Below, piece by piece: positions 1-56,325 of a DNA stretch of 56,325 bases. The notes below the pieces were generated by a model, which had not been told where the DNA came from, ran no database searches, and was given only the letters and a program-made list of their open reading frames with translations. Position 1 is the stretch's first letter; each line of letters starts with the position of its first letter. A program made the translations under genes and the position numbers. This DNA is from Lautropia sp. SCN 69-89 (GTDB taxonomy: Bacteria; Pseudomonadota; Gammaproteobacteria; Burkholderiales; Burkholderiaceae_E): NCBI GenBank assembly GCA_001724855.1, contig MEED01000026.1, forward strand, positions 1 through 56,325, read 5' to 3'.

Positions 1-54
1 CATCCCCTGACGGGCCAGCACTCGTATCTCCACCGCCTGCTCCTGGGTCAACAT
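1..54 (-). CDS. istA: IS21-family transposase IstA, N-terminal fragment
   Basis: Only the first 18 codons are in the window. They read MLTQEQAVEIRVLARQGM, which matches the conserved start of IstA proteins, just ahead of the helix-turn-helix that would follow. IstA is the DDE transposase of IS21 elements and works with the ATPase IstB. The frame is open to the window edge, so completeness cannot be judged. Confidence 0.75.
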   Translation of the reverse strand, partial: MLTQEQAVEIRVLARQGM

Positions 55-140
55 CGCTCGCGGCCCAAATACCGCGATCCTCCCCCAGGTGGGTCAGATT
101 TACTCCGACGAGGTGGGTCAGTCTTACATCGGCGCTAACA
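1..140 (-). mobile_element. IS21-family insertion sequence, terminal fragment
   Basis: This is one end of an IS21-type element; the rest lies outside the window to the left. The istA start lies 86 bp inside the end. Two direct 11-bp repeats (AGGTGGGTCAG at 87-97 and 111-121) lie between them, as is usual for the multiple terminal repeats of IS21 elements. Read on the minus strand the element would begin TGTTAGCGCC at 140, which has the 5'-TG expected for this family. The exact boundary is inferred, because the other end and any target duplication are not visible. Confidence 0.75.
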
Positions 141-326
141 CGGATTCTAGTCTCTGGTTCGCATCTCGGTTGGGGGTTCGTGTCTCATGCTTCATGGTTA
201 TTCGAATGCGCGTCCGGACGTGTTCTCGCTGCACGTGGCGGGGCTGCACATCGCGGGGTGACGCGCCGGGCCAGGCGGCGTATTCTGCCCATGCAGGACC
301 CCAGGGCCGTGCGTAGGGAGACGATC

Positions 327-539
327 ATGCCTGACCATGTCCATCCTCCCATTCCGGACGACGAGCGCGTCGCCTGCGAGGTGTGTCTGAAGGAGATTCC
401 GAGGTCCGAGGCCGCGGTGGCGGAGGTGGCCGACTACGTCGCCTACTTCTGCGGCCTCGACTGCTACGACAAGTGGCAGGCGAAAGGAAAGGCGCAGGGC
501 CGGGCGCGGGTTGCGCCACACAGGTCGACACCGGGGTAA
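327..539 (+). CDS. DUF3330-type small cysteine protein
   Basis: A 70-residue protein with a CEVC pair near residue 13 and an FCGLDCYDKW segment further on, so four cysteines are spaced like a small zinc-binding module. The layout fits the DUF3330 family as I recall it, which is often carried on transposons and resistance islands; its function is unknown. I chose the ATG at 327 because a purine-rich site (GGGAGACG) lies just upstream. In-frame starts further upstream would add low-complexity sequence. It sits between the IS21 end and the terminator of the oppositely oriented defence operon. I see no gene in 141-326 or 540-649. Confidence 0.6.
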   Translation: MPDHVHPPIPDDERVACEVCLKEIPRSEAAVAEVADYVAYFCGLDCYDKWQAKGKAQGRARVAPHRSTPG

Positions 540-649
540 GCGGCGGGCCGGGGGCGGTCCAGGCTTTGCGGATCCTGCGCGTGTCGTGGTCACGGTGCCC
601 CGCGTCCGTTCCGTCCGCGGGCCCGGTCCCCGCGTGAATTCCGCCCGGT

Positions 650-683
650 GAAAGCAAAACGGGCCACCCTTTCGGGTAGCCCG
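650..683 (-). terminator. Rho-independent terminator of the defence operon
   Basis: Read on the minus strand, the arms at 683-674 and 669-660 form a 10-bp GC-rich stem with one G-U or mismatch and a 4-nt loop. A T-rich run (TTTTGCTTT) follows at once. It lies 130 bp past the stop of the last gene of the operon (815) and is correctly oriented to end its transcription. Confidence 0.7.
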
Positions 684-814
684 CTTTGCGTTCAATGGTG
701 GCGGATGGTTGACCGCAGAACTGGGTCCTCGGTCAGCCAGTTCGGACCGGTGCTGGCGCCTGCAGACGACTACGGAACACCGACGAAATCGCCGTTGAGC
801 AGATCGACGGGAGA

Positions 815-2560
815 TCAAAGGACGCCCGCATCAGTGAGCTCCGCCATCAAGGCAATGGCCCGGTCACAGTCGTCGGCGAGGGCACGAAAGTGCGACTTCA
901 GATCGCCGTGTTTGGCAATCATCGCCTCACGGAGCGCCTTGGCATCAGAGCCGCCAGCGTGACCCTTCATCTTGCTGCGTAAGTCGTGCAGCGACTTCAG
1001 AGGTGCCACGACGGCTGTGGCTTCCTCTTCATTCACCTGCGCATGCAGAAGGACCTCGCTGATCAGTTTCAGGCTGCCCCATTGCGGTTCCACCGTGATG
1101 CCGGCCGCTTCGGCCTTCGACTTAAAGTAACTTCTGCTCAAGCCCTCGACGACCAACTGGTCGAGGGCCATCAATTCGTTTGCCCACTCTTCCTGGCTGG
1201 CCGTAACCGGGTAGTGCACGCGATCTGGCAGCTGTGGGTTTTTCAGGCTCCACCAGGTAATTCCTGCCCCGTTCAAGGCTTGGAGGCGTCTTTTCAGGCT
1301 TGCCAGCGGGTCCGGGGAGGTGTCCCACTGTGCCAAGAAGTCGGATTTGTAAGCCCGCGCTGAAATTCCCGCCTTGGGCGCTTCGTTGAACGACTTCCAG
1401 TAGAGTTGTTCCGCGTAGGGCAGGAGGTTGAGATCGCAGAGGTAGGCGTGGACTTGGTCTGCTTCGTTGATGTCGTAGCTCTTCAGGAACCACGCCCCAC
1501 GGCAGTGAATCGATCTTCCTTCGATCTGGTACTTATCCGGGTCTGCTTTGTATTTCAGCAGAACTTCTGGTCGGAAAAACGCGGGACTGGTTTGAAATGG
1601 CAGATCGGATTCGACGAAGTAGTTGCCGAGCTGGGCGGGATCGCATGAGCACTCGTGCACTACGCCGTGCTTCCAGTCCTGGGCTATGAAGGTGGCGTAC
1701 TTTTTTGGTTCGGGGGATTCCCACATCAGGCGTCGCCGCAGCCGTTCGTTGATGACAGGCGCGGTCACCTGAAATCCGCGCAGATAGCTTTCACGGCCCG
1801 TGTTGGCGCGACCACGGTAATATAGGCTTTCTTCGACGAGGCTGACATGTTCCTCGGGTCCATCACCCCAGCTGGTAAAGTTTCCGGGATCGAACCGGGT
1901 GGAATCGAACAGCAAAACGTACGACGATTCGAGCATCAAGAGCAGCACATCGAGGTCTTCGCGCTTGATCGTGACCACGCGACCATCTGACAATTTATGG
2001 ATACGCACAACTTCTTCGACATCACCGTTTTCGTCCAGCCGGCAATAGGCACTGCGTTCAGGCACTAGGTGCAGCCCCAAAAGGTGCGCAACCTTCTGCG
2101 AGAGTTCGACGTAGGTGCGGTCGTCTCGGTGGCCGTCAAATTCCCGGATGAAGAGCAACTGCTCCCCGTGCTCAAGCGTCTTCGAGCCGCAGCTGCTCAA
2201 AGGCGGCTCGATCCACATCTGCCGTTCCGATGCGCCTTCTCTATAGCCGTGGCACAGCCCCCAGGAGGAGCATGGGTTGCAGCTCCAGCCCAGCAGGTCA
2301 TCCACGTCGATTGGTGACACGGAGGATGAGGGCACCGCGATGCCATACAGAAAGCAATGCGTCAGTCCGGCATAGAGAACGACTTCATCGCGCTGGCGCT
2401 CGTCGCGCAGAAACGCAAGAAAGTCCTCCTGTTCAATCCACGCGCCGTACTCCTGGGATTGGCGGTCGGGTTTGGTGGCCATCTGGATCAGCGCCCTCGT
2501 GGTGGAACCCAGCGCGGGAAGTCCAGCTGTGGTCATAGGGGTTCTGGTTGGTTTGGCCAT
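815..2560 (-). CDS. Unrecognised 581-residue protein, last gene of the defence operon
   Basis: I do not recognise this protein. It is 581 residues, soluble and mixed alpha/beta in character, with no transmembrane segment. Notable are a cysteine cluster at C94, C97 and C103 inside a Trp- and Gly-rich stretch, a middle part rich in aromatic residues, and a helical, charged C-terminal third. No P-loop, DEAD-box, HNH or PD-ExK motif is evident. The start is supported by AGAGGAG about 6 nt upstream of the ATG at 2560. It begins 19 nt after the metallopeptidase gene on the same strand and ends before the terminator at 683-650. By position it is an accessory or independent defence component; that is inference only. 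Confidence 0.7.
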   Translation of the reverse strand: MAKPTRTPMTTAGLPALGSTTRALIQMATKPDRQSQEYGAWIEQEDFLAFLRDERQRDEVVLYAGLTHCFLYGIAVPSSSVSPIDVDDLLGWSCNPCSSWGLCHGYREGASERQMWIEPPLSSCGSKTLEHGEQLLFIREFDGHRDDRTYVELSQKVAHLLGLHLVPERSAYCRLDENGDVEEVVRIHKLSDGRVVTIKREDLDVLLLMLESSYVLLFDSTRFDPGNFTSWGDGPEEHVSLVEESLYYRGRANTGRESYLRGFQVTAPVINERLRRRLMWESPEPKKYATFIAQDWKHGVVHECSCDPAQLGNYFVESDLPFQTSPAFFRPEVLLKYKADPDKYQIEGRSIHCRGAWFLKSYDINEADQVHAYLCDLNLLPYAEQLYWKSFNEAPKAGISARAYKSDFLAQWDTSPDPLASLKRRLQALNGAGITWWSLKNPQLPDRVHYPVTASQEEWANELMALDQLVVEGLSRSYFKSKAEAAGITVEPQWGSLKLISEVLLHAQVNEEEATAVVAPLKSLHDLRSKMKGHAGGSDAKALREAMIAKHGDLKSHFRALADDCDRAIALMAELTDAGVL

Positions 2561-2579
2561 TCGTTCTCCTCTTGCCGCC

Positions 2580-3286
2580 TCAAAGCAGCGCCGCTTCCAG
2601 CCGCTGCTTGCGCTGTTCCCAGTCCGGCATCACATGCCCGAGCAGCTTGAAGAAGCGTGCATCGTGGTCGCGGTGTCTTGTGTGGCAAAGCTCGTGGGTC
2701 ACCACGTACTCGATGCAGGGGCGGGGGGCACGCACCAGGTTGAGGTTCAAGGTCATAGTGCCGGCGCGTGACAGACTGCCCCAGCGGGATTGCATGGCGC
2801 GCACGATGAGGCGCGGTTGCTCGACGCCTTTGAAGTGGAGCAGGCTGGCGTCCAGAACCTCAGTGAATACGGCTCGTGCCCGGTCGAGATACCAGCGGTG
2901 CAGCAATGTCTTGACGCGCTCTGGCTCCGGCTCGCCGGGCAGCGAGACCAGAAGCTGGCCGCGTGTGAGCTTGACGCTGGCCGAATCTCCCTCCGCCAGC
3001 TTCAGCCGGTACTGCCGGCCGAGATAGAGATGCGATTCCCCGTTGATGTACTGTCTTGCCGGTGTGCGGGGACGGTAACGCTCGAACTCGGCCAGTTGCC
3101 GGCTGATCCATGCAGCACGTTTTTGCACCCGCTCCGCAATCAGTGCCTCGGGGCAATCGACGGGCGCGCGCACCAGCACGCGGCTATCGGGGTGGACCTC
3201 GATGGCCAGGGTCTGCCGCGATGCCAGAAATCGCACCTCGTAGCGGATCGTGTCGGTGCCCCAGGTCAGCGTTCCGGTCATCGTCT

Positions 3287-3290
<4 letters not shown>
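2580..3290 (-). CDS. YgjP-type (DUF45) zinc metallopeptidase
   Basis: A 236-residue protein of the DUF45/YgjP family of predicted metal-dependent hydrolases. The zinc-binding signature HELCH is at residues 199-203, with a further histidine at 209, and the family's SRWGS motif is at 168-172. The N-terminal part is beta-rich and poorly conserved, as usual. Such genes are frequent companions of type I restriction genes, often right after hsdR, although their role there is not established. Here the ATG overlaps the hsdR stop by 4 nt (ATGA), which implies translational coupling. Confidence 0.88.
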
Positions 3291-6483
<3,193 letters not shown>

Positions 6484-6486
6484 ACC

Positions 6487-7326
6487 CTAAAGCGCCCAGG
6501 CGGGGTGCGTGACCGCGTTGTAGAAGTCGATGCACTCGGCATCGGGTGTGCGGCCCAGCCGCTCGCGCTTGGCATCGAGTCTGGTCACAAGACCGGCATA
6601 AAAGGCCTGCTCGCCCGCCCAGGCTTCCGGTTGTGTCGTGAGCTCCAGATGGCGGCGATACACATAACTCACGGCATCCGCCACCTGTACGAGCGAGGAG
6701 TGCTGCGACTTGATCGCAAAGGCGGTATTGATGATGTGGTCGAAGCGTTGGGGCTGTTTCAGCTCGCCCCACTGATTCTTGCCTTTGACCTTCTTCGTCT
6801 GCTGGTACAAGGCGTCGAACCACGGCTCGGCCAGATAGAGCCCGTCCGACACCTTGGGCATATGGGCCTTGTTGTCGTCGAAAATGAGGACGGTCAGCCC
6901 TTTGTTGTTGGACTTGCCCTGCATTTTCTTCTGGATGAGACCGCTGACGAACATCCCGTTGAGCGCCCAGTAATTTCCAGCGCATGGCGTGGTGTAAGTG
7001 CCGCTGGCGCAGGCCGCATTGAAGCGCTCGAACGACATCCCGAAGCCATAGATCGACGAGACTTCCGCAGCCAGCGCGCACATGTCGGTGAGGAACTGTT
7101 TGCGGTCGTCGGCAGAAACCGTATTCCAGCCGCCGCGGCCGTTGATGAAGGCTTTGGTTTTGAGCTCGTTCGGCGCGCCAGGGTGCTTGGCCAGAAAGAC
7201 AGCCAATTCCTGGTCGAAGCGGTTGGTGTACTTGCGCAGGCGGTAGGCATCGATCAGCAGGCCCGCCATGACGAATACATCACCTTCCTCGGTACTGCCG
7301 GATTCGTCGATATAGGCAAACTTCAT
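6487..7326 (-). CDS. DUF3800 domain protein
   Basis: A 279-residue protein that opens with YIDESGS at residues 5-11, the hallmark of the DUF3800 family. As I understand it, the family is predicted to have an RNase H-like fold, with the first acidic residues as candidate metal ligands. Further acidic patches (IFDDNKAH and QVADAVSYV) fit the same architecture. DUF3800 genes are common in defence and mobile-element neighbourhoods, but no defined activity is established. The gene starts 2 nt after sduA stops and ends 3 nt before hsdR starts, so it belongs to the operon. Confidence 0.85.
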   Translation of the reverse strand: MKFAYIDESGSTEEGDVFVMAGLLIDAYRLRKYTNRFDQELAVFLAKHPGAPNELKTKAFINGRGGWNTVSADDRKQFLTDMCALAAEVSSIYGFGMSFERFNAACASGTYTTPCAGNYWALNGMFVSGLIQKKMQGKSNNKGLTVLIFDDNKAHMPKVSDGLYLAEPWFDALYQQTKKVKGKNQWGELKQPQRFDHIINTAFAIKSQHSSLVQVADAVSYVYRRHLELTTQPEAWAGEQAFYAGLVTRLDAKRERLGRTPDAECIDFYNAVTHPAWAL

Positions 7327-7328
7327 GA

Positions 7329-8741
7329 TCAGCTCTCCGCCTCGGCCGCGCGCAGGAAGGCGCTCAGCTGTTTGAGTTTCTCCAGCAGCTCGTCGAAGGT
7401 TACGATCTCGACGTCCTTGGAATTGCGCCGGAACAGCTCGAAAGACTTCTTCCGGTCATCGCCATCGGGCGTCTTGCCAATCACGAGGCAGCAATGCACG
7501 GCATAGGACTCGATGTCGTAAAGCCGGGTGTTGTCCTTGATCTGGGCAATCTGCTTTTGAAACTGGTACTTCTGATCGAGCGCCTGATTGATCGAACCCG
7601 ACAGATCGGCCGATGGCGTATAAACGCCATCGCGAAATGGTGTCTTGTTGAGAATCGGCGTCTGTGACGTCTTGATCTCGAAGATTGCCGTGTTGTTGGT
7701 CAGGCTGTTCTTCACCAGAAAATCAGTGATCTTTTCCCCGTCGCCCGACAGCTTGCGTCCACCGACCGATGCCTGGTCCCGCACCTTGATCACGGGATAG
7801 CCGAAGGCCATGTTCAGAATGAAGGGGTTCTCGTTGAAGAATTCCTGCCAGTGACCTTCGTTCAGATTCTCGCCAAGCATCCCCTCATATCGGGTGATCA
7901 GGGCTTCAAGCGTCACCAGCTCGATGTCGCCGCGTAGCTTCGCCAGCTTCTCCGGCTGATCTTCAGCGATATCGGCGGCATGGCTGGTCAGGGTGCCAAT
8001 GACGGCGTTCTGATCCTCCTCGGACAGCTCCTGCTTGCCCTCCGCCACGGCGGTGAAGAGCTTGCGATAGGGGTGCCGGCCGGCTTTCGGTTCCTGCTTC
8101 GGCACCCCGAGCCGTTCCGCCAGGATGTTGTGGGCAGCAGTCCATTTCACGGCGCGGACAGCAGATTGCGCGTGGCGGTCAATCTTGTTCAGTTCGACGC
8201 GCGCCTGCTCGAAGTCCTGCGTGGAGATGTAGAAGATCCCGTCGCCGTCCTGGGTGGGACCGGTGGCGTGTTTGTCGGTGATGACTATTTCGCTGCAATC
8301 CGACAGCTCTTGCACCGCATCAATGATGAATCGGTACGGCTTCGCGAGGCCAAGCCCGTAGGCGTAGTCCTTGGTGAAAGTGGAGGGTAGATTCTCCAGG
8401 ACATCGCGCACGTCCTCCGGTGTCGAGTTCGCGTCCCAGCCGACCCCGGAGATGATGTCTGTGTCGTCGAGCGTGATGCGCTCGATCTGGCCATATTTCG
8501 GCTTGAGGAAATCGGATCGGTCGCCGAATGTGCTGATCGGATAGATCGTCAGAAAATTGTGCTGGCCGCTGATTTCCAGCAGCTTGGTTTTGTAGCGAGT
8601 AGCTTGCACCGGGTCGAGCCCAGCCTCCACCAGACTCCGCTCCGGCGGTACGAAGTAGACCTCGACGAAATTGGGATGGACCTCAGCGACCTCGAGGGTG
8701 CCATCGCGATCCGGGTCATGCTGCCGGAAACCGAGCGCCAT
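7329..8741 (-). CDS. sduA: Shedu-type anti-phage nuclease SduA (DUF4263)
   Basis: A 470-residue protein whose C-terminal half matches the Shedu/DUF4263 nuclease fold, a PD-(D/E)xK type. The motif residues are E295 (EGHWQEFF), D340 (ITDFL) and E355-I-K357 (FEIKTS). The first 280 residues form a separate, beta-rich regulatory part typical of longer Shedu proteins. Shedu acts as a stand-alone anti-phage system in other bacteria. Here it is embedded between hsdS and the DUF3800 gene. I chose the ATG at 8741, not the one 33 nt upstream, because it overlaps the hsdS stop as ATGA, like most junctions in this operon. All catalytic residues are present. Confidence 0.85.
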   Translation of the reverse strand: MALGFRQHDPDRDGTLEVAEVHPNFVEVYFVPPERSLVEAGLDPVQATRYKTKLLEISGQHNFLTIYPISTFGDRSDFLKPKYGQIERITLDDTDIISGVGWDANSTPEDVRDVLENLPSTFTKDYAYGLGLAKPYRFIIDAVQELSDCSEIVITDKHATGPTQDGDGIFYISTQDFEQARVELNKIDRHAQSAVRAVKWTAAHNILAERLGVPKQEPKAGRHPYRKLFTAVAEGKQELSEEDQNAVIGTLTSHAADIAEDQPEKLAKLRGDIELVTLEALITRYEGMLGENLNEGHWQEFFNENPFILNMAFGYPVIKVRDQASVGGRKLSGDGEKITDFLVKNSLTNNTAIFEIKTSQTPILNKTPFRDGVYTPSADLSGSINQALDQKYQFQKQIAQIKDNTRLYDIESYAVHCCLVIGKTPDGDDRKKSFELFRRNSKDVEIVTFDELLEKLKQLSAFLRAAEAES

Positions 8742-9973
8742 CAGTTGGCCTCCTCTTGAACGGGCAATAGCCACTCGCCCGTGAGCAACTTCTGCATCAG
8801 ACCGCGCTTCTGGGTCTTCAGCGCCGCGACGGTCTGGCCGAGAAGGTCGATCTCCTTGCGCAGGGCGTTGAGGTAACGCGCAATGGCGGTTTGCGTGCTG
8901 CTATCCGGTAGCGGAATGGTGATCGCGGCGAACTCCGAGAACGACACGGTCTCGCGGACACTGCCCTGGGCGCTGTTCTTGATGCGCTGGCGGGCTTCGT
9001 GGGAGTTCAGCCAGTGCAGGAAGTAGTCCGAATTGGCCTTGCTCTCGTCGAGTCGGAACACGACATACATCGGGCTGAGTACGCCATCGTCCCAGCCATC
9101 GAGGCGGGCGATGGAGCCGACATTGATGCGCGACGGGTTGTAGGCGTACTGCCCACGGTGCACCACCTTGTAGTTGGACAGGTCGGCGCTGGCGACACGG
9201 CGTTCGAACTGGTCTTCCGGGAGCACGAAGCCGCGCGAATTGGTCACGCTCAGCACACGGGCCTCGTTGCCGCCGCGATTGCGAGCGGAGACTTCCTCGG
9301 CAAAGGTGCCGACATGCACGTGCGGGTGGTGGCCCCGGCTGATCAGGCGCGACAGTTCGTGGCTGTAGTGCCGCTCCTTCGCCGCGATCAGTTGCTCGGT
9401 TTTCTGGATAGCGGTGTCCCAGGTCGACAGAAGGCTGGCAATCTCCTGCTGAAGTGCAAAGCTAGGCAATGGGACGCGTTGGCGCTTGAGGTTCGTTCCG
9501 TTGATTACAGGGACTGTGCCGTCATTGCAGAACCGTTGTAGGTCTTGAAAATCGAACCAGTAGTAAAGGTATTCGGCGGAACAAGAGTGTGTATCCCTCA
9601 CCGTAACAACGATTACGTTATCGTCCGTGAGGCTTGCGTATCGAAGGATGCGTTTGTTGTTGTTTCTTAGTGCTGCACCCACTCGCGGGAACACGATGCT
9701 TCCAGGTGGAAATGGTGTCGCGCCCATCTCTTCGAGGACAATGTCATCAACGTAATTGAGGGTCCTGTCGAGATACTTTGTATTTCCATGCGCGTTGAGG
9801 TCGCCGACCTTTACGTACAGCCATTTTCCTGTTGCTTGACCTTGATAGCTAGGACTGAAGGTGTAGCCCTGTTGCACCACTGCAATTTCGCCGAGCGGAT
9901 ATTCGTCGAGGTGGTGAGCTGTAGGTTGCCGAGTCGCGTTGTCTTTGTGCTCGGCGGTGGTTTCGAGCGTCAT
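8741..9973 (-). CDS. hsdS: Type I restriction-modification specificity subunit HsdS
   Basis: A 410-residue HsdS with the usual two-fold layout. The first target-recognition domain spans about residues 25-175 (GEIAVVQQGYTFSPSYQG), followed by a helical spacer (about 176-210, ALQQEIASLLSTWDTAI). The second domain spans about 220-370 and a terminal helix (TAIARYLNALRKEIDLL) ends in the QKLLTGEW motif seen at many HsdS C termini. It sets the bipartite recognition site for HsdM and HsdR; that site cannot be read from sequence alone. It overlaps rhuM upstream and sduA downstream by 4 nt each. Confidence 0.93.
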   Translation of the reverse strand: MTLETTAEHKDNATRQPTAHHLDEYPLGEIAVVQQGYTFSPSYQGQATGKWLYVKVGDLNAHGNTKYLDRTLNYVDDIVLEEMGATPFPPGSIVFPRVGAALRNNNKRILRYASLTDDNVIVVTVRDTHSCSAEYLYYWFDFQDLQRFCNDGTVPVINGTNLKRQRVPLPSFALQQEIASLLSTWDTAIQKTEQLIAAKERHYSHELSRLISRGHHPHVHVGTFAEEVSARNRGGNEARVLSVTNSRGFVLPEDQFERRVASADLSNYKVVHRGQYAYNPSRINVGSIARLDGWDDGVLSPMYVVFRLDESKANSDYFLHWLNSHEARQRIKNSAQGSVRETVSFSEFAAITIPLPDSSTQTAIARYLNALRKEIDLLGQTVAALKTQKRGLMQKLLTGEWLLPVQEEAN

Positions 9974-10942
9974 TTCTTCTTCCCCCGCCCTTTGCCTTCC
10001 AGCTGCCGCTCGGTCTGTTCCAGCGCCGCGATATCCTCCGCATCCGCCGCCAGCCGCGTCGCCTCGCGCCGTGCCGCGTCGAAACTCTCATAGCGCTCCA
10101 GCACCAGTTTCTCCGCTACATCCGCGCGCAGCTTGCCGGCGTGGGTCAGCACCTCGCGTTCGTTGAACTGCAGGAAGGCGTCGAGCTTGTCTTCCCAGTC
10201 GCGCATGGTCAGGGTGCGGCGGCGCTGGGCGGTCCAGGGCCTCGATCTCTTCGCGGCTCAGGTAGTTCTTGGCGATGGTGACGTCCTGCTTGCGCACCCG
10301 GCCGCCGGCCCAGTTGGTCAGGCCCATGTTGGGCAGGGCGGGGTCGGCGCGGCCGGCGATGAGTTCGGGTGCGGTGTGGCCGGTGACGGCCCAGAGCATT
10401 TTGTTCTGCACCTTCTTGAAGAACAGCTGGGCGGCCTCGGACCTGCTGTCGTAGTCCACGGCGGTGGCGTAGATGTCGCGGATCTTCTGGTAGAAGCGCT
10501 TCTCAGAGGCGCGGATGTCGCGGATGCGCGCCAGCAGCTCGTCGAAGTAGTCCCAGCCGCCGGGCTCCTTCAGGCGGGCGTCGTCCAGCACGAAGCCCTT
10601 GACCAGGTACTCGCGCAGGTGGGTGGTGGCCCACTGGCGGAACTGGGTGCCGCGCGGGGAGCGCACCCGGTAGCCGACGGCCAGGATCATGTCCAGGCTG
10701 TAAGCCATTGTTTTGTAGTTCTTTCCGTCACTGGCAGTTGTCAAGTATTCCTTGACGACTGCCGGCGACAGCTCGCCCTCGGCCAGGATGTTCTTGATGT
10801 GCAGGCTGACGTTCTGTTTGGACGTATCGAACAGGCTGGCCATTTCGAGCTGGGTGAGCCACACCGTGCCGCCCTCGGCACGCAGCTGGATGGCGGCGCT
10901 GCCGTCCTCGGCCGTGTAAAGGATCAGTTCGCCGCCGCTCAT
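9970..10942 (-). pseudogene. RhuM-family protein, interrupted by a frameshift
   Basis: The N-terminal 236 residues (10942 to about 10235) form a typical RhuM protein with a winged-helix-like start (VWLTQLEMASLFDTSKQN) and the long helical middle part. The C-terminal part (MRDWEDKLDAFLQFNEREVL onward, 10206 to 9970) is in another frame. The residues that family members carry between EEIEAL and the AQRRRTL-MRDWE segment are missing, so a short out-of-frame deletion is the simplest explanation. RhuM genes are frequent inserts in type I restriction operons; their role is unclear. The start overlaps the hsdM stop and the end overlaps the hsdS start, each by 4 nt, so the locus keeps its operon position despite the break. 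Confidence 0.83.
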
Positions 10943-12474
10943 ACGCCCAGCTCCTTGAGGTACTGCTTCATGCGCAGGCGCACCTCGGCCAGCTCGCCTT
11001 CCAGGCGCTCGATCTCCTGCTCGACAGCGGCGACGTCGATTTCTTCCTCTTCCTCGAAGGTGTCCACATAGCGCGGGATGTTGAGGTTGAAGTCGTTGTC
11101 GGCGATCTCCTTTAGGCTCGCGACATGGGCGTACTTGTCCACCGGCTGCCGGGCGCGGAATGTGGCGAGCACCTTGGCCATGTGCTCGTCGAGCAGGGCG
11201 TTCTGGTTCTTGCCGCTCTGGTAGTCGCGGCTGGCGTCGATGAATAGCACGTCCTGGCAGTCTTCGCGGGCGCCGCCCTTTTCGCGGGCACGGTCGAAGA
11301 CCAGGATGGCGACCGGAATCGAGGTGGTGGGAAAGAGGTTGCCCGGCAGGCCGATGACGGCGTCGAGCAGGTTCTCCTCGATCAGGGCGCGGCGGATGCG
11401 GCCCTCGGCGCCCACCACCACGGCCACGCGGCCTTCCTGCGGCAGCGCGGTTTCGATCATGTGGGTGATGAAGGCGTAATCACCCTTGGACTTGGGCGGC
11501 AGGCCGCGCCAGAAGCGGCTGTAGCGGTCGGCCTCGACCTCCTGGCCGCCCCATTTGTCGAGACTGAAGGGCGGGTTGGCCACGACCACGTTGAAGCGCA
11601 TCAGGCGGTCGGCCTCCACCAGCGCCGGGCTGTTGAGGGTGTCGCCCCATTCGATGCGGGCGGCGTCCTTGCCATGCAGGAACATGTTCATGCGTGCTAG
11701 CGCCCAGGTGCTGCCGTTGACCTCCTGGCCGAACAGCGCAAAGTCGCGGCTGCCCTGTGCTTCCACCAGCGCGGCGGCTTCGATCAGCAGGCCACCGGCG
11801 CCGCAGGTGGGGTCGCAGATGCGGTCGCCGGCCTTGGGGCCGGCCAGTTGCGCCAGCAGCTTCGATACTTGTTTTGGCGTGTAGAACTCGCCGGCCTTCT
11901 TGCCGGCGTCCGAGGCGAAGCGTTCGATCAGGTAGATGTAGGTGTCGCCGATCACGTCCTCGGACACGCGCGAGGGACGCAGGTCGAGCTTGGCGAAGTC
12001 GCCCAGCAGGTTTTCCAGGCGGCGGTTGCGGTCCTTGGTCTTGCCGAGGTTGGCCTCGGAGTTGAAGTCGATGTTGCGGAACACGCCTTCGAGCTTGGCC
12101 TTGTTGGCCTCCTCGATGTGGTCGAGCACGATGTTGATCAGCTCGCCGAGGTTGGCCGCCTTGCGCCGCTCGTACAGGGCATGAAAATCGGCCAGAAATC
12201 GGTCGGTGACCTCGCCGGTTTTCTCATCCTTGAACTCGACGTAGGGCAGGATGAAGCGCTCGCGCTCCAACTTACGGCGGATGCGCTCCTCGTTGTCGCC
12301 GTATTCCTTTTTGTACTCGGCGTAGTGGTCGGCCCACTGGTCGCTGATGTACTTCAGGAACAGCATCACCAGGATGTAGTCCTTGTACTGCGCCGGATCG
12401 ACGACGCCGCGGAAGGTGTCGCAGGCGGCCCAGGCGGTGTTGTTGACGTCTTGTTGGGTGAGCTGGTCGGTCAT
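10939..12474 (-). CDS. hsdM: Type I restriction-modification methyltransferase HsdM
   Basis: A 511-residue N6-adenine methyltransferase subunit. It has the HsdM N-terminal helical domain (residues 1-150), the SAM-binding motif DPTCGAGG at 221-228, catalytic NPPF at 300-303 and a C-terminal coiled-coil region rich in Glu. It methylates the site chosen by HsdS and, with HsdR, licenses restriction. I chose the ATG at 12474 because it overlaps the preceding half-HsdS stop as ATGA and begins with the conserved MTDQLTQQDVNNTAW. Upstream in-frame sequence reads as low-complexity shadow. All catalytic motifs are intact. Confidence 0.95.
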   Translation of the reverse strand: MTDQLTQQDVNNTAWAACDTFRGVVDPAQYKDYILVMLFLKYISDQWADHYAEYKKEYGDNEERIRRKLERERFILPYVEFKDEKTGEVTDRFLADFHALYERRKAANLGELINIVLDHIEEANKAKLEGVFRNIDFNSEANLGKTKDRNRRLENLLGDFAKLDLRPSRVSEDVIGDTYIYLIERFASDAGKKAGEFYTPKQVSKLLAQLAGPKAGDRICDPTCGAGGLLIEAAALVEAQGSRDFALFGQEVNGSTWALARMNMFLHGKDAARIEWGDTLNSPALVEADRLMRFNVVVANPPFSLDKWGGQEVEADRYSRFWRGLPPKSKGDYAFITHMIETALPQEGRVAVVVGAEGRIRRALIEENLLDAVIGLPGNLFPTTSIPVAILVFDRAREKGGAREDCQDVLFIDASRDYQSGKNQNALLDEHMAKVLATFRARQPVDKYAHVASLKEIADNDFNLNIPRYVDTFEEEEEIDVAAVEQEIERLEGELAEVRLRMKQYLKELGV

Positions 12475-13052
12475 GGGGTGGCCCTTTCTGGGGATGGGTG
12501 GGCAAGCTTCATCAGCATGTGCGTGGTCAGGCGCTGGCGCAGGGTGGCGATGCGGGCCAGCAGTGTTTGTTCTTGTTCGGCCAGGGCGGCTGCCTGCACG
12601 ATGCGTTGCTGTGTGGCCTGCGAAGGCAGCGGCACCTCCAGCGCCTTCAGCGCTTCGGCGCTGATCATCCGCACCGAGGTGCCCTCGGCCAGCGCTGCCA
12701 GTTGGGCCTGCGTGGCCGGCGCGTTGATGTACCAGCACAGGTAGGCGGGCAGCACCTTGTGGGGCCGGATCAGCAGCATCGGCGCCGAGAGCACGGCCGG
12801 GCCGATGCCTTCCAGCACCTGAGCTGCGCCATTGTTGCGACCCCGAGAACGGAACAGCAGGTCGCCCGCACACAGCAGGTGGTGGGTCTTGCCCTTGGGC
12901 AGCGTTACCCGGATCGCTTCTTCGGCGTGCAGCAGGTTGGCGTCGTCGATGTCCTTCATCTGGATCACGGCGACATCGCCCTGCGGGTCGTGCTCGAGAC
13001 GCGACCGGAAGGGGTAGCCCATCTGTACTTCAGCCAGCCCGCCAAGATTCAT
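12471..13052 (-). CDS. Half-size HsdS-like protein, first gene of the defence operon
   Basis: A 193-residue protein equal to one target-recognition domain plus one helical conserved region of HsdS. It opens with LAEVQMGYPFRSRLE, has a DIDDANL segment, and ends with a helix (RIVQAAALAEQEQTLLARI) of the sort that spaces the two domains of HsdS. Half-size S proteins can dimerise into a working specificity subunit, or an extra one could modulate the complex. A full HsdS is also encoded 2.5 kb downstream, so its role is open. It is the first gene behind the promoter at 13092-13120 and overlaps hsdM by 4 nt. Confidence 0.85.
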   Translation of the reverse strand: MNLGGLAEVQMGYPFRSRLEHDPQGDVAVIQMKDIDDANLLHAEEAIRVTLPKGKTHHLLCAGDLLFRSRGRNNGAAQVLEGIGPAVLSAPMLLIRPHKVLPAYLCWYINAPATQAQLAALAEGTSVRMISAEALKALEVPLPSQATQQRIVQAAALAEQEQTLLARIATLRQRLTTHMLMKLAHPSPERATP

Positions 13053-13060
13053 GTTTGCAA

Positions 13061-13138
13061 AAACGCCGTTACGACAATCATCATGGGCGCCATCTTAGAT
13101 GGCCACATTCTGCCTGTCAATTAAAAGTAACGACGTTT
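13061..13138 (-). promoter_or_regulatory. Defence-operon promoter with flanking inverted repeats
   Basis: On the minus strand TTGACA (13120-13115) is followed by a 17-bp spacer and TAAGAT (13097-13092), close to a sigma-70 consensus. It lies about 40 bp upstream of the first start codon (13052). A 12-bp inverted repeat with one mismatch brackets it (13061-13072 AAACGCCGTTAC and 13127-13138 GTAACGACGTTT). A smaller palindrome (GCCATC-TTA-GATGGC) covers the -10 box. The palindromes suggest a repressor or control-protein site; no regulator gene is identified. Confidence 0.75.
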
Positions 13139-13637
13139 CTACAAAGTGTGGTGTTGGCTGTCTGGGCCGGGATGGCAAGAATGGGGTAAACAGTGAACTC
13201 GTTGCCCCATTCAGAGCGCGGCTTACCCTGTTCGCCTTCGAGGCAGGTCGCGACCCCCAAGTGCAAACCGCAAACCCTGCAAACCTTGGTTTGCACCCTC
13301 ACGGTAGACGAGCAGCGCGCTCGCGCCCCCCGTATAGGAATCTGGCCAGGAAGGACCCGTGCCGTCTCGCCGGGGCATCGTTCCCATGTCCGGCCTGTCA
13401 TTGGCATCGAGGGAGGTGAGCATTCCCGATGCTCACCCTCTCTCTTTAGAGAGGAATCGCCGGGAACCGGGAAAGTGGCGTCGTTGCTGGGTTTGCGCGT
13501 TCCCGCCCCCATCCGGGAACGGTTTGGACCGGGAACGCTGGAATCCCGCGCCAGGCTTGAGTTTGCCGTTCCCACCCGGCCCTGCGTTCCCGGTCGGGAA
13601 GTGGGAAGTCGGGAACGGATGCCTGCTCCGGAAATGC
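13139..13637. repeat. Repeat-rich intergenic region between the defence operon and the primase
   Basis: About 500 bp without a convincing gene. It contains three direct GCAAACC copies (from 13263, 13270 and 13279) and one inverted copy, which makes an 8-bp palindrome at 13278-13295. Two further hairpins are at 13415-13437 (9-bp perfect stem) and 13437-13454 (7-bp stem). There are eight copies of GGGAAC or its complement at 13380, 13462, 13499, 13515, 13531, 13568, 13586 and 13611. The pattern looks like iterons of an origin or of a multi-site operator and lies directly 3' of the primase gene. Open frames here have no recognisable domain. Confidence 0.6.
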
Positions 13638-15779
13638 TCATGCCTGACCCCGTTGGCCCGTGGTCGAGCGCCTCAGGTGCCCGGTGACGAAGGCCGCCTC
13701 GCCGCTGGCCATGGGGCCATCCGGCACGTCCAGCCACTTCACCAGCTTCGAGCCATCGACCATGGCCATGACCAGTTCCTCCCGGTCGAGCAGCGTGCCG
13801 ACCCACTCGGCCAGCCGGTGCTTGCCGATGGCGTGGAAGGCTTCCGGTAGTTCGTGACGGCGCTCGTAGACGCCGTTGCCGCCGGTCTTGGTGTAGGGCT
13901 TGCCTTCAGCGGCGGCCCGCGCGATGGCGGCCTTCAGGTCCGGAAGCAGATCGACGTCGGTCTGGCGGGCGCGGACCAGGGCATCGCTGCGGTCCACTAG
14001 CAGGCCACGGCTGTCACGCAGAAAGGTGGTCACCCGCAGATTGGCGCGGCCATTGGCCTTGACCACGCCGCCCATCACCACCCGGCCGCGCTCGAAGGGC
14101 TCGGCCAGCGCCTTGCAGATCGCCTTGGCCTGATCCTCCTTCGGGTTCCACAGCGCGTAGACCGAGCGCACGCCATCGACCAGGCCGCCGGTGCCCCGGA
14201 TCGCTTCGCGGGCTTGCTCCGGCGTCGAGGCCTCGCGCTTGGCGAAGTGGTGAGAGACGATCATCGAGGCGCCGGTGCTGGCGGCCAGTGCGGCCAGCCG
14301 GGAGCAGACGAACTGCGCGTTCTCCGGTACGTTCAGATCCAGCGCGCACAGCGGCTGCAACGGATCGAGGATGATCAGTCGCAGTCCGGCTAGCGTGGTC
14401 AGTTGCTGTTCCAGCGCCAACCACGCCGGGGTAGTCGAGGGGCCTCGTGTTGCCGGATCGGGCGCGAACAGTGGTATCGCGCCGCCGGCATCGGGCAGCG
14501 GCAGCACGTAGAGCCGGTCCGGAATCGGACCCAGGGCGTTCAGGCGGTTGTGGACCTCGATGGCGTCATCCTCGGCGGTGACATAGATCGCCACGCCCTG
14601 GCCGGCGAGCGCGCCGCCGAACAGCATTGGCGCATCGGCCCAGACGCCATCAAAGGCCGCTACCTCGCGGGCCAGTGCCAGTAGCAGGAAGGATTTGCCG
14701 ACACCGCCACCGGCGGCGACCAGCGCGGCCTGAGCCAGCGGGAACACACCTTCGATCAACCAGCGCCGGGGTTGCGGGTCGCCGGTGAAGCGTTCGCGGG
14801 CTCGCCATTGCGTTATCTCGAATGGTTGGTGGGGCTGGTCGTTGGTGACCGGCACCGCGTTGGTCAGCAGGGCTTGAACATCAGCGCCCTCGGCCACAGC
14901 ATCGGCGGCATCCCACTTCTGCGGCTTGTCATCGGGAACGTGGATGCGCCGCACCTTCGCGCCGATGACCAGCAGTTTCGGGATCACTGAGTTGGCGTAT
15001 CTGGCACCGGCCTCGTCGTTGTCCGGCCACACGATGACGGTCTTGCCGGCAAGCGGCGACCAGTCGGTCTTGGCGAGGGCTGTGGCAGCGCCGCCCATGG
15101 CGGTCGTGGCGACGATGCCAAGCTGCATCAACGCATCGGCGCATTTCTCGCCCTCGACCAGCACGACGGTATCGGCCTTTGCCACTGCAGGCAGGTGGTA
15201 GAGCGGGCGCGGGTCGGGCATTCGCGTCTGGCGGGAGGCGACATCCCACGGCCGGTATTGCTTCCCCTCGGGCGTGTCGTAACGGTACACGCAGGCCAGC
15301 AAATCGCCGTCGGCGCTGCGGTAGTCCCACTTCGCGGTGTGCGGGCCGAGCGTGTCATGGGTGGCGGACGACTTGGACGGTGCCGGGATGAACGAGGTCG
15401 GCACCACCAGCCAATCACCGACGTCATCGAGAAGCTCCCCGAAGTCGCGCGGCACCGCAAAGCCCCGCGCCGCCGCCCACAGTGCCAGCACGTCGCCGGA
15501 TTCGCCGGTGGCGAAGTCGATCCATACCCCGCGCTTCGGGCCTTCGAGTTCGATAACCAGGCTGTCGCCGGCATCGCCTTGTACATTGCCGACCACGAAG
15601 CGCGTACCCTGGCGCTTGCCGTTCGGGAACAGGTACATCAGCACGGCTTCGAGCTGATCGAGCAGGCGGGCGCGCAGCTCGTCCTTGTCGTGGCGTCGCT
15701 CGATACGGTCGGGCGCGTCGTTGAAGTCGAAGAAGGGATGGGGCGGAACGTTGATCGCGTCGATTGCGGCGGTGCTCAT
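13638..15779 (-). CDS. Island primase-helicase (Toprim plus RecA-like ATPase)
   Basis: A 713-residue protein for autonomous replication of the island. The N-terminal region (1-195) is of the kind found in phage and plasmid primases. A Toprim domain follows, with catalytic E209 (VLVEGEKCADAL) and the WPDNDEAG motif at 251-258. A RecA-like ATPase has its P-loop GGGVGKS at 357-363 and a Walker B-like LIILDPL. The C-terminal part probably binds DNA. The start overlaps the previous stop as ATGA. The fusion is typical of primases on integrative elements and satellites. The repeat-rich region just downstream may be its origin (inference). Confidence 0.82.
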   Translation of the reverse strand: MSTAAIDAINVPPHPFFDFNDAPDRIERRHDKDELRARLLDQLEAVLMYLFPNGKRQGTRFVVGNVQGDAGDSLVIELEGPKRGVWIDFATGESGDVLALWAAARGFAVPRDFGELLDDVGDWLVVPTSFIPAPSKSSATHDTLGPHTAKWDYRSADGDLLACVYRYDTPEGKQYRPWDVASRQTRMPDPRPLYHLPAVAKADTVVLVEGEKCADALMQLGIVATTAMGGAATALAKTDWSPLAGKTVIVWPDNDEAGARYANSVIPKLLVIGAKVRRIHVPDDKPQKWDAADAVAEGADVQALLTNAVPVTNDQPHQPFEITQWRARERFTGDPQPRRWLIEGVFPLAQAALVAAGGGVGKSFLLLALAREVAAFDGVWADAPMLFGGALAGQGVAIYVTAEDDAIEVHNRLNALGPIPDRLYVLPLPDAGGAIPLFAPDPATRGPSTTPAWLALEQQLTTLAGLRLIILDPLQPLCALDLNVPENAQFVCSRLAALAASTGASMIVSHHFAKREASTPEQAREAIRGTGGLVDGVRSVYALWNPKEDQAKAICKALAEPFERGRVVMGGVVKANGRANLRVTTFLRDSRGLLVDRSDALVRARQTDVDLLPDLKAAIARAAAEGKPYTKTGGNGVYERRHELPEAFHAIGKHRLAEWVGTLLDREELVMAMVDGSKLVKWLDVPDGPMASGEAAFVTGHLRRSTTGQRGQA

Positions 15780-16024
15780 TGGGTGTGCTCCCCGTCGAGC
15801 CGCGCCTTGAACCAGTCGCCGTTGGCGCGCACGCAGTAGTAGGAACGCCCCGGTCCGGTGTGTTGGGTGTCGGGCACGATCCAGAGTTCCTCGTCAGCGT
15901 CATAGCGCCAGCTGCCGGGGCCGAACATCTTGTCGAGCACCGGCTCGATGCCGTGCCGGGCGATGTGGGCGCGCAGTTGCCGCGTCATGCGTTCGCGCTC
16001 CCGGCGCTGCTGGCGGTTCATCAT
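15776..16024 (-). CDS. Small basic protein between the AlpA-like regulator and the primase
   Basis: An 82-residue protein with an Arg-rich N terminus (NRQQRRERERMTRQLRAHI) followed by a compact region that includes MFGPGSWRYDADEELWIV. I do not recognise a family. The ATG at 16024 is chosen because it overlaps the regulator stop (16021) as ATGA; the stop likewise overlaps the primase start. It is therefore the middle gene of a tightly coupled three-gene replication operon and may assist the primase. Upstream starts (up to 16060) would lie inside the regulator gene. Confidence 0.65.
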   Translation of the reverse strand: MMNRQQRRERERMTRQLRAHIARHGIEPVLDKMFGPGSWRYDADEELWIVPDTQHTGPGRSYYCVRANGDWFKARLDGEHTQ

Positions 16025-16245
16025 GCCCATACCTCGCGCGGTCGATCGCCGGCGGTGCACCGGCGGGTGCGTTCGCGTTCGTGCGCTTCGATCTCGGCCA
16101 GGCTGTAGAGCACGCGGCTGCCGAGCTTGAGGAACGCCGGTCCGGTGCCGAGCATCCGCCAGCGTTCGAGGGTTTTTTCAGACAAGCCCCAGCGCGCGGC
16201 AAGCTGACGCGGGCTGAGCAGTTCGGTGGGTGGCAAGGGTTTCAT
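16021..16245 (-). CDS. AlpA/excisionase-like helix-turn-helix regulator
   Basis: A 74-residue DNA-binding protein with a MerR-like winged helix (LLSPRQLAARWGLSEKTLERWRMLGTG is the helix-turn-helix part, about residues 9-35) and the GSRVLYSLAEIEAHE wing and helix. It is typical of the AlpA and excisionase-like regulators that head the replication block of integrative islands. It probably controls the primase operon and/or acts as a directionality factor for the recombinase. It is the first gene of the minus-strand block starting in the divergent region 16246-16586. Confidence 0.82.
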   Translation of the reverse strand: MKPLPPTELLSPRQLAARWGLSEKTLERWRMLGTGPAFLKLGSRVLYSLAEIEAHERERTRRCTAGDRPREVWA

Positions 16246-16586
16246 GTGACGGCTCCCGTTCGGTGGGTGGTGCCCGCAGCGGCCCTCGCTGGGGCTCGGT
16301 GACACCTGATGAACAGGATTCTTCGCGGTGTGCGCCGTTGCAGCAATGACGCGCGGGGCGCTGAACTCCGCACCCGTGCGCATGTGTTCGATGTGCTTCG
16401 AGCTTCGACGCAATTTCATGTCCGGGCGCGCGGCAGTGCGCATCAGCCCGCACCCGTCATCGGCCCGCCGCGTTCGCCCGCCGCGCCCTGATCGACCAAA
16501 CCAGTCTCTGGCAGCGACCATTTCGACAGTGCGAAACGGTCGCTGCGACGTGGTGTCGTGGCGATGCCAACCCCAGGAGCTCGCCC
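16246..16586. promoter_or_regulatory. Divergent control region with a 15-bp inverted repeat
   Basis: This 341-bp gap separates the minus-strand replication genes from the plus-strand recombination genes, so it must hold promoters for both, although I see no clear -35/-10 pair. The striking element is an inverted repeat, GCAGCGACCATTTCG at 16511-16525 and CGAAACGGTCGCTGC at 16532-16546, with one mismatch and a 6-nt loop. It lies 40 bp upstream of the coiled-coil gene. It may be the operator of the AlpA-like regulator, or a nick or recombination site. Confidence 0.45.
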
Positions 16587-17429
16587 ATGAAATCGAACCC
16601 TTCACGCCGTCAGGCATCCACCAGTTACCTCGACACCCTGCGCAGCGAATTCGACGCATTGACCCAGCAGTTGCAAGAAGCAGAAGCTGCCGCCAGCACC
16701 GCACAGCAGGAAGCCGATGCCAAACGTCGCGCCTATCACGAACTCGAAAAACGCTCGAACTCCACACACTGGTCGGTGACCGAGCAGCGCCTGTTCCGGG
16801 AGAAGAACCATCTCGAAGCAGTCGCCCGACAACTGCAGCAGGATCTGGTGCCACTGCGTGAAGAACACGCCCGGCTGAAGCGCAAGGTCCAGGCGCCCGC
16901 CCAGTGGGAGGCAGCGCGCGTCGAGATGGCTGCGCTGACGGACCGGCGCACGGCGCTGGCCCAGGAGATCAGCAAGGCCAGGACGCTGCAGACACAGCTC
17001 GATGCCCGCATCGAGGCCGTGGAGCAGCAGATCGCCAGCGACACCCAGTCCACCGCAAGTCGTCTCATCAATGCCGGTGAGCTGACCGCGCTCCCGGCTG
17101 CGCTCGCCTCACTGCACGCGGAACTGACCGCCACCCGCCACACCCGCGACGAAGTAGCACGCCGCATCCAGACCCTGCAGGCCGAGCATGACGCCTTGCC
17201 GGACCAGATTCGTCTGGCGCGCGACAGCTATCGGGGCGCACAGGCCATCGTGGCCGAGCTCGAACTTCACGAGCAGTTGCCGGCCTTTATCGGCGTGATC
17301 GCTCGGGCGGCGGTGGCCCGGCGCCGGGCGGGGTTCACGCGGGAGCAGGGACGGTACGAGATCGAGATCCCCGTGGAGGCCCTGGAGGCGGCCAGTACCG
17401 CGCTGGACGCCGAACTTTCGGCCGGCTGA
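16587..17429 (+). CDS. Coiled-coil protein of the island recombination block
   Basis: A 280-residue protein that is mostly heptad-like coiled coil from about residue 15 to 230 (rich in Ala, Gln, Glu and Arg), ending in a short globular tail (EIEIPVEALEAASTALDA). I do not recognise a family. No signal peptide or membrane segment is present, so it should be cytoplasmic. AGGAG lies about 7 nt upstream of the ATG at 16587. It leads a plus-strand group with the DUF2924 and recombinase genes, about 70 bp ahead of the former. A structural or DNA-organising role is conceivable but not shown. Confidence 0.65.
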   Translation: MKSNPSRRQASTSYLDTLRSEFDALTQQLQEAEAAASTAQQEADAKRRAYHELEKRSNSTHWSVTEQRLFREKNHLEAVARQLQQDLVPLREEHARLKRKVQAPAQWEAARVEMAALTDRRTALAQEISKARTLQTQLDARIEAVEQQIASDTQSTASRLINAGELTALPAALASLHAELTATRHTRDEVARRIQTLQAEHDALPDQIRLARDSYRGAQAIVAELELHEQLPAFIGVIARAAVARRRAGFTREQGRYEIEIPVEALEAASTALDAELSAG

Positions 17430-17500
17430 GAGGGGTTTCGCCTTGGCTTCTGCCCGCCACAGCGCGTTCATCGACCTGTCTCAACCACAGGAGTAAACCG

Positions 17501-17962
17501 ATGACTGAAACCGCAATGAACGACAGCATCAGCGCGCAGGTGGCGGCGCTGCCCGGCCTGCCCATGAAAGCCCTTTGGGCGCTGTGGGATGCGCACTTCC
17601 CGCGCCGCCCCGCCCACACCAACCGCCACTACGTGGAGTCGCGCCTGGCCTACCGGCTGCAGGAACAGGCCTACGGGCCGCTGCCGGCGGGCGTGCGCCG
17701 CTATCTGGTGGAACGCGGTGCGCAGTTCTCGAAGATCCAGCAGGCCGGACGAGGCACGGAATGCCATCTGATGCCCGGCACGGTGCTGGTGCGCGAATGG
17801 GACGAGCGCGAGTACCGGGTCACCGTCACCGCCGATGGTCTGTACGAACTCAACGGCCAGCGCTTCAAAAGCCTGTCGGCGGCGGCGCGCCACATCACCG
17901 GCACCCAGTGGTCGGGCCCGAAATTCTTCGGGCTCAAAGCGGGCAAGGGAGGCAAACGATGA
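17501..17962 (+). CDS. DUF2924 domain protein
   Basis: A 153-residue basic protein matching DUF2924, with the typical start (MKALWALWDAHFPRRP, then YVESRLAYRLQEQAYG) and end (SLSAAARHITGTQWSGPKFFGL). Members are nearly always encoded immediately before a serine recombinase on phage- or island-derived elements, and this is the case here: its stop overlaps the recombinase start as ATGA. The role is unknown; a DNA-binding partner of the recombinase is plausible. An AGGAG site about 9 nt upstream supports the ATG at 17501. Confidence 0.85.
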   Translation: MTETAMNDSISAQVAALPGLPMKALWALWDAHFPRRPAHTNRHYVESRLAYRLQEQAYGPLPAGVRRYLVERGAQFSKIQQAGRGTECHLMPGTVLVREWDEREYRVTVTADGLYELNGQRFKSLSAAARHITGTQWSGPKFFGLKAGKGGKR

Positions 17963-19299
17963 GCATTGCCATCCTGGCCTCACCCAAGCGCTGCGCGGTG
18001 TACTGCCGCGTCTCCAGCGACGAACGCCTCGACCAGTCCTTCAACTCCATCGATGCCCAGAAGGAAGCCGGCCACGCCTTCATCAAGAGCCAGACCCACG
18101 AGGGCTGGATTGCGGTAGCGGACGACTACGACGACGGTGGCTTCTCCGGCGGCAACATGGACCGACCCGCACTCAAGCGTCTGCTGGCCGACATCGAAGC
18201 CGGCCGCATCGACATCGTGGTGGTCTACAAGATCGACCGGCTCAGCCGCTCGCTGGCCGACTTCGCGCGCATGGTGGAGGTGTTCGACCGCTGCGGCGTG
18301 AGCTTCAGCGCCGTCACCCAGCAGATCAACTCGGCCACCTCGATGGGGCGGCTGATGCTGAACGTGCTTCTGTCCTTCGCCCAGTTCGAGCGCGAGGTCA
18401 CTGGCGAGCGTATCCGCGACAAGATAGCTGCCAGCAAGGCCAAGGGCATGTGGATGGGCGGGCCGCTGCCACTGGGCTACGACGTGCAGAACCGCCTGCT
18501 CGTCGTCAACGAGGCCGAGGCTACCGTGGTGCGGCGCATCTTCGCGGACTTCGCCCGCGATCGCTCGACCACCCACATGGTGCGCAACTACGCGGCTGAA
18601 GGCATCCGCACCAAGACGGGCCGCACCTTCTGCAAGCAGTCGATCTACAAGCTGCTGCACAACCGCATGTACCTCGGTGAGATCGTCCACAAGGGGCGCT
18701 ACTACCCGGGGCAGCATCCGCCGATCCTGACAAGGGCACAGTGGCAGGCCGCCCACGACGTGCTGGCCCAGACCGCCGAGGAACGGCGTGCGGCGGTCGC
18801 CACCGACGGGCGCGGTTTGCCGCTGCTGCGCGGACTGATCTTCACCACCAGCGGCGAGCGGCTGATCCCGACCCGCACGACCAAGAAGGGTCAGTGCTAC
18901 CGCTACTACACGCCGGCCAAGGACCGCCACTACGGGGCGGGCGCCTCCAACTTCGGCAGCCTGCCGGCTGAATCCATCGAGGCGCTGGTGGTCGAGCAGG
19001 TCTGCCAGGTGCTGCGCGCGCCGGAGAGCGTGCAAGCGGTGTGGGACCGGGTACGCGAGAGCGGGCTCGATCTCGACCAGGCACGGGTGGTGGTGCCGAT
19101 GCGCCAGCTCGCCGCCGTCTGGCCCTCGCTGTTCCCGGCCGAGCAACGCCGCCTGGCGCAACTGCTGATCGAGCGCGTGCTGATCGGCAACGACGGGCTG
19201 GAGATCCTCTGGCGCGACGCCGGATGGGTGGAACTGATCGACGAACTGCGCCCCAACAGCATCGGCGCGGAACTGGCGGAAGTGGAGATGACGGTATGA
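17959..19299 (+). CDS. Serine recombinase (resolvase/recombinase family)
   Basis: A 446-residue site-specific recombinase. The N-terminal resolvase domain (about 10-155) has the CRVSS motif with nucleophile S19, the KIDRLSRS motif and FEREVTGERI. The recombinase domain follows (about 165-290, GYDVQN onward and the KQSIYKLLHNRMYLG segment). The usual zinc-ribbon part (about 290-345) is present as a fold-like stretch but has almost no cysteines (only the one in GQCYRYY). The C-terminal helices are shorter than in large phage integrases. It is the likely integrase of this island and sits next to ssrA. The ATG at 17959 overlaps the DUF2924 stop. Confidence 0.9.
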   Translation: MSIAILASPKRCAVYCRVSSDERLDQSFNSIDAQKEAGHAFIKSQTHEGWIAVADDYDDGGFSGGNMDRPALKRLLADIEAGRIDIVVVYKIDRLSRSLADFARMVEVFDRCGVSFSAVTQQINSATSMGRLMLNVLLSFAQFEREVTGERIRDKIAASKAKGMWMGGPLPLGYDVQNRLLVVNEAEATVVRRIFADFARDRSTTHMVRNYAAEGIRTKTGRTFCKQSIYKLLHNRMYLGEIVHKGRYYPGQHPPILTRAQWQAAHDVLAQTAEERRAAVATDGRGLPLLRGLIFTTSGERLIPTRTTKKGQCYRYYTPAKDRHYGAGASNFGSLPAESIEALVVEQVCQVLRAPESVQAVWDRVRESGLDLDQARVVVPMRQLAAVWPSLFPAEQRRLAQLLIERVLIGNDGLEILWRDAGWVELIDELRPNSIGAELAEVEMTV

Positions 19300-19742
19300 G
19301 CCGAATACGCAAACTCGGCGAGGCCACGGTGCAACAGCGCATGGACGGCGGCGCCGTGAAGCTCTCGACCTTCATCCCGCTGCAGATCCGCAAGCGCGGC
19401 GTGCGCAAGGTGGTGATCCGACCGGACGAGGAGAGCGCAGGCAGCACCACGCGGAACCAGTTCGACAGTCCCATGCTGGTGGCGCTGGCGCGGGCTTTCT
19501 ACTGGCAACAACTGCTCGACGACGGCGTGGTGGCCAGCGGCACCGACATCGCCCAGCGCGAAGGCCTGCATCACTCGACGGTGAACGAACTGCTGCGCCT
19601 GACCCTGCTGGAGCCCGCCAGCGTCCAGGCCATCCTGGCTGGGAAGCAGCCGCGCTGCATGAGCCTGATCTGGTTCCAGCGCAACCCGTTGCCGCTGGAC
19701 TGGGTCGAGCAGCGGCGGGTGGTCGACGGGTTCGATGCGTAG
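19296..19742 (+). CDS. Small protein downstream of the recombinase, possible HTH
   Basis: A 148-residue basic protein. The middle to C-terminal half includes GTDIAQREGLHHSTVNELLRLTLL, which reads as a helix-turn-helix, followed by a segment (IWFQRNPLPLDWVEQRRVVDGF) that I have seen at the end of similar recombinase-linked proteins. It probably binds DNA and assists or regulates recombination; that is inference from position and motif. Its ATG overlaps the recombinase stop by 4 nt, completing a coupled DUF2924-recombinase-HTH trio at the island edge. Confidence 0.75.
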   Translation: MSRIRKLGEATVQQRMDGGAVKLSTFIPLQIRKRGVRKVVIRPDEESAGSTTRNQFDSPMLVALARAFYWQQLLDDGVVASGTDIAQREGLHHSTVNELLRLTLLEPASVQAILAGKQPRCMSLIWFQRNPLPLDWVEQRRVVDGFDA

Positions 19743-19954
19743 CGGTTTGATCGCGTGTCGGTGGCTATGGCTGACTACGAAAAGGCCGCGCCAAGCCATT
19801 GTAAATACAGGGCTCGGCCTCGCGACTACCCGCAGGGCAAACAGAGAAAAGAGACTGGGCTGGCCGGGAAATCGGCTGATTTGGCCCATCTGGACCCATC
19901 GGCACCCGCAGGGCAAACCCTCGGAACCCCGCGCCACGCGGGGAGGCGCGCAAA
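19743..19954. other. Island edge with a 15-bp direct repeat, next to ssrA
   Basis: This gap between the last island gene and the ssrA terminator holds no credible gene. It carries two copies of ACCCGCAGGGCAAAC (19828-19842 and 19904-19918), 76 bp apart. This is a candidate site for the serine recombinase or for the island junction. I saw no second copy of the ssrA 3' end elsewhere in the window; the left island end may lie outside it. Confidence 0.4.
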
Positions 19955-19986
19955 GAAAAAGGGCCTGGAGACTATCCAGGCCCTCT
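19955..19986 (-). terminator. Rho-independent terminator of ssrA
   Basis: Read on the minus strand, AGGGCCTGGA and TCCAGGCCCT form a 10-bp perfect stem with a 5-nt loop, followed directly by TTTTTC. It begins only a few bases after the tmRNA 3' CCA end, as expected for the native terminator of the gene. Its presence means that any island insertion lies downstream of the whole ssrA unit, unless the island brought its own terminator. Confidence 0.85.
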
Positions 19987-19990
19987 TGAT

Positions 19991-20353
19991 TGGTGGAGCC
20001 GGCGGGAATCGAACCCGCGTCCGCAAGTCCTCTACGACCAGTTCTACATGCGTAGTCGATCTATTTGGATCTCGATGCAGGCTTAGCCGGTCGACAGGCC
20101 GACCTGCATCCAGTCACCTTGGTTCTAGCTCCGCACCAAGTGACCCGGCGCGGCACGATCCGACATGAATGACGCTGCTGTTCCTTGCGGAACCCGGGCT
20201 ATCGGCGACCCGGTGCAGCGGCTCAGGCCTTAAGCGGCCAGTGCGAAACGCTCGTCGTTGGCGTTTGTGGTTTTGCCAATGGATTTACGAGGAAAAGGCG
20301 CCTCGGCATGCCCTGTGCCGCTTTGCTACCCACGTCGAAACCAAGTCGGCCCC
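19991..20353 (-). ncRNA. ssrA: Transfer-messenger RNA (tmRNA), one-piece
   Basis: tmRNA rescues stalled ribosomes and tags the nascent chain for proteolysis. The 3' end carries the tRNA-like T arm (GCGGGTTCGATTCCCGC) and ends in encoded CCA at 19991. The 5' GGGGCCG at 20353 pairs with CGGCTCC near the 3' end. The tag frame at 20262-20230 reads ANDERFALAA then TAA, the usual betaproteobacterial tag. Length is 363 nt and the RNA is not permuted. The 3' ends of tmRNA genes are classical integration targets, and the serine-recombinase island lies right next to it. Confidence 0.96.
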
Positions 20354-20400
20354 GAAATTCGGTATCTCGCAACACTGCGCGACGACTCGCGCATGGCCGA

Positions 20401-20426
20401 AGTATAGGCCGCTTTGCCGATTTCAA
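20401..20426 (-). promoter_or_regulatory. ssrA: Possible ssrA promoter
   Basis: On the minus strand a good -10-like TATACT (20406-20401) lies about 48 bp upstream of the mature tmRNA 5' end, with TTGAAA (20426-20421) as a possible -35. The spacer is only 14 bp, so the -35 assignment is weak. It implies a short 5' leader removed by RNase P. Confidence 0.35.
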
Positions 20427-20584
20427 GGAGGGTGAGGTTGGAGGGTGCGCTCCAGAGCCGCCTGGGGTTCTCCTCCCGGCTGCCGCCCGGAGCGGTGCGC
20501 CCCGAGCATCGTCACCGCCGAGAATCATTACGGCTATTGGCACATACCGATCTTGTGCGTAATATCCCCCTGCGGATGCGCGCG

Positions 20585-21472
20585 ATGAAACCCGAACCCC
20601 GCCACCTGATCCTGAACCTGCTGCTGGGCGCAGCCGGGCGGCAGCTTGCCGCGCGCGAGGCGATCGCAGCGTGCGTGCTGTTCGGCATCCGCGAGAACAG
20701 CGTGCGCGTCGCGCTAGCGCGGCTGTCGGCAGCCGGACTGGTCGAAACCTTCGGCCGCGGCGAATACCGCCTCGGGCCTGGCGCGGCGCGCCTCGCCGAC
20801 GAGGTGGCCACGTGGCGCGACGCCGAGCGCAGGGTGCGCGACTGGAATGGCGCCTGGATCGCAGCGCACGTCGGCGATCTCGGCCGCAGCAACCGTGCCG
20901 CGCTGCGCGCGCGCGGCCGCGCGCTCGGAATGCTCGGCCTGCGCGAGCTCGACCGCGGCCTGTTCCTGCGCCCCGACAATCTTGCCGGCGGCGTCGAAGC
21001 GGCGCGCGAGCGCCTGCTCAAGCTGGGGCTCGAGTCCGATGCCGCGGTATTCGTCGCTCACGGCTTCGACGCGGCGCGCGAGCGCCGCGCCGCCGCGCTC
21101 TGGGACGGCCGCGCGCTCACGCGCGGCTATCGCGAGACGCGTGCGCGGCTCGAAGACTGGCTGGCGCGTGCCGGCTCGCTCGCGCTGGAGCTCGCCGCGC
21201 GCGAGTCGTACCTGCTCGGCAATGCCGCGATCCGGCAACTGGTCTTCGACCCGCTGCTGCCGGCCCCGCTGGTCGACGTGGATGCGCGTCGCGGCTTCCT
21301 CGACGCAGTGGTGCGCTTCGACGCGGCCGGGCATGCCATCTGGAACCGTTTCCTGCGCGAAGGCATCGGCCGACGCGCGAGCACGCGGGCACGGCCCGCA
21401 TCCGATCGGGTCGGCCAGGCGCTTCGCGCGCCGCGGCCGGCCCCCGCTGCAACGCTGGAGACTTCGTCATGA
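20585..21472 (+). CDS. PaaX-like transcriptional regulator
   Basis: A 295-residue regulator of the PaaX family. It has an N-terminal winged helix (RHLILNLLLGAAGRQLAAREAIAACVL and the following recognition region), a central ligand-binding-type domain (RRVRDWNGAWIAAHVGD) and the C-terminal PaaX domain. Family members respond to acyl-CoA thioesters such as phenylacetyl-CoA. Here the gene overlaps an AidB-type acyl-CoA dehydrogenase by 4 nt and so probably controls it and senses a CoA thioester (inference). No phenylacetate genes are nearby. The start is either 20585 or the ATG 9 nt upstream; neither has a clear ribosome site. Confidence 0.82.
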   Translation: MKPEPRHLILNLLLGAAGRQLAAREAIAACVLFGIRENSVRVALARLSAAGLVETFGRGEYRLGPGAARLADEVATWRDAERRVRDWNGAWIAAHVGDLGRSNRAALRARGRALGMLGLRELDRGLFLRPDNLAGGVEAARERLLKLGLESDAAVFVAHGFDAARERRAAALWDGRALTRGYRETRARLEDWLARAGSLALELAARESYLLGNAAIRQLVFDPLLPAPLVDVDARRGFLDAVVRFDAAGHAIWNRFLREGIGRRASTRARPASDRVGQALRAPRPAPAATLETSS

Positions 21473-23148
21473 ACGCCCCCGAATCGCTGCGCAAGGATTC
21501 CCTCTACCTTGCCGAGACCCACGAGGTGGTCAACGTCGCGCGAGACCTCGTCGACTACAACCTCTACCTGCAGGACGCGGCGCTGCAGGAGGCGGTGCGG
21601 CGCGAGGGTGCGGCGTGGGCGAACGACGATCTCGCCGCCTTCGGCGCGATGCTCGGCACGGCCGACTACCTCGAACTCGGCGTGCTCGCCAACCGCAATC
21701 CGCCGGAGCTCGACACGCACGACCGCTTCGGGAACCGCGTGGACCTGGTGCGCTTCCACCCTGCCTATCACACGCTGATGAAGACCTCGATCGAGTACGG
21801 GCTGCACGCGTCGCCGTGGTCCGATCCGGGCGAGGGGGCGCATGTCGCGCGTGCCGCGCGCGTCTACATGCATTCGCAGGTCGAAGCGGGCCACCAGTGC
21901 CCGATCACGATGACCTTCGCAGTGGTGCCGTCGCTGCGCACCACGCCGCAGCTCGCGACGCTGTGGGAGCCGAAGATCACCGCGCGCGTCTACGATCCGC
22001 GCAACGTGCCCGACGCCGACAAGCGCGGCCTGACGATCGGCATGGCGATGACCGAGAAGCAGGGGGGCTCGGATGTGCGCGCGAACACCACGCGCGCGTA
22101 TCCGGTCGGCTCGGGCGGACCGGGGCAGCCGTACGAACTCGTCGGCCACAAGTACTTCGTTTCGGCGCCGATGTGCGACGCATTCCTCGTGCTGGCGCAG
22201 GCACCGGGCGGCCTGTCGTGCTTCCTGATGCCGCGCTGGCGGCCCGACGGCAGCAAGAACGCGCTGCAGGTTCTGCGCCTGAAGCGCAAGATGGGCAACG
22301 TCTCGAACGCGTCGAGCGAAACCGAGCTGCGCGGCGCGCTCGCGTGGATGGTGGGCGAGGAGGGGCGCGGCGTGCGCACGATCATCGAGATGGTGGCGAT
22401 GACACGCTTCGACTGCATGGTCGGTTCGGCCTCCGGGCAGCGTGCGGCCGTCGCGCAGGCGCTGCACCACTGCTCGCTGCGCTCGGCCTTCGGCAAGGTG
22501 CTGAACGAGCAGCCGCTGATGCGCAACGTGCTGGCCGACCTGGTGCTCGAGAGCGAGGGTTCGGTCGCGCTCACGATGCGCGTGGCGCGCGCGCTCGACC
22601 ACCGCGCCGACGAGCATGAAGACCTGCTGGTGCGCCTGTGCACCGCGGTGGGCAAGTACTGGATCTGCAAGCGCACGCCCGGCCATGCGTACGAGTCGAT
22701 GGAGTGCATCGGCGGCAGCGGCGTGATGGAGGACAGCCCGTTCCCGCGCCTGTTCCGCGAGTCGCCGGTCAATGCGATCTGGGAAGGCAGCGGCAACGTG
22801 CAGTGCCTGGACGTGCTGCGCGCGATGCAGAAGACGCCGGCGGTCGTCGGCGCATTCTTCGCCGAACTGGCGAAGGCGCGCGGCGCCAATGCCGCGCTCG
22901 ACCGCTACGTGGCGGCCCTGCAAAAGGAGTTCGGCGACCTCGCCGATCTGGAATACCGCGCGCGCGGCGTCGTCGACCGGATGGCGCTGGCGCTTCAGGC
23001 GGCGCTCCTGGTGCAGCACGCGCCGGCAGCGGTCGCCGACGCGTTCTGCGCGTCGCGGCTGGCCGCCAGCGGGCATCACAACTACGGTGCGCTGCCGCGC
23101 GGCGCCGATTGCGCGGCGATCGTCGCGCGGGCGACGCCGAAGGCCTGA
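21469..23148 (+). CDS. aidB: AidB-type acyl-CoA dehydrogenase
   Basis: A 559-residue flavoprotein of the AidB branch of the acyl-CoA dehydrogenases. Typical segments are MTEKQGGSDVRANTTRA, GHKYFVSAPMCDAFLVLAQ, GMTRFDCMVGSASGQ-like MTRFDCMVG, MECIGGSGVMEDS and NAIWEGSGNVQCLDVLR. The length agrees with E. coli AidB, which binds DNA, is induced during alkylation damage and has weak isovaleryl-CoA dehydrogenase activity. The ATG overlaps the stop of the PaaX-like gene (ATGA), so the two are coupled. The biological substrate is not predictable from sequence. Confidence 0.9.
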   Translation: MNAPESLRKDSLYLAETHEVVNVARDLVDYNLYLQDAALQEAVRREGAAWANDDLAAFGAMLGTADYLELGVLANRNPPELDTHDRFGNRVDLVRFHPAYHTLMKTSIEYGLHASPWSDPGEGAHVARAARVYMHSQVEAGHQCPITMTFAVVPSLRTTPQLATLWEPKITARVYDPRNVPDADKRGLTIGMAMTEKQGGSDVRANTTRAYPVGSGGPGQPYELVGHKYFVSAPMCDAFLVLAQAPGGLSCFLMPRWRPDGSKNALQVLRLKRKMGNVSNASSETELRGALAWMVGEEGRGVRTIIEMVAMTRFDCMVGSASGQRAAVAQALHHCSLRSAFGKVLNEQPLMRNVLADLVLESEGSVALTMRVARALDHRADEHEDLLVRLCTAVGKYWICKRTPGHAYESMECIGGSGVMEDSPFPRLFRESPVNAIWEGSGNVQCLDVLRAMQKTPAVVGAFFAELAKARGANAALDRYVAALQKEFGDLADLEYRARGVVDRMALALQAALLVQHAPAAVADAFCASRLAASGHHNYGALPRGADCAAIVARATPKA

Positions 23149-23162
23149 ACGAGCGGGTTGCC

Positions 23163-25760
23163 TCAGGCCGCCAGCGGCACTGCGGCGGCGCGCGCCAGCG
23201 CGACGCGGCTGGCGATGTGCGCCAGTGCCTCGTCGACCTGGTCGATCAGGATCAGGCACAGGTCGCCGGGTTCGAGCTGGGCGAGCGCGGTGTCGATCGC
23301 CGCGAACTCGCCGTGGATCTCCTGCACGCGGGCGGTGCGCGTCGCGCCGGCCAGCCCCTGGCGCAGCAGCGCGACCACTTCGCCGTCGCCGCGGCCGCGC
23401 TGGCACTGGTCTTCGTAGAGGATGACTTCGTCGAAGGCCGCGCCGAGGATCTCGGTCTGGCGGCGGATGTCCTCGTCGCGCCGGTCGCCCGCGCCGCTGA
23501 TCACGACGAAGCGGCGGCTCGCCGGCATCGCCTCGACCGCGCGCGTGAGCGCGGCGATCGCGTCGGGGTTGTGGCCGTAGTCGGCGATGACGGTCGCGCC
23601 GCGGTGGTCGAACACGTTGAATCGCCCGGGCACGGTGCGCGCATCGCTCACGAAGCTGCGCATGCCGGCGCGCACCGCGTGCCAGTCGAGTCCGAGCGCC
23701 CAGGCGGCCCCCACCGCGGCCATCGCGTTCTCGACCTGGAAAGCGATCGTGCCGCGTCGCGTGATCGCGATGTCCGACAGCGCGATGCGCTGCTCGGAAT
23801 CGCCCTGCGCGGCGACGATCGCATCGCCGTCGACGTAGACCACCCGATGTCCCTTCGCGCGGTGCGTGGCCATCAGCGGCAGTTGCGGGTCGACCGCGAA
23901 GAAGGTGACCGACCCCGGGCACGAGGCGGCCATCTTCGCGACCATCGGGTCGGCGGCGTTGAGCACCGCCATGCCGTCGGGTGCCACGTTCTGCACGATG
24001 ACCCGCTTGAGCACCGCGAGGTCTTCGACGGTGGTGATGAAGTTCAGGCCCAGGTGGTCGCCGACGCCGATGTTGGTGACCACCGCCACCTTGCAGCGAT
24101 CGAAGCCCAGCCCCTCGCGCAGCATCCCGCCGCGCGCGGTCTCGAAGACGGCGGCATCGACGTGCGGATGCATCAGCACGTTGCGCGCGCTGCGCGGCCC
24201 GCTGCAGTCGCCGGTGTCGATGCACTGGCCGTTGACGAAGACGCCATCGGTGTTCGTCATGCCGACCCGCGCTCCGGTGCCCGCCAGCAGATGGGCGATG
24301 AGTCGCACGGTGGTGGTCTTGCCGTTGGTGCCGGTGACTGCGACCACCGGAATGCGGCCGTCGTCGCCGTCGGCGAACAGCGTGCCGACGATCGCCTCGC
24401 CCACCGGGCGGCCCTTGCCGTACGAAGGCGCGATGTGCATGCGCAGGCCCGGGGCCGCATTGACCTCGACGATGCCGCCGCCCTGTTCCTCGAGCGGGCG
24501 CCCGATGTTCTCGCAGACGACGTCGACGCCGCAGATGTCGAGGCCGATCGTCTGGGCCGCCTCGATCGCGCGTGCGGCGAGCTCCGGATGAACGTCGTCG
24601 GTGACATCGGTGGCCGTACCGCCGGTGCTCAGGTTCGCGTTGTGCCGCAGCAGCACGCGTGCGCCGCGCGGCGGGATCGATTCGGCTTCGTAGCCCTGCT
24701 TGGAGAGCTGCACCAGCGCGACTTCGTCCAGGCGGATGCGGGTGAGGGGGGTTGCATGGCCCTCGCCGCGGCGCGGGTCGAGGTTCACCTCGTCGACGAG
24801 CTCGCGCACCGTGTGCATGCCGTCGCCGATCACGTGGGCGGGCTCGCGCCGCGCCGCCGCCACCAGCTGGCCGCCGACCACCAGCACGCGGAAGTCGTGC
24901 CCCGGAATGAAGCGCTCGACGAGGATGTCGGAGCTGATCTCGCTGGCAGCCGCCCAGGCCGCCTCGAGATGCTCGCGCGTCTCGACGTTCACCGACACGC
25001 CCTTGCCCTGGTTGCCGTCGCGCGGCTTGACGACGACCGGACTTCCGAGCGCTTCGAACGCGGCGATCGCCTCGTCGAGGTCGCCGACGGCGCGGCCCTC
25101 GGGCACCGGAACGCCGACCGTCGCCAGCAGTTGCTTGGTGAGCTCCTTGTCCTGCGCGATCTGCTCTGCCACCGCGCTGGTCGCGTCGATTTCGGCGGCC
25201 TGGATGCGCCGCTGCCTGCTGCCCCATCCGAACTGCACCAGGCTGCCGTCGGTGAGGCGGCGGTAGGGGATGCCGCGCGCCACCGCGGCGTGGACGATCG
25301 CGCCGGTGCTCGGGCCCAGGCGGACGTCTTCGTCGAGCTCGCGCAAGCGGGCCAGCGCATCGGCGAGGTCGAAGCCGGTGTCGTCGAGCGCCGAGCGGCA
25401 CAAGGCCTCGGCCAGCTCGAGTGCGAAGCGGCCAACCGCTTCCTCGGTGTACTCGACCACCACCTGGTAGACACCGGGCTCGGTGGTCTGCGTGGTGCGG
25501 GAGAAGCTCACCGGGCACCCTGCCTGCGTCTGCAGGGCCAGTGCAGCGGCCGCGAGCACGTGGGCGACCGACCCGCCCTGGCATTGGCCGAGCGGCTGCA
25601 GCGGGCCGATCTCGGGAAACCGGGCGCGCAGCCGCGCCTCGAAGCCGGGCAGCAGGTCGATGCAGCGCTCGGCCTCGTCGCAGGTGACGATGGCCTCGAT
25701 CGCGGTGCGCCGCGACCAGAGATTCGGGCCGCGCAGCGCGCGGATGCGTGAGATGTTCAT
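23163..25760 (-). CDS. cphA: Cyanophycin synthetase CphA (complete)
   Basis: An 865-residue, full-length cyanophycin synthetase, which makes the Asp-Arg storage polymer from aspartate and arginine with ATP. The order is an N-terminal domain (1-160), an ATP-grasp domain (about 200-460, with VVVKPRDGNQGKGV and VNAAPGL), a Mur-ligase-type ATPase with the intact P-loop GTNGKTTT at 477-484, and the Mur-ligase C-terminal domain (about 720 on, with IADYGHNPDA). All three functional parts are intact, so this paralogue should polymerise. It follows the second synthetase gene by 36 bp on the same strand. Confidence 0.95.
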   Translation of the reverse strand: MNISRIRALRGPNLWSRRTAIEAIVTCDEAERCIDLLPGFEARLRARFPEIGPLQPLGQCQGGSVAHVLAAAALALQTQAGCPVSFSRTTQTTEPGVYQVVVEYTEEAVGRFALELAEALCRSALDDTGFDLADALARLRELDEDVRLGPSTGAIVHAAVARGIPYRRLTDGSLVQFGWGSRQRRIQAAEIDATSAVAEQIAQDKELTKQLLATVGVPVPEGRAVGDLDEAIAAFEALGSPVVVKPRDGNQGKGVSVNVETREHLEAAWAAASEISSDILVERFIPGHDFRVLVVGGQLVAAARREPAHVIGDGMHTVRELVDEVNLDPRRGEGHATPLTRIRLDEVALVQLSKQGYEAESIPPRGARVLLRHNANLSTGGTATDVTDDVHPELAARAIEAAQTIGLDICGVDVVCENIGRPLEEQGGGIVEVNAAPGLRMHIAPSYGKGRPVGEAIVGTLFADGDDGRIPVVAVTGTNGKTTTVRLIAHLLAGTGARVGMTNTDGVFVNGQCIDTGDCSGPRSARNVLMHPHVDAAVFETARGGMLREGLGFDRCKVAVVTNIGVGDHLGLNFITTVEDLAVLKRVIVQNVAPDGMAVLNAADPMVAKMAASCPGSVTFFAVDPQLPLMATHRAKGHRVVYVDGDAIVAAQGDSEQRIALSDIAITRRGTIAFQVENAMAAVGAAWALGLDWHAVRAGMRSFVSDARTVPGRFNVFDHRGATVIADYGHNPDAIAALTRAVEAMPASRRFVVISGAGDRRDEDIRRQTEILGAAFDEVILYEDQCQRGRGDGEVVALLRQGLAGATRTARVQEIHGEFAAIDTALAQLEPGDLCLILIDQVDEALAHIASRVALARAAAVPLAA

Positions 25761-25796
25761 GACGGACTGGTCGGTTGGGCGCGTGATGACGCGCGA

Positions 25797-28016
25797 TCAG
25801 GCAACGACGGTTTCGTTCGCTTCGACTTGCACCGCGCAGAGCGTCTCGATGCCGGTGCGGATCAGGTCGGGGTTGATGTCCAGCGCCCAGGCGGCCGCAA
25901 TCGCGGCGAGCAGGTCGTCGAGGCGATGCCCGCCGACCCCGCCGATGGCAAGCCGCGACAGCTCGGCGACCGGCAGTCCGCGTTCGCCGGTGGCCAGCAC
26001 GATCCGCCCGCCACGAACCACCACGGCGCGTCGCCCGGTGGCGAGGTGCGCATCGACGACCTCGCTGCCGGCACCGGTGTCGTAGAACACGACGTCACCG
26101 TCGCACAGCGAAGCCATTTTCGCGACCAGCGGGTCGGCCGCGTCGAGCACCGCCGCGCCTTCGGGCAGCACGACGTCGACCTGGGTGCGCAGCAGCGTAT
26201 ACATCTGCTCGGCGCTCGCGATGTCGAACTGCGGAATCGTCGCGTTCGGGTCGATGCCGGTGACCACGCCCACCTGGCAGCGGTCGTAGGCGAGGCCTTC
26301 GGAGACGATCGCCAGGCCGTCGTTCTCGATCACCGCCGCCTCGACGCGCCGGTTCATCAGCAGCCGGCGCGCGGGTTCCCAGCGGGCGCAATCGCCGCTG
26401 GCGAGCCGGCGCCCGCCGACGTACAGGCCTTCGCCGCAGGCCAGGCCGGCGCGCCGGCTGGCCAGGCGGATGAATTCGGCGACCAGCCGCGCGATCGCGG
26501 TGCCGCTGCGCGTTCCGGCGATGCCGACGATCGGGATGCGGCCAGAGTCGCCCTCGGGGAACAGGTTGTTCACGATCGCCGCGCCCACGGGCTGGGCCGT
26601 GCCGGCGGCCGGCTTCAGGTGCATCAACAGGCCGGGTCCGGCGTTGACTTCGACGATGGCACCGCGCTGCTCGTACAGCGACCGGGAGATGTCCTCGACC
26701 ACCAGGTCGACGCCGGCGATGTCGAGGCCGACCACGTCGGCCGCCACCGCCACCGCATGGGCGACGCTGGGGTGAACCTGGCCGGTGACGTCGATCGCGA
26801 CGTTGCCGTTGCGCTGGATCAGCAGGCGCTCACCGGCCGGCGGAATCGACTCGGCATCATAGCCCTGGCGCGCGAGCTCCATGCGCGCCGAGGAGTCGAT
26901 GCGCACGAAGTTCAGCGGGCGGTCTTCGGTGCTTCCGCGGCTCGGGTCGGAGTTCAGTTGCAGGTCGATGAGCTCGGTGACGCTCGATCGGCCGTCGCCG
27001 ATGACGAACGCGGGCTCGCCGCGCGCGGCGGCGACCATCCGGCCGCCTACCACCAGCAGCCGGTGCTCCTTGCCCTGGACGAAGCGCTCGACGATGACGC
27101 CGCTGCCTTCCTCGATCGCGATGGCCCAGGCCGCCTCGACCTCCTCGCGGGTCATGACGTTGGTGAACACGCCGCGGCCGTGGTTGCCGTCGTAAGGCTT
27201 CACCACCACCGGCACGCCGATCTCGCAGGCGGCCTCCCACGCGTCGTCGGCGCTCGTGGCGAGGCGGCCCTCGGGTACCGGTACTCCGCAGGACTGCAGC
27301 AGCTGCTTGGTGAGGTCCTTGTCGCGCGAAATGCCCTCGGCGATCGCGCTGGTGCGATCCGATTCGGCCGTCCAGATGCGATGCTGGCGGGCGCCGTAGC
27401 CGAGCTGCACCAGGTTGCCGTCGTTCAGGCGGATCGCAGGGATCGAGCGCTCGTCGGCAGCGTCGACGATCGACAGCGTGCTCGGTCCGAGGTAGTGCTC
27501 GTCGGACAGCGCGTGCAGTTCCTCGACCGCGCTTGCGACGTCGTAAGGCCGGTCTTCGATCGCCGCCATCACCAGGTCGCGGGCGGCATGCAGCGCCGCC
27601 AGCGCCACTTCCTCCTGGAAAGCACGGATCACCACCCGGTAGACGCCGCGCTTCGAGGTTTCACGGGCGCGCCCGAAGCCGCCCGGCATGCCGGCCAGGC
27701 CCTGCAGTTCGAGTGCCACGTGCTCCAGGATATGCGCCGGCCAGGTGCCTTCGTGCAGCCGCCGGACGAAGCCGCCGCGCTCACCGTAGCTGCAGTGGTG
27801 CTCGATCAGCGAGGGCAGCCAGGTGACCAGCCGCTCGGGAAGCCCGGGGATCAGGTTGGAGGGGAAGTCTTCCAGTGCGCCGATGTCGACCACCGCCTCG
27901 AGGACCGGGCGGTAGGTCCAGCGCCCCGGACCGCGGATGAACCGGTATTCGACGATGTCGATGTCCTTGCGGGGAGCGTCGGTCGCGGCGGATCCCTGCG
28001 GGCTGGGTGCTGGCAT
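25797..28016 (-). CDS. cphA: Second cyanophycin synthetase paralogue (CphA2/CphA'-like)
   Basis: A 739-residue paralogue of CphA. The N-terminal and ATP-grasp domains are well kept (VVVKPYDGNHGRGV, EVNAGPGLLMHL). The Mur-ligase half is altered: the P-loop position reads GTRSGTAI at 501-508, without the lysine, and the protein stops before the Mur-ligase C-terminal domain. Shortened synthetases with only one working ATP site are known as CphA2 in cyanobacteria and are paired with CphA in many betaproteobacteria. It may add one residue type, use dipeptides or be regulatory. I chose the ATG at 28016, where conserved sequence starts soon after; upstream extension is low-complexity. Confidence 0.9.
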   Translation of the reverse strand: MPAPSPQGSAATDAPRKDIDIVEYRFIRGPGRWTYRPVLEAVVDIGALEDFPSNLIPGLPERLVTWLPSLIEHHCSYGERGGFVRRLHEGTWPAHILEHVALELQGLAGMPGGFGRARETSKRGVYRVVIRAFQEEVALAALHAARDLVMAAIEDRPYDVASAVEELHALSDEHYLGPSTLSIVDAADERSIPAIRLNDGNLVQLGYGARQHRIWTAESDRTSAIAEGISRDKDLTKQLLQSCGVPVPEGRLATSADDAWEAACEIGVPVVVKPYDGNHGRGVFTNVMTREEVEAAWAIAIEEGSGVIVERFVQGKEHRLLVVGGRMVAAARGEPAFVIGDGRSSVTELIDLQLNSDPSRGSTEDRPLNFVRIDSSARMELARQGYDAESIPPAGERLLIQRNGNVAIDVTGQVHPSVAHAVAVAADVVGLDIAGVDLVVEDISRSLYEQRGAIVEVNAGPGLLMHLKPAAGTAQPVGAAIVNNLFPEGDSGRIPIVGIAGTRSGTAIARLVAEFIRLASRRAGLACGEGLYVGGRRLASGDCARWEPARRLLMNRRVEAAVIENDGLAIVSEGLAYDRCQVGVVTGIDPNATIPQFDIASAEQMYTLLRTQVDVVLPEGAAVLDAADPLVAKMASLCDGDVVFYDTGAGSEVVDAHLATGRRAVVVRGGRIVLATGERGLPVAELSRLAIGGVGGHRLDDLLAAIAAAWALDINPDLIRTGIETLCAVQVEANETVVA

Positions 28017-28142
28017 GTAAGGTTCCGGGAGTCGTTTCGCTGTTGAACGCGGCAGGCCGGCATCGGTTGACGGCAGGCCGCCGCCGGTGCGATGCATGGC
28101 GAGCCCTCCACGGGGCCATGGTCGGATGCGGTAAGCTTGCCG

Positions 28143-28163
28143 GCCGCGACTGCACGTCGCGGC
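28143..28163 (+). promoter_or_regulatory. Hairpin at the start of the cyanophycin ABC gene
   Basis: GCCGCGAC (28143-28150) and GTCGCGGC (28156-28163) form a perfect 8-bp stem with a 5-nt loop that ends 3 nt before the ATG at 28167. In mRNA it would cover the usual ribosome-binding position, so translational control or inefficient initiation is possible. No clear promoter pair is visible in the 150-bp divergent gap (28017-28166). Confidence 0.45.
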
Positions 28164-28166
28164 ACG

Positions 28167-30536
28167 ATGTCCATGACAGCAGCCGCAGCAACGCCCCGGA
28201 CCGCCGACGCATCGCTTCCCGCCTCGTGGCGCAGCGAGGTCGAAGCCCGGCTCGAGGCTGGCGAGACGCCGCTGGCCTGGCTCGAGCTCGATCTCGACGA
28301 ACGCCTGCGCTTCGCGCCCGGGCTGCTGCTGCTGACCCCGAGACGGCTGCTTGCCGTGGGTGCCGACGAGGCATCATGGCACGGCTGGGCGCTCGACCCC
28401 GGCCAGACGCTCGAGCTGTCCGACCACGGCGGGGTGGGCGCGCTCGAGCTGCGCGATGCCCAGGCGCGCACCGCCATCTGGCGCTTCACGCTCGGCCAGC
28501 ACGCGGCTGCGCAGCGGCTGGTCGATCGGTTCGAGAGCCTGCGTGCGCACGGCGAGCCTGTCGGCGTGGAGCCTGCGGCGACCTGCCCCCAATGCCAGGC
28601 GCCACTTCCGGCTTCCGGCGCGCCGTGCCCGCGCTGTGCGCAGCGAGCGGCGGCCGAGGCGGAGGCCGCGGGCGAGAGCGAGGAGCCCCCGTCGACCTGG
28701 ACCCTGCTGCGGCTGTGGCGCTTTGCCCATCCGTACCGGCGGCGACTGCTCGCCGGGTTCCTGCTGACGCTGGCCTCCACCGCCGCGACGCTGGTGCCGC
28801 CGTACATGACGATGCCGCTGATGGACGACGTGCTGATCCCGTTCCAGAACGGCAAGCCGATCGACGCCATGCTGGTGGGCGCCTACCTCGGCGGGCTGCT
28901 GGGGGCGGCGCTGCTGGCCTGGGTGCTCGGCTGGGCGCGTACCTACATCCTGGCGCTGGTCAGCGAGCGGCTGGGCGCGGACCTGCGCACCGCAACCTAC
29001 GAGCACCTGCTCGGGTTGTCGCTCGAATACTTCGGCGGCAAGCGCACCGGCGACCTGATGGCGCGCATCGGCAGCGAGACCGACCGCCTGAACCTCTTCC
29101 TGTCGCTGCACCTGCTCGACTTCGCCACCGACGTGCTGATGATCGCGATGACCGCGGCGATCCTGGTGTCGATCGATCCGTGGCTGGCGGCCGTGACGCT
29201 GCTGCCGCTGCCGTTCATCGCCTGGCTGATCCACCTGGTACGCGACCGCCTGCGGCACGGTTTCGAGAAGGTCGATCGCATCTGGTCGGAAGTGACCAAC
29301 GTGCTGGCCGACACGATCCCCGGCATCCGCGTCGTCAAGGCGTTCGCGCAGGAGAGCCGCGAGGCGGCGCGCTTTCGTACCGCCAACGAGCACAACCTCG
29401 CGGTCAACGACCGGGTGAACCGCGTGTGGTCGCTGTTCTCGCCGTCGGTGACGCTGGCCACCGAGGTCGGCCTGCTGGTGGTCTGGGCCTTCGGCATCTG
29501 GCAGGTCTCGCGCAGCAGCATCACCGTCGGCGTGCTCACCGCCTTCCTCGCCTACATCGGCCGTTTCTATACGCGGCTCGATTCGATGAGCCGGATCGTC
29601 TCGCATACGCAGAAGGCGGCAGCGGGCGCCAAGCGCATCTTCGACATCCTCGACCACGTTTCCAGCGTCCCCGAGCCGGCCCGGCCAGTGCACCTGCCGC
29701 GGGTGGACGGGCGCATCGAGCTGCGCAACATCGGCTTTCGCTATGGCAACCGGGCGGTGATCCGAGGCATCGACCTCGACATCGCACCGGGCGAGATGAT
29801 CGGCCTGGTCGGCCACAGCGGCTCGGGCAAGAGCACGCTGGTCAACCTGATCTGCCGCTTCTACGATGTCTCCGAGGGTTCGATCCTGGTCGACGGCGTG
29901 GACATCCGCTCGCTGCCCAACGCGGAGTACCGGCGACACATCGGGCTGGTGCTGCAGGAGCCGTTCCTGTTCTTCGGCACCATCGCGGAGAACATCGCTT
30001 ACGGCAAGCCGGGGGCCAGCCGCGAAGAGATCGTCGCGGCTGCGCGCGCCGCGCATGCACACGAGTTCATCCTGCGGCTGCCGCACGGCTATGACTCGCT
30101 GGTCGGCGAGCGCGGCCAGGCGCTGTCGGGCGGCGAGCGGCAGCGCATTTCGATCGCGCGTGCGCTGCTGATCGACCCGCGCATCCTGATCCTGGACGAG
30201 GCGACCTCGGCCGTCGACACTGCCACCGAGAAGGAGATCCAGAAGGCGCTCGACAACCTGGTGCAGGGCCGGACCACGATCGCGATCGCCCATCGACTGA
30301 GCACGCTGCGCAAGGCGCACCGGCTGGTCGTGCTCGATCGCGGCCAGGTGGTCGAGGTCGGCCCGCACGACGAGCTGATGGCCTGCGAGGGCGCCTACTA
30401 CCGGCTCTACCAGGCCCAGCAGCGTCGCGCCGAGGCCGACCGGCTCGACGAAGGTGCCACGGGCGGCAGCGGCCGCAGCGAGGTCGAGCCGGCCGTGGTC
30501 GCGCCGACGATCGCAGGCGGAGCGAAGCAGGCATGA
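28167..30536 (+). CDS. Cyanophycin-associated ABC transporter (fused permease and ATPase)
   Basis: A 789-residue half-size exporter with an unusual N-terminal extension. Residues 1-135 form a separate beta-rich domain, then comes a four-cysteine zinc-ribbon-like knot (C140, C143, C154, C157). A six-helix permease spans about 180-510. The ATPase has Walker A GHSGSGKST at 549-557, the signature LSGGERQR at 653-660 and Walker B LILDEATSAVD. This gene type is found next to cyanophycin synthetases; its cargo is unknown. It overlaps the DUF1854 gene by 4 nt and diverges from the synthetases. The start at 28167 is one of two ATGs 6 nt apart. Confidence 0.9.
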   Translation: MSMTAAAATPRTADASLPASWRSEVEARLEAGETPLAWLELDLDERLRFAPGLLLLTPRRLLAVGADEASWHGWALDPGQTLELSDHGGVGALELRDAQARTAIWRFTLGQHAAAQRLVDRFESLRAHGEPVGVEPAATCPQCQAPLPASGAPCPRCAQRAAAEAEAAGESEEPPSTWTLLRLWRFAHPYRRRLLAGFLLTLASTAATLVPPYMTMPLMDDVLIPFQNGKPIDAMLVGAYLGGLLGAALLAWVLGWARTYILALVSERLGADLRTATYEHLLGLSLEYFGGKRTGDLMARIGSETDRLNLFLSLHLLDFATDVLMIAMTAAILVSIDPWLAAVTLLPLPFIAWLIHLVRDRLRHGFEKVDRIWSEVTNVLADTIPGIRVVKAFAQESREAARFRTANEHNLAVNDRVNRVWSLFSPSVTLATEVGLLVVWAFGIWQVSRSSITVGVLTAFLAYIGRFYTRLDSMSRIVSHTQKAAAGAKRIFDILDHVSSVPEPARPVHLPRVDGRIELRNIGFRYGNRAVIRGIDLDIAPGEMIGLVGHSGSGKSTLVNLICRFYDVSEGSILVDGVDIRSLPNAEYRRHIGLVLQEPFLFFGTIAENIAYGKPGASREEIVAAARAAHAHEFILRLPHGYDSLVGERGQALSGGERQRISIARALLIDPRILILDEATSAVDTATEKEIQKALDNLVQGRTTIAIAHRLSTLRKAHRLVVLDRGQVVEVGPHDELMACEGAYYRLYQAQQRRAEADRLDEGATGGSGRSEVEPAVVAPTIAGGAKQA

Positions 30537-31042
30537 GCGCCGATCCGGGCCCCGCCGGCACGCTGGCAGCGATCGCGCCACCCGGCTTCGCGCTCGGCCG
30601 CGATCCGTTCGGGCGGCTCACGGTGCGGCTGGCCGACGGAACTGCCCATGTGGGCGCGGTGGCGGTGCGGGCCTTTCCGATCTCGGCGCCGGGCGAAGGC
30701 GTGTCGCTGATCGATGCCGAAGGCCACGAGCTGGTGTGGATCCCGCGGCTCGACGCTCTACCCGAGGCCACGCGCGTGCTGCTCGACGAGGAACTGGGGC
30801 GGCGCGAGTTCATGCCCGAGATTCGCGCGATCGCCTCGGTGTCGGGCTTCGTCACGCCCTGTACCTGGGAGGTGACCACCGACCGCGGCCCGACCCGCTT
30901 CGTGCTGCCCGGCGAGGAAGCGATCCGGCGGCTGTCGCGCTCGACGCTGCTGATCGCCGACTCGCACGGCATCCATTACCTGGTGCGCGACATCGCCGCG
31001 CTCGACCGCACGAGTCGCAAGCTGCTCGACCGGTTTCTCTGA
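30533..31042 (+). CDS. Cyanophycin-associated DUF1854 protein
   Basis: A 169-residue DUF1854 protein (GFALGRDPFGRLTVRL at the start, RREFMPEIRAIASVSGF in the middle, GIHYLVRDIAALD at the end). It is soluble and beta-rich. The family follows this type of ABC transporter in cyanophycin loci, and coupling is shown here by the ATGA overlap with the transporter stop. Function is unknown; an accessory to the exporter's N-terminal domain is a reasonable guess. It converges on gph with a 19-bp gap. Confidence 0.9.
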   Translation: MSADPGPAGTLAAIAPPGFALGRDPFGRLTVRLADGTAHVGAVAVRAFPISAPGEGVSLIDAEGHELVWIPRLDALPEATRVLLDEELGRREFMPEIRAIASVSGFVTPCTWEVTTDRGPTRFVLPGEEAIRRLSRSTLLIADSHGIHYLVRDIAALDRTSRKLLDRFL

Positions 31043-31061
31043 AGCTGCGGCAGGGACGGTT

Positions 31062-31730
31062 TCAGCGCAGTCCGAGCACGTCGAGCAGTTCGAGCGGCGC
31101 GGCGATCAGGTGGTCGGCGCCCCAGCGCTCGGGCGGCGAATCGCCGCCGCAGAAACCGTAGACGGCAGCGATCGCGCGCATCTGCGCAGCGTGGCCGGCT
31201 TCGATGTCGCGCTGGTCGTCGCCGATGTAGATGCAGCGGTGCGCGTCGACCGCAGCGAGCCTGGCGCCGTGCAGAAGCGGCTCGGGATGCGGTTTCGAGT
31301 AGCCGGTCGTGTCGCCGCCCACCGCACAGGCCGAGCGTGAGAGCAGGCCGAGCCCGGCGAGGATCGGGCGCACATAGCGCTCGAACTTGTTGCTCACCAC
31401 GCCCCAGCGGATGCCCGCGTCGTCGAGCGCGTCGAGCACCTCGGGCATGCCATCGAACAGCCGCGTGCGCACCAGCATCGCGGCCTCGTAGCGTCGCAGG
31501 AAATCCTGGCGCAGCGGCTCGAAGTCGGCATCCTCGCGCGCCACGCCCAGTCCCCTCATGATCAGGCCGCGCGCGCCCATCGACGCGTAGGGGCGCAGCA
31601 CTTCGTCGGCCAGCGCGGGCAGGCCGCGTTCCGCGCGCATCGCGTGGATCGGCGCGGCCAGGTCTTCGGCCGTGTCGGCCAGGGTGCCGTCGAGATCGAA
31701 GAAGACGGCCAGCGGGCGCTCGAAGGCCAT
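31062..31730 (-). CDS. gph: Phosphoglycolate phosphatase (HAD family)
   Basis: A 222-residue HAD-superfamily hydrolase with the nucleophile motif FFDLDGTLADT at about residues 10-20, motif II VSNK and motif III/IV (SKPHP, then IGDDQRD). It is of the Gph type, which hydrolyses 2-phosphoglycolate. It starts 5 nt after the ubiG stop, giving the ubiG-gph pair found in many Burkholderiales. The start at 31730 keeps the conserved FFDLDGT motif close to the N terminus. Confidence 0.9.
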   Translation of the reverse strand: MAFERPLAVFFDLDGTLADTAEDLAAPIHAMRAERGLPALADEVLRPYASMGARGLIMRGLGVAREDADFEPLRQDFLRRYEAAMLVRTRLFDGMPEVLDALDDAGIRWGVVSNKFERYVRPILAGLGLLSRSACAVGGDTTGYSKPHPEPLLHGARLAAVDAHRCIYIGDDQRDIEAGHAAQMRAIAAVYGFCGGDSPPERWGADHLIAAPLELLDVLGLR

Positions 31731-31735
31731 TGGCT

Positions 31736-32482
31736 TCAGGCGGGACGCCGGAATGCGGCCAGGTAGTTGACGTCGACGTCGCGCGCATCGAGTCGATAGC
31801 GCCGCGTGATCGGGTTGTAGGTCATGCCGCTCATCTCCACCACTTCGAGCCCGCTGCGGCGTGCCGCCGCCACCAATTCGGAGGGTCGGATGAACTTCTC
31901 GTATTCGTGCGTGCCGCGCGGCAGCAGGCGCAGCAGGTATTCCGCGCCGACGATCGCCAGCATGAACGCCTTCGGATTGCGGTTGATCGTGGAGAAGAAC
32001 ACCCAGCCACCGGGCCGCGCCAGCGCCGCGCAGGCGCGCACCGTCGACTCGGGCTCGGGGACGTGCTCGAGCATCTCCATGCAGGTGACGACGTCCCAGG
32101 CGCCGGGCTCGCGCGCGGCGAGCTCTTCGGCGGCGATGCGCTCGTACTCGACCGCCGCGCCGCTCTCGATCGCGTGCAACTCCGCCACCTGCAGCGAGCG
32201 CTCGGCGAGGTCGATGCCGCGGACCTGCGCGCCGCGCTGCGCCATGGCTTCGGTGAGGATGCCGCCGCCACAGCCGACGTCGAGGGCGCGCTTGCCCGTC
32301 AGCGACACGATGCGGTCGATCCAGTCGAGCCGCAGCGGGTTGATCTCGTGCAGCGGCCGGAACTCCGAATTCGGATCCCACCAGCGCGAGGCGAGCGCCT
32401 GGAATTTCGCCAGTTCGGCGGGATCGACGTTGGCGGAAGGAGCGGCTGTCACGGTGTCGGGCAAGCGGTAAGCGTTCGGCAA
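31736..32482 (-). CDS. ubiG: Ubiquinone biosynthesis O-methyltransferase UbiG
   Basis: A 248-residue SAM-dependent methyltransferase for the two O-methylations of ubiquinone synthesis. The SAM motif [15 protein letters not shown] is at about 65-79, preceded by the family segment [22 protein letters not shown], and followed by [17 protein letters not shown] and the C-terminal [12 protein letters not shown]. Length is normal. It lies 20 bp after the terminator of the OmpA-family gene and just before gph. Confidence 0.95.
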
Positions 32483-32501
32483 CTGGCGATTCTACGGGAC
32501 G

Positions 32502-32528
32502 AAAAAAAAACCCCGCCGAAGCGGGGTT
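32502..32528 (-). terminator. Rho-independent terminator of the OmpA-family gene
   Basis: On the minus strand AACCCCGC-TTCG-GCGGGGTT forms an 8-bp perfect stem with a UUCG tetraloop followed by a run of T residues (nine A residues at 32502-32510 on the plus strand). It lies about 40 bp after the OmpA-family stop codon and before ubiG. Confidence 0.92.
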
Positions 32529-32566
32529 GCAGCCATCCGGCCGGACGAGCCGGCCGGGCGGCGCGA

Positions 32567-33238
32567 TCAGCGGCGCGCGCGCGTGCCGACCACCTCGACT
32601 TCCACGCGACGGTTCTTCGCGCGGCCTTCGCGGGTGCGGTTGTCGGCGACCGGCTGCTTCTCGCCCTTGCCTTCGGTGTAGACGCGGTTGGCTTCGATGC
32701 CCTTGCTCACCAGATAGGCCTTGACCGCTTCGGCGCGACGCACCGACAGCTTCTGGTTGTAGGCATCGGTGCCGATGCTGTCGGTGTGGCCGACCGCGAT
32801 GATCACTTCGAGCGTGACGCCAGCAAGCTTGCCGACGAGATCGTCGAGGCGCGCCTTGCCTTCGGGCTTGAGCACGGCCTTGTCGAAATCGAAGAACGTG
32901 TCGGCCGCGAAAGTGACTTTCTCGCTGGTCGGGGCCGCAGCCGGAGCGGGCTTCGGAGCCGGGGCAGGCGCCGGAGCCGGAGCCGGTGCGGGCGCGGGGG
33001 CCGGGGCGGGCGCCGGCGCGGGCTTCGGCAGCAGGTCGTCGTCGCAGCCGACGAAGGCGTCGGCAGGCGTCCAGTAGCCGGTATGCACGCACAGGCCGCT
33101 GCCGTTCTTCACGACCGTACGGTCGGGGCTGACCACATAGCCCGCCTTGTCGGCCGGCGCAGTCTGCGAATACGACACCAACGGAGCCGCCAGCATCGCC
33201 GCAGCGACGACGCAAGCCAGTTTGACCGGTTTGTTCAT
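32567..33238 (-). CDS. OmpA-family outer membrane protein
   Basis: A 223-residue exported protein with a signal peptide (residues 1 to about 25, hydrophobic LACVVAAAMLAAPLVSYS), a short N-terminal domain with two Cys residues (C50, C65), a long Pro-Ala hinge (71-103), and a C-terminal OmpA-like peptidoglycan-binding domain (107-218, with GHTDSIGTDAYNQKLSVRRA and NRRVEVEV). It has no beta-barrel domain. It probably tethers the outer membrane to peptidoglycan. GAAAGGAGAAAC upstream fixes the ATG at 33238. The position beside ubiG-gph and gyrA is common in Burkholderiales, where it is annotated OmpA. Confidence 0.92.
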   Translation of the reverse strand: MNKPVKLACVVAAAMLAAPLVSYSQTAPADKAGYVVSPDRTVVKNGSGLCVHTGYWTPADAFVGCDDDLLPKPAPAPAPAPAPAPAPAPAPAPAPKPAPAAAPTSEKVTFAADTFFDFDKAVLKPEGKARLDDLVGKLAGVTLEVIIAVGHTDSIGTDAYNQKLSVRRAEAVKAYLVSKGIEANRVYTEGKGEKQPVADNRTREGRAKNRRVEVEVVGTRARR

Positions 33239-33301
33239 GTTTCTCCTTTCGGTAGAACGCAATTCTGGGTTCGACGCTGACAGGCTCGATGCGGCCCGGA
33301 A

Positions 33302-34672
33302 TCAGACCTGACCTGACAAAATTTCGCCGACACGATTGTGCCACAGGGCAGTACGGCCAACCACCTCGTGAATCCTGAGTCTGACGGCTGTGTCAGTTAT
33401 TTGTCGTTTGTTGACAACATGCCTGCCGGCCACCCAGACGTGCTGGACGTGCTCGCGGCCGCAGCTGTAGACGAGGTGCGAAACCGGGTCGAACACCGGG
33501 GCGAGTTCCGCAGCGGACAGGTCGAGCGCGACCAGGTCGGCCTGCTTGCCGACTTCGATCGACCCGATCCGGGCGTCCATGCCCAGCGCGCGCGCCGCGT
33601 CGAGCGTCATCGCCTGCAAGGTGCGCGCCGCCGGCCATGTTTCGGCGCTGCCCGAGTGGCCCTTGGCCAGCAGCGCCGCGGTGCGCGCTTCTCCGAGCAG
33701 GTCGAGCCGGTTGTTGCTGGCCGAGCCGTCGGTGCCGATGCCCACCGCGATGCCCAGCTCCTGCATCCGTGCCGTGGGCGCGATGCCGCTGGCCAGCTTG
33801 AGGTTGGAGTGCGGGCAGTGCGCCACTGAGGCCCCCGCGTCCGCGAGCAGGCGCAGGTCGCTCTCGCTCAGGTGCACCGCGTGCACCGCGATCAGCTCCG
33901 GGCCGACCACGCCGAGCTCGGCCAGGCGCTCGAGCGGGCGCATGCCGTGGCGCGCGATGCTGGCCTCGACCTCCTCGCGCGTCTCGTGCACGTGCGTATG
34001 GATCGGCAGGCCCAGTTCGCGCGACAGCGTCGCGATCCGGCGCAGCGCCTCGTCGCTCACCGTGTACGGCGCGTGCGGCGCGAGGCAGAAGCCCACCAGC
34101 GGCTCGTCGCGCATGCGGTCGCGCAACTCCAGGCCCTTGCGCAGGTAGTCGGCCGCGTCGCTCGCCCAGGCCGACGGGAAGTCGATGACGATGATGCCGT
34201 GGACGCTGCGCAGCCCGAGCGTCGCGGCCGCCGCGATCGCCTCCTCGGGAAAGAAGTACATGTCGTTCACGCAGGTGACGCCGCCCAGCAGCATTTCGTG
34301 AAAGGCGAGCAGCGCGCCGTCGTGAACGAACTGGGAGCCGATCAGCCGCGACTCGAGCGGCCAGATGCGTTCGTGCAGCCAGCGCTGGAGAGGCAGGTCG
34401 TCGCCGACGCCGCGCAGCAGCGCCATCGCCGCGTGCGAGTGCAGGTTCACGAAGCCCGGTGCCAGCAGGTGCCCGGGCAGGGCCAGCGTGTCGGCGTGCG
34501 GGTAGCGCTGCCGGGCCTCGGCCAGCGGCAGCAGCGCGGCGATGCGATCGGCCTCGATCACCACCGCGTGATCGGCAAGCACGCGATGCGGGTGCTCGGC
34601 GTTGCGGGGCGCTGCCGGCGCGGGTCCGACGGGGGCGATCCACTGCGGCGCGATCAGGAGCGGGTTCGGCAA
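33302..34672 (-). CDS. mtaD: TRZ/ATZ-type amidohydrolase, probable MTA/SAH deaminase
   Basis: A 456-residue amidohydrolase of the TRZ/ATZ group. Metal-binding residues are visible: HSH (H78, H80) in NLHSHAAMALLRG, HTHVHET, H in AVHL, and D in GIGTDGSASNN. Family members deaminate 5'-methylthioadenosine and S-adenosylhomocysteine; related ones use other aminated rings, so the symbol is a best guess. It is divergent from gyrA, with a 180-bp gap. Confidence 0.82.
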   Translation of the reverse strand: MPNPLLIAPQWIAPVGPAPAAPRNAEHPHRVLADHAVVIEADRIAALLPLAEARQRYPHADTLALPGHLLAPGFVNLHSHAAMALLRGVGDDLPLQRWLHERIWPLESRLIGSQFVHDGALLAFHEMLLGGVTCVNDMYFFPEEAIAAAATLGLRSVHGIIVIDFPSAWASDAADYLRKGLELRDRMRDEPLVGFCLAPHAPYTVSDEALRRIATLSRELGLPIHTHVHETREEVEASIARHGMRPLERLAELGVVGPELIAVHAVHLSESDLRLLADAGASVAHCPHSNLKLASGIAPTARMQELGIAVGIGTDGSASNNRLDLLGEARTAALLAKGHSGSAETWPAARTLQAMTLDAARALGMDARIGSIEVGKQADLVALDLSAAELAPVFDPVSHLVYSCGREHVQHVWVAGRHVVNKRQITDTAVRLRIHEVVGRTALWHNRVGEILSGQV

Positions 34673-34786
34673 GGGCGCATCCGGCGGTCTGGCGGGCGCG
34701 GGCGGCTGACGCCGGCGCCTTCGGGCGCGATTTAAGCACAGGCGCCGCGCGGCGTCGCGGCGCGGGCCGGAACGGCGAGCCCTGCG

Positions 34787-34795
34787 TGTTAAAAT
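34787..34795 (+). promoter_or_regulatory. gyrA: Extended -10 candidate for gyrA
   Basis: TGTTAAAAT (extended -10 TGn plus TAAAAT) lies about 58 bp upstream of the gyrA ATG in an otherwise very GC-rich gap (34673-34852). No good -35 hexamer precedes it. It is the only AT-rich promoter-like element in the gap. Confidence 0.4.
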
Positions 34796-34852
34796 TCAAA
34801 GGTTTAGCTGCGTCCCCGCCGTCTAGCTGTGCCCCCGCCGAGATCCCTCCGC

Positions 34853-37465
34853 ATGGATTCCTTCGCCAAAGAAACCCTCCCGATCAGCCTCGAAGAGGAG
34901 ATGCGCCGCTCGTACCTCGACTACGCGATGAGCGTGATCGTCGGGCGGGCGCTGCCCGACGTGCGCGACGGCCTGAAGCCGGTGCATCGCCGCGTGCTGT
35001 TCGCGATGCACGAGGTCAACAACGTCTGGAACCGGCCCTTCGTGAAATGCGCGCGCATCGTCGGCGACGTGATGGGCAAGTACCACCCGCACGGCGACGC
35101 TTCGATCTACGACACGCTGGTGCGCATGGCGCAGGACTTCTCGCTGCGTTACCTGCTGGTCGACGGGCAGGGCAACTTCGGCTCGGTCGACGGCGACAAC
35201 CCGGCGGCGATGCGCTACACCGAGTGCCGGCTGCAGCGGCTCGCCGGCGAGATGCTCGCCGACATCGACCGCGAGACGGTCGACTTCCAGCCGAACTACG
35301 ACGGCAAGGAGAACGAGCCCACGGTCCTGCCGGCGCGCCTGCCGAACCTGCTGATCAACGGCTCGGCCGGCATCGCGGTCGGCATGGCCACGAACATCCC
35401 GCCGCACAACCTGGGCGAGATCGTCGAGGCCTGCCTGGCGCTGCTGCGACGTCCCGAGACGACGATCGACGAACTGATCGAACTGGTTCCCGCTCCCGAT
35501 TTTCCGACCGCCGGCATCATCTACGGCGTGCAGGGGGTGCGCGAGGGTTACCGCACCGGGCGCGGCCGGGTGGTGATGCGCGCGAAGACGCACTTCGAGG
35601 AAATCGACCGCGGCAACCGCACCGCGATCATCGTCGACGAGTTGCCGTACCAGGTGAACAAGCGCCTGCTGCTCGAGCGCATTGCCGACCTGGTCAACGA
35701 CAAGAAGATCGACGGCATCTCGGACATTCGCGACGAGTCCGACAAGTCGGGCATGCGCGTGGTGATCGAGCTGAAGCGCGGCGAGATGCCCGAGATCGTG
35801 CTGAACAACCTGTACAAGCAGACGCAGCTGCAGGACACGTTCGGCATCAACATGGTGGCGCTGGTCGACGGCCAGCCGCGGCTGCTCAACCTGCGGCAGA
35901 TGCTCGAGGCGTTCCTCGCGCACCGGCGCGAGGTGGTCACGCGGCGCACCATGTTCGAGCTGCGCAAGGCGCGCGAGCGCGGCCACATCCTGGAAGGGCT
36001 GGCGGTTGCGATCGCGAACGTCGACGAGATGATCGAGCTGATCAAGGCTTCGCCCACGCCGCCGATCGCGAAGGAGCGCCTGATGGCGCGCGGCTGGAAG
36101 GCGGGCGTGGCGCGCGAGATGCTCGAGCGCGCGGGTAGCGAGATCGCCGAATTCAGGCCCGAGGGGCTCGATCCTTCGGTCGGGCTGTCGGGCGACGTCT
36201 ACCGGCTCTCCGACGCCCAGGCGCAGGAAATCCTGCAGATGCGGCTGCAGCGACTCACCGGGCTCGAGCAGGACAAGATCGTGCAGGAGTACCGCGAGGT
36301 GATCGGCCAGATCGTCGACCTGCTCGACATCCTGGCGCGACCCGAGCGCATCACGCAGATCATCGGCGACGAGCTGAAGTCGATCAAGGCCGAATACGGC
36401 GACGCGCGCCGCTCGGTGATCGAAACGAACGCCACCGAGCTGGACACCGAAGACCTGATCGCGCCGCAGGACATGGTGGTCACGTTGTCGCACTCGGGCT
36501 ACGTCAAGAGCCAGCCGCTCTCGGAATACCGCGCGCAGCGCCGCGGCGGGCGCGGCAAGCAGGCCGCGGCCACGAAGGAAGAAGACTGGATCGACCAGCT
36601 GTTCATCGCGAACACGCACCAGTTCATCCTGTGCTTCTCCGATCGCGGCCGCGTCTACTGGATCAAGGTCTGGGAGGTGCCGCAGGGCACCCGCACTTCG
36701 CGTGGCAAGCCGATCGTCAACCTGTTCCCGCTGGCCGAAGGCGAAAAGATCACCGTCGTGCTGCCGGTCAAGTCGTTCGACGAGTCGCTCTACGTGTTCA
36801 TGGCCACCAGCCTGGGCACCGTGAAGAAGACGCCGCTGTCCGAATTCTCGAATCCGCGCAAGGCCGGCATCATCGCGGTCGACCTCGACGACGGCGACTT
36901 CCTGATCGGCGCCGCGGTCACCGACGGCGCCCACGACGTCATGCTGTTCTCCGATGCGGGCAAGGCGGTGCGCTTCGACGAGAACGACGTGCGGCCGATG
37001 GGTCGCGCCGCGCGCGGCGTGCGCGGCATGATGCTCGAGGACGGCCAGCAGGTGATCTCGATGCTGGTGGCGGGCGACGAGCAGCAGTCGGTGCTCACCG
37101 CCACCGAGAACGGGTTCGGGAAGCGCACGCCGATCACCGAGTACACGCGGCACGGACGCGGCACGAAGGGAATGATCGCGATCCAGACTTCCGAGCGCAA
37201 CGGCAGGGTGGTCGCGGCAGTGCTGGTGGACGAGCGCGACGAGATCATGCTGATCACCACGGGTGGCGTGCTGGTGCGCACCCGGGTCGCCGAGATCCGC
37301 GAGATGGGCCGCGCGACGCAGGGCGTCACGCTGATCGCGGTCGACGAGGGCGCCACCCTCACCGGCGTGCAGCGGGTCGTCGAGCGCGACGCCGCCGAGA
37401 ACGGCCACGAGGGCGAGGGCGCGGAGGCGCCGGATCCGGCGAATGGCGGCGAGGGCGGCGATTAG
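34853..37465 (+). CDS. gyrA: DNA gyrase subunit A
   Basis: An 870-residue GyrA. The N-terminal breakage-reunion domain has the catalytic Tyr122 ([10 protein letters not shown]), and the C-terminal beta-pinwheel ends with a Glu/Gly-rich acidic tail. The quinolone-resistance region reads [10 protein letters not shown] at 78-87, so position 83 is Ala, as in mycobacteria, and position 87 is Asp. Start at the ATG at 34853, which aligns with other GyrA proteins ([17 protein letters not shown]); a GTG 24 nt upstream is also possible. The gene is followed by an AEC transporter gene with 27 bp between. Confidence 0.97.
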
Positions 37466-37492
37466 GGCCTGTCGGCCTGCGAGCGCCCCGGC

Positions 37493-38458
37493 ATGGCAGC
37501 CGTCGTCGAGATCCTGCTGCCGGTCTTCCTGCTGATCCTCGTCGGCGTGGTGGCCGCGCGCGCCGGCCTGCTCGGCGAGGTTGCGGTGAAGGCGCTGTCG
37601 GATGCCGCGTTCCTGATCTTCCTTCCGGCGCTGCTCTTCGGCGCGATCGCGCGCGTCGAATTCGGCCGGCTCTCGCCGGGCGCGGCATTCGCGTACTACG
37701 GCGCGGGGCTGCCGCTCTACGTGCTGGTGCTTGCGCTGCGGCTGCGCGCAGGCGCGAGCGTCGAGGCGGCAGTGATGCGCGCGCTGGCCGCGGTCTTCGC
37801 GAACACGGTGATGCTGGGCATCCCGGTGGTGCGGCTCGCCTACGGCGACACCGGGCTGGCGCTGCTGCTGACGATCGTGGCGGTGCATGCCCTCACGTTC
37901 TTCACGCTGAGCACGCTGGCGATCGAGATCGGCAACGCGGTGCGCGTGCGGGCTGGCGCTGCGGGCAGTCCGTGGCGTTCGGTCGTGGCCAGCCTGGCGC
38001 AGGTGGTGCGCGCTTCGCTGTTGCATCCGGTGGTGCTGCCGATCCTCGCCGGACTCGCGTGGTCGGCAGCGGGCGCGCGACTGCCCTCCGCGGTGGATAC
38101 CACGCTGGGAATGCTCGGCGCGGCGGCGGCGCCGCTGTGCCTCGTGCTGCTGGGAGCCTCGCTCGCCCGGCTCGACCTCAGGCCGGGCATCATGGCGGCT
38201 GCTGCGACGATGATGCTCACCAAGAGCCTGGTTCATCCGCTGCTGGTCTGGCTGCTCGGCGCGTTCGTGCTGCGGCTCGGTCCGTTGCCGCTGGCGGTGG
38301 CCACGGTGACCGCGGCGCTGCCGATCGGCGCCAACGTGTACCTGTACGCGCAGCGCTACGACGCGCAGGTGGGCGAGGTGAGCGCGGCCGTCACGCTGTC
38401 GACGCTGGCCGGCGCGTTCGCGTTGCCGTGGCTGCTGCTGTGGCTGCCGGGGCGTTGA
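37493..38458 (+). CDS. AEC family transporter
   Basis: A 321-residue membrane protein of the auxin efflux carrier (AEC) family, with about ten hydrophobic segments in two five-helix repeats (NTVMLGIPVVRLAYGD in the first and a matching PIGANVYLYAQRYD in the second). Substrate is probably a small organic anion but cannot be set from sequence. It occupies the position between gyrA and pheA where serC is often found in related bacteria. Confidence 0.87.
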   Translation: MAAVVEILLPVFLLILVGVVAARAGLLGEVAVKALSDAAFLIFLPALLFGAIARVEFGRLSPGAAFAYYGAGLPLYVLVLALRLRAGASVEAAVMRALAAVFANTVMLGIPVVRLAYGDTGLALLLTIVAVHALTFFTLSTLAIEIGNAVRVRAGAAGSPWRSVVASLAQVVRASLLHPVVLPILAGLAWSAAGARLPSAVDTTLGMLGAAAAPLCLVLLGASLARLDLRPGIMAAAATMMLTKSLVHPLLVWLLGAFVLRLGPLPLAVATVTAALPIGANVYLYAQRYDAQVGEVSAAVTLSTLAGAFALPWLLLWLPGR

Positions 38459-38533
38459 GGAGGCGGCGCGCCGGGGATCTCGCGATCGCACGTTTGATAC
38501 GATCCACGCCACCATCTTCGGAAGAGCGCCTCG

Positions 38534-39637
38534 ATGGCCGAGCAAACGAATCCACAGCCCGCGGCCGCGGACGGCGAACTCGACGCGCTGCGGGCGGCGA
38601 TCGACGCGGTCGACCGCGAGATCGTCGAGCGACTGAACCGGCGAGCCCGGCTTGCGCAACAGGTCGGCGAGATCAAGCATCGCACCGACGCGCCGGTCTA
38701 CCGGCCCGAGCGTGAAGCGCAGATCATGGCGCGGCTGCGCAGCATCAACCCCGGCCCGCTTTCGGGCGACGCGATCGAGGCGATCTGGCGCGAAGTGGTC
38801 TCGGCGTGCCGCGAACTCGAGCGGCGGCTGCGCGTGGCGTATCTCGGCCCGGCAGGCACTTTTTCCGAGCAGGCGCTGCTGCGCCACTTCGGGTCGTCGG
38901 TCGAGGCGGTGCCGTGCCCGACGATCGACGAGGTGTTTCGCGCGACCGAGGCGGGAACCACCGATTTCGGCGTCGTGCCGGTCGAGAATTCCTCGGAAGG
39001 CGCGGTCAACCGCACGCTCGACCAGTTCCTGCTCACGCCGCTGTCGATCAGCGGCGAGGTGTCGGTGCCGGTGCGCCAGAACCTGATGACCCTCAGCGGC
39101 AACCTCGACGGGGTGCGCCGGATCGCCTCGCATCCGCAGTCGCTGGCGCAGTGCGCGGGCTGGCTCGATCGCAACGCGCCCGGCATCGAGCGGCTGCCGG
39201 TCGCGAGCAACGCGGAAGCGGCTCGACTCGCGGCAGCCGAGCCCGCCACCGCCGCGATCGCCGGCGATCACGCCGCACAGCGCTACGGCCTGCAGATCGT
39301 CGCGCGCAGCATCCAGGATGATGCCAACAACCGGACCCGGTTCGCGGTGATCGGCCGCCACGCCTGTGCGCCTTCGGGAGCCGACCAGACTTCGCTGATC
39401 CTCTCGGTGCCCGACCGGGCCGGCGCGGTGCATTCGCTGATCGAGCCGTTCGCGCGCCACGGCGTGTCGATGAAGCGCTTCGAATCGCGCCCGGCGCGCC
39501 AGGGCCTGTGGGAGTACTACTTCTACATCGACGTGATCGGCCATCGCGACGATCCACCGGTGGCCGCGGCGCTGGCGGAACTGAAGTCGCAGGCCGCGTT
39601 CTGCAAGGTGATCGGCTCGTACCCGCGCGCGGCGTAG
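38534..39637 (+). CDS. pheA: Chorismate mutase / prephenate dehydratase (P-protein)
   Basis: A 367-residue bifunctional enzyme of phenylalanine synthesis. It has an AroQ-type chorismate mutase (about 15-95, LRAAIDAVDREIVERLNRRA), prephenate dehydratase (about 105-280, LGPAGTFSEQALLRHFG, VPVENSSEGAVN and the catalytic NNRTRF), and a C-terminal ACT domain (about 290-365, SLILSVPDRAGAVHSLI and MKRFESRP) that binds phenylalanine for feedback control. It is followed by hisC and tyrA in one direction. Confidence 0.97.
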   Translation: MAEQTNPQPAAADGELDALRAAIDAVDREIVERLNRRARLAQQVGEIKHRTDAPVYRPEREAQIMARLRSINPGPLSGDAIEAIWREVVSACRELERRLRVAYLGPAGTFSEQALLRHFGSSVEAVPCPTIDEVFRATEAGTTDFGVVPVENSSEGAVNRTLDQFLLTPLSISGEVSVPVRQNLMTLSGNLDGVRRIASHPQSLAQCAGWLDRNAPGIERLPVASNAEAARLAAAEPATAAIAGDHAAQRYGLQIVARSIQDDANNRTRFAVIGRHACAPSGADQTSLILSVPDRAGAVHSLIEPFARHGVSMKRFESRPARQGLWEYYFYIDVIGHRDDPPVAAALAELKSQAAFCKVIGSYPRAA

Positions 39638-39702
39638 CGCGTCGGTTATCCTTGCACGCCATCCGCCGGGCCCCGGCGGCCGCACCTCCAGGCATCGAAG
39701 AC

Positions 39703-40797
39703 ATGAGCATCCAGGCACCCGAGTACGTCAGGAGAATCGCTCCATATCAGGCCGGCAAGCCGATATCCGAACTGGCGCGCGAATACGGGCTGCAGCCCGA
39801 GCGCATCGTCAAGCTGGCGTCGAACGAGAATCCGCTGGGCATTCCGCCATCGGCCCGCGAAGCGATGATCGACGCGATCGCCGATCTCGGGCGCTATCCG
39901 GACTCCAACGGCTTCGAGCTCAAGGCGGCCCTGTCGCGCCGTTACTCGGTGCCGCCGGAATGGATCACGCTGGGCAACGGTTCGAACGACATCCTCGAGC
40001 TGGCCGCGCACGCGCTGTTGCAGCCCGGCGCCTCGGCGGTCTATTCGCAGTACTCGTTCGCGGTCTACGCGCTGGCCACGCAGGAGACCGGCGCGCGCGC
40101 GATCGTGGTGCCGGCGCGCGAACTCGGACACGACCTCGACGCGATGCGCGCGGCGATCGCCGCCGACACGCGGCTGGTGTTCATCGCGAACCCGAACAAC
40201 CCGACCGGCACCTTCCTGTCGGCCGACGCGATCGCCGCGTTCCTCGCGTCCGTTCCGCGCGAGGTGGTCGTCGTGCTCGACGAGGCCTACAACGAGTACC
40301 TCGAGCCTGCGCTGCGCTTCGATTCGGCGCGCTGGCTACGCGACCACCCGAACCTGGTGATCTCGCGCACCTTCTCGAAGGCATACGGGCTGGCTGGCCT
40401 GCGAGTGGGTTTCGGGCTGGCGCAGGCCGAGCTGACCGACCTGATGAATCGCGTGCGCCAGCCGTTCAACGTGAGCACGGTGGCGCAGGCCGCCGCGATC
40501 GCGGCGCTCGACGACGCCGACTTCCTGCAGCGCAGCTACGAGCTGAACCGGCAGGGGCTGGCGCGGCTGCAGTCGGCGTTCGCGCGGATGGGCTTCGAGT
40601 ACGTGCCCTCGCATGGCAACTTCGTGCTGGTGCGCGTCGGCGACGCCGGCGCGGTCTACGAGGGGCTGCTGCGCGCGGGCATCATCGTGCGTCCGGTGGA
40701 CAACTACGGCCTGCCGCAATGGCTGCGGGTGACGGTGGGACTGCCCGAGGAGAACGAGGCCTTCCTCGAGGCATTTGCCCGCGTGACGGGACGCTGA
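39703..40797 (+). CDS. hisC: Histidinol-phosphate aminotransferase HisC
   Basis: A 364-residue PLP aminotransferase with the binding lysine K226 (SRTFSKAYGLAGLRVG) and the ANPNNPTGT motif at 162-170. It catalyses the histidinol-phosphate step and, in the pheA-hisC-tyrA-aroA context, may also act on phenylpyruvate or prephenate. The ATG at 39703 is right after a small hairpin (CCGCCGG-GCC-CCGGCGG, 39663-39679). The stop is 1 nt before the tyrA GTG start. Confidence 0.94.
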   Translation: MSIQAPEYVRRIAPYQAGKPISELAREYGLQPERIVKLASNENPLGIPPSAREAMIDAIADLGRYPDSNGFELKAALSRRYSVPPEWITLGNGSNDILELAAHALLQPGASAVYSQYSFAVYALATQETGARAIVVPARELGHDLDAMRAAIAADTRLVFIANPNNPTGTFLSADAIAAFLASVPREVVVVLDEAYNEYLEPALRFDSARWLRDHPNLVISRTFSKAYGLAGLRVGFGLAQAELTDLMNRVRQPFNVSTVAQAAAIAALDDADFLQRSYELNRQGLARLQSAFARMGFEYVPSHGNFVLVRVGDAGAVYEGLLRAGIIVRPVDNYGLPQWLRVTVGLPEENEAFLEAFARVTGR

Positions 40798-40798
40798 A

Positions 40799-41668
40799 GT
40801 GCAACCGGTGCCGCCGCTGGTCCAGCGGATCGCGATCCTCGGCGTCGGACTGATCGGCGGCTCCCTCGCGGCGGCGCTCAAGCGCGCCGGTGCGGTCGGG
40901 CAGGTCGCCGGCTATTCGCCGAACGACGACGCCCGCGTCGCGCGCGCGCTCGGCCACGTCGACGTGGCCTGCGACAGTGTCGCCGAGGCGGTCGCCGGCG
41001 CCTCGTTCGTCGTGCTCGCCGCGCCGGTCACCGCGATGCCGGAGCTGTTTGCGCAACTGCGCGATACGCTCGATCCGCAGGCGATCGTCACCGATTGCGG
41101 CAGCACCAAGCGCAGCGTGATCGACGCGGCGCGGGGCGCGCTCGGCGACGCCTTCCTGCGTTACGTGCCCGGCCATCCGATCGCGGGTTCCGAGCACAGC
41201 GGGCCGCAGGCAGCCGACCCGGACCTGTTTCGCGACCGGCGCTGGTTGCTGTGCCCGGTCGACACCACGCCGCAGCAGCACTGCGAGGCAGTCAGGCGCC
41301 TCGTCGAGACGGTGGGCGCGCAGGTCTCGACGCTCGATCCTGCGCAGCACGACCGGGTGTTCGCCGAAGCCTCGCACTGGCCGCATGCGGTCGCGTTCGG
41401 GTTGTCGGCGGCGATCGCGGGCGGAGATCTGGCCGAGCAGGCGCTCGAATTCTCGGGCGCGGGCCTGCGCGACACGACGCGGGTGGGCGCATCCTCGCCG
41501 GCGATGTGGGCCGACATCCTGCTGGACAATCGCGTCGCCTGCCTGGCGTCGGCGGCGCGCTTTCGCGCGAGCAACGAAGCGATCGTCGCTGCGCTCGAAG
41601 CGGGCGACCGCGACGCGCTGGTGGCGATCTTTTCGGCAGCCAGCCGCTGGCGCAACCGGCTCGGTTGA
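40799..41668 (+). CDS. tyrA: Prephenate/arogenate dehydrogenase TyrA
   Basis: A 289-residue dehydrogenase of tyrosine synthesis with the nucleotide-binding GVGLIGGSLAAAL at 15-27, the TDCGSTK segment and the GHPIAGSEHSG active-site histidine motif. It is an NAD(P)-dependent, single-domain TyrA without ACT or chorismate mutase. It starts with GTG, one base after the hisC stop, so it is coupled to hisC. The usual aroA partner lies downstream but a minus-strand gene intervenes. Confidence 0.95.
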   Translation: MQPVPPLVQRIAILGVGLIGGSLAAALKRAGAVGQVAGYSPNDDARVARALGHVDVACDSVAEAVAGASFVVLAAPVTAMPELFAQLRDTLDPQAIVTDCGSTKRSVIDAARGALGDAFLRYVPGHPIAGSEHSGPQAADPDLFRDRRWLLCPVDTTPQQHCEAVRRLVETVGAQVSTLDPAQHDRVFAEASHWPHAVAFGLSAAIAGGDLAEQALEFSGAGLRDTTRVGASSPAMWADILLDNRVACLASAARFRASNEAIVAALEAGDRDALVAIFSAASRWRNRLG

Positions 41669-41729
41669 GGGCGGTGCCGCGCGCTGCCCTCGCGCGGAGC
41701 GGCTCGCAGTGCGAACGGGCCCCGGCGCG

Positions 41730-42044
41730 TCAGGGGCCGCGGTGGTCCGCGAGCGCCTCGCGCAGCCCGGCCTGCACCTCGTTCAGGTAGTACTCGCGCA
41801 GGTTCGTCAGCTCGAGAATGCAATCGAACGGGAAGCCCGCGCGGTTGCCGCGCTGGTCGATCAGCAACTCGTCCATCAACTGCAGGAAGCGCCTCGGCAC
41901 CTCCCATTCGGCGGCGATGCGTTCGAGCACGTGCGGATAGCGCTGCCGCGTGACCGGCAGACGGAATGCGTAGGGCAAGGACGCGAACAGGCGGTCGGCG
42001 CGCGTCTGGCTGCTCTGTAGAATCATGGCTGCCTCGTCGTTCAT
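41730..42044 (-). CDS. Small unknown protein between tyrA and aroA
   Basis: A 104-residue protein I do not recognise. It is soluble, with codon choice strongly biased to G or C at the third position like its neighbours, which favours a real gene. The tail is acidic and helical (DCILELTNLREYYLNEVQAGLREALADH). The ATG at 42044 is used; another at 42026 is possible. It is on the minus strand, converging on tyrA and divergent from aroA, in a gap where tyrA-aroA is otherwise often continuous or fused. Confidence 0.7.
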   Translation of the reverse strand: MNDEAAMILQSSQTRADRLFASLPYAFRLPVTRQRYPHVLERIAAEWEVPRRFLQLMDELLIDQRGNRAGFPFDCILELTNLREYYLNEVQAGLREALADHRGP

Positions 42045-42091
42045 GAGCAGACTCTAGCCCTGGGGGCGGAGCGCGCCACAGGAAAAACTTC

Positions 42092-43417
42092 ATGTCTCGC
42101 AGTTTCCGCGTCGCCCCGGGCGGCAGCCTCTCCGGAACCCTCCGCGTACCGGGCGACAAGTCGATTTCGCATCGCTCGGTCATGCTCGGCGCGATCGCCG
42201 ACGGGGTGACGGAAATCACGGGTTTCCTGGAAGGCGCCGACGCGATCTCGACGATGGAGATCTTCCGCGCGATGGGCGTGCGCATCGACGGCCCGCAAGG
42301 AGGGCGCGTGACGGTGCACGGCGTGGGCCTGCATGGACTGCGGGCGCCCGTGGGGCCACTCGATTGCGGCAACGCCGGCACCGCGATGCGCCTGCTGATG
42401 GGCCTGCTCGCGGGCCAGCGCTTCGAGTCGACGCTGGTGGGCGACGAGAGCCTGTCGAAGCGGCCGATGCGCCGCGTCGCCGAGCCGCTGGCCGCGATGG
42501 GCGCGCGCATCGAGACGCGCGACGGCTGTCCGCCGGTGCGCATCCTGCCGGTCGCGGCGCTGCAGGGAATCCGCTACCAGTTGCCGATGGCGAGCGCACA
42601 GGTGAAGTCGGCGCTGCTGCTGGCCGGGCTCTATGCCCGGGGCGAAACCACCGTGGTCGAGCCGGCGCCCACGCGCGACCACACCGAGCGCATGCTCGGA
42701 GGCTTCGGCGTCGCGGTGCGGCGCGACGGCGCGGCGGTCACGCTTCGCGGCGGCCAGTCGCTGCGCGCGACCGCGATCGACGTGCCGGCCGACATCTCGT
42801 CGGCGGCATTCTTCCTGGCAGGCGCGTCGATCGCCCCCGGCTCCGACCTGGTTCTCGAGCACGTCGGCATGAATCCGACCCGCACCGGCATCGTCGACAT
42901 CCTGCGGCTGATGGGTGCCGACATCGAGGTGCGCAACGAGCACGAGGTCGGCGGCGAGCCGGTTGCCGACCTGCGGGTGCGCGCCGCGGCCTTGCGCGGG
43001 ATTGCGGTGCCGCCGGAACTGGTGCCGCTGGCGATCGACGAGTTCCCGGCGCTGTTCGTGGCCGCGGCCTGCGCGCGCGGGCGCACCGTGGTGACTGGCG
43101 CCGCCGAGTTGCGCGTCAAGGAGTCGGACCGCATCGCGGTGATGGCCGAGGGCCTGCGCACGCTCGGTGTCGATGCGACGCCGACCCCCGACGGCATGGT
43201 GATCGAAGGGCGTGGCGAGCAGGCCGCCGTGTTCGCGCCGGGCGCGGTGCATGCGCACGCCGATCACCGCATCGCGATGTCGTTCGCGATGGCGGCGCTG
43301 CGTGCCGAGGGCGAACTGGCGGTGCACGACGCCAGCAACGTCGCCACGTCGTTCCCGGGATTCGAGGCGCTGGCGCGTTCGGCGGGCCTGCGCATCGAAG
43401 GGCGCTCGCAGGCGTGA
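42092..43417 (+). CDS. aroA: 3-phosphoshikimate 1-carboxyvinyltransferase (EPSP synthase)
   Basis: A 441-residue EPSP synthase with two inverse alpha/beta domains. The sequence is of the type [67 protein letters not shown] and [15 protein letters not shown]. This resembles the AroA half of the pseudomonad TyrA-AroA fusion and class II enzymes, rather than the class I form (GSKSISNR) that I would expect in Burkholderiales. The cmk start overlaps the stop by 4 nt. Confidence 0.96.
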
Positions 43418-44091
43418 GCGGGTCGCCGGTGCAGGTGCCGCTGATCGCGATCGACGGACCCACCGCCTCGGGCAAGGGCACGGTCGCGCAACGGGTCGCG
43501 CGCGCGCTCGGCTGGGCGTATCTCGATTCCGGCGCGCTGTACCGGCTGTGCGCGCTGGCCGCGTTGCGCGGCGGCGTGGCGCTGGACGACGAGGCGGCGC
43601 TCGCGGCGCTCGCGAGCGTGCTGCCGGTGCGCTTCGGCGACGACCGCATCGAACTCGACGGCCAGGACGCGACCGAGGCGATCCGCGACGAGGCGGTCGG
43701 CAACGCGGCGTCGCGAATCGCCGCGCTGCCGGCGCTGCGTGCCGCGCTTCTCGAGCTGCAGCGCAGCTGCCGGCGCCCCCCGGGGCTGGTCGCCGACGGA
43801 CGCGACATGGGCACCGTGGTGTTTCCCGATGCGACGCTGAAGGTCTTTCTCACCGCGACCGCCGAGTCGCGCGCCGAACGGCGGTATAAGCAGTTGATCG
43901 AAAAGGGTTTTTCTGCTAATCTCGCCGACCTTTTACGGGACCTGCAGCAGCGCGACGAACGCGACTCGAATCGCGTGGTCGCTCCGCTCAGGCCCGCGGA
44001 AGGCGCGGTAGTGATCGACTCCACGCACCTCGACATCGACCAGACGGTCGCGCAGGTGCTCAGGGCCTATCGCCACTGCGTGCGGCGCTGA
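43414..44091 (+). CDS. cmk: Cytidylate kinase
   Basis: A 225-residue NMP kinase for CMP and dCMP with the P-loop [11 protein letters not shown] at 15-25, followed by [19 protein letters not shown] and ERRYKQL (LID-type region), and the [11 protein letters not shown] ending. It starts with GTG, overlapping the aroA stop (GTGA). It is followed by the rpsA leader. This aroA-cmk-rpsA order is widely conserved. Confidence 0.96.
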
Positions 44092-44293
44092 TCGGCCCTG
44101 CGGGCTGCCGGCGGCGCAATCCGGACCGTCACGGATCGCGGGGGCCACGTGTCCCCGGGCGGAAGGCGCCCGCCGCTTGCGGCGGGATCATCGTCAACTC
44201 CGCTGGGTTGTCGCCCGGCGCGCGCACCGGAACCGGTTTCCGGGCGGGCGCAGGAACCGGCCGTCCGGCGTGTTTTGAAGAACTGGAACCACT
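44092..44293 (+). promoter_or_regulatory. rpsA: rpsA leader region
   Basis: A 202-bp gap between cmk and rpsA. It contains a perfect hairpin at 44169-44186 (CCCGCCGC-TT-GCGGCGGG) without a following T run, so a structured leader rather than a terminator is likely. No clear promoter hexamers are visible. In E. coli the rpsA leader is folded and lets S1 repress its own synthesis; similar control here is inference. Confidence 0.4.
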
Positions 44294-46003
44294 TTGACTA
44301 CCGCAACCGCAATTTCAACCCCGGCCGAAAGCTTCGCCCAGCTGTTCGAGGAATCCCTGTCGCGCCAGGAAATGCGCCAGGGCGAGGTCATCACCGCCGA
44401 GGTGGTGCGCATCGACCACAACTTCGTCGTGGTCAACGCCGGATTGAAATCCGAAAGCTTCATTCCGATCGAGGAATTCCACAACGACCGTGGCGAGCTC
44501 GACGTCAAGGCCGGCGACTTCGTGTCGGTGGCCATCGAGGCGCTCGAAGACGGCTACGGCGAGACCCGCCTGTCGCGCGACCGCGCCAAGCGCCTGTCCG
44601 CCTGGATCAGCCTCGAGAAGGCGCTCGAGTCCGGCGAGCACGTCGACGGCACGATCACCGGCAAGGTCAAGGGCGGCCTCACCGTCATGACCAACGGCAT
44701 CCGCGCGTTCCTGCCCGGCTCGCTGATCGACACGCGCCCGGTCAAGGACACGACGCCCTACGAGGGCAAGACCCTCGAGTTCAAGGTCATCAAGCTCGAC
44801 CGCAAGCGCAACAACGTGGTGCTGTCGCGCCGCGCGGTGGTCGAACTCACGCAGGGCGAGGAGCGCGCCAAGCTGCTCGAGACGCTGCACGAGGGTGCGA
44901 TCGTCCACGGCGTGGTCAAGAACATCACCGACTACGGCGCGTTCATCGACCTGGGCGGCATCGACGGCCTCCTGCACATCACCGACATGGCGTGGCGCCG
45001 CGTTCGGCATCCGTCCGAGGTGCTGCAGGTCGGCCAGGAAGTCACCGCCAAGGTGCTCAAGTTCGACCAGGAGAAGAACCGCGTCTCGCTGGGCGTCAAG
45101 CAGCTGGGCGACGACCCCTGGGTGGGCATCGGGCGGCGCTATCCGCAAGGCACGCGGATGTTCGGCAAGATCACCAACATCACCGACTATGGCGCGTTCG
45201 TCGAGATCGAGCCGGGCATCGAAGGCCTGGTGCACGTCTCCGAGATGGACTGGACCAACAAGAACGTCAACCCGGGCAAGATCGTCGCGCTCGGCGACGA
45301 GGTCGAGGTGATGGTGCTCGAGATCGACGAGGACCGCCGCCGCATCTCGCTCGGCATGAAGCAGTGCCGCCCGAACCCGTGGGAAGAGTTCGCCGACAAC
45401 CACCGCAAGGGCGACAAGGTCCGCGGCACGATCAAGTCGATCACCGACTTCGGCGTGTTCATCGGCCTGCCCGGTGGCATCGACGGCCTGGTGCACCTGT
45501 CCGACCTGTCGTGGCACAGCCCCGGCGAAGAGGCGGTGCGCAACTTCAAGAAGGGCGACGAGGTCGAGGCGATGGTGCTGGCGATCGACACCGAGCGCGA
45601 GCGCATCTCGCTGGGCATCAAGCAGCTCGAAGGCGACCCGTTCGGCAACTACGCGGCCACCCACGAGAAGGGCGCGATCGTCAAGGGCACCGTCAAGAGC
45701 GTCGACCCGAAGGGCGCGGTCATCGACCTGGGCGGCGATGTCGAGGGGTACCTGCGTGCCTCCGAGATCTCGCGTGACCGGGTGGAAGACGCGCGCAACC
45801 ACCTGAAGGAAGGCGAAGAGGTCGAGGCGATGATCGTCAACGTCGACCGCAAGAACCGCTCGATCAACCTGTCGCTGAAGGCGCGCGACACGGCCGAGAC
45901 CGCCGAGGCGCTGCAGCGGATGCAGGCCGAGAGCGGCGCGGCCAGCGGCACGACGAACCTCGGCGCGCTGCTGCGCGCCAAGCTCGACACGTCGAAGGAG
46001 TAA
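44294..46003 (+). CDS. rpsA: 30S ribosomal protein S1
   Basis: A 569-residue S1 with six S1-type OB-fold repeats, the first two for ribosome binding and the rest for mRNA (for example [23 protein letters not shown] starts one repeat). The start is TTG at 44294: an in-frame stop lies at 44276-44278, and the first internal ATG would remove part of the N-terminal segment. No strong ribosome-binding site precedes it, as is often the case for rpsA, which is autoregulated. Confidence 0.95.
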
Positions 46004-46155
46004 GGGCGGGTTCCGGGGCGCGGCGCCGGCGGCAAGCCGGCACCGTGCACCCGGCGCCGCTGCCTGAAGCGGTCGGGTTGGCTGGAGGCGGATGGGGAGA
46101 CATGGAATTCCGGTCTGACGAAGGCAGCGCTGCGAACGATGCCGGGCAACCGACG

Positions 46156-46455
<300 letters not shown>

Positions 46456-46624
46456 TTTCGCCACGGGGCCTGTCCGAGGGCCCCTGGGGCTTCTCGCGGC
46501 CCTCATGCCTGCACCCGAGGCCGGCAGCCATGTGGCCGAAGCGCCGGGCCGATGCCCTTTGCTTGCCACTCCGGCGTTCCAGTCGGTCAGAATAGCGTCC
46601 TGCCTGGCCCGATCGGAGTCGTCG

Positions 46625-46954
46625 ATGCGAATCGTCACCTGGCTGTTCAACCTGCTGCTGTTCCTGCTTGCGCTGGGGTTCGCGCTGTCGAACACCGCGA
46701 CGGTCGAGTTGCGGTTCCTGCCGGGCGAGCTGGTCTGGCGTGCCCCGCTGGTGGTCTTCCTGCTGATCTTCCTCGCCGCAGGGGTCGTGCTCGGCCTGCT
46801 GGGCGCGGTGCCGTCGCTGTTTCGCCAGCGCCGTGAGATCGCGAGGCTGACGAAGGAGCTGCGCCACGCCGGCAGGCCCGCTGCGCCGTCGCCGTCGCCG
46901 TTGCCGCCGACGGCCGAAGGCGCGAGCGGCGCCTCGGTCGGACTGGGCGTCTGA
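46625..46954 (+). CDS. lapA: LapA family protein (DUF1049)
   Basis: A 109-residue membrane protein with two N-terminal transmembrane helices (about 5-20 and 42-62), a loop between them with NTATVELRFLPGELVW, and a coiled, charged then Pro-rich tail. It belongs to the LapA/YciS family, which with LapB regulates LPS synthesis through LpxC turnover. It starts 19 nt upstream of lapB. The gap 46456-46624 has no clear signal. Confidence 0.9.
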   Translation: MRIVTWLFNLLLFLLALGFALSNTATVELRFLPGELVWRAPLVVFLLIFLAAGVVLGLLGAVPSLFRQRREIARLTKELRHAGRPAAPSPSPLPPTAEGASGASVGLGV

Positions 46955-46973
46955 GTCACCGCCGGGCGCGCGC

Positions 46974-48170
46974 ATGCTCGAGTTCGAGACCTGGTGGCTG
47001 CTGGCGATTCCGCTGTTCTTCGTGCTCGGGTGGTTCGCGGCGCGCTACGAGGCGGCGCTCGGAAGCAGCGGAGGGCGCCGCGACGGCGGCGGCTTGCCCG
47101 ATGCCTATTTCCGCGGGCTGAACTTCCTGCTCAACGAGCAGTCCGACAAGGCGGTCGACGCGTTCATCGACGTCGTTCGCCTCGACCCCGAGACCGTCGA
47201 CCTTCACTTCGCGCTGGGCAACCTGTTTCGCCGCCGCGGCGAATCCGACCGGGCGATCCGCGTTCACCTGAACCTCGTCGAGCGCGGCGACCTCGACGCA
47301 TCGCAGCGCGAGCACGCGCTGTTCGAGCTCGGCCAGGACTACCTGAAGGCGGGTCTCCTCGACCGCGCCGAAGACGCGTTCAATCGTCTCGAGGGCACGC
47401 GCTATGGCGCGCCTGCCCAGCACCATCGGCTCGAGATCGCGCAGATGGTGCGCGACTGGCCGCTGGCGATCGAGCTGGCCGAGGGGCTGCAGCGCGACCG
47501 GGGCGAGAACCGTGCGCGCGACATCGCGCACTTTCACTGCGAGCTCGCGGTGCGCGCACTGGCCAGCGACGCGGGCTCGCGCTTCGAGCAGGCGCGGCGC
47601 GAACTCGACCTGGCGGCGCAGGCCGACCCGGCCCATCCACGGCCGCGATTGCTGCGCGGCGAGGTGGCCGCAGCCGAAGGCGATCACGCGGCGGCGATCG
47701 AGGCGTGGCGCGGCGTCGAACGCGACAGCCCGGAATGGCTGGCGCTGGTCGCCCCCGGCTGGCTGGCGGCGTTTGCGGCGCTCGGCCGTCGCGACGAGGG
47801 GATCGAGGCGCTCGAGTCGGTGCATCGCGAGCATCCGTCGATCGACGCGTTCACGGCGCTTGCGGCGGCCCGCGCCGAACGCGACGGCGGCGCTGCGGCG
47901 GTGGCATGGGCCGAGCAGGCCTTGCAGGCGGCGCCGTCGCTGCTCGGCCTGGAGAAGCTGCTCGCGATGAAGGCGGAGCTGCGGCGCGACGGTGAACAGG
48001 CCGAGGTCGAACTCGCGCAGCGGCTGATCCAGGCGCAGGCGCGGCGCTTGTCGCGCTACGTCTGCGGCCATTGCGGATTCAAGGCGCGGCAGTTCTACTG
48101 GCAGTGCCCGGGGTGCAACCGCTGGGACACCTACGCGCCCAGGCGCAGCGAGGAGCTCGAACGTGGCTGA
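46974..48170 (+). CDS. lapB: Lipopolysaccharide assembly protein LapB
   Basis: A 398-residue inner-membrane protein with one N-terminal helix (about 6-22, WWLLAIPLFFVLGWF), TPR repeats over about 40-340, and a C-terminal rubredoxin-type metal knot (CGHCGF and CPGCNRW). LapB delivers LpxC to FtsH and so limits LPS synthesis. The stop overlaps the start of rfaE1 by 8 nt. Confidence 0.94.
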   Translation: MLEFETWWLLAIPLFFVLGWFAARYEAALGSSGGRRDGGGLPDAYFRGLNFLLNEQSDKAVDAFIDVVRLDPETVDLHFALGNLFRRRGESDRAIRVHLNLVERGDLDASQREHALFELGQDYLKAGLLDRAEDAFNRLEGTRYGAPAQHHRLEIAQMVRDWPLAIELAEGLQRDRGENRARDIAHFHCELAVRALASDAGSRFEQARRELDLAAQADPAHPRPRLLRGEVAAAEGDHAAAIEAWRGVERDSPEWLALVAPGWLAAFAALGRRDEGIEALESVHREHPSIDAFTALAAARAERDGGAAAVAWAEQALQAAPSLLGLEKLLAMKAELRRDGEQAEVELAQRLIQAQARRLSRYVCGHCGFKARQFYWQCPGCNRWDTYAPRRSEELERG

Positions 48171-49098
48171 GGCGGTACCCCGCGTCGATTTTTCGGGCGC
48201 GCGCCTGCTGGTGGTGGGCGACCTGATGCTCGATCGCTACTGGTTCGGCGACGTGCAGCGCATTTCGCCCGAGGCGCCGGTGCCGGTGGTGCGCGTCACG
48301 CGCAGCGACGAGCGGCTCGGCGGCGCGGCCAACGTCGCGTTCAACGCGGCCAGCCTCGGCGTGCGCGCGACGCTCGTCGGCGCGATCGGCGAGGACGAAC
48401 CCGGCCGGCGCATCGAGGCGCTGGCGCGCGAGCGCGGCATCGAGTTGCGCGCCGCGCGCGACCCGCAGCTGGCCACCACGATCAAGCTGCGCGTGATCGG
48501 CCGCCAGCAGCAGTTGCTGCGCGTCGACTTCGAGCAGGCGCCGGGGCCGCAGGCGCTCGAGCAGGCGTTCGAGGCGGTGCGCGCGGCGATCGACCAGGCC
48601 CAGGTGGTGGTGCTGTCCGACTACGGCAAGGGCGTGCTCGCGCAGGTCGAGCGGATCGTCGCGCTGGCGCGCGCGGCCGGGCGGATCGTCATCGTCGACC
48701 CCAAGGGCGACGACTACTCGCGCTACGCCGGCGCCACCGTGCTCACGCCGAACCGCGGCGAGCTGCGCGAGGTCGTGGGTGCCTGGCGCGACGAGGCCGA
48801 TCTTGCCGCGCGCGCGCAGGCCCTGCGCCGCTCGCTGAAGGTGCGCTACCTGCTGCTCACGCGCTCCGAGGAAGGCATGACGCTGTTCTCCGACGACGGC
48901 GTGCTCGACGTGCCTGCGCAGGCGCGCGAGGTCTACGATGTCTCGGGCGCCGGCGACACCGTGGTGGCGGTGCTGGCATCGATGCTGGCCGCCGGCCGGC
49001 CGATCGCGGAGGCGGTCACGCTGGCCAATCGCGCGGCCGGGATCGTCGTCGGCAAGCTGGGTACCGCGGCGGTCACGCCGCAGGAGCTGTTCGCGTGA
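48163..49098 (+). CDS. rfaE1: Heptose-7-phosphate kinase RfaE1 (HldA-type)
   Basis: A 311-residue PfkB-family kinase that phosphorylates D-glycero-D-manno-heptose-7-phosphate for LPS core synthesis. Typical are the VVGDLMLDRYWFGDVQRISPEAPVPV start (about 17-42), the GGAANVAFN segment and the anion-hole motif DVSGAGDTVVAVLA near residue 263. The protein has only the kinase part; the cytidylyltransferase (RfaE2) is not fused. It starts with GTG, overlapping lapB by 8 nt. Confidence 0.93.
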   Translation: MAEAVPRVDFSGARLLVVGDLMLDRYWFGDVQRISPEAPVPVVRVTRSDERLGGAANVAFNAASLGVRATLVGAIGEDEPGRRIEALARERGIELRAARDPQLATTIKLRVIGRQQQLLRVDFEQAPGPQALEQAFEAVRAAIDQAQVVVLSDYGKGVLAQVERIVALARAAGRIVIVDPKGDDYSRYAGATVLTPNRGELREVVGAWRDEADLAARAQALRRSLKVRYLLLTRSEEGMTLFSDDGVLDVPAQAREVYDVSGAGDTVVAVLASMLAAGRPIAEAVTLANRAAGIVVGKLGTAAVTPQELFA

Positions 49099-49553
49099 AG
49101 GGGGTGGCTGCGATGCGCGTGATCGCCGCCGCCGCGCGGCGTGCGATCGCCGCCGCTGCGCTCGTCCTGGCCTGCGCCGGCACGGCGCTCGCAGTCGATG
49201 CGAACACCGCCACCCAGGACGAGCTGCAGACCATCCGCGGCGTCGGCCCGGCCTTGTCGGCGCGCATCGTCGAAGCGCGCCGGGCGCGGCCCTTCACCGA
49301 CCTGGAAGACCTGAAGGCGAGGGTGCGCGGCGTCGGCGACGCGAACCTGCGTCGGATGCGCGAGGCGGGGCTGCGGGTGGGCCCCTCCGGGCGTGTCGCT
49401 GCCGTGCCGACCTTCATCGGCCAGCCGGCGGCGGATGGCGCCAGGCACGGCCGTTCCGCCTCCGGGAAGTCGCCGGCCCGGAAGTCGCCGGCGGCGACGT
49501 CGCTGGCCCCACCCGCGTCGGCCGGGCAGTTGCCGGCCGCCCCGCGACCATAG
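49095..49553 (+). CDS. ComEA-like helix-hairpin-helix protein
   Basis: A 152-residue exported protein with a signal peptide (roughly residues 1-33, rich in Ala) and a helix-hairpin-helix domain (VDANTATQDELQTIRGVGP, then FTDLEDLKARVRGVGD). The tail is low-complexity Pro/Ala/Ser. It resembles ComEA, the periplasmic DNA-binding protein of natural uptake. A GTG start at 49095 overlaps the rfaE1 stop (GTGA); an ATG at 49113 is an alternative. Confidence 0.8.
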   Translation: MKGVAAMRVIAAAARRAIAAAALVLACAGTALAVDANTATQDELQTIRGVGPALSARIVEARRARPFTDLEDLKARVRGVGDANLRRMREAGLRVGPSGRVAAVPTFIGQPAADGARHGRSASGKSPARKSPAATSLAPPASAGQLPAAPRP

Positions 49554-49580
49554 CGCCGGACGCTGAACGGGACGCCGCGC

Positions 49581-50513
49581 ATGCCCTCCGGCCTCGATCG
49601 CCGTGCCGGCCAGCAGGCGGCACCTGCGGGCGCGATTCCCGGGCGGCCACCCAGCCTGCGGCAGCGGGCCGGCCTTTACTGGCGCCTCACGCGGATGCAC
49701 CGTCCGATCGGCACCTTGCTGCTGCTGTGGCCGACGCTCGCGGCGTTGTTCATCGCGTCGCGCGGCTGGCCCGATCCGTACCTGCTGTTCGCCTTCTCGC
49801 TGGGCACGCTGCTGATGCGCTCGGCCGGCTGTGCGATCAACGACTGGGCCGACCGCGACTTCGACCGACACGTCGCCCGCACGCGCGACCGTCCGCTGAC
49901 CGCCGGCGCGATCGAACCCTGGGAAGCGGTAGCGGTGTTCGTCGCGCTGTCGCTGGTGGCGTTGCTGCTGGTCGTGCCGATGAACCGGCTGGCCTGGGCG
50001 CTCGCCGTAGTGGCGGCATTCCTGGCCGCCAGTTATCCGTTCACGAAGCGCTTCCTCGCGCTGCCGCAGGCGTATCTCGGCATCGCATTCGGGTTCGGCA
50101 TTCCGATGGCCTTCGCGGCGGTCCGCAACGAGTTGCCGGCGGCGGCCTGGACGATGCTTGCGTCGAACGTCTTCTGGGCGCTGGCCTACGACACCGAGTA
50201 TGCGATGGTCGATCGCGACGACGACCTGAAGATCGGCATTCGCACCGCGGCGATCACCTTCGGCCGGTTCGACGTCGCCGCGGTGATGATCTGCTATGCG
50301 GCCACGCTCGCGCTGCTTGCCGCGGTCGGGCGTATCGAGGAGCTCGGTGCGCCGTACTACGCGGGGCTGGCCGTGGCCGCGGGCATGGCCGGCTACCACT
50401 ACGCGCTGATTCGCGATCGCGGCCGCGAGGGGTGCTTTCGCGCCTTCAACCACAACAACTGGTTCGGCGCGGCCGTGTTCGGCGGCGTGCTCGCGAGCTA
50501 CCTGGCCGGCTGA
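49581..50513 (+). CDS. ubiA: 4-hydroxybenzoate octaprenyltransferase UbiA
   Basis: A 310-residue membrane prenyltransferase with about eight to nine helices and the two aspartate motifs, [20 protein letters not shown] and the [19 protein letters not shown] segment, which bind the Mg-prenyl diphosphate. It attaches the prenyl chain to 4-hydroxybenzoate in ubiquinone synthesis. It converges on proC with a 56-bp gap. Confidence 0.94.
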
Positions 50514-50569
50514 GCGTCGGGCGGCCGGCGGCGAGTGACGGCCAGGGCCGCACTGCTGCCCAGACTGGC

Positions 50570-51385
50570 TCAGGCGCTGCCGAATTCGTCACCCATCTCC
50601 ACGCCCCGGCGATGCGCCGCTGCGATTGCCCGCCCCACCAGCCCGCGCAGGTCGCCCGCTTCCATCACCGCGAGTGCGGCCGCGGTCGTGCCGCCGCGCG
50701 AGGTGACGCGCTCGCGCAGCGTGGCCGGCGGCTCGTCGGCGCGCAGCGCCAGCTGCGCCGCGCCGGCGAACGTGTTCAGGACCAGCTCGCGTGCCTGGTG
50801 CGCGTCGAGTCCCAGCCCGAGCGCCGCCTGCTGCATCGCTTCCATGAACAGGAACACGTAGGCCGGCCCGCTACCGCTGACCGCGGTGACCGCGTCGAGC
50901 AAGGATTCGTCGTCGACCCAGACCGTCGGGCCGACCGCGCCGAGTACGCGCTCGGCGGTTTCACGGTCGGCCTGGCCGGTGCCCGGCAGCGCGGCCAGTC
51001 CGGTCACGCCCATGCCGATCAGCGCCGGTGTATTCGGCATCGCCCGCACGACCCTGCGGTGTCCGTCCAGCCAGCGCGACAGGTCGCTCGCGCGGATGCC
51101 CGCGGCCACGCTGACCACCAGCGCTTCGCGCAGCAGCGGCTGCAGCGGTGCGACCGCCTCGCGCATCTGCTGCGGCTTGACCGCCAGCACCACCAGGTCG
51201 GCGCCGCCCAGCGCATCGGCGCCCGCGCGTTCGAAGGCGGCGACGCCGAAGCGTGCATGAAGCGCCTCGCGTTGCGCCGCAAGCGGCTCGACCACGCGGA
51301 GCGAGGCCGGCGCCGCGCCGCGCGCAAGCAGGCCTCCGACGAGTGCGGCGGCCATGTTGCCGCCGCCGATGAATGCGATCTGCAT
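50570..51385 (-). CDS. proC: Pyrroline-5-carboxylate reductase ProC
   Basis: A 271-residue reductase of proline synthesis with the NAD(P)-binding start IAFIGGGNMAAALVGGLL, RAMPNTPALIGMG and the active-site VSGSGPAYVFLFMEAM segment near residues 163-178. The ATG at 51385 puts the Rossmann motif near the N terminus; the in-frame extension further upstream overlaps a tandem repeat and is not credible. It is downstream of murJ with a 94-bp gap. Confidence 0.96.
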   Translation of the reverse strand: MQIAFIGGGNMAAALVGGLLARGAAPASLRVVEPLAAQREALHARFGVAAFERAGADALGGADLVVLAVKPQQMREAVAPLQPLLREALVVSVAAGIRASDLSRWLDGHRRVVRAMPNTPALIGMGVTGLAALPGTGQADRETAERVLGAVGPTVWVDDESLLDAVTAVSGSGPAYVFLFMEAMQQAALGLGLDAHQARELVLNTFAGAAQLALRADEPPATLRERVTSRGGTTAAALAVMEAGDLRGLVGRAIAAAHRRGVEMGDEFGSA

Positions 51386-51440
51386 GCCGGGCTCCGTTGC
51401 AAAAGCGAGAGGATCGGCGCTTTCGCGGCTCGCGCGCAAG

Positions 51441-51482
51441 CGGCCGGGCAGGGGGCGTTCACGGCCGGCCAGGGGGCGTTCA
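51441..51482. repeat. Tandem 21-bp repeat at the 3' end of murJ
   Basis: Two adjoining 21-bp copies (51441-51461 and 51462-51482) differ at one base; the core AGGGGGCGTTCA is exact in both. The second copy runs into the murJ stop codon (51480-51482). A slipped-strand duplication is likely. It lies between murJ and proC. Confidence 0.75.
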
Positions 51483-53078
51483 CGCGTCGCGGCTGCGCCG
51501 GCGACCACGTGCCATGAACTGAACCGGCCGCACGCCCAGGGCCAGCAGCGCGCCCAGATAGAGGAGCGCGCCGCCGCCGACCAGCCCCAGCACCAGTCCG
51601 ATGCGTTCGAGCGGCGCCGCGCGCAGCGCGATCCAGTCGAAGCGCGGCACGGCGATGACCAGCGCGACCGCCAGCAGCGCGGCGGCGGCGATCGTCTGGG
51701 CGAGGAACTTCGGCCAGCCCGGCGTGGGCCGCCAGACGCCGCGCCGATGCAGGCCCCTGAGCAGCAGGCCCGCGTTGGCGAGCGCGCCCAGCGAGATCGA
51801 CACCGCCAGCCCCGCGTGCGCGAGCCAGGGCACGGTGAGCAGGTTCAGCAGCTGCGTCACCACCAGCACGAACAGCGCGATCTTCACTGGCGTGCGCACG
51901 TCCTGTTGCGCATAGAACCCCGGGGCGAGCACCTTGACCGCGATGAGGCCGATCAGCCCGATCGCGTAACCGCCGACCGCTCGCCGGGTCATCTCGACGT
52001 CGTGCGCGTCGAAGCGCCCGTAATGGAACAGCAGCGCGGTCAGCGGCTCGGCCATCAACGCCAGGCCCACCATGCACGGCAGCGCCAGCAGCACGCATAG
52101 CCGCAGGCCCCAGTCGAGCAGCTCGCTGTAGGCGCGGTCGTCGCCGCGACCGCGCGCGCTCGCCAGCGTCGGCAACAGCACGGTGCCCAGCGCCACGCCG
52201 AGCAGCGCGGTGGGGAATTCCATCAGCCGGTCGCCGTAGGAGATCCAGGAGACGCTGCCCGGCGCCAGGCGCGACGCGATATGCGTGTTGATCAGCAGGC
52301 TGATCTGCGCGACCGAGACCGCCAGCGCCGCCGGCGCCATCAGTTGCAGGATGCGCCGCGTATGCGGATCGGCGAGCGCCTGGCGCAGGTTCAGGCCGAT
52401 GCGCGGCAGCATGCCGATGCGCCGCAGCGCCGGAATCTGGATCGCGAGCTGCGCGATGCCGCCGAGCACGACGCCGGCGGCCAGCGCATAGACCGGCGGG
52501 TCGAAGCGGCTCGCCAGGCCGAGCGCCGCGCCGATGAAGCACAGGTTGAGCATCACCGGCGTGAAGGCGGGCACCGCGAAGCGCTGCCAGGTGTTGAGGA
52601 TGCCGGCCGACAGTGCGATCAGCGAGGCGAACAGGATGTACGGGAACATCCAGCGGGTCATGACCACCGCCGCGTCGAAGGCCTCGGGCTGCTCGTGAAG
52701 CCCCGACGCGATGGCCCAGACGAGGGCGGGCGAGGCCGCCGCGCCCAGCAACGACACGGCCACCAGTGCCCAGAACAGCGAGGTGGCGACGCGATCGACC
52801 AGCGTCTTCGTCTCGGCCAGCGCGGCTTGCGGGTCGGCGCCGCAACGCGCCTCGGCCTGCGCGCGCGATTCGGACAGGATCGGCACGAACGCCTGCGAGA
52901 AGGCGCCTTCCGCGAACAGGCGCCGCAGCAGGTTGGGTAGCCGGAACGCCACGAAGAAGGCGTCGGTAAACGCCGAAGCCCCGAAGATCGCGGCAGTGAG
53001 GTTCTCCCGCGCGAGGCCGGTGATCCGCGACAGCAGGGTCAGGCCGCTGACGGTGGCCGCCGCCCGCAGCAAACTCAT
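51480..53078 (-). CDS. murJ: Lipid II flippase MurJ
   Basis: A 532-residue membrane protein of the MurJ/MviN family with about 14 transmembrane helices. Typical segments are [16 protein letters not shown] at the start, [23 protein letters not shown]-like [20 protein letters not shown], and the [17 protein letters not shown] part. It moves lipid II across the inner membrane for peptidoglycan synthesis. It is divergent from rpsT, sharing the 53079-53290 gap. Confidence 0.96.
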
Positions 53079-53115
53079 GCGCAGCCGCCGCGCCGGCGGC
53101 TGCCGTTGGGCAGTC

Positions 53116-53145
53116 TTGCGGGGCTGATGCGAAATCGGTTATTAT
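53116..53145 (+). promoter_or_regulatory. rpsT: rpsT promoter candidate
   Basis: TTGCGG (53116-53121) and TATTAT (53140-53145) are separated by 18 bp and point toward rpsT. It is the only AT-rich -10-like site in the divergent gap. It is followed by a structured leader of about 140 nt. Confidence 0.5.
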
Positions 53146-53155
53146 TCAAGGCTTT

Positions 53156-53239
53156 CCGGAATATTTTCCGGGCCGTAACAATGCCTGCACAATGCGCCTG
53201 TACAGTGAATGCCTGTACAACGCGCCTGCGTCGCAGGCG
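53156..53239 (+). promoter_or_regulatory. rpsT: Structured, repeat-rich rpsT leader
   Basis: Three copies of GCCTGyACA occur at 53183-53191, 53196-53204 and 53211-53219. Two perfect hairpins flank them, CCGGAA-TATT-TTCCGG at 53156-53171 and CGCCTGC-GTC-GCAGGCG at 53223-53239. This leader may be where S20 regulates its own synthesis; that is inference. Confidence 0.5.
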
Positions 53240-53290
53240 GGCGTTCACGGTGCCGGAGTTCAACCTGAGCGACCCAAGCGAGATTCTCTC

Positions 53291-53554
53291 ATGGCCAACA
53301 TCGCCTCTGCCCGCAAGCGCGCCCGCCAGGCCGTCAAGCGCAACCTGCACAACTCGAGCCTGCGTTCGCGCCTGCGCACCGCGATCAAGTCGGTCCGCAA
53401 GGCCATCCTGGCCGGCGACAAGGAAGCAGCGGCGAAGACGCTGCAGTCGGCGCAAAGCGTGATCGACAGGATCGCCGACAAGAAGATCGTTCACAAGAAC
53501 GCGGCCTCGCGCCACAAGAGCCGCCTCGCCGCCGCCGTCAAGTCGATGAGCTGA
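53291..53554 (+). CDS. rpsT: 30S ribosomal protein S20
   Basis: An 87-residue, very basic helical protein that matches S20 ([48 protein letters not shown]). It binds 16S rRNA early in assembly. Start at the ATG at 53291, the usual N terminus; in-frame upstream sequence is leader. Its 3' end overlaps that of the converging YggS-type gene by 17 bp. Confidence 0.97.
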
Positions 53555-54356
53555 GCGGTGAACCGGGCGATGACTCGGGGGGCGGGCTGAATTCCCGCGT
53601 CGCCCGAGGGCGGGTGCCGAACAGCGCGCTGCCCACCCGCACGATCGTCGCACCCTCCATCACCGCGGATTCCAGGTCCGCGGACATTCCCATAGAGAGC
53701 GTATCGAAGCAGTTCGCCGCGTCGGTGGCGAGCGCGGCGCGCACGCGCGCATGAAGCTCGCGTAGTGCGGCGAAGCGGCTGCGCTGCAACCCCGGGTCGT
53801 CGGTCGGCTCGGGTATCGCCATCAGTCCACGCAGCCTGAGCCGCGGAAGCGTCGCCGCCGCCAGTGCGAGCGCAACCACCTCGCCGGGTGCCACGCCGCT
53901 CTTGCTCGCCTCGCCCGACACGTTCACCTGCAGGCACAGGTTCAGCGCGGCGCGCTCCGCGGGGCGTTGCTCGGAGAGCCGGTGGGCGATCTTTTCCCGG
54001 TCCACCGAATGCACCCAATCGAAGTGTGCGGCGATGGGCCGGGTCTTGTTCGACTGGATCGGGCCGATGAAATGCCATTCGAGCGCGCCGGGCGCGGCAG
54101 GCGCCGACCCTGCGGCGGCGATGGCCGACCGCTCGTCGCTGCACGCCGCGATCTTGTCCAGCGCCTCTTGCAGGTAGTTCTCGCCGAACGCACGCTGGCC
54201 CAGGGCCGCCAGCGCAAGCACGCTCGCGGCCGGAAAAGCCTTGCTGACCGCGAGCAGGCGCACCGAGTCGGCCGGCCGACCCGCCGCTTCGCAGGCGTCC
54301 CGGATCCGTTTCAGGACCTGCTCGTAGTTTTGGCGCAACGTGCGGTCGCCGTTCAT
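53538..54356 (-). CDS. yggS: YggS-type PLP-binding homeostasis protein
   Basis: A 272-residue PLP-binding protein of the YggS/PROSC family. The PLP lysine is K39 ([11 protein letters not shown]), followed by the [12 protein letters not shown] and [16 protein letters not shown] segments and the [27 protein letters not shown] phosphate-binding end. It keeps PLP levels and amino-acid pools in balance. It lies next to pilT, a common arrangement in proteobacteria, divergently with a 117-bp gap. Confidence 0.93.
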
Positions 54357-54473
54357 CGCGGAAATTGCCGTTTCGCCCCGGCAGGGATGCCGGGGAAGCC
54401 CCCGGTTCCGAAGATAGCAGGAATGGACGATGGCGCCGGCTCCGCGGCGCCGCAGCCGACAGAGGAAAGCGCG

Positions 54474-55517
54474 ATGGACATTGCCGAACTGCTGGCGTTC
54501 GCGGTCAAGAACAAGGCCTCGGACCTGCACCTGTCAGCGGGCCTGCCGCCGATGATCCGGGTGCACGGGGACGTGCGCCGGATCAACCTGCCGCCGATGG
54601 AGCACAAGGACGTCCACGGCATGATCTACGACATCATGAACGACTCGCAGAGGAAGGAGTACGAGGAAAGCCTCGAGTGCGACTTCTCCTTCGCGATTCC
54701 GGGGCTGGCGCGCTTCCGCGTGAACGCGTTCGTGCAGCAGCGCGGCGCGGGGGCGGTGATGCGGACGATCCCGTCGAAGATCCTGACGCTCGAGGAGCTG
54801 AACACGCCGAAGATCTTCTCCGAGATCTCGATGACGCCGCGCGGCCTGGTGCTCGTCACCGGACCGACGGGCTCCGGCAAGTCGACGACGCTGGCCGCGA
54901 TGATCAACCACGTCAACGAGAACCTCTACGGCCACATCCTCACGGTCGAGGACCCGATCGAGTTCGTCCACGAGTCGAAGCGCTGCCTGATCAACCAGCG
55001 CGAGGTCGGCCCGATGACGCTGTCGTTCAACAACGCGCTGCGCTCGGCGCTGCGCGAGGACCCCGACGTCATCCTGGTGGGCGAATTGCGCGACCTGGAG
55101 ACGATCCGGCTGGCGCTCACCGCCGCCGAGACAGGTCACCTGGTGTTCGGCACGCTGCACACCTCGTCGGCCGCCAAGACGATCGACCGTGTGATCGACG
55201 TGTTCCCGGCGGCGGAGAAGGACATGGTGCGCGCGATGCTGTCGGAATCGTTGCGAGCGGTGATCTCGCAGACGCTGCTCAAGACCAAGGACGGCAACGG
55301 CCGCGTCGCGGCGCACGAGATCATGATCGGCACCCCGGCGATCCGTAACCTGATCCGCGAGGCGAAGGTCGCCCAGATGAACTCGGCGATCCAGACTGGC
55401 GCATCGCTGGGCATGCAGACGCTGGACCAGTGCCTGACCGACCTCGTGCGCAAGAACCGGATCTCGATGTCCGAAGCCCGCGCCGTCGCCGCGGTGAAAG
55501 AAAATTTTCCAGGCTGA
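54474..55517 (+). CDS. pilT: Type IV pilus retraction ATPase PilT
   Basis: A 347-residue PilT with Walker A GPTGSGKST at 130-138, the acidic and His boxes, Walker B (VILVGELRD) and the C-terminal AIRNLIREAKVAQMNSAIQTG, which contains the retraction-specific AIRNLIRE motif. It powers pilus retraction for twitching and DNA uptake. AGAGGAAAG upstream supports the ATG at 54474. The stop codon sits inside a 36-bp palindrome. Confidence 0.97.
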   Translation: MDIAELLAFAVKNKASDLHLSAGLPPMIRVHGDVRRINLPPMEHKDVHGMIYDIMNDSQRKEYEESLECDFSFAIPGLARFRVNAFVQQRGAGAVMRTIPSKILTLEELNTPKIFSEISMTPRGLVLVTGPTGSGKSTTLAAMINHVNENLYGHILTVEDPIEFVHESKRCLINQREVGPMTLSFNNALRSALREDPDVILVGELRDLETIRLALTAAETGHLVFGTLHTSSAAKTIDRVIDVFPAAEKDMVRAMLSESLRAVISQTLLKTKDGNGRVAAHEIMIGTPAIRNLIREAKVAQMNSAIQTGASLGMQTLDQCLTDLVRKNRISMSEARAVAAVKENFPG

Positions 55518-55625
55518 CATGTCAGCCTGGAAAATTTCGGCGAAGGCTCATGTCCGCGAAGCGGACGTGAAGGCGGCGAAGCCGCCGTGCCGAAGCCAAA
55601 ATTTCCCGGCGTGACACGACAGCCC
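55502..55625 (+). repeat. Palindrome and hairpin cluster between pilT and pilU
   Basis: A perfect 36-bp palindrome (55502-55537) centred on ACATGT includes the pilT stop codon. Two hairpins with GAA loops follow, GTCCGC-GAA-GCGGAC and GGCGGC-GAA-GCCGCC. A degenerate third copy of the AAAATTT...GACA arm appears at about 55600-55620. The cluster may stabilise the pilT 3' end, attenuate transcription into pilU or be a REP-like element. Confidence 0.75.
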
Positions 55626-55671
55626 CGGACGCGCTGACGCCTGGACGAAACCACACCCACCGGACCCCACC

Positions 55672-56325
55672 ATGGAACGCGAACAAGCCTCCAAGTTCCT
55701 GCACGACCTGCTGCGGCTGATGATCTCGCGCAACGGGTCGGACCTCTTCCTGACGGCCGAGTTCCCGCCCGCGTTCAAGATCGACGGCAAGGTCCAGCCG
55801 GTGTCGACCGCGCCGCTGAGCCCGCAGCACACGGTGGAGCTCGCGCGCGCGCTGATGAACGACAAGCAGGCGGCCGAGTTCGAGGCCCACAAGGAGGTGA
55901 ACTTCGCGATCAGCCCGGGCGGGATCGGAAGGTTCCGCGTGAACGCGTTCATGCAGCAGAACCGGGTCGGCATCGTGCTGCGGACGATCAACACCGAGAT
56001 TCCCACCTTCGAGCAACTGCAGCTGCCGTCAGTGCTCAAGGAGCTCGCACTCACCAAGCGCGGCATGATCATCGTCGTCGGCGCAACGGGATCGGGCAAG
56101 TCGAACACGCTGGCAGCCGTGGTCGGTCACCGCAACGAGATGTCGCACGGTCACATCGTGACGATCGAGGATCCGGTGGAGTTCGTGCATCCGCACCGCA
56201 ACTGCATCGTCACGCACCGCGAGGTCGGCGTGGACACCGAGAGCTGGGAGGTGGCGCTGAAGAACACGCTGCGCCAGGCGCCCGACGTGATCATGATCGG
56301 CGAGATCCGCGACCGCGAGACGATG
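55672..56325 (+). CDS. pilU: PilT-like ATPase PilU, 5' part
   Basis: 218 codons are visible before the window ends. The frame starts at the ATG at 55672 (MEREQASKFLHDLLRLMI) and contains Walker A GATGSGKS at 137-144, the HIVTIEDPVEFVHPH acidic/His box, and Walker B (VIMIGEIRDRETM). It is a PilU, the PilT paralogue that helps retraction together with PilT. It lies about 155 bp after the pilT stop, beyond the palindrome cluster. No good ribosome site is visible before the ATG. Confidence 0.92.
   Translation, partial: MEREQASKFLHDLLRLMISRNGSDLFLTAEFPPAFKIDGKVQPVSTAPLSPQHTVELARALMNDKQAAEFEAHKEVNFAISPGGIGRFRVNAFMQQNRVGIVLRTINTEIPTFEQLQLPSVLKELALTKRGMIIVVGATGSGKSNTLAAVVGHRNEMSHGHIVTIEDPVEFVHPHRNCIVTHREVGVDTESWEVALKNTLRQAPDVIMIGEIRDRETM

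Follow-up and report, generated by a model that had tools for sequence, protein, structure and literature searches.

A type I restriction operon of Lautropia sp. SCN 69-89 probably represents a restriction frame that carries swappable defense cargo and is headed by a half-size HsdS (half-HsdS, gene halfS) serving as a promoter-binding controller. The operon lies in the 56,325-nucleotide stretch of contig MEED01000026.1 that was analyzed (the window), which starts at the contig's first base; the last gene of the operon ends 814 nt from there. Gene order, the exchange of cargo among loci, and the operator-like sites were read from sequence, and from these we infer the half-HsdS as the binder and the activities of all the proteins. 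Type I restriction enzymes are classic enzymes whose transcription is little understood. If the controller role is true, it explains the presence of a half-size hsdS gene at the head of such operons, and an incoming module would receive a ready-made regulated promoter from the slot that it enters. Regulated expression inherited in this way would help explain the crowding of unrelated defense genes between hsdS and hsdR.

The nine genes lie on the minus strand and form one operon (Table 1), in agreement with the first-pass annotation of this DNA. The junctions are as tight as that annotation described: ATGA overlaps join halfS to hsdM, hsdM to rhuM, and rhuM (in its original frame) to hsdS, the hsdS/sduA junction is TGATG, the hsdR/YgjP junction is GTGA, and gaps of 2 and 3 nt separate sduA from the DUF3800 gene and the DUF3800 gene from hsdR, with the 19-nt gap between the YgjP and 581-aa genes as the exception. 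The whole operon is likely expressed from one promoter. The single terminator proposed earlier stands as a strong hairpin, which was missing from the consensus scan list and was brought out by its folding energy and z-score, while the single promoter is upheld only as likely, from its sequence and from the TTGAC found at the corresponding place in many relatives. The promoter consensus scan found 2 sites in 16 kb versus 2.3 expected and is therefore by itself no evidence.

Table 1. Operon genes, expression signals, and the neighboring tmRNA gene (window coordinates)
Feature	Position	Strand	Remarks
Half-size HsdS gene (halfS)	12471..13052	-	193 aa, one TRD and a C-terminal stretch; proposed operon controller
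hsdM	10939..12474	-	Pfam/PADLOC; 24-nt in-frame gap at ~11412
rhuM (slot 1)	9970..10942	-	Out of frame from ~10228
Full-size hsdS	8741..9973	-	Pfam, PADLOC
sduA, Shedu nuclease (slot 2 cargo)	7329..8741	-	Pfam, PADLOC
DUF3800 protein (slot 2 cargo)	6487..7326	-	Pfam; without a PADLOC family
hsdR	3287..6483	-	Two ORFs, 5095-6483 and 3287-5266
YgjP/SprT-like metallopeptidase	2580..3290	-	Pfam
581-aa protein	815..2560	-	No family found in Pfam or PADLOC searches; add-on, outside the conserved frame
Intrinsic terminator	654..689	-	-32.8 kcal/mol, z -7.6
Promoter-like TTGACA-17-TAAGAT	13092..13120	-	Predicted from sequence and conservation
Upstream operator-like site GTAGAAACGTCGTTAC	13127..13142	-	Inverted copy of the downstream site
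Downstream operator-like site GTAACGGCGTTTTTGC	13057..13072	-	Between -10 and first start codon
tmRNA gene	19991..20353	-	Operon ~7 kb away, on the tmRNA 3' side

Serpentinimonas and alphaproteobacterial plasmids share the order halfS-hsdM-rhuM-hsdS-sduA-(DUF3800 or HAD)-hsdR-YgjP. The hsdR and rhuM genes are undivided in three plasmids with this order and in the Serpentinimonas locus (L012), where slot 1 holds an additional BRO-N gene and SduA is 94% identical. Roseicitreum L008 and Proteus L074 are among the relatives with undivided genes. Judged from sequence, this synteny is far beyond chance, and because the order is not confined to this genome, the earlier view that the genes are no chance cluster is confirmed. 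The frame is a widespread type I restriction-modification system made up of half-HsdS, HsdM, HsdS, HsdR, and a YgjP/SprT peptidase, together with two gene slots: slot 1, between hsdM and hsdS, which often holds a RhuM or BRO-N protein, and slot 2, between hsdS and hsdR. HsdM, HsdS, and HsdR are encoded together in the window, the last in two frames. HsdR has an HSDR_N nuclease domain and a SWI2_SNF2 motor (Pfam), and HsdS would direct methylation by HsdM and cleavage by HsdR. No half-HsdS was detected in L056 or L068, and only part of one in L067. Assignment to MADS was rejected, as among the PADLOC matches listed only mad2 (8.9e-47) and mad5 (7e-27, 8.3e-12) of the mad1-mad8 set appear, each below the best type I models.

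The defense module in slot 2 is exchangeable and consists here of SduA and the DUF3800 protein. HsdM-seeded searches yielded 23 loci, and SduA was missing from slot 2 in all 19 non-own loci with the slot visible. A plasmid search with halfS matched 44 records; SduA was absent from 15 of the 18 loci examined and present in 3 that were already known (L007-L009), and 15 of the 16 newly fetched regions contained the frame without SduA. Elsewhere the slot contains CBASS, Fic, KAP, OLD-like, DUF4917, or kinase genes or is empty, so that other defense genes do sit between hsdS and hsdR. In congener G005 the same operon directly adjoins the same tmRNA gene, also on its 3' side, and carries a CBASS effector and cyclase in place of sduA and the DUF3800 gene. 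Families in the slots include PDC-S05 (RhuM), PDC-S13, PDC-S34, PDC-S21, PDC-S20, PDC-S04, PDC-M04, and PDC-M07 (PADLOC); the PDC families are reportedly defense candidates that Payne et al. nominated through guilt by embedding, and the citations and family names consulted for them describe no frame with half-HsdS and operators.

The suggestion made at first pass that HsdM/HsdS/HsdR, RhuM, SduA, DUF3800, and YgjP act together as one composite machine is disfavored by this exchange, and we regard it as improbable. SduA does occupy the hsdS-hsdR interval of the frame in L006-L009, L012, L014, L015, L016, L018, and L022, it follows hsdS in other type I loci (L011, L028, L029, and L032), and between the window and L006-L009 it is 69 to 79% identical while HsdR is only about 50% identical. 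However, the loci that combine SduA with the frame were found via SduA and so overstate the association, which the counts from loci seeded without SduA and the CBASS genes of the congener do not bear out. Moreover, DUF3800 occurs without SduA in L052, L063, and L071, and in L017, L024, L026, and L030 the DNA examined contains SduA relatives but no type I genes. In the examples checked, overlaps around unrelated cargo (TIGR04141, Fic) are equally tight, so the coupling belongs to the slot and is no evidence for joint action; tight gene overlaps, in other words, do not prove a joint machine. In the favored reading, SduA would be a separately acting nuclease that shares the promoter and translation coupling and adds a second layer. 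SduA matches PF14082 (1.7e-26) and PDLC00384 (1.2e-171) and contains the SduA_C nuclease domain, and its residues D340, E355, and K357, presumably the D-(x)-ExK nuclease residues, are invariant in 6 sequences. The nuclease core (profile residues ~227-461) is like that of the solved Shedu structures 8ti8, 8ti9, and 8ps4, whereas no solved structure related by sequence was found for the N-terminal part.

Pfam and PADLOC bore out the gene identities assigned at first pass. Three lesions had gone unnoticed there. In hsdR, 25 nt are missing at ~5269, which splits the gene into two ORFs and breaks the SWI2/SNF2 motor. In rhuM, 32 plus 6 nt (38 in all) are missing, as measured only against L012, and the frame is lost at ~10228. 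In hsdM there is an in-frame loss of 24 nt at ~11412, corresponding to 8 conserved residues that occur in 9 of the 9 relatives in which the stretch was found. Provided that the assembly is correct, hsdR and rhuM would be interrupted and hsdM damaged in this copy. That all three lesions (24 to 38 nt against close relatives) are assembly errors in an operon that is in fact whole is a serious possibility, if not quite the one we would choose. The genome is a draft of 70 contigs, the gaps are all short and lie within conserved stretches, and core alignments on the same contig contain similar window-side gaps (38 nt at ~39643 versus G009 and 24 nt at ~41677 versus G005). In G005, hsdR and the cyclase gene are each divided between frames at other places, which indicates that frame breaks are not rare in assemblies of this kind. 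On the other hand, no core gap of at least 10 nt is common to all relatives compared, whereas the gaps in hsdR and hsdM appear in comparisons with L012 and with G005 alike, and the hsdM gap is flanked by short repeats, as expected of slippage.

Bipartite palindromes surround the promoter upstream of halfS in many lineages. The pair in the window (GTAGAAACGTCGTTAC/GTAACGGCGTTTTTGC) is found at one place only in the 3.8-Mb draft genome and aligns, with variation, in 8 close relatives. A score for pairs of like palindromes reached at least 22 of 24 in 13 of 41 upstream regions versus 25 of 5894 control windows from the same loci, and the remaining 28 regions fell below 22. The window and eight other members of its group score 14 to 18, at control level, because their palindromes are degenerate; the case for this group thus rests on alignment and uniqueness. 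The group is missed both by the first version of the score, which took sites in the same orientation, and by the second, which allows inverted pairs. Low scorers such as L006, L016, L018, L050, L055, L071, and L075-L077 have sites recognized only by eye or just one clear palindrome, and a clear operator was not seen in L022, L052, L053, L058, L078, and L079. The halfS of L066 is nearest to that of L054 (49%), yet its sites are different and hardly palindromic.

The motif CTGTA-N8-TACAG has 8 of its 8 matches at the halfS promoter in six genomes or records (the pattern read backwards gives 12 matches), and GCATCA-N7-TGATGC has 9 of 10 there in six more (backwards, 0), which amounts to 17 of 18 for the two motifs in twelve genomes or plasmids. 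One of the six CTGTA-N8 records, that of L072, has no exact match because its spacer differs. LexA was set aside as the binder of CTGTA-N8-TACAG, whose spacing exceeds that of the shorter E. coli LexA box.

Because such bipartite sites are almost confined to the promoter of the operon itself in the scanned genomes, the half-HsdS most likely binds there. With one recognition domain, it should homodimerize and read a symmetric bipartite site; according to the accessible part of one report, engineered half-HsdS dimers recognize a palindromic bipartite site and such subunits modify and, with HsdR, restrict (PMC6158711). The protein would bind the promoter palindromes alone or with HsdM and set expression of the whole operon, and methylation of the promoter site is possible. 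We lean toward a half-HsdS homodimer, perhaps with HsdM and methylation, as a dedicated controller of restriction and slot cargo through lineage-specific bipartite palindromes that flank the promoter. Between the window and L012, halfS (89%) is near-constant, like HsdM (94%), while HsdS (33%) has been exchanged. L075 and L081-L083 share 96 to 98% identity in HsdM and 76 to 83% in halfS and have the half-sites GCATGA and GCACCA, respectively, in classes assigned by eye; L059 and L074 share 82% in HsdM and 25% in halfS, and their operators differ. Since halfS and HsdM mostly change together, this covariation is only suggestive. The sites have 10 to 12 fixed bases, more than the usual type I site, so a TRD may not read every one of them. 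If the controller role is true, lineages with their own half-sites provide a directly testable operator code.

The modifying and restricting activity of engineered subunits, along with the PADLOC assignment of half-HsdS to specificity subunits, would also suit a second specificity that acts with HsdM and HsdR on a palindromic target while something else binds the promoter palindromes. We find this doubtful: matches concentrated at the promoter are what one expects of an operator rather than of a restriction target, halfS remains conserved in loci with an exchanged HsdS, and no other candidate DNA-reading protein except HsdS was seen to recur in nearly all frames. RhuM and BRO-N proteins resemble DNA-binding regulators, and their frequency in slot 1 would make RhuM a candidate for binding the palindromes, but palindromes are present without a RhuM match in L018, L054, L055, L057, L069, L070, and L072-L074, which makes this role highly improbable.

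Defense cargo embedded in type I operons is of a known kind (DarTG2, TgvAB, PrrC). The RRDM island of enteropathogenic E. coli also has the order hsdM-hsdS-[cargo]-hsdR-metallopeptidase, with DarTG2 between hsdS and hsdR, and its promoter likewise has palindromic operators; as listed in the accessible part of its description, the island has no half-HsdS, its cargo differs from that of the window, and its first gene encodes the 9-kDa repressor RptR, which recognizes TAGCTA (PMC12255303). Here, by contrast, half-HsdS comes first, and the promoter region of the window contains other palindromes instead of TAGCTA. In the type I operon of VPI-2 in Vibrio cholerae, a second defense system, TgvAB, is embedded beside hsdS/hsdR and protects without HsdR activity; this cargo is GmrSD-like, unlike that of the window, and the accessible part of the report mentions no half-HsdS for the operon (PMC11411939). 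Our literature search, which reached few subscription papers, found neither a description of half-HsdS as a regulator nor one of Shedu within a type I operon, and no paper on Esub1. Esub1 (PDB 8vsq/8vsr, 198 to 206 aa) is a half-size HsdS-like protein that matches the halfS profile with an E value of about 2e-10, and regulators of the half-HsdS type may have a precedent in it. The C proteins of type II systems are small DNA-binding controllers encoded in the restriction operon, as is proposed for half-HsdS, which we propose as their type I counterpart. C proteins have an HTH fold; half-HsdS, by contrast, has a TRD.

The 581-aa protein was rejected as a core part of the operon, since its gene is absent from all 43 other frame loci (44 were listed, L038 being a repeat of L006), six of which extend less than 900 nt beyond YgjP. 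Apart from its own genome, the protein was found in 1 of 100 relatives, and a scan of viral contigs with it returned no relative. One plasmid relative of the protein has SAVED, nucleotidyltransferase, ThiF, and Mov34 genes in its neighborhood, and these neighbors suggest that the 581-aa protein may be defense linked.

The minus-strand operon of the window runs half-hsdS (encoding a half-size HsdS), hsdM, rhuM, hsdS, sduA (the Shedu nuclease gene), DUF3800, hsdR, YgjP and, last, a gene for a 581-residue protein. As the first-pass annotation claimed, a promoter (TTGACA-17-TAAGAT) stands ahead of the first gene and there is a terminator of very high stability after the last; the tight junctions that it described are also present, except that the final gene is preceded by a 19-nt gap. 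A DUF3330 protein is encoded past the terminator, at the contig end.

This gene order is found elsewhere, as three alphaproteobacterial plasmids carry half-hsdS-hsdM-rhuM-hsdS-sduA-(HAD or DUF3800)-hsdR-SprT. Half-hsdS, hsdM, hsdS, hsdR and YgjP are common to nearly all such frames. An SduA scan of genome contigs, using an alignment of six sequences as the query, gave 26 loci. L014, L015 and L016 share the window's frame, the Serpentinimonas barnesii locus L012 adds a BRO-N gene between hsdM and hsdS (slot 1), and L018 lacks RhuM, as does L022, where a 152-residue gene and a kinase separate hsdS from sduA. Only hsdS is visible ahead of sduA in L019, and other type I genes lie close to sduA in L021, L025, L028, L029, L032 and L033. 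In the sequence examined of L017 (63%), L024, L026 and L030, SduA is not accompanied by type I genes; RhuM is present in L030. Loci L013, L020, L023, L027 and L031 are too short for the context of SduA to be judged, and in L034 to L037 the match is limited to the nuclease part. A copy of the SduA-containing frame is also present on an IMG/VR contig filed as viral (L006).

In loci found without SduA as the query, the interval between hsdS and hsdR (slot 2) holds other genes. With the L012 HsdM as the query, matches were obtained in 23 of 369 genomes from the class (E 1e-100) and in 10 of 200 relatives (1e-150), the window's own genome being counted in each; 14 class loci at ≥56% identity (8 at 42-45% were left out), 8 relatives and the congener genome G005 made a set of 23. 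SduA was in slot 2 of none of the 19 loci that show it, the other four running off the available sequence. We found there a CBASS 2TM effector and SMODS cyclase (L046), a PHP/SMC-like ATPase (L061), DUF4917 (L062), DUF3800 (L063), a PDC-M07A ATPase (L047; PDC families are PADLOC defence candidates), an OLD-like ATPase with DUF3800 (L052), a KAP NTPase (L057), Fic (L060), a Schlafen-AlbA protein among others (L068), RhuM (L059) and no clear gene in L049, L055 and L064; this assignment leaves out the open reading frames of L048, L054, L056, L058, L065 and L067. Within this set, half-hsdS was not detected in L056 or L068 and was partial in L067. The L008 half-HsdS matched 44 plasmid records, three of them the SduA carriers L007 to L009; 16 further regions were sampled (the other 25 lay outside the sample), and the frame was present in 15, none with SduA. 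In L084, half-hsdS is followed by an IS element. Overlaps are as tight around TIGR04141 or Fic cargo as around SduA, and the 581-residue gene was found in no other frame locus.

The promoter upstream of half-hsdS is accompanied by candidate operators. When nine close loci were aligned, two inverted sites flanked it, retained with variation; other lineages have different, cleaner palindromes at comparable positions, namely CTGTAG-N6-CTACAG or close forms in alphaproteobacterial loci, GCATCA-N7-TGATGC in other loci, CAGTAA-N5-TTACTG in L051, and a single clear palindrome in Gluconobacter (GCATGA) and in three Acetobacter plasmids (GCACCA). The first two motifs recur in the later-examined plasmid loci L069, L070, L072 to L074, L076, L077 and L080, are missing from L078 and L079, and are partial in L071. 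A pair score of at least 22/24 was reached by 13 of 41 upstream regions (related loci, hence not 41 independent trials; L079 to L084 are outside the set) against 25 of 5,894 control windows from the same loci, and the window's own group scored no better than control windows. Two motif scans, together covering twelve whole genomes or plasmid records, placed at the operon promoter all 8 matches of CTGTA-N8-TACAG and 9 of the 10 of GCATCA-N7-TGATGC; read backwards, the patterns gave 12 and 0 matches, respectively. The motif site overlaps the half-hsdS start in one plasmid, and in the window's genome its site pair is found at a single position.

We infer that half-HsdS binds these palindromes. Its build, one target recognition domain (TRD) and a short C-terminal stretch, would yield a homodimer with a symmetric bipartite target. 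Operator and half-HsdS differ between L075 and L081 to L083 while HsdM hardly does, and L059 and L074, whose HsdM proteins are 82% identical, differ in both; L066 runs counter to this covariation. HsdS also carries recognition domains, but these are swapped among operons with nearly constant half-HsdS, which makes it an unlikely keeper of a fixed operator. RhuM, a usual slot 1 protein, is disfavored as the binder by its frequent absence from frames. Half-HsdS enzymes of the one-TRD build have been engineered, and their authors remark in passing that half-HsdS dimers resemble repressors (PMC6158711).

Defense genes within type I operons are of a known kind. DarTG2 cargo occupies the hsdS-hsdR interval of an operon that has a metallopeptidase farther downstream (PMC12255303), and TgvAB (PMC11411939) and PrrC (PMC12629846) also lie within such operons; PADLOC names PDC families as further examples. 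The literature searched, with most subscription papers outside its scope, contained no report of Shedu as long-kept type I cargo, of SduA-CBASS exchange in a type I slot or, the chief point, of half-HsdS with operators. Esub1 (PDB entries 8vsq/8vsr) may be related prior art.

The first-pass annotation missed that the window's hsdR is two open reading frames, that rhuM shifts frame and that hsdM lacks eight residues. Compared with L012, whose DNA is ~90% identical, the window has gaps of 25, 38 (32 + 6) and 24 nt at ~5269, ~10228 and ~11412, and the hsdR and hsdM gaps recur in comparison with G005. The eight residues were found in the 9 relatives where the search pattern matched the stretch; it had no match in four more distant loci. 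In alignments of the core part of the same contig with four congeners, no gap of at least 10 nt was common to all four. These alignments do hold gaps of similar size in places, and the G005 hsdR is also split between frames, at a different place; assembly error is thus a possible source of the lesions.

Coordinates of the operon, neighboring features and side observations
Feature	Sequence	Position	Strand
Nine-gene operon	window	815-13052	-
DUF3330 protein	window	325-539	+
Large serine recombinase, near tmRNA gene	window	17575-19299	+
tmRNA gene	window	19991-20353	-
CBASS-like 2TM effector and SMODS cyclase, with IS21-like element between them	L046	11079-15182	
Relative of 581-residue protein and neighbors	L010	11977-20353	
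Tns genes beside frame	L074	3123-8955	
Tns genes beside frame	L078	4495-10341	
AbrB/MazE-like and MazF pair	L075	18530-19102	
AbrB/MazE-like and MazF pair	L081	13586-14157	

In G005, of the same genus, the operon (L046) adjoins the tmRNA gene and is 85% (half-HsdS), 94% (HsdM) and 93-97% (hsdR pieces) identical to that of the window; its slot 2 is occupied by CBASS genes together with an IS21-like element. The element lies between the CBASS-like 2TM effector and the SMODS cyclase, which is in two frames like the downstream hsdR. In the window, ~7 kb with the serine recombinase and a toprim/AAA protein separates tmRNA from the operon; since this interval is absent at that place in G005, a younger element may have entered there. 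A relative (41%) of the 581-residue protein on a Pseudomonas aeruginosa plasmid (L010) has genes for SAVED, nucleotidyltransferase, ThiF and Mov34 proteins in its vicinity, and these form a CBASS-like set. In the Proteus and Enterobacter plasmids L074 and L078, TnsA, transposase, ATP-binding and TnsD genes adjoin the frame, which may be Tn7-like cargo. In the Gluconobacter and Acetobacter plasmids L075 and L081, an annotated AbrB/MazE-like protein and MazF pair follows the frame's SprT gene.
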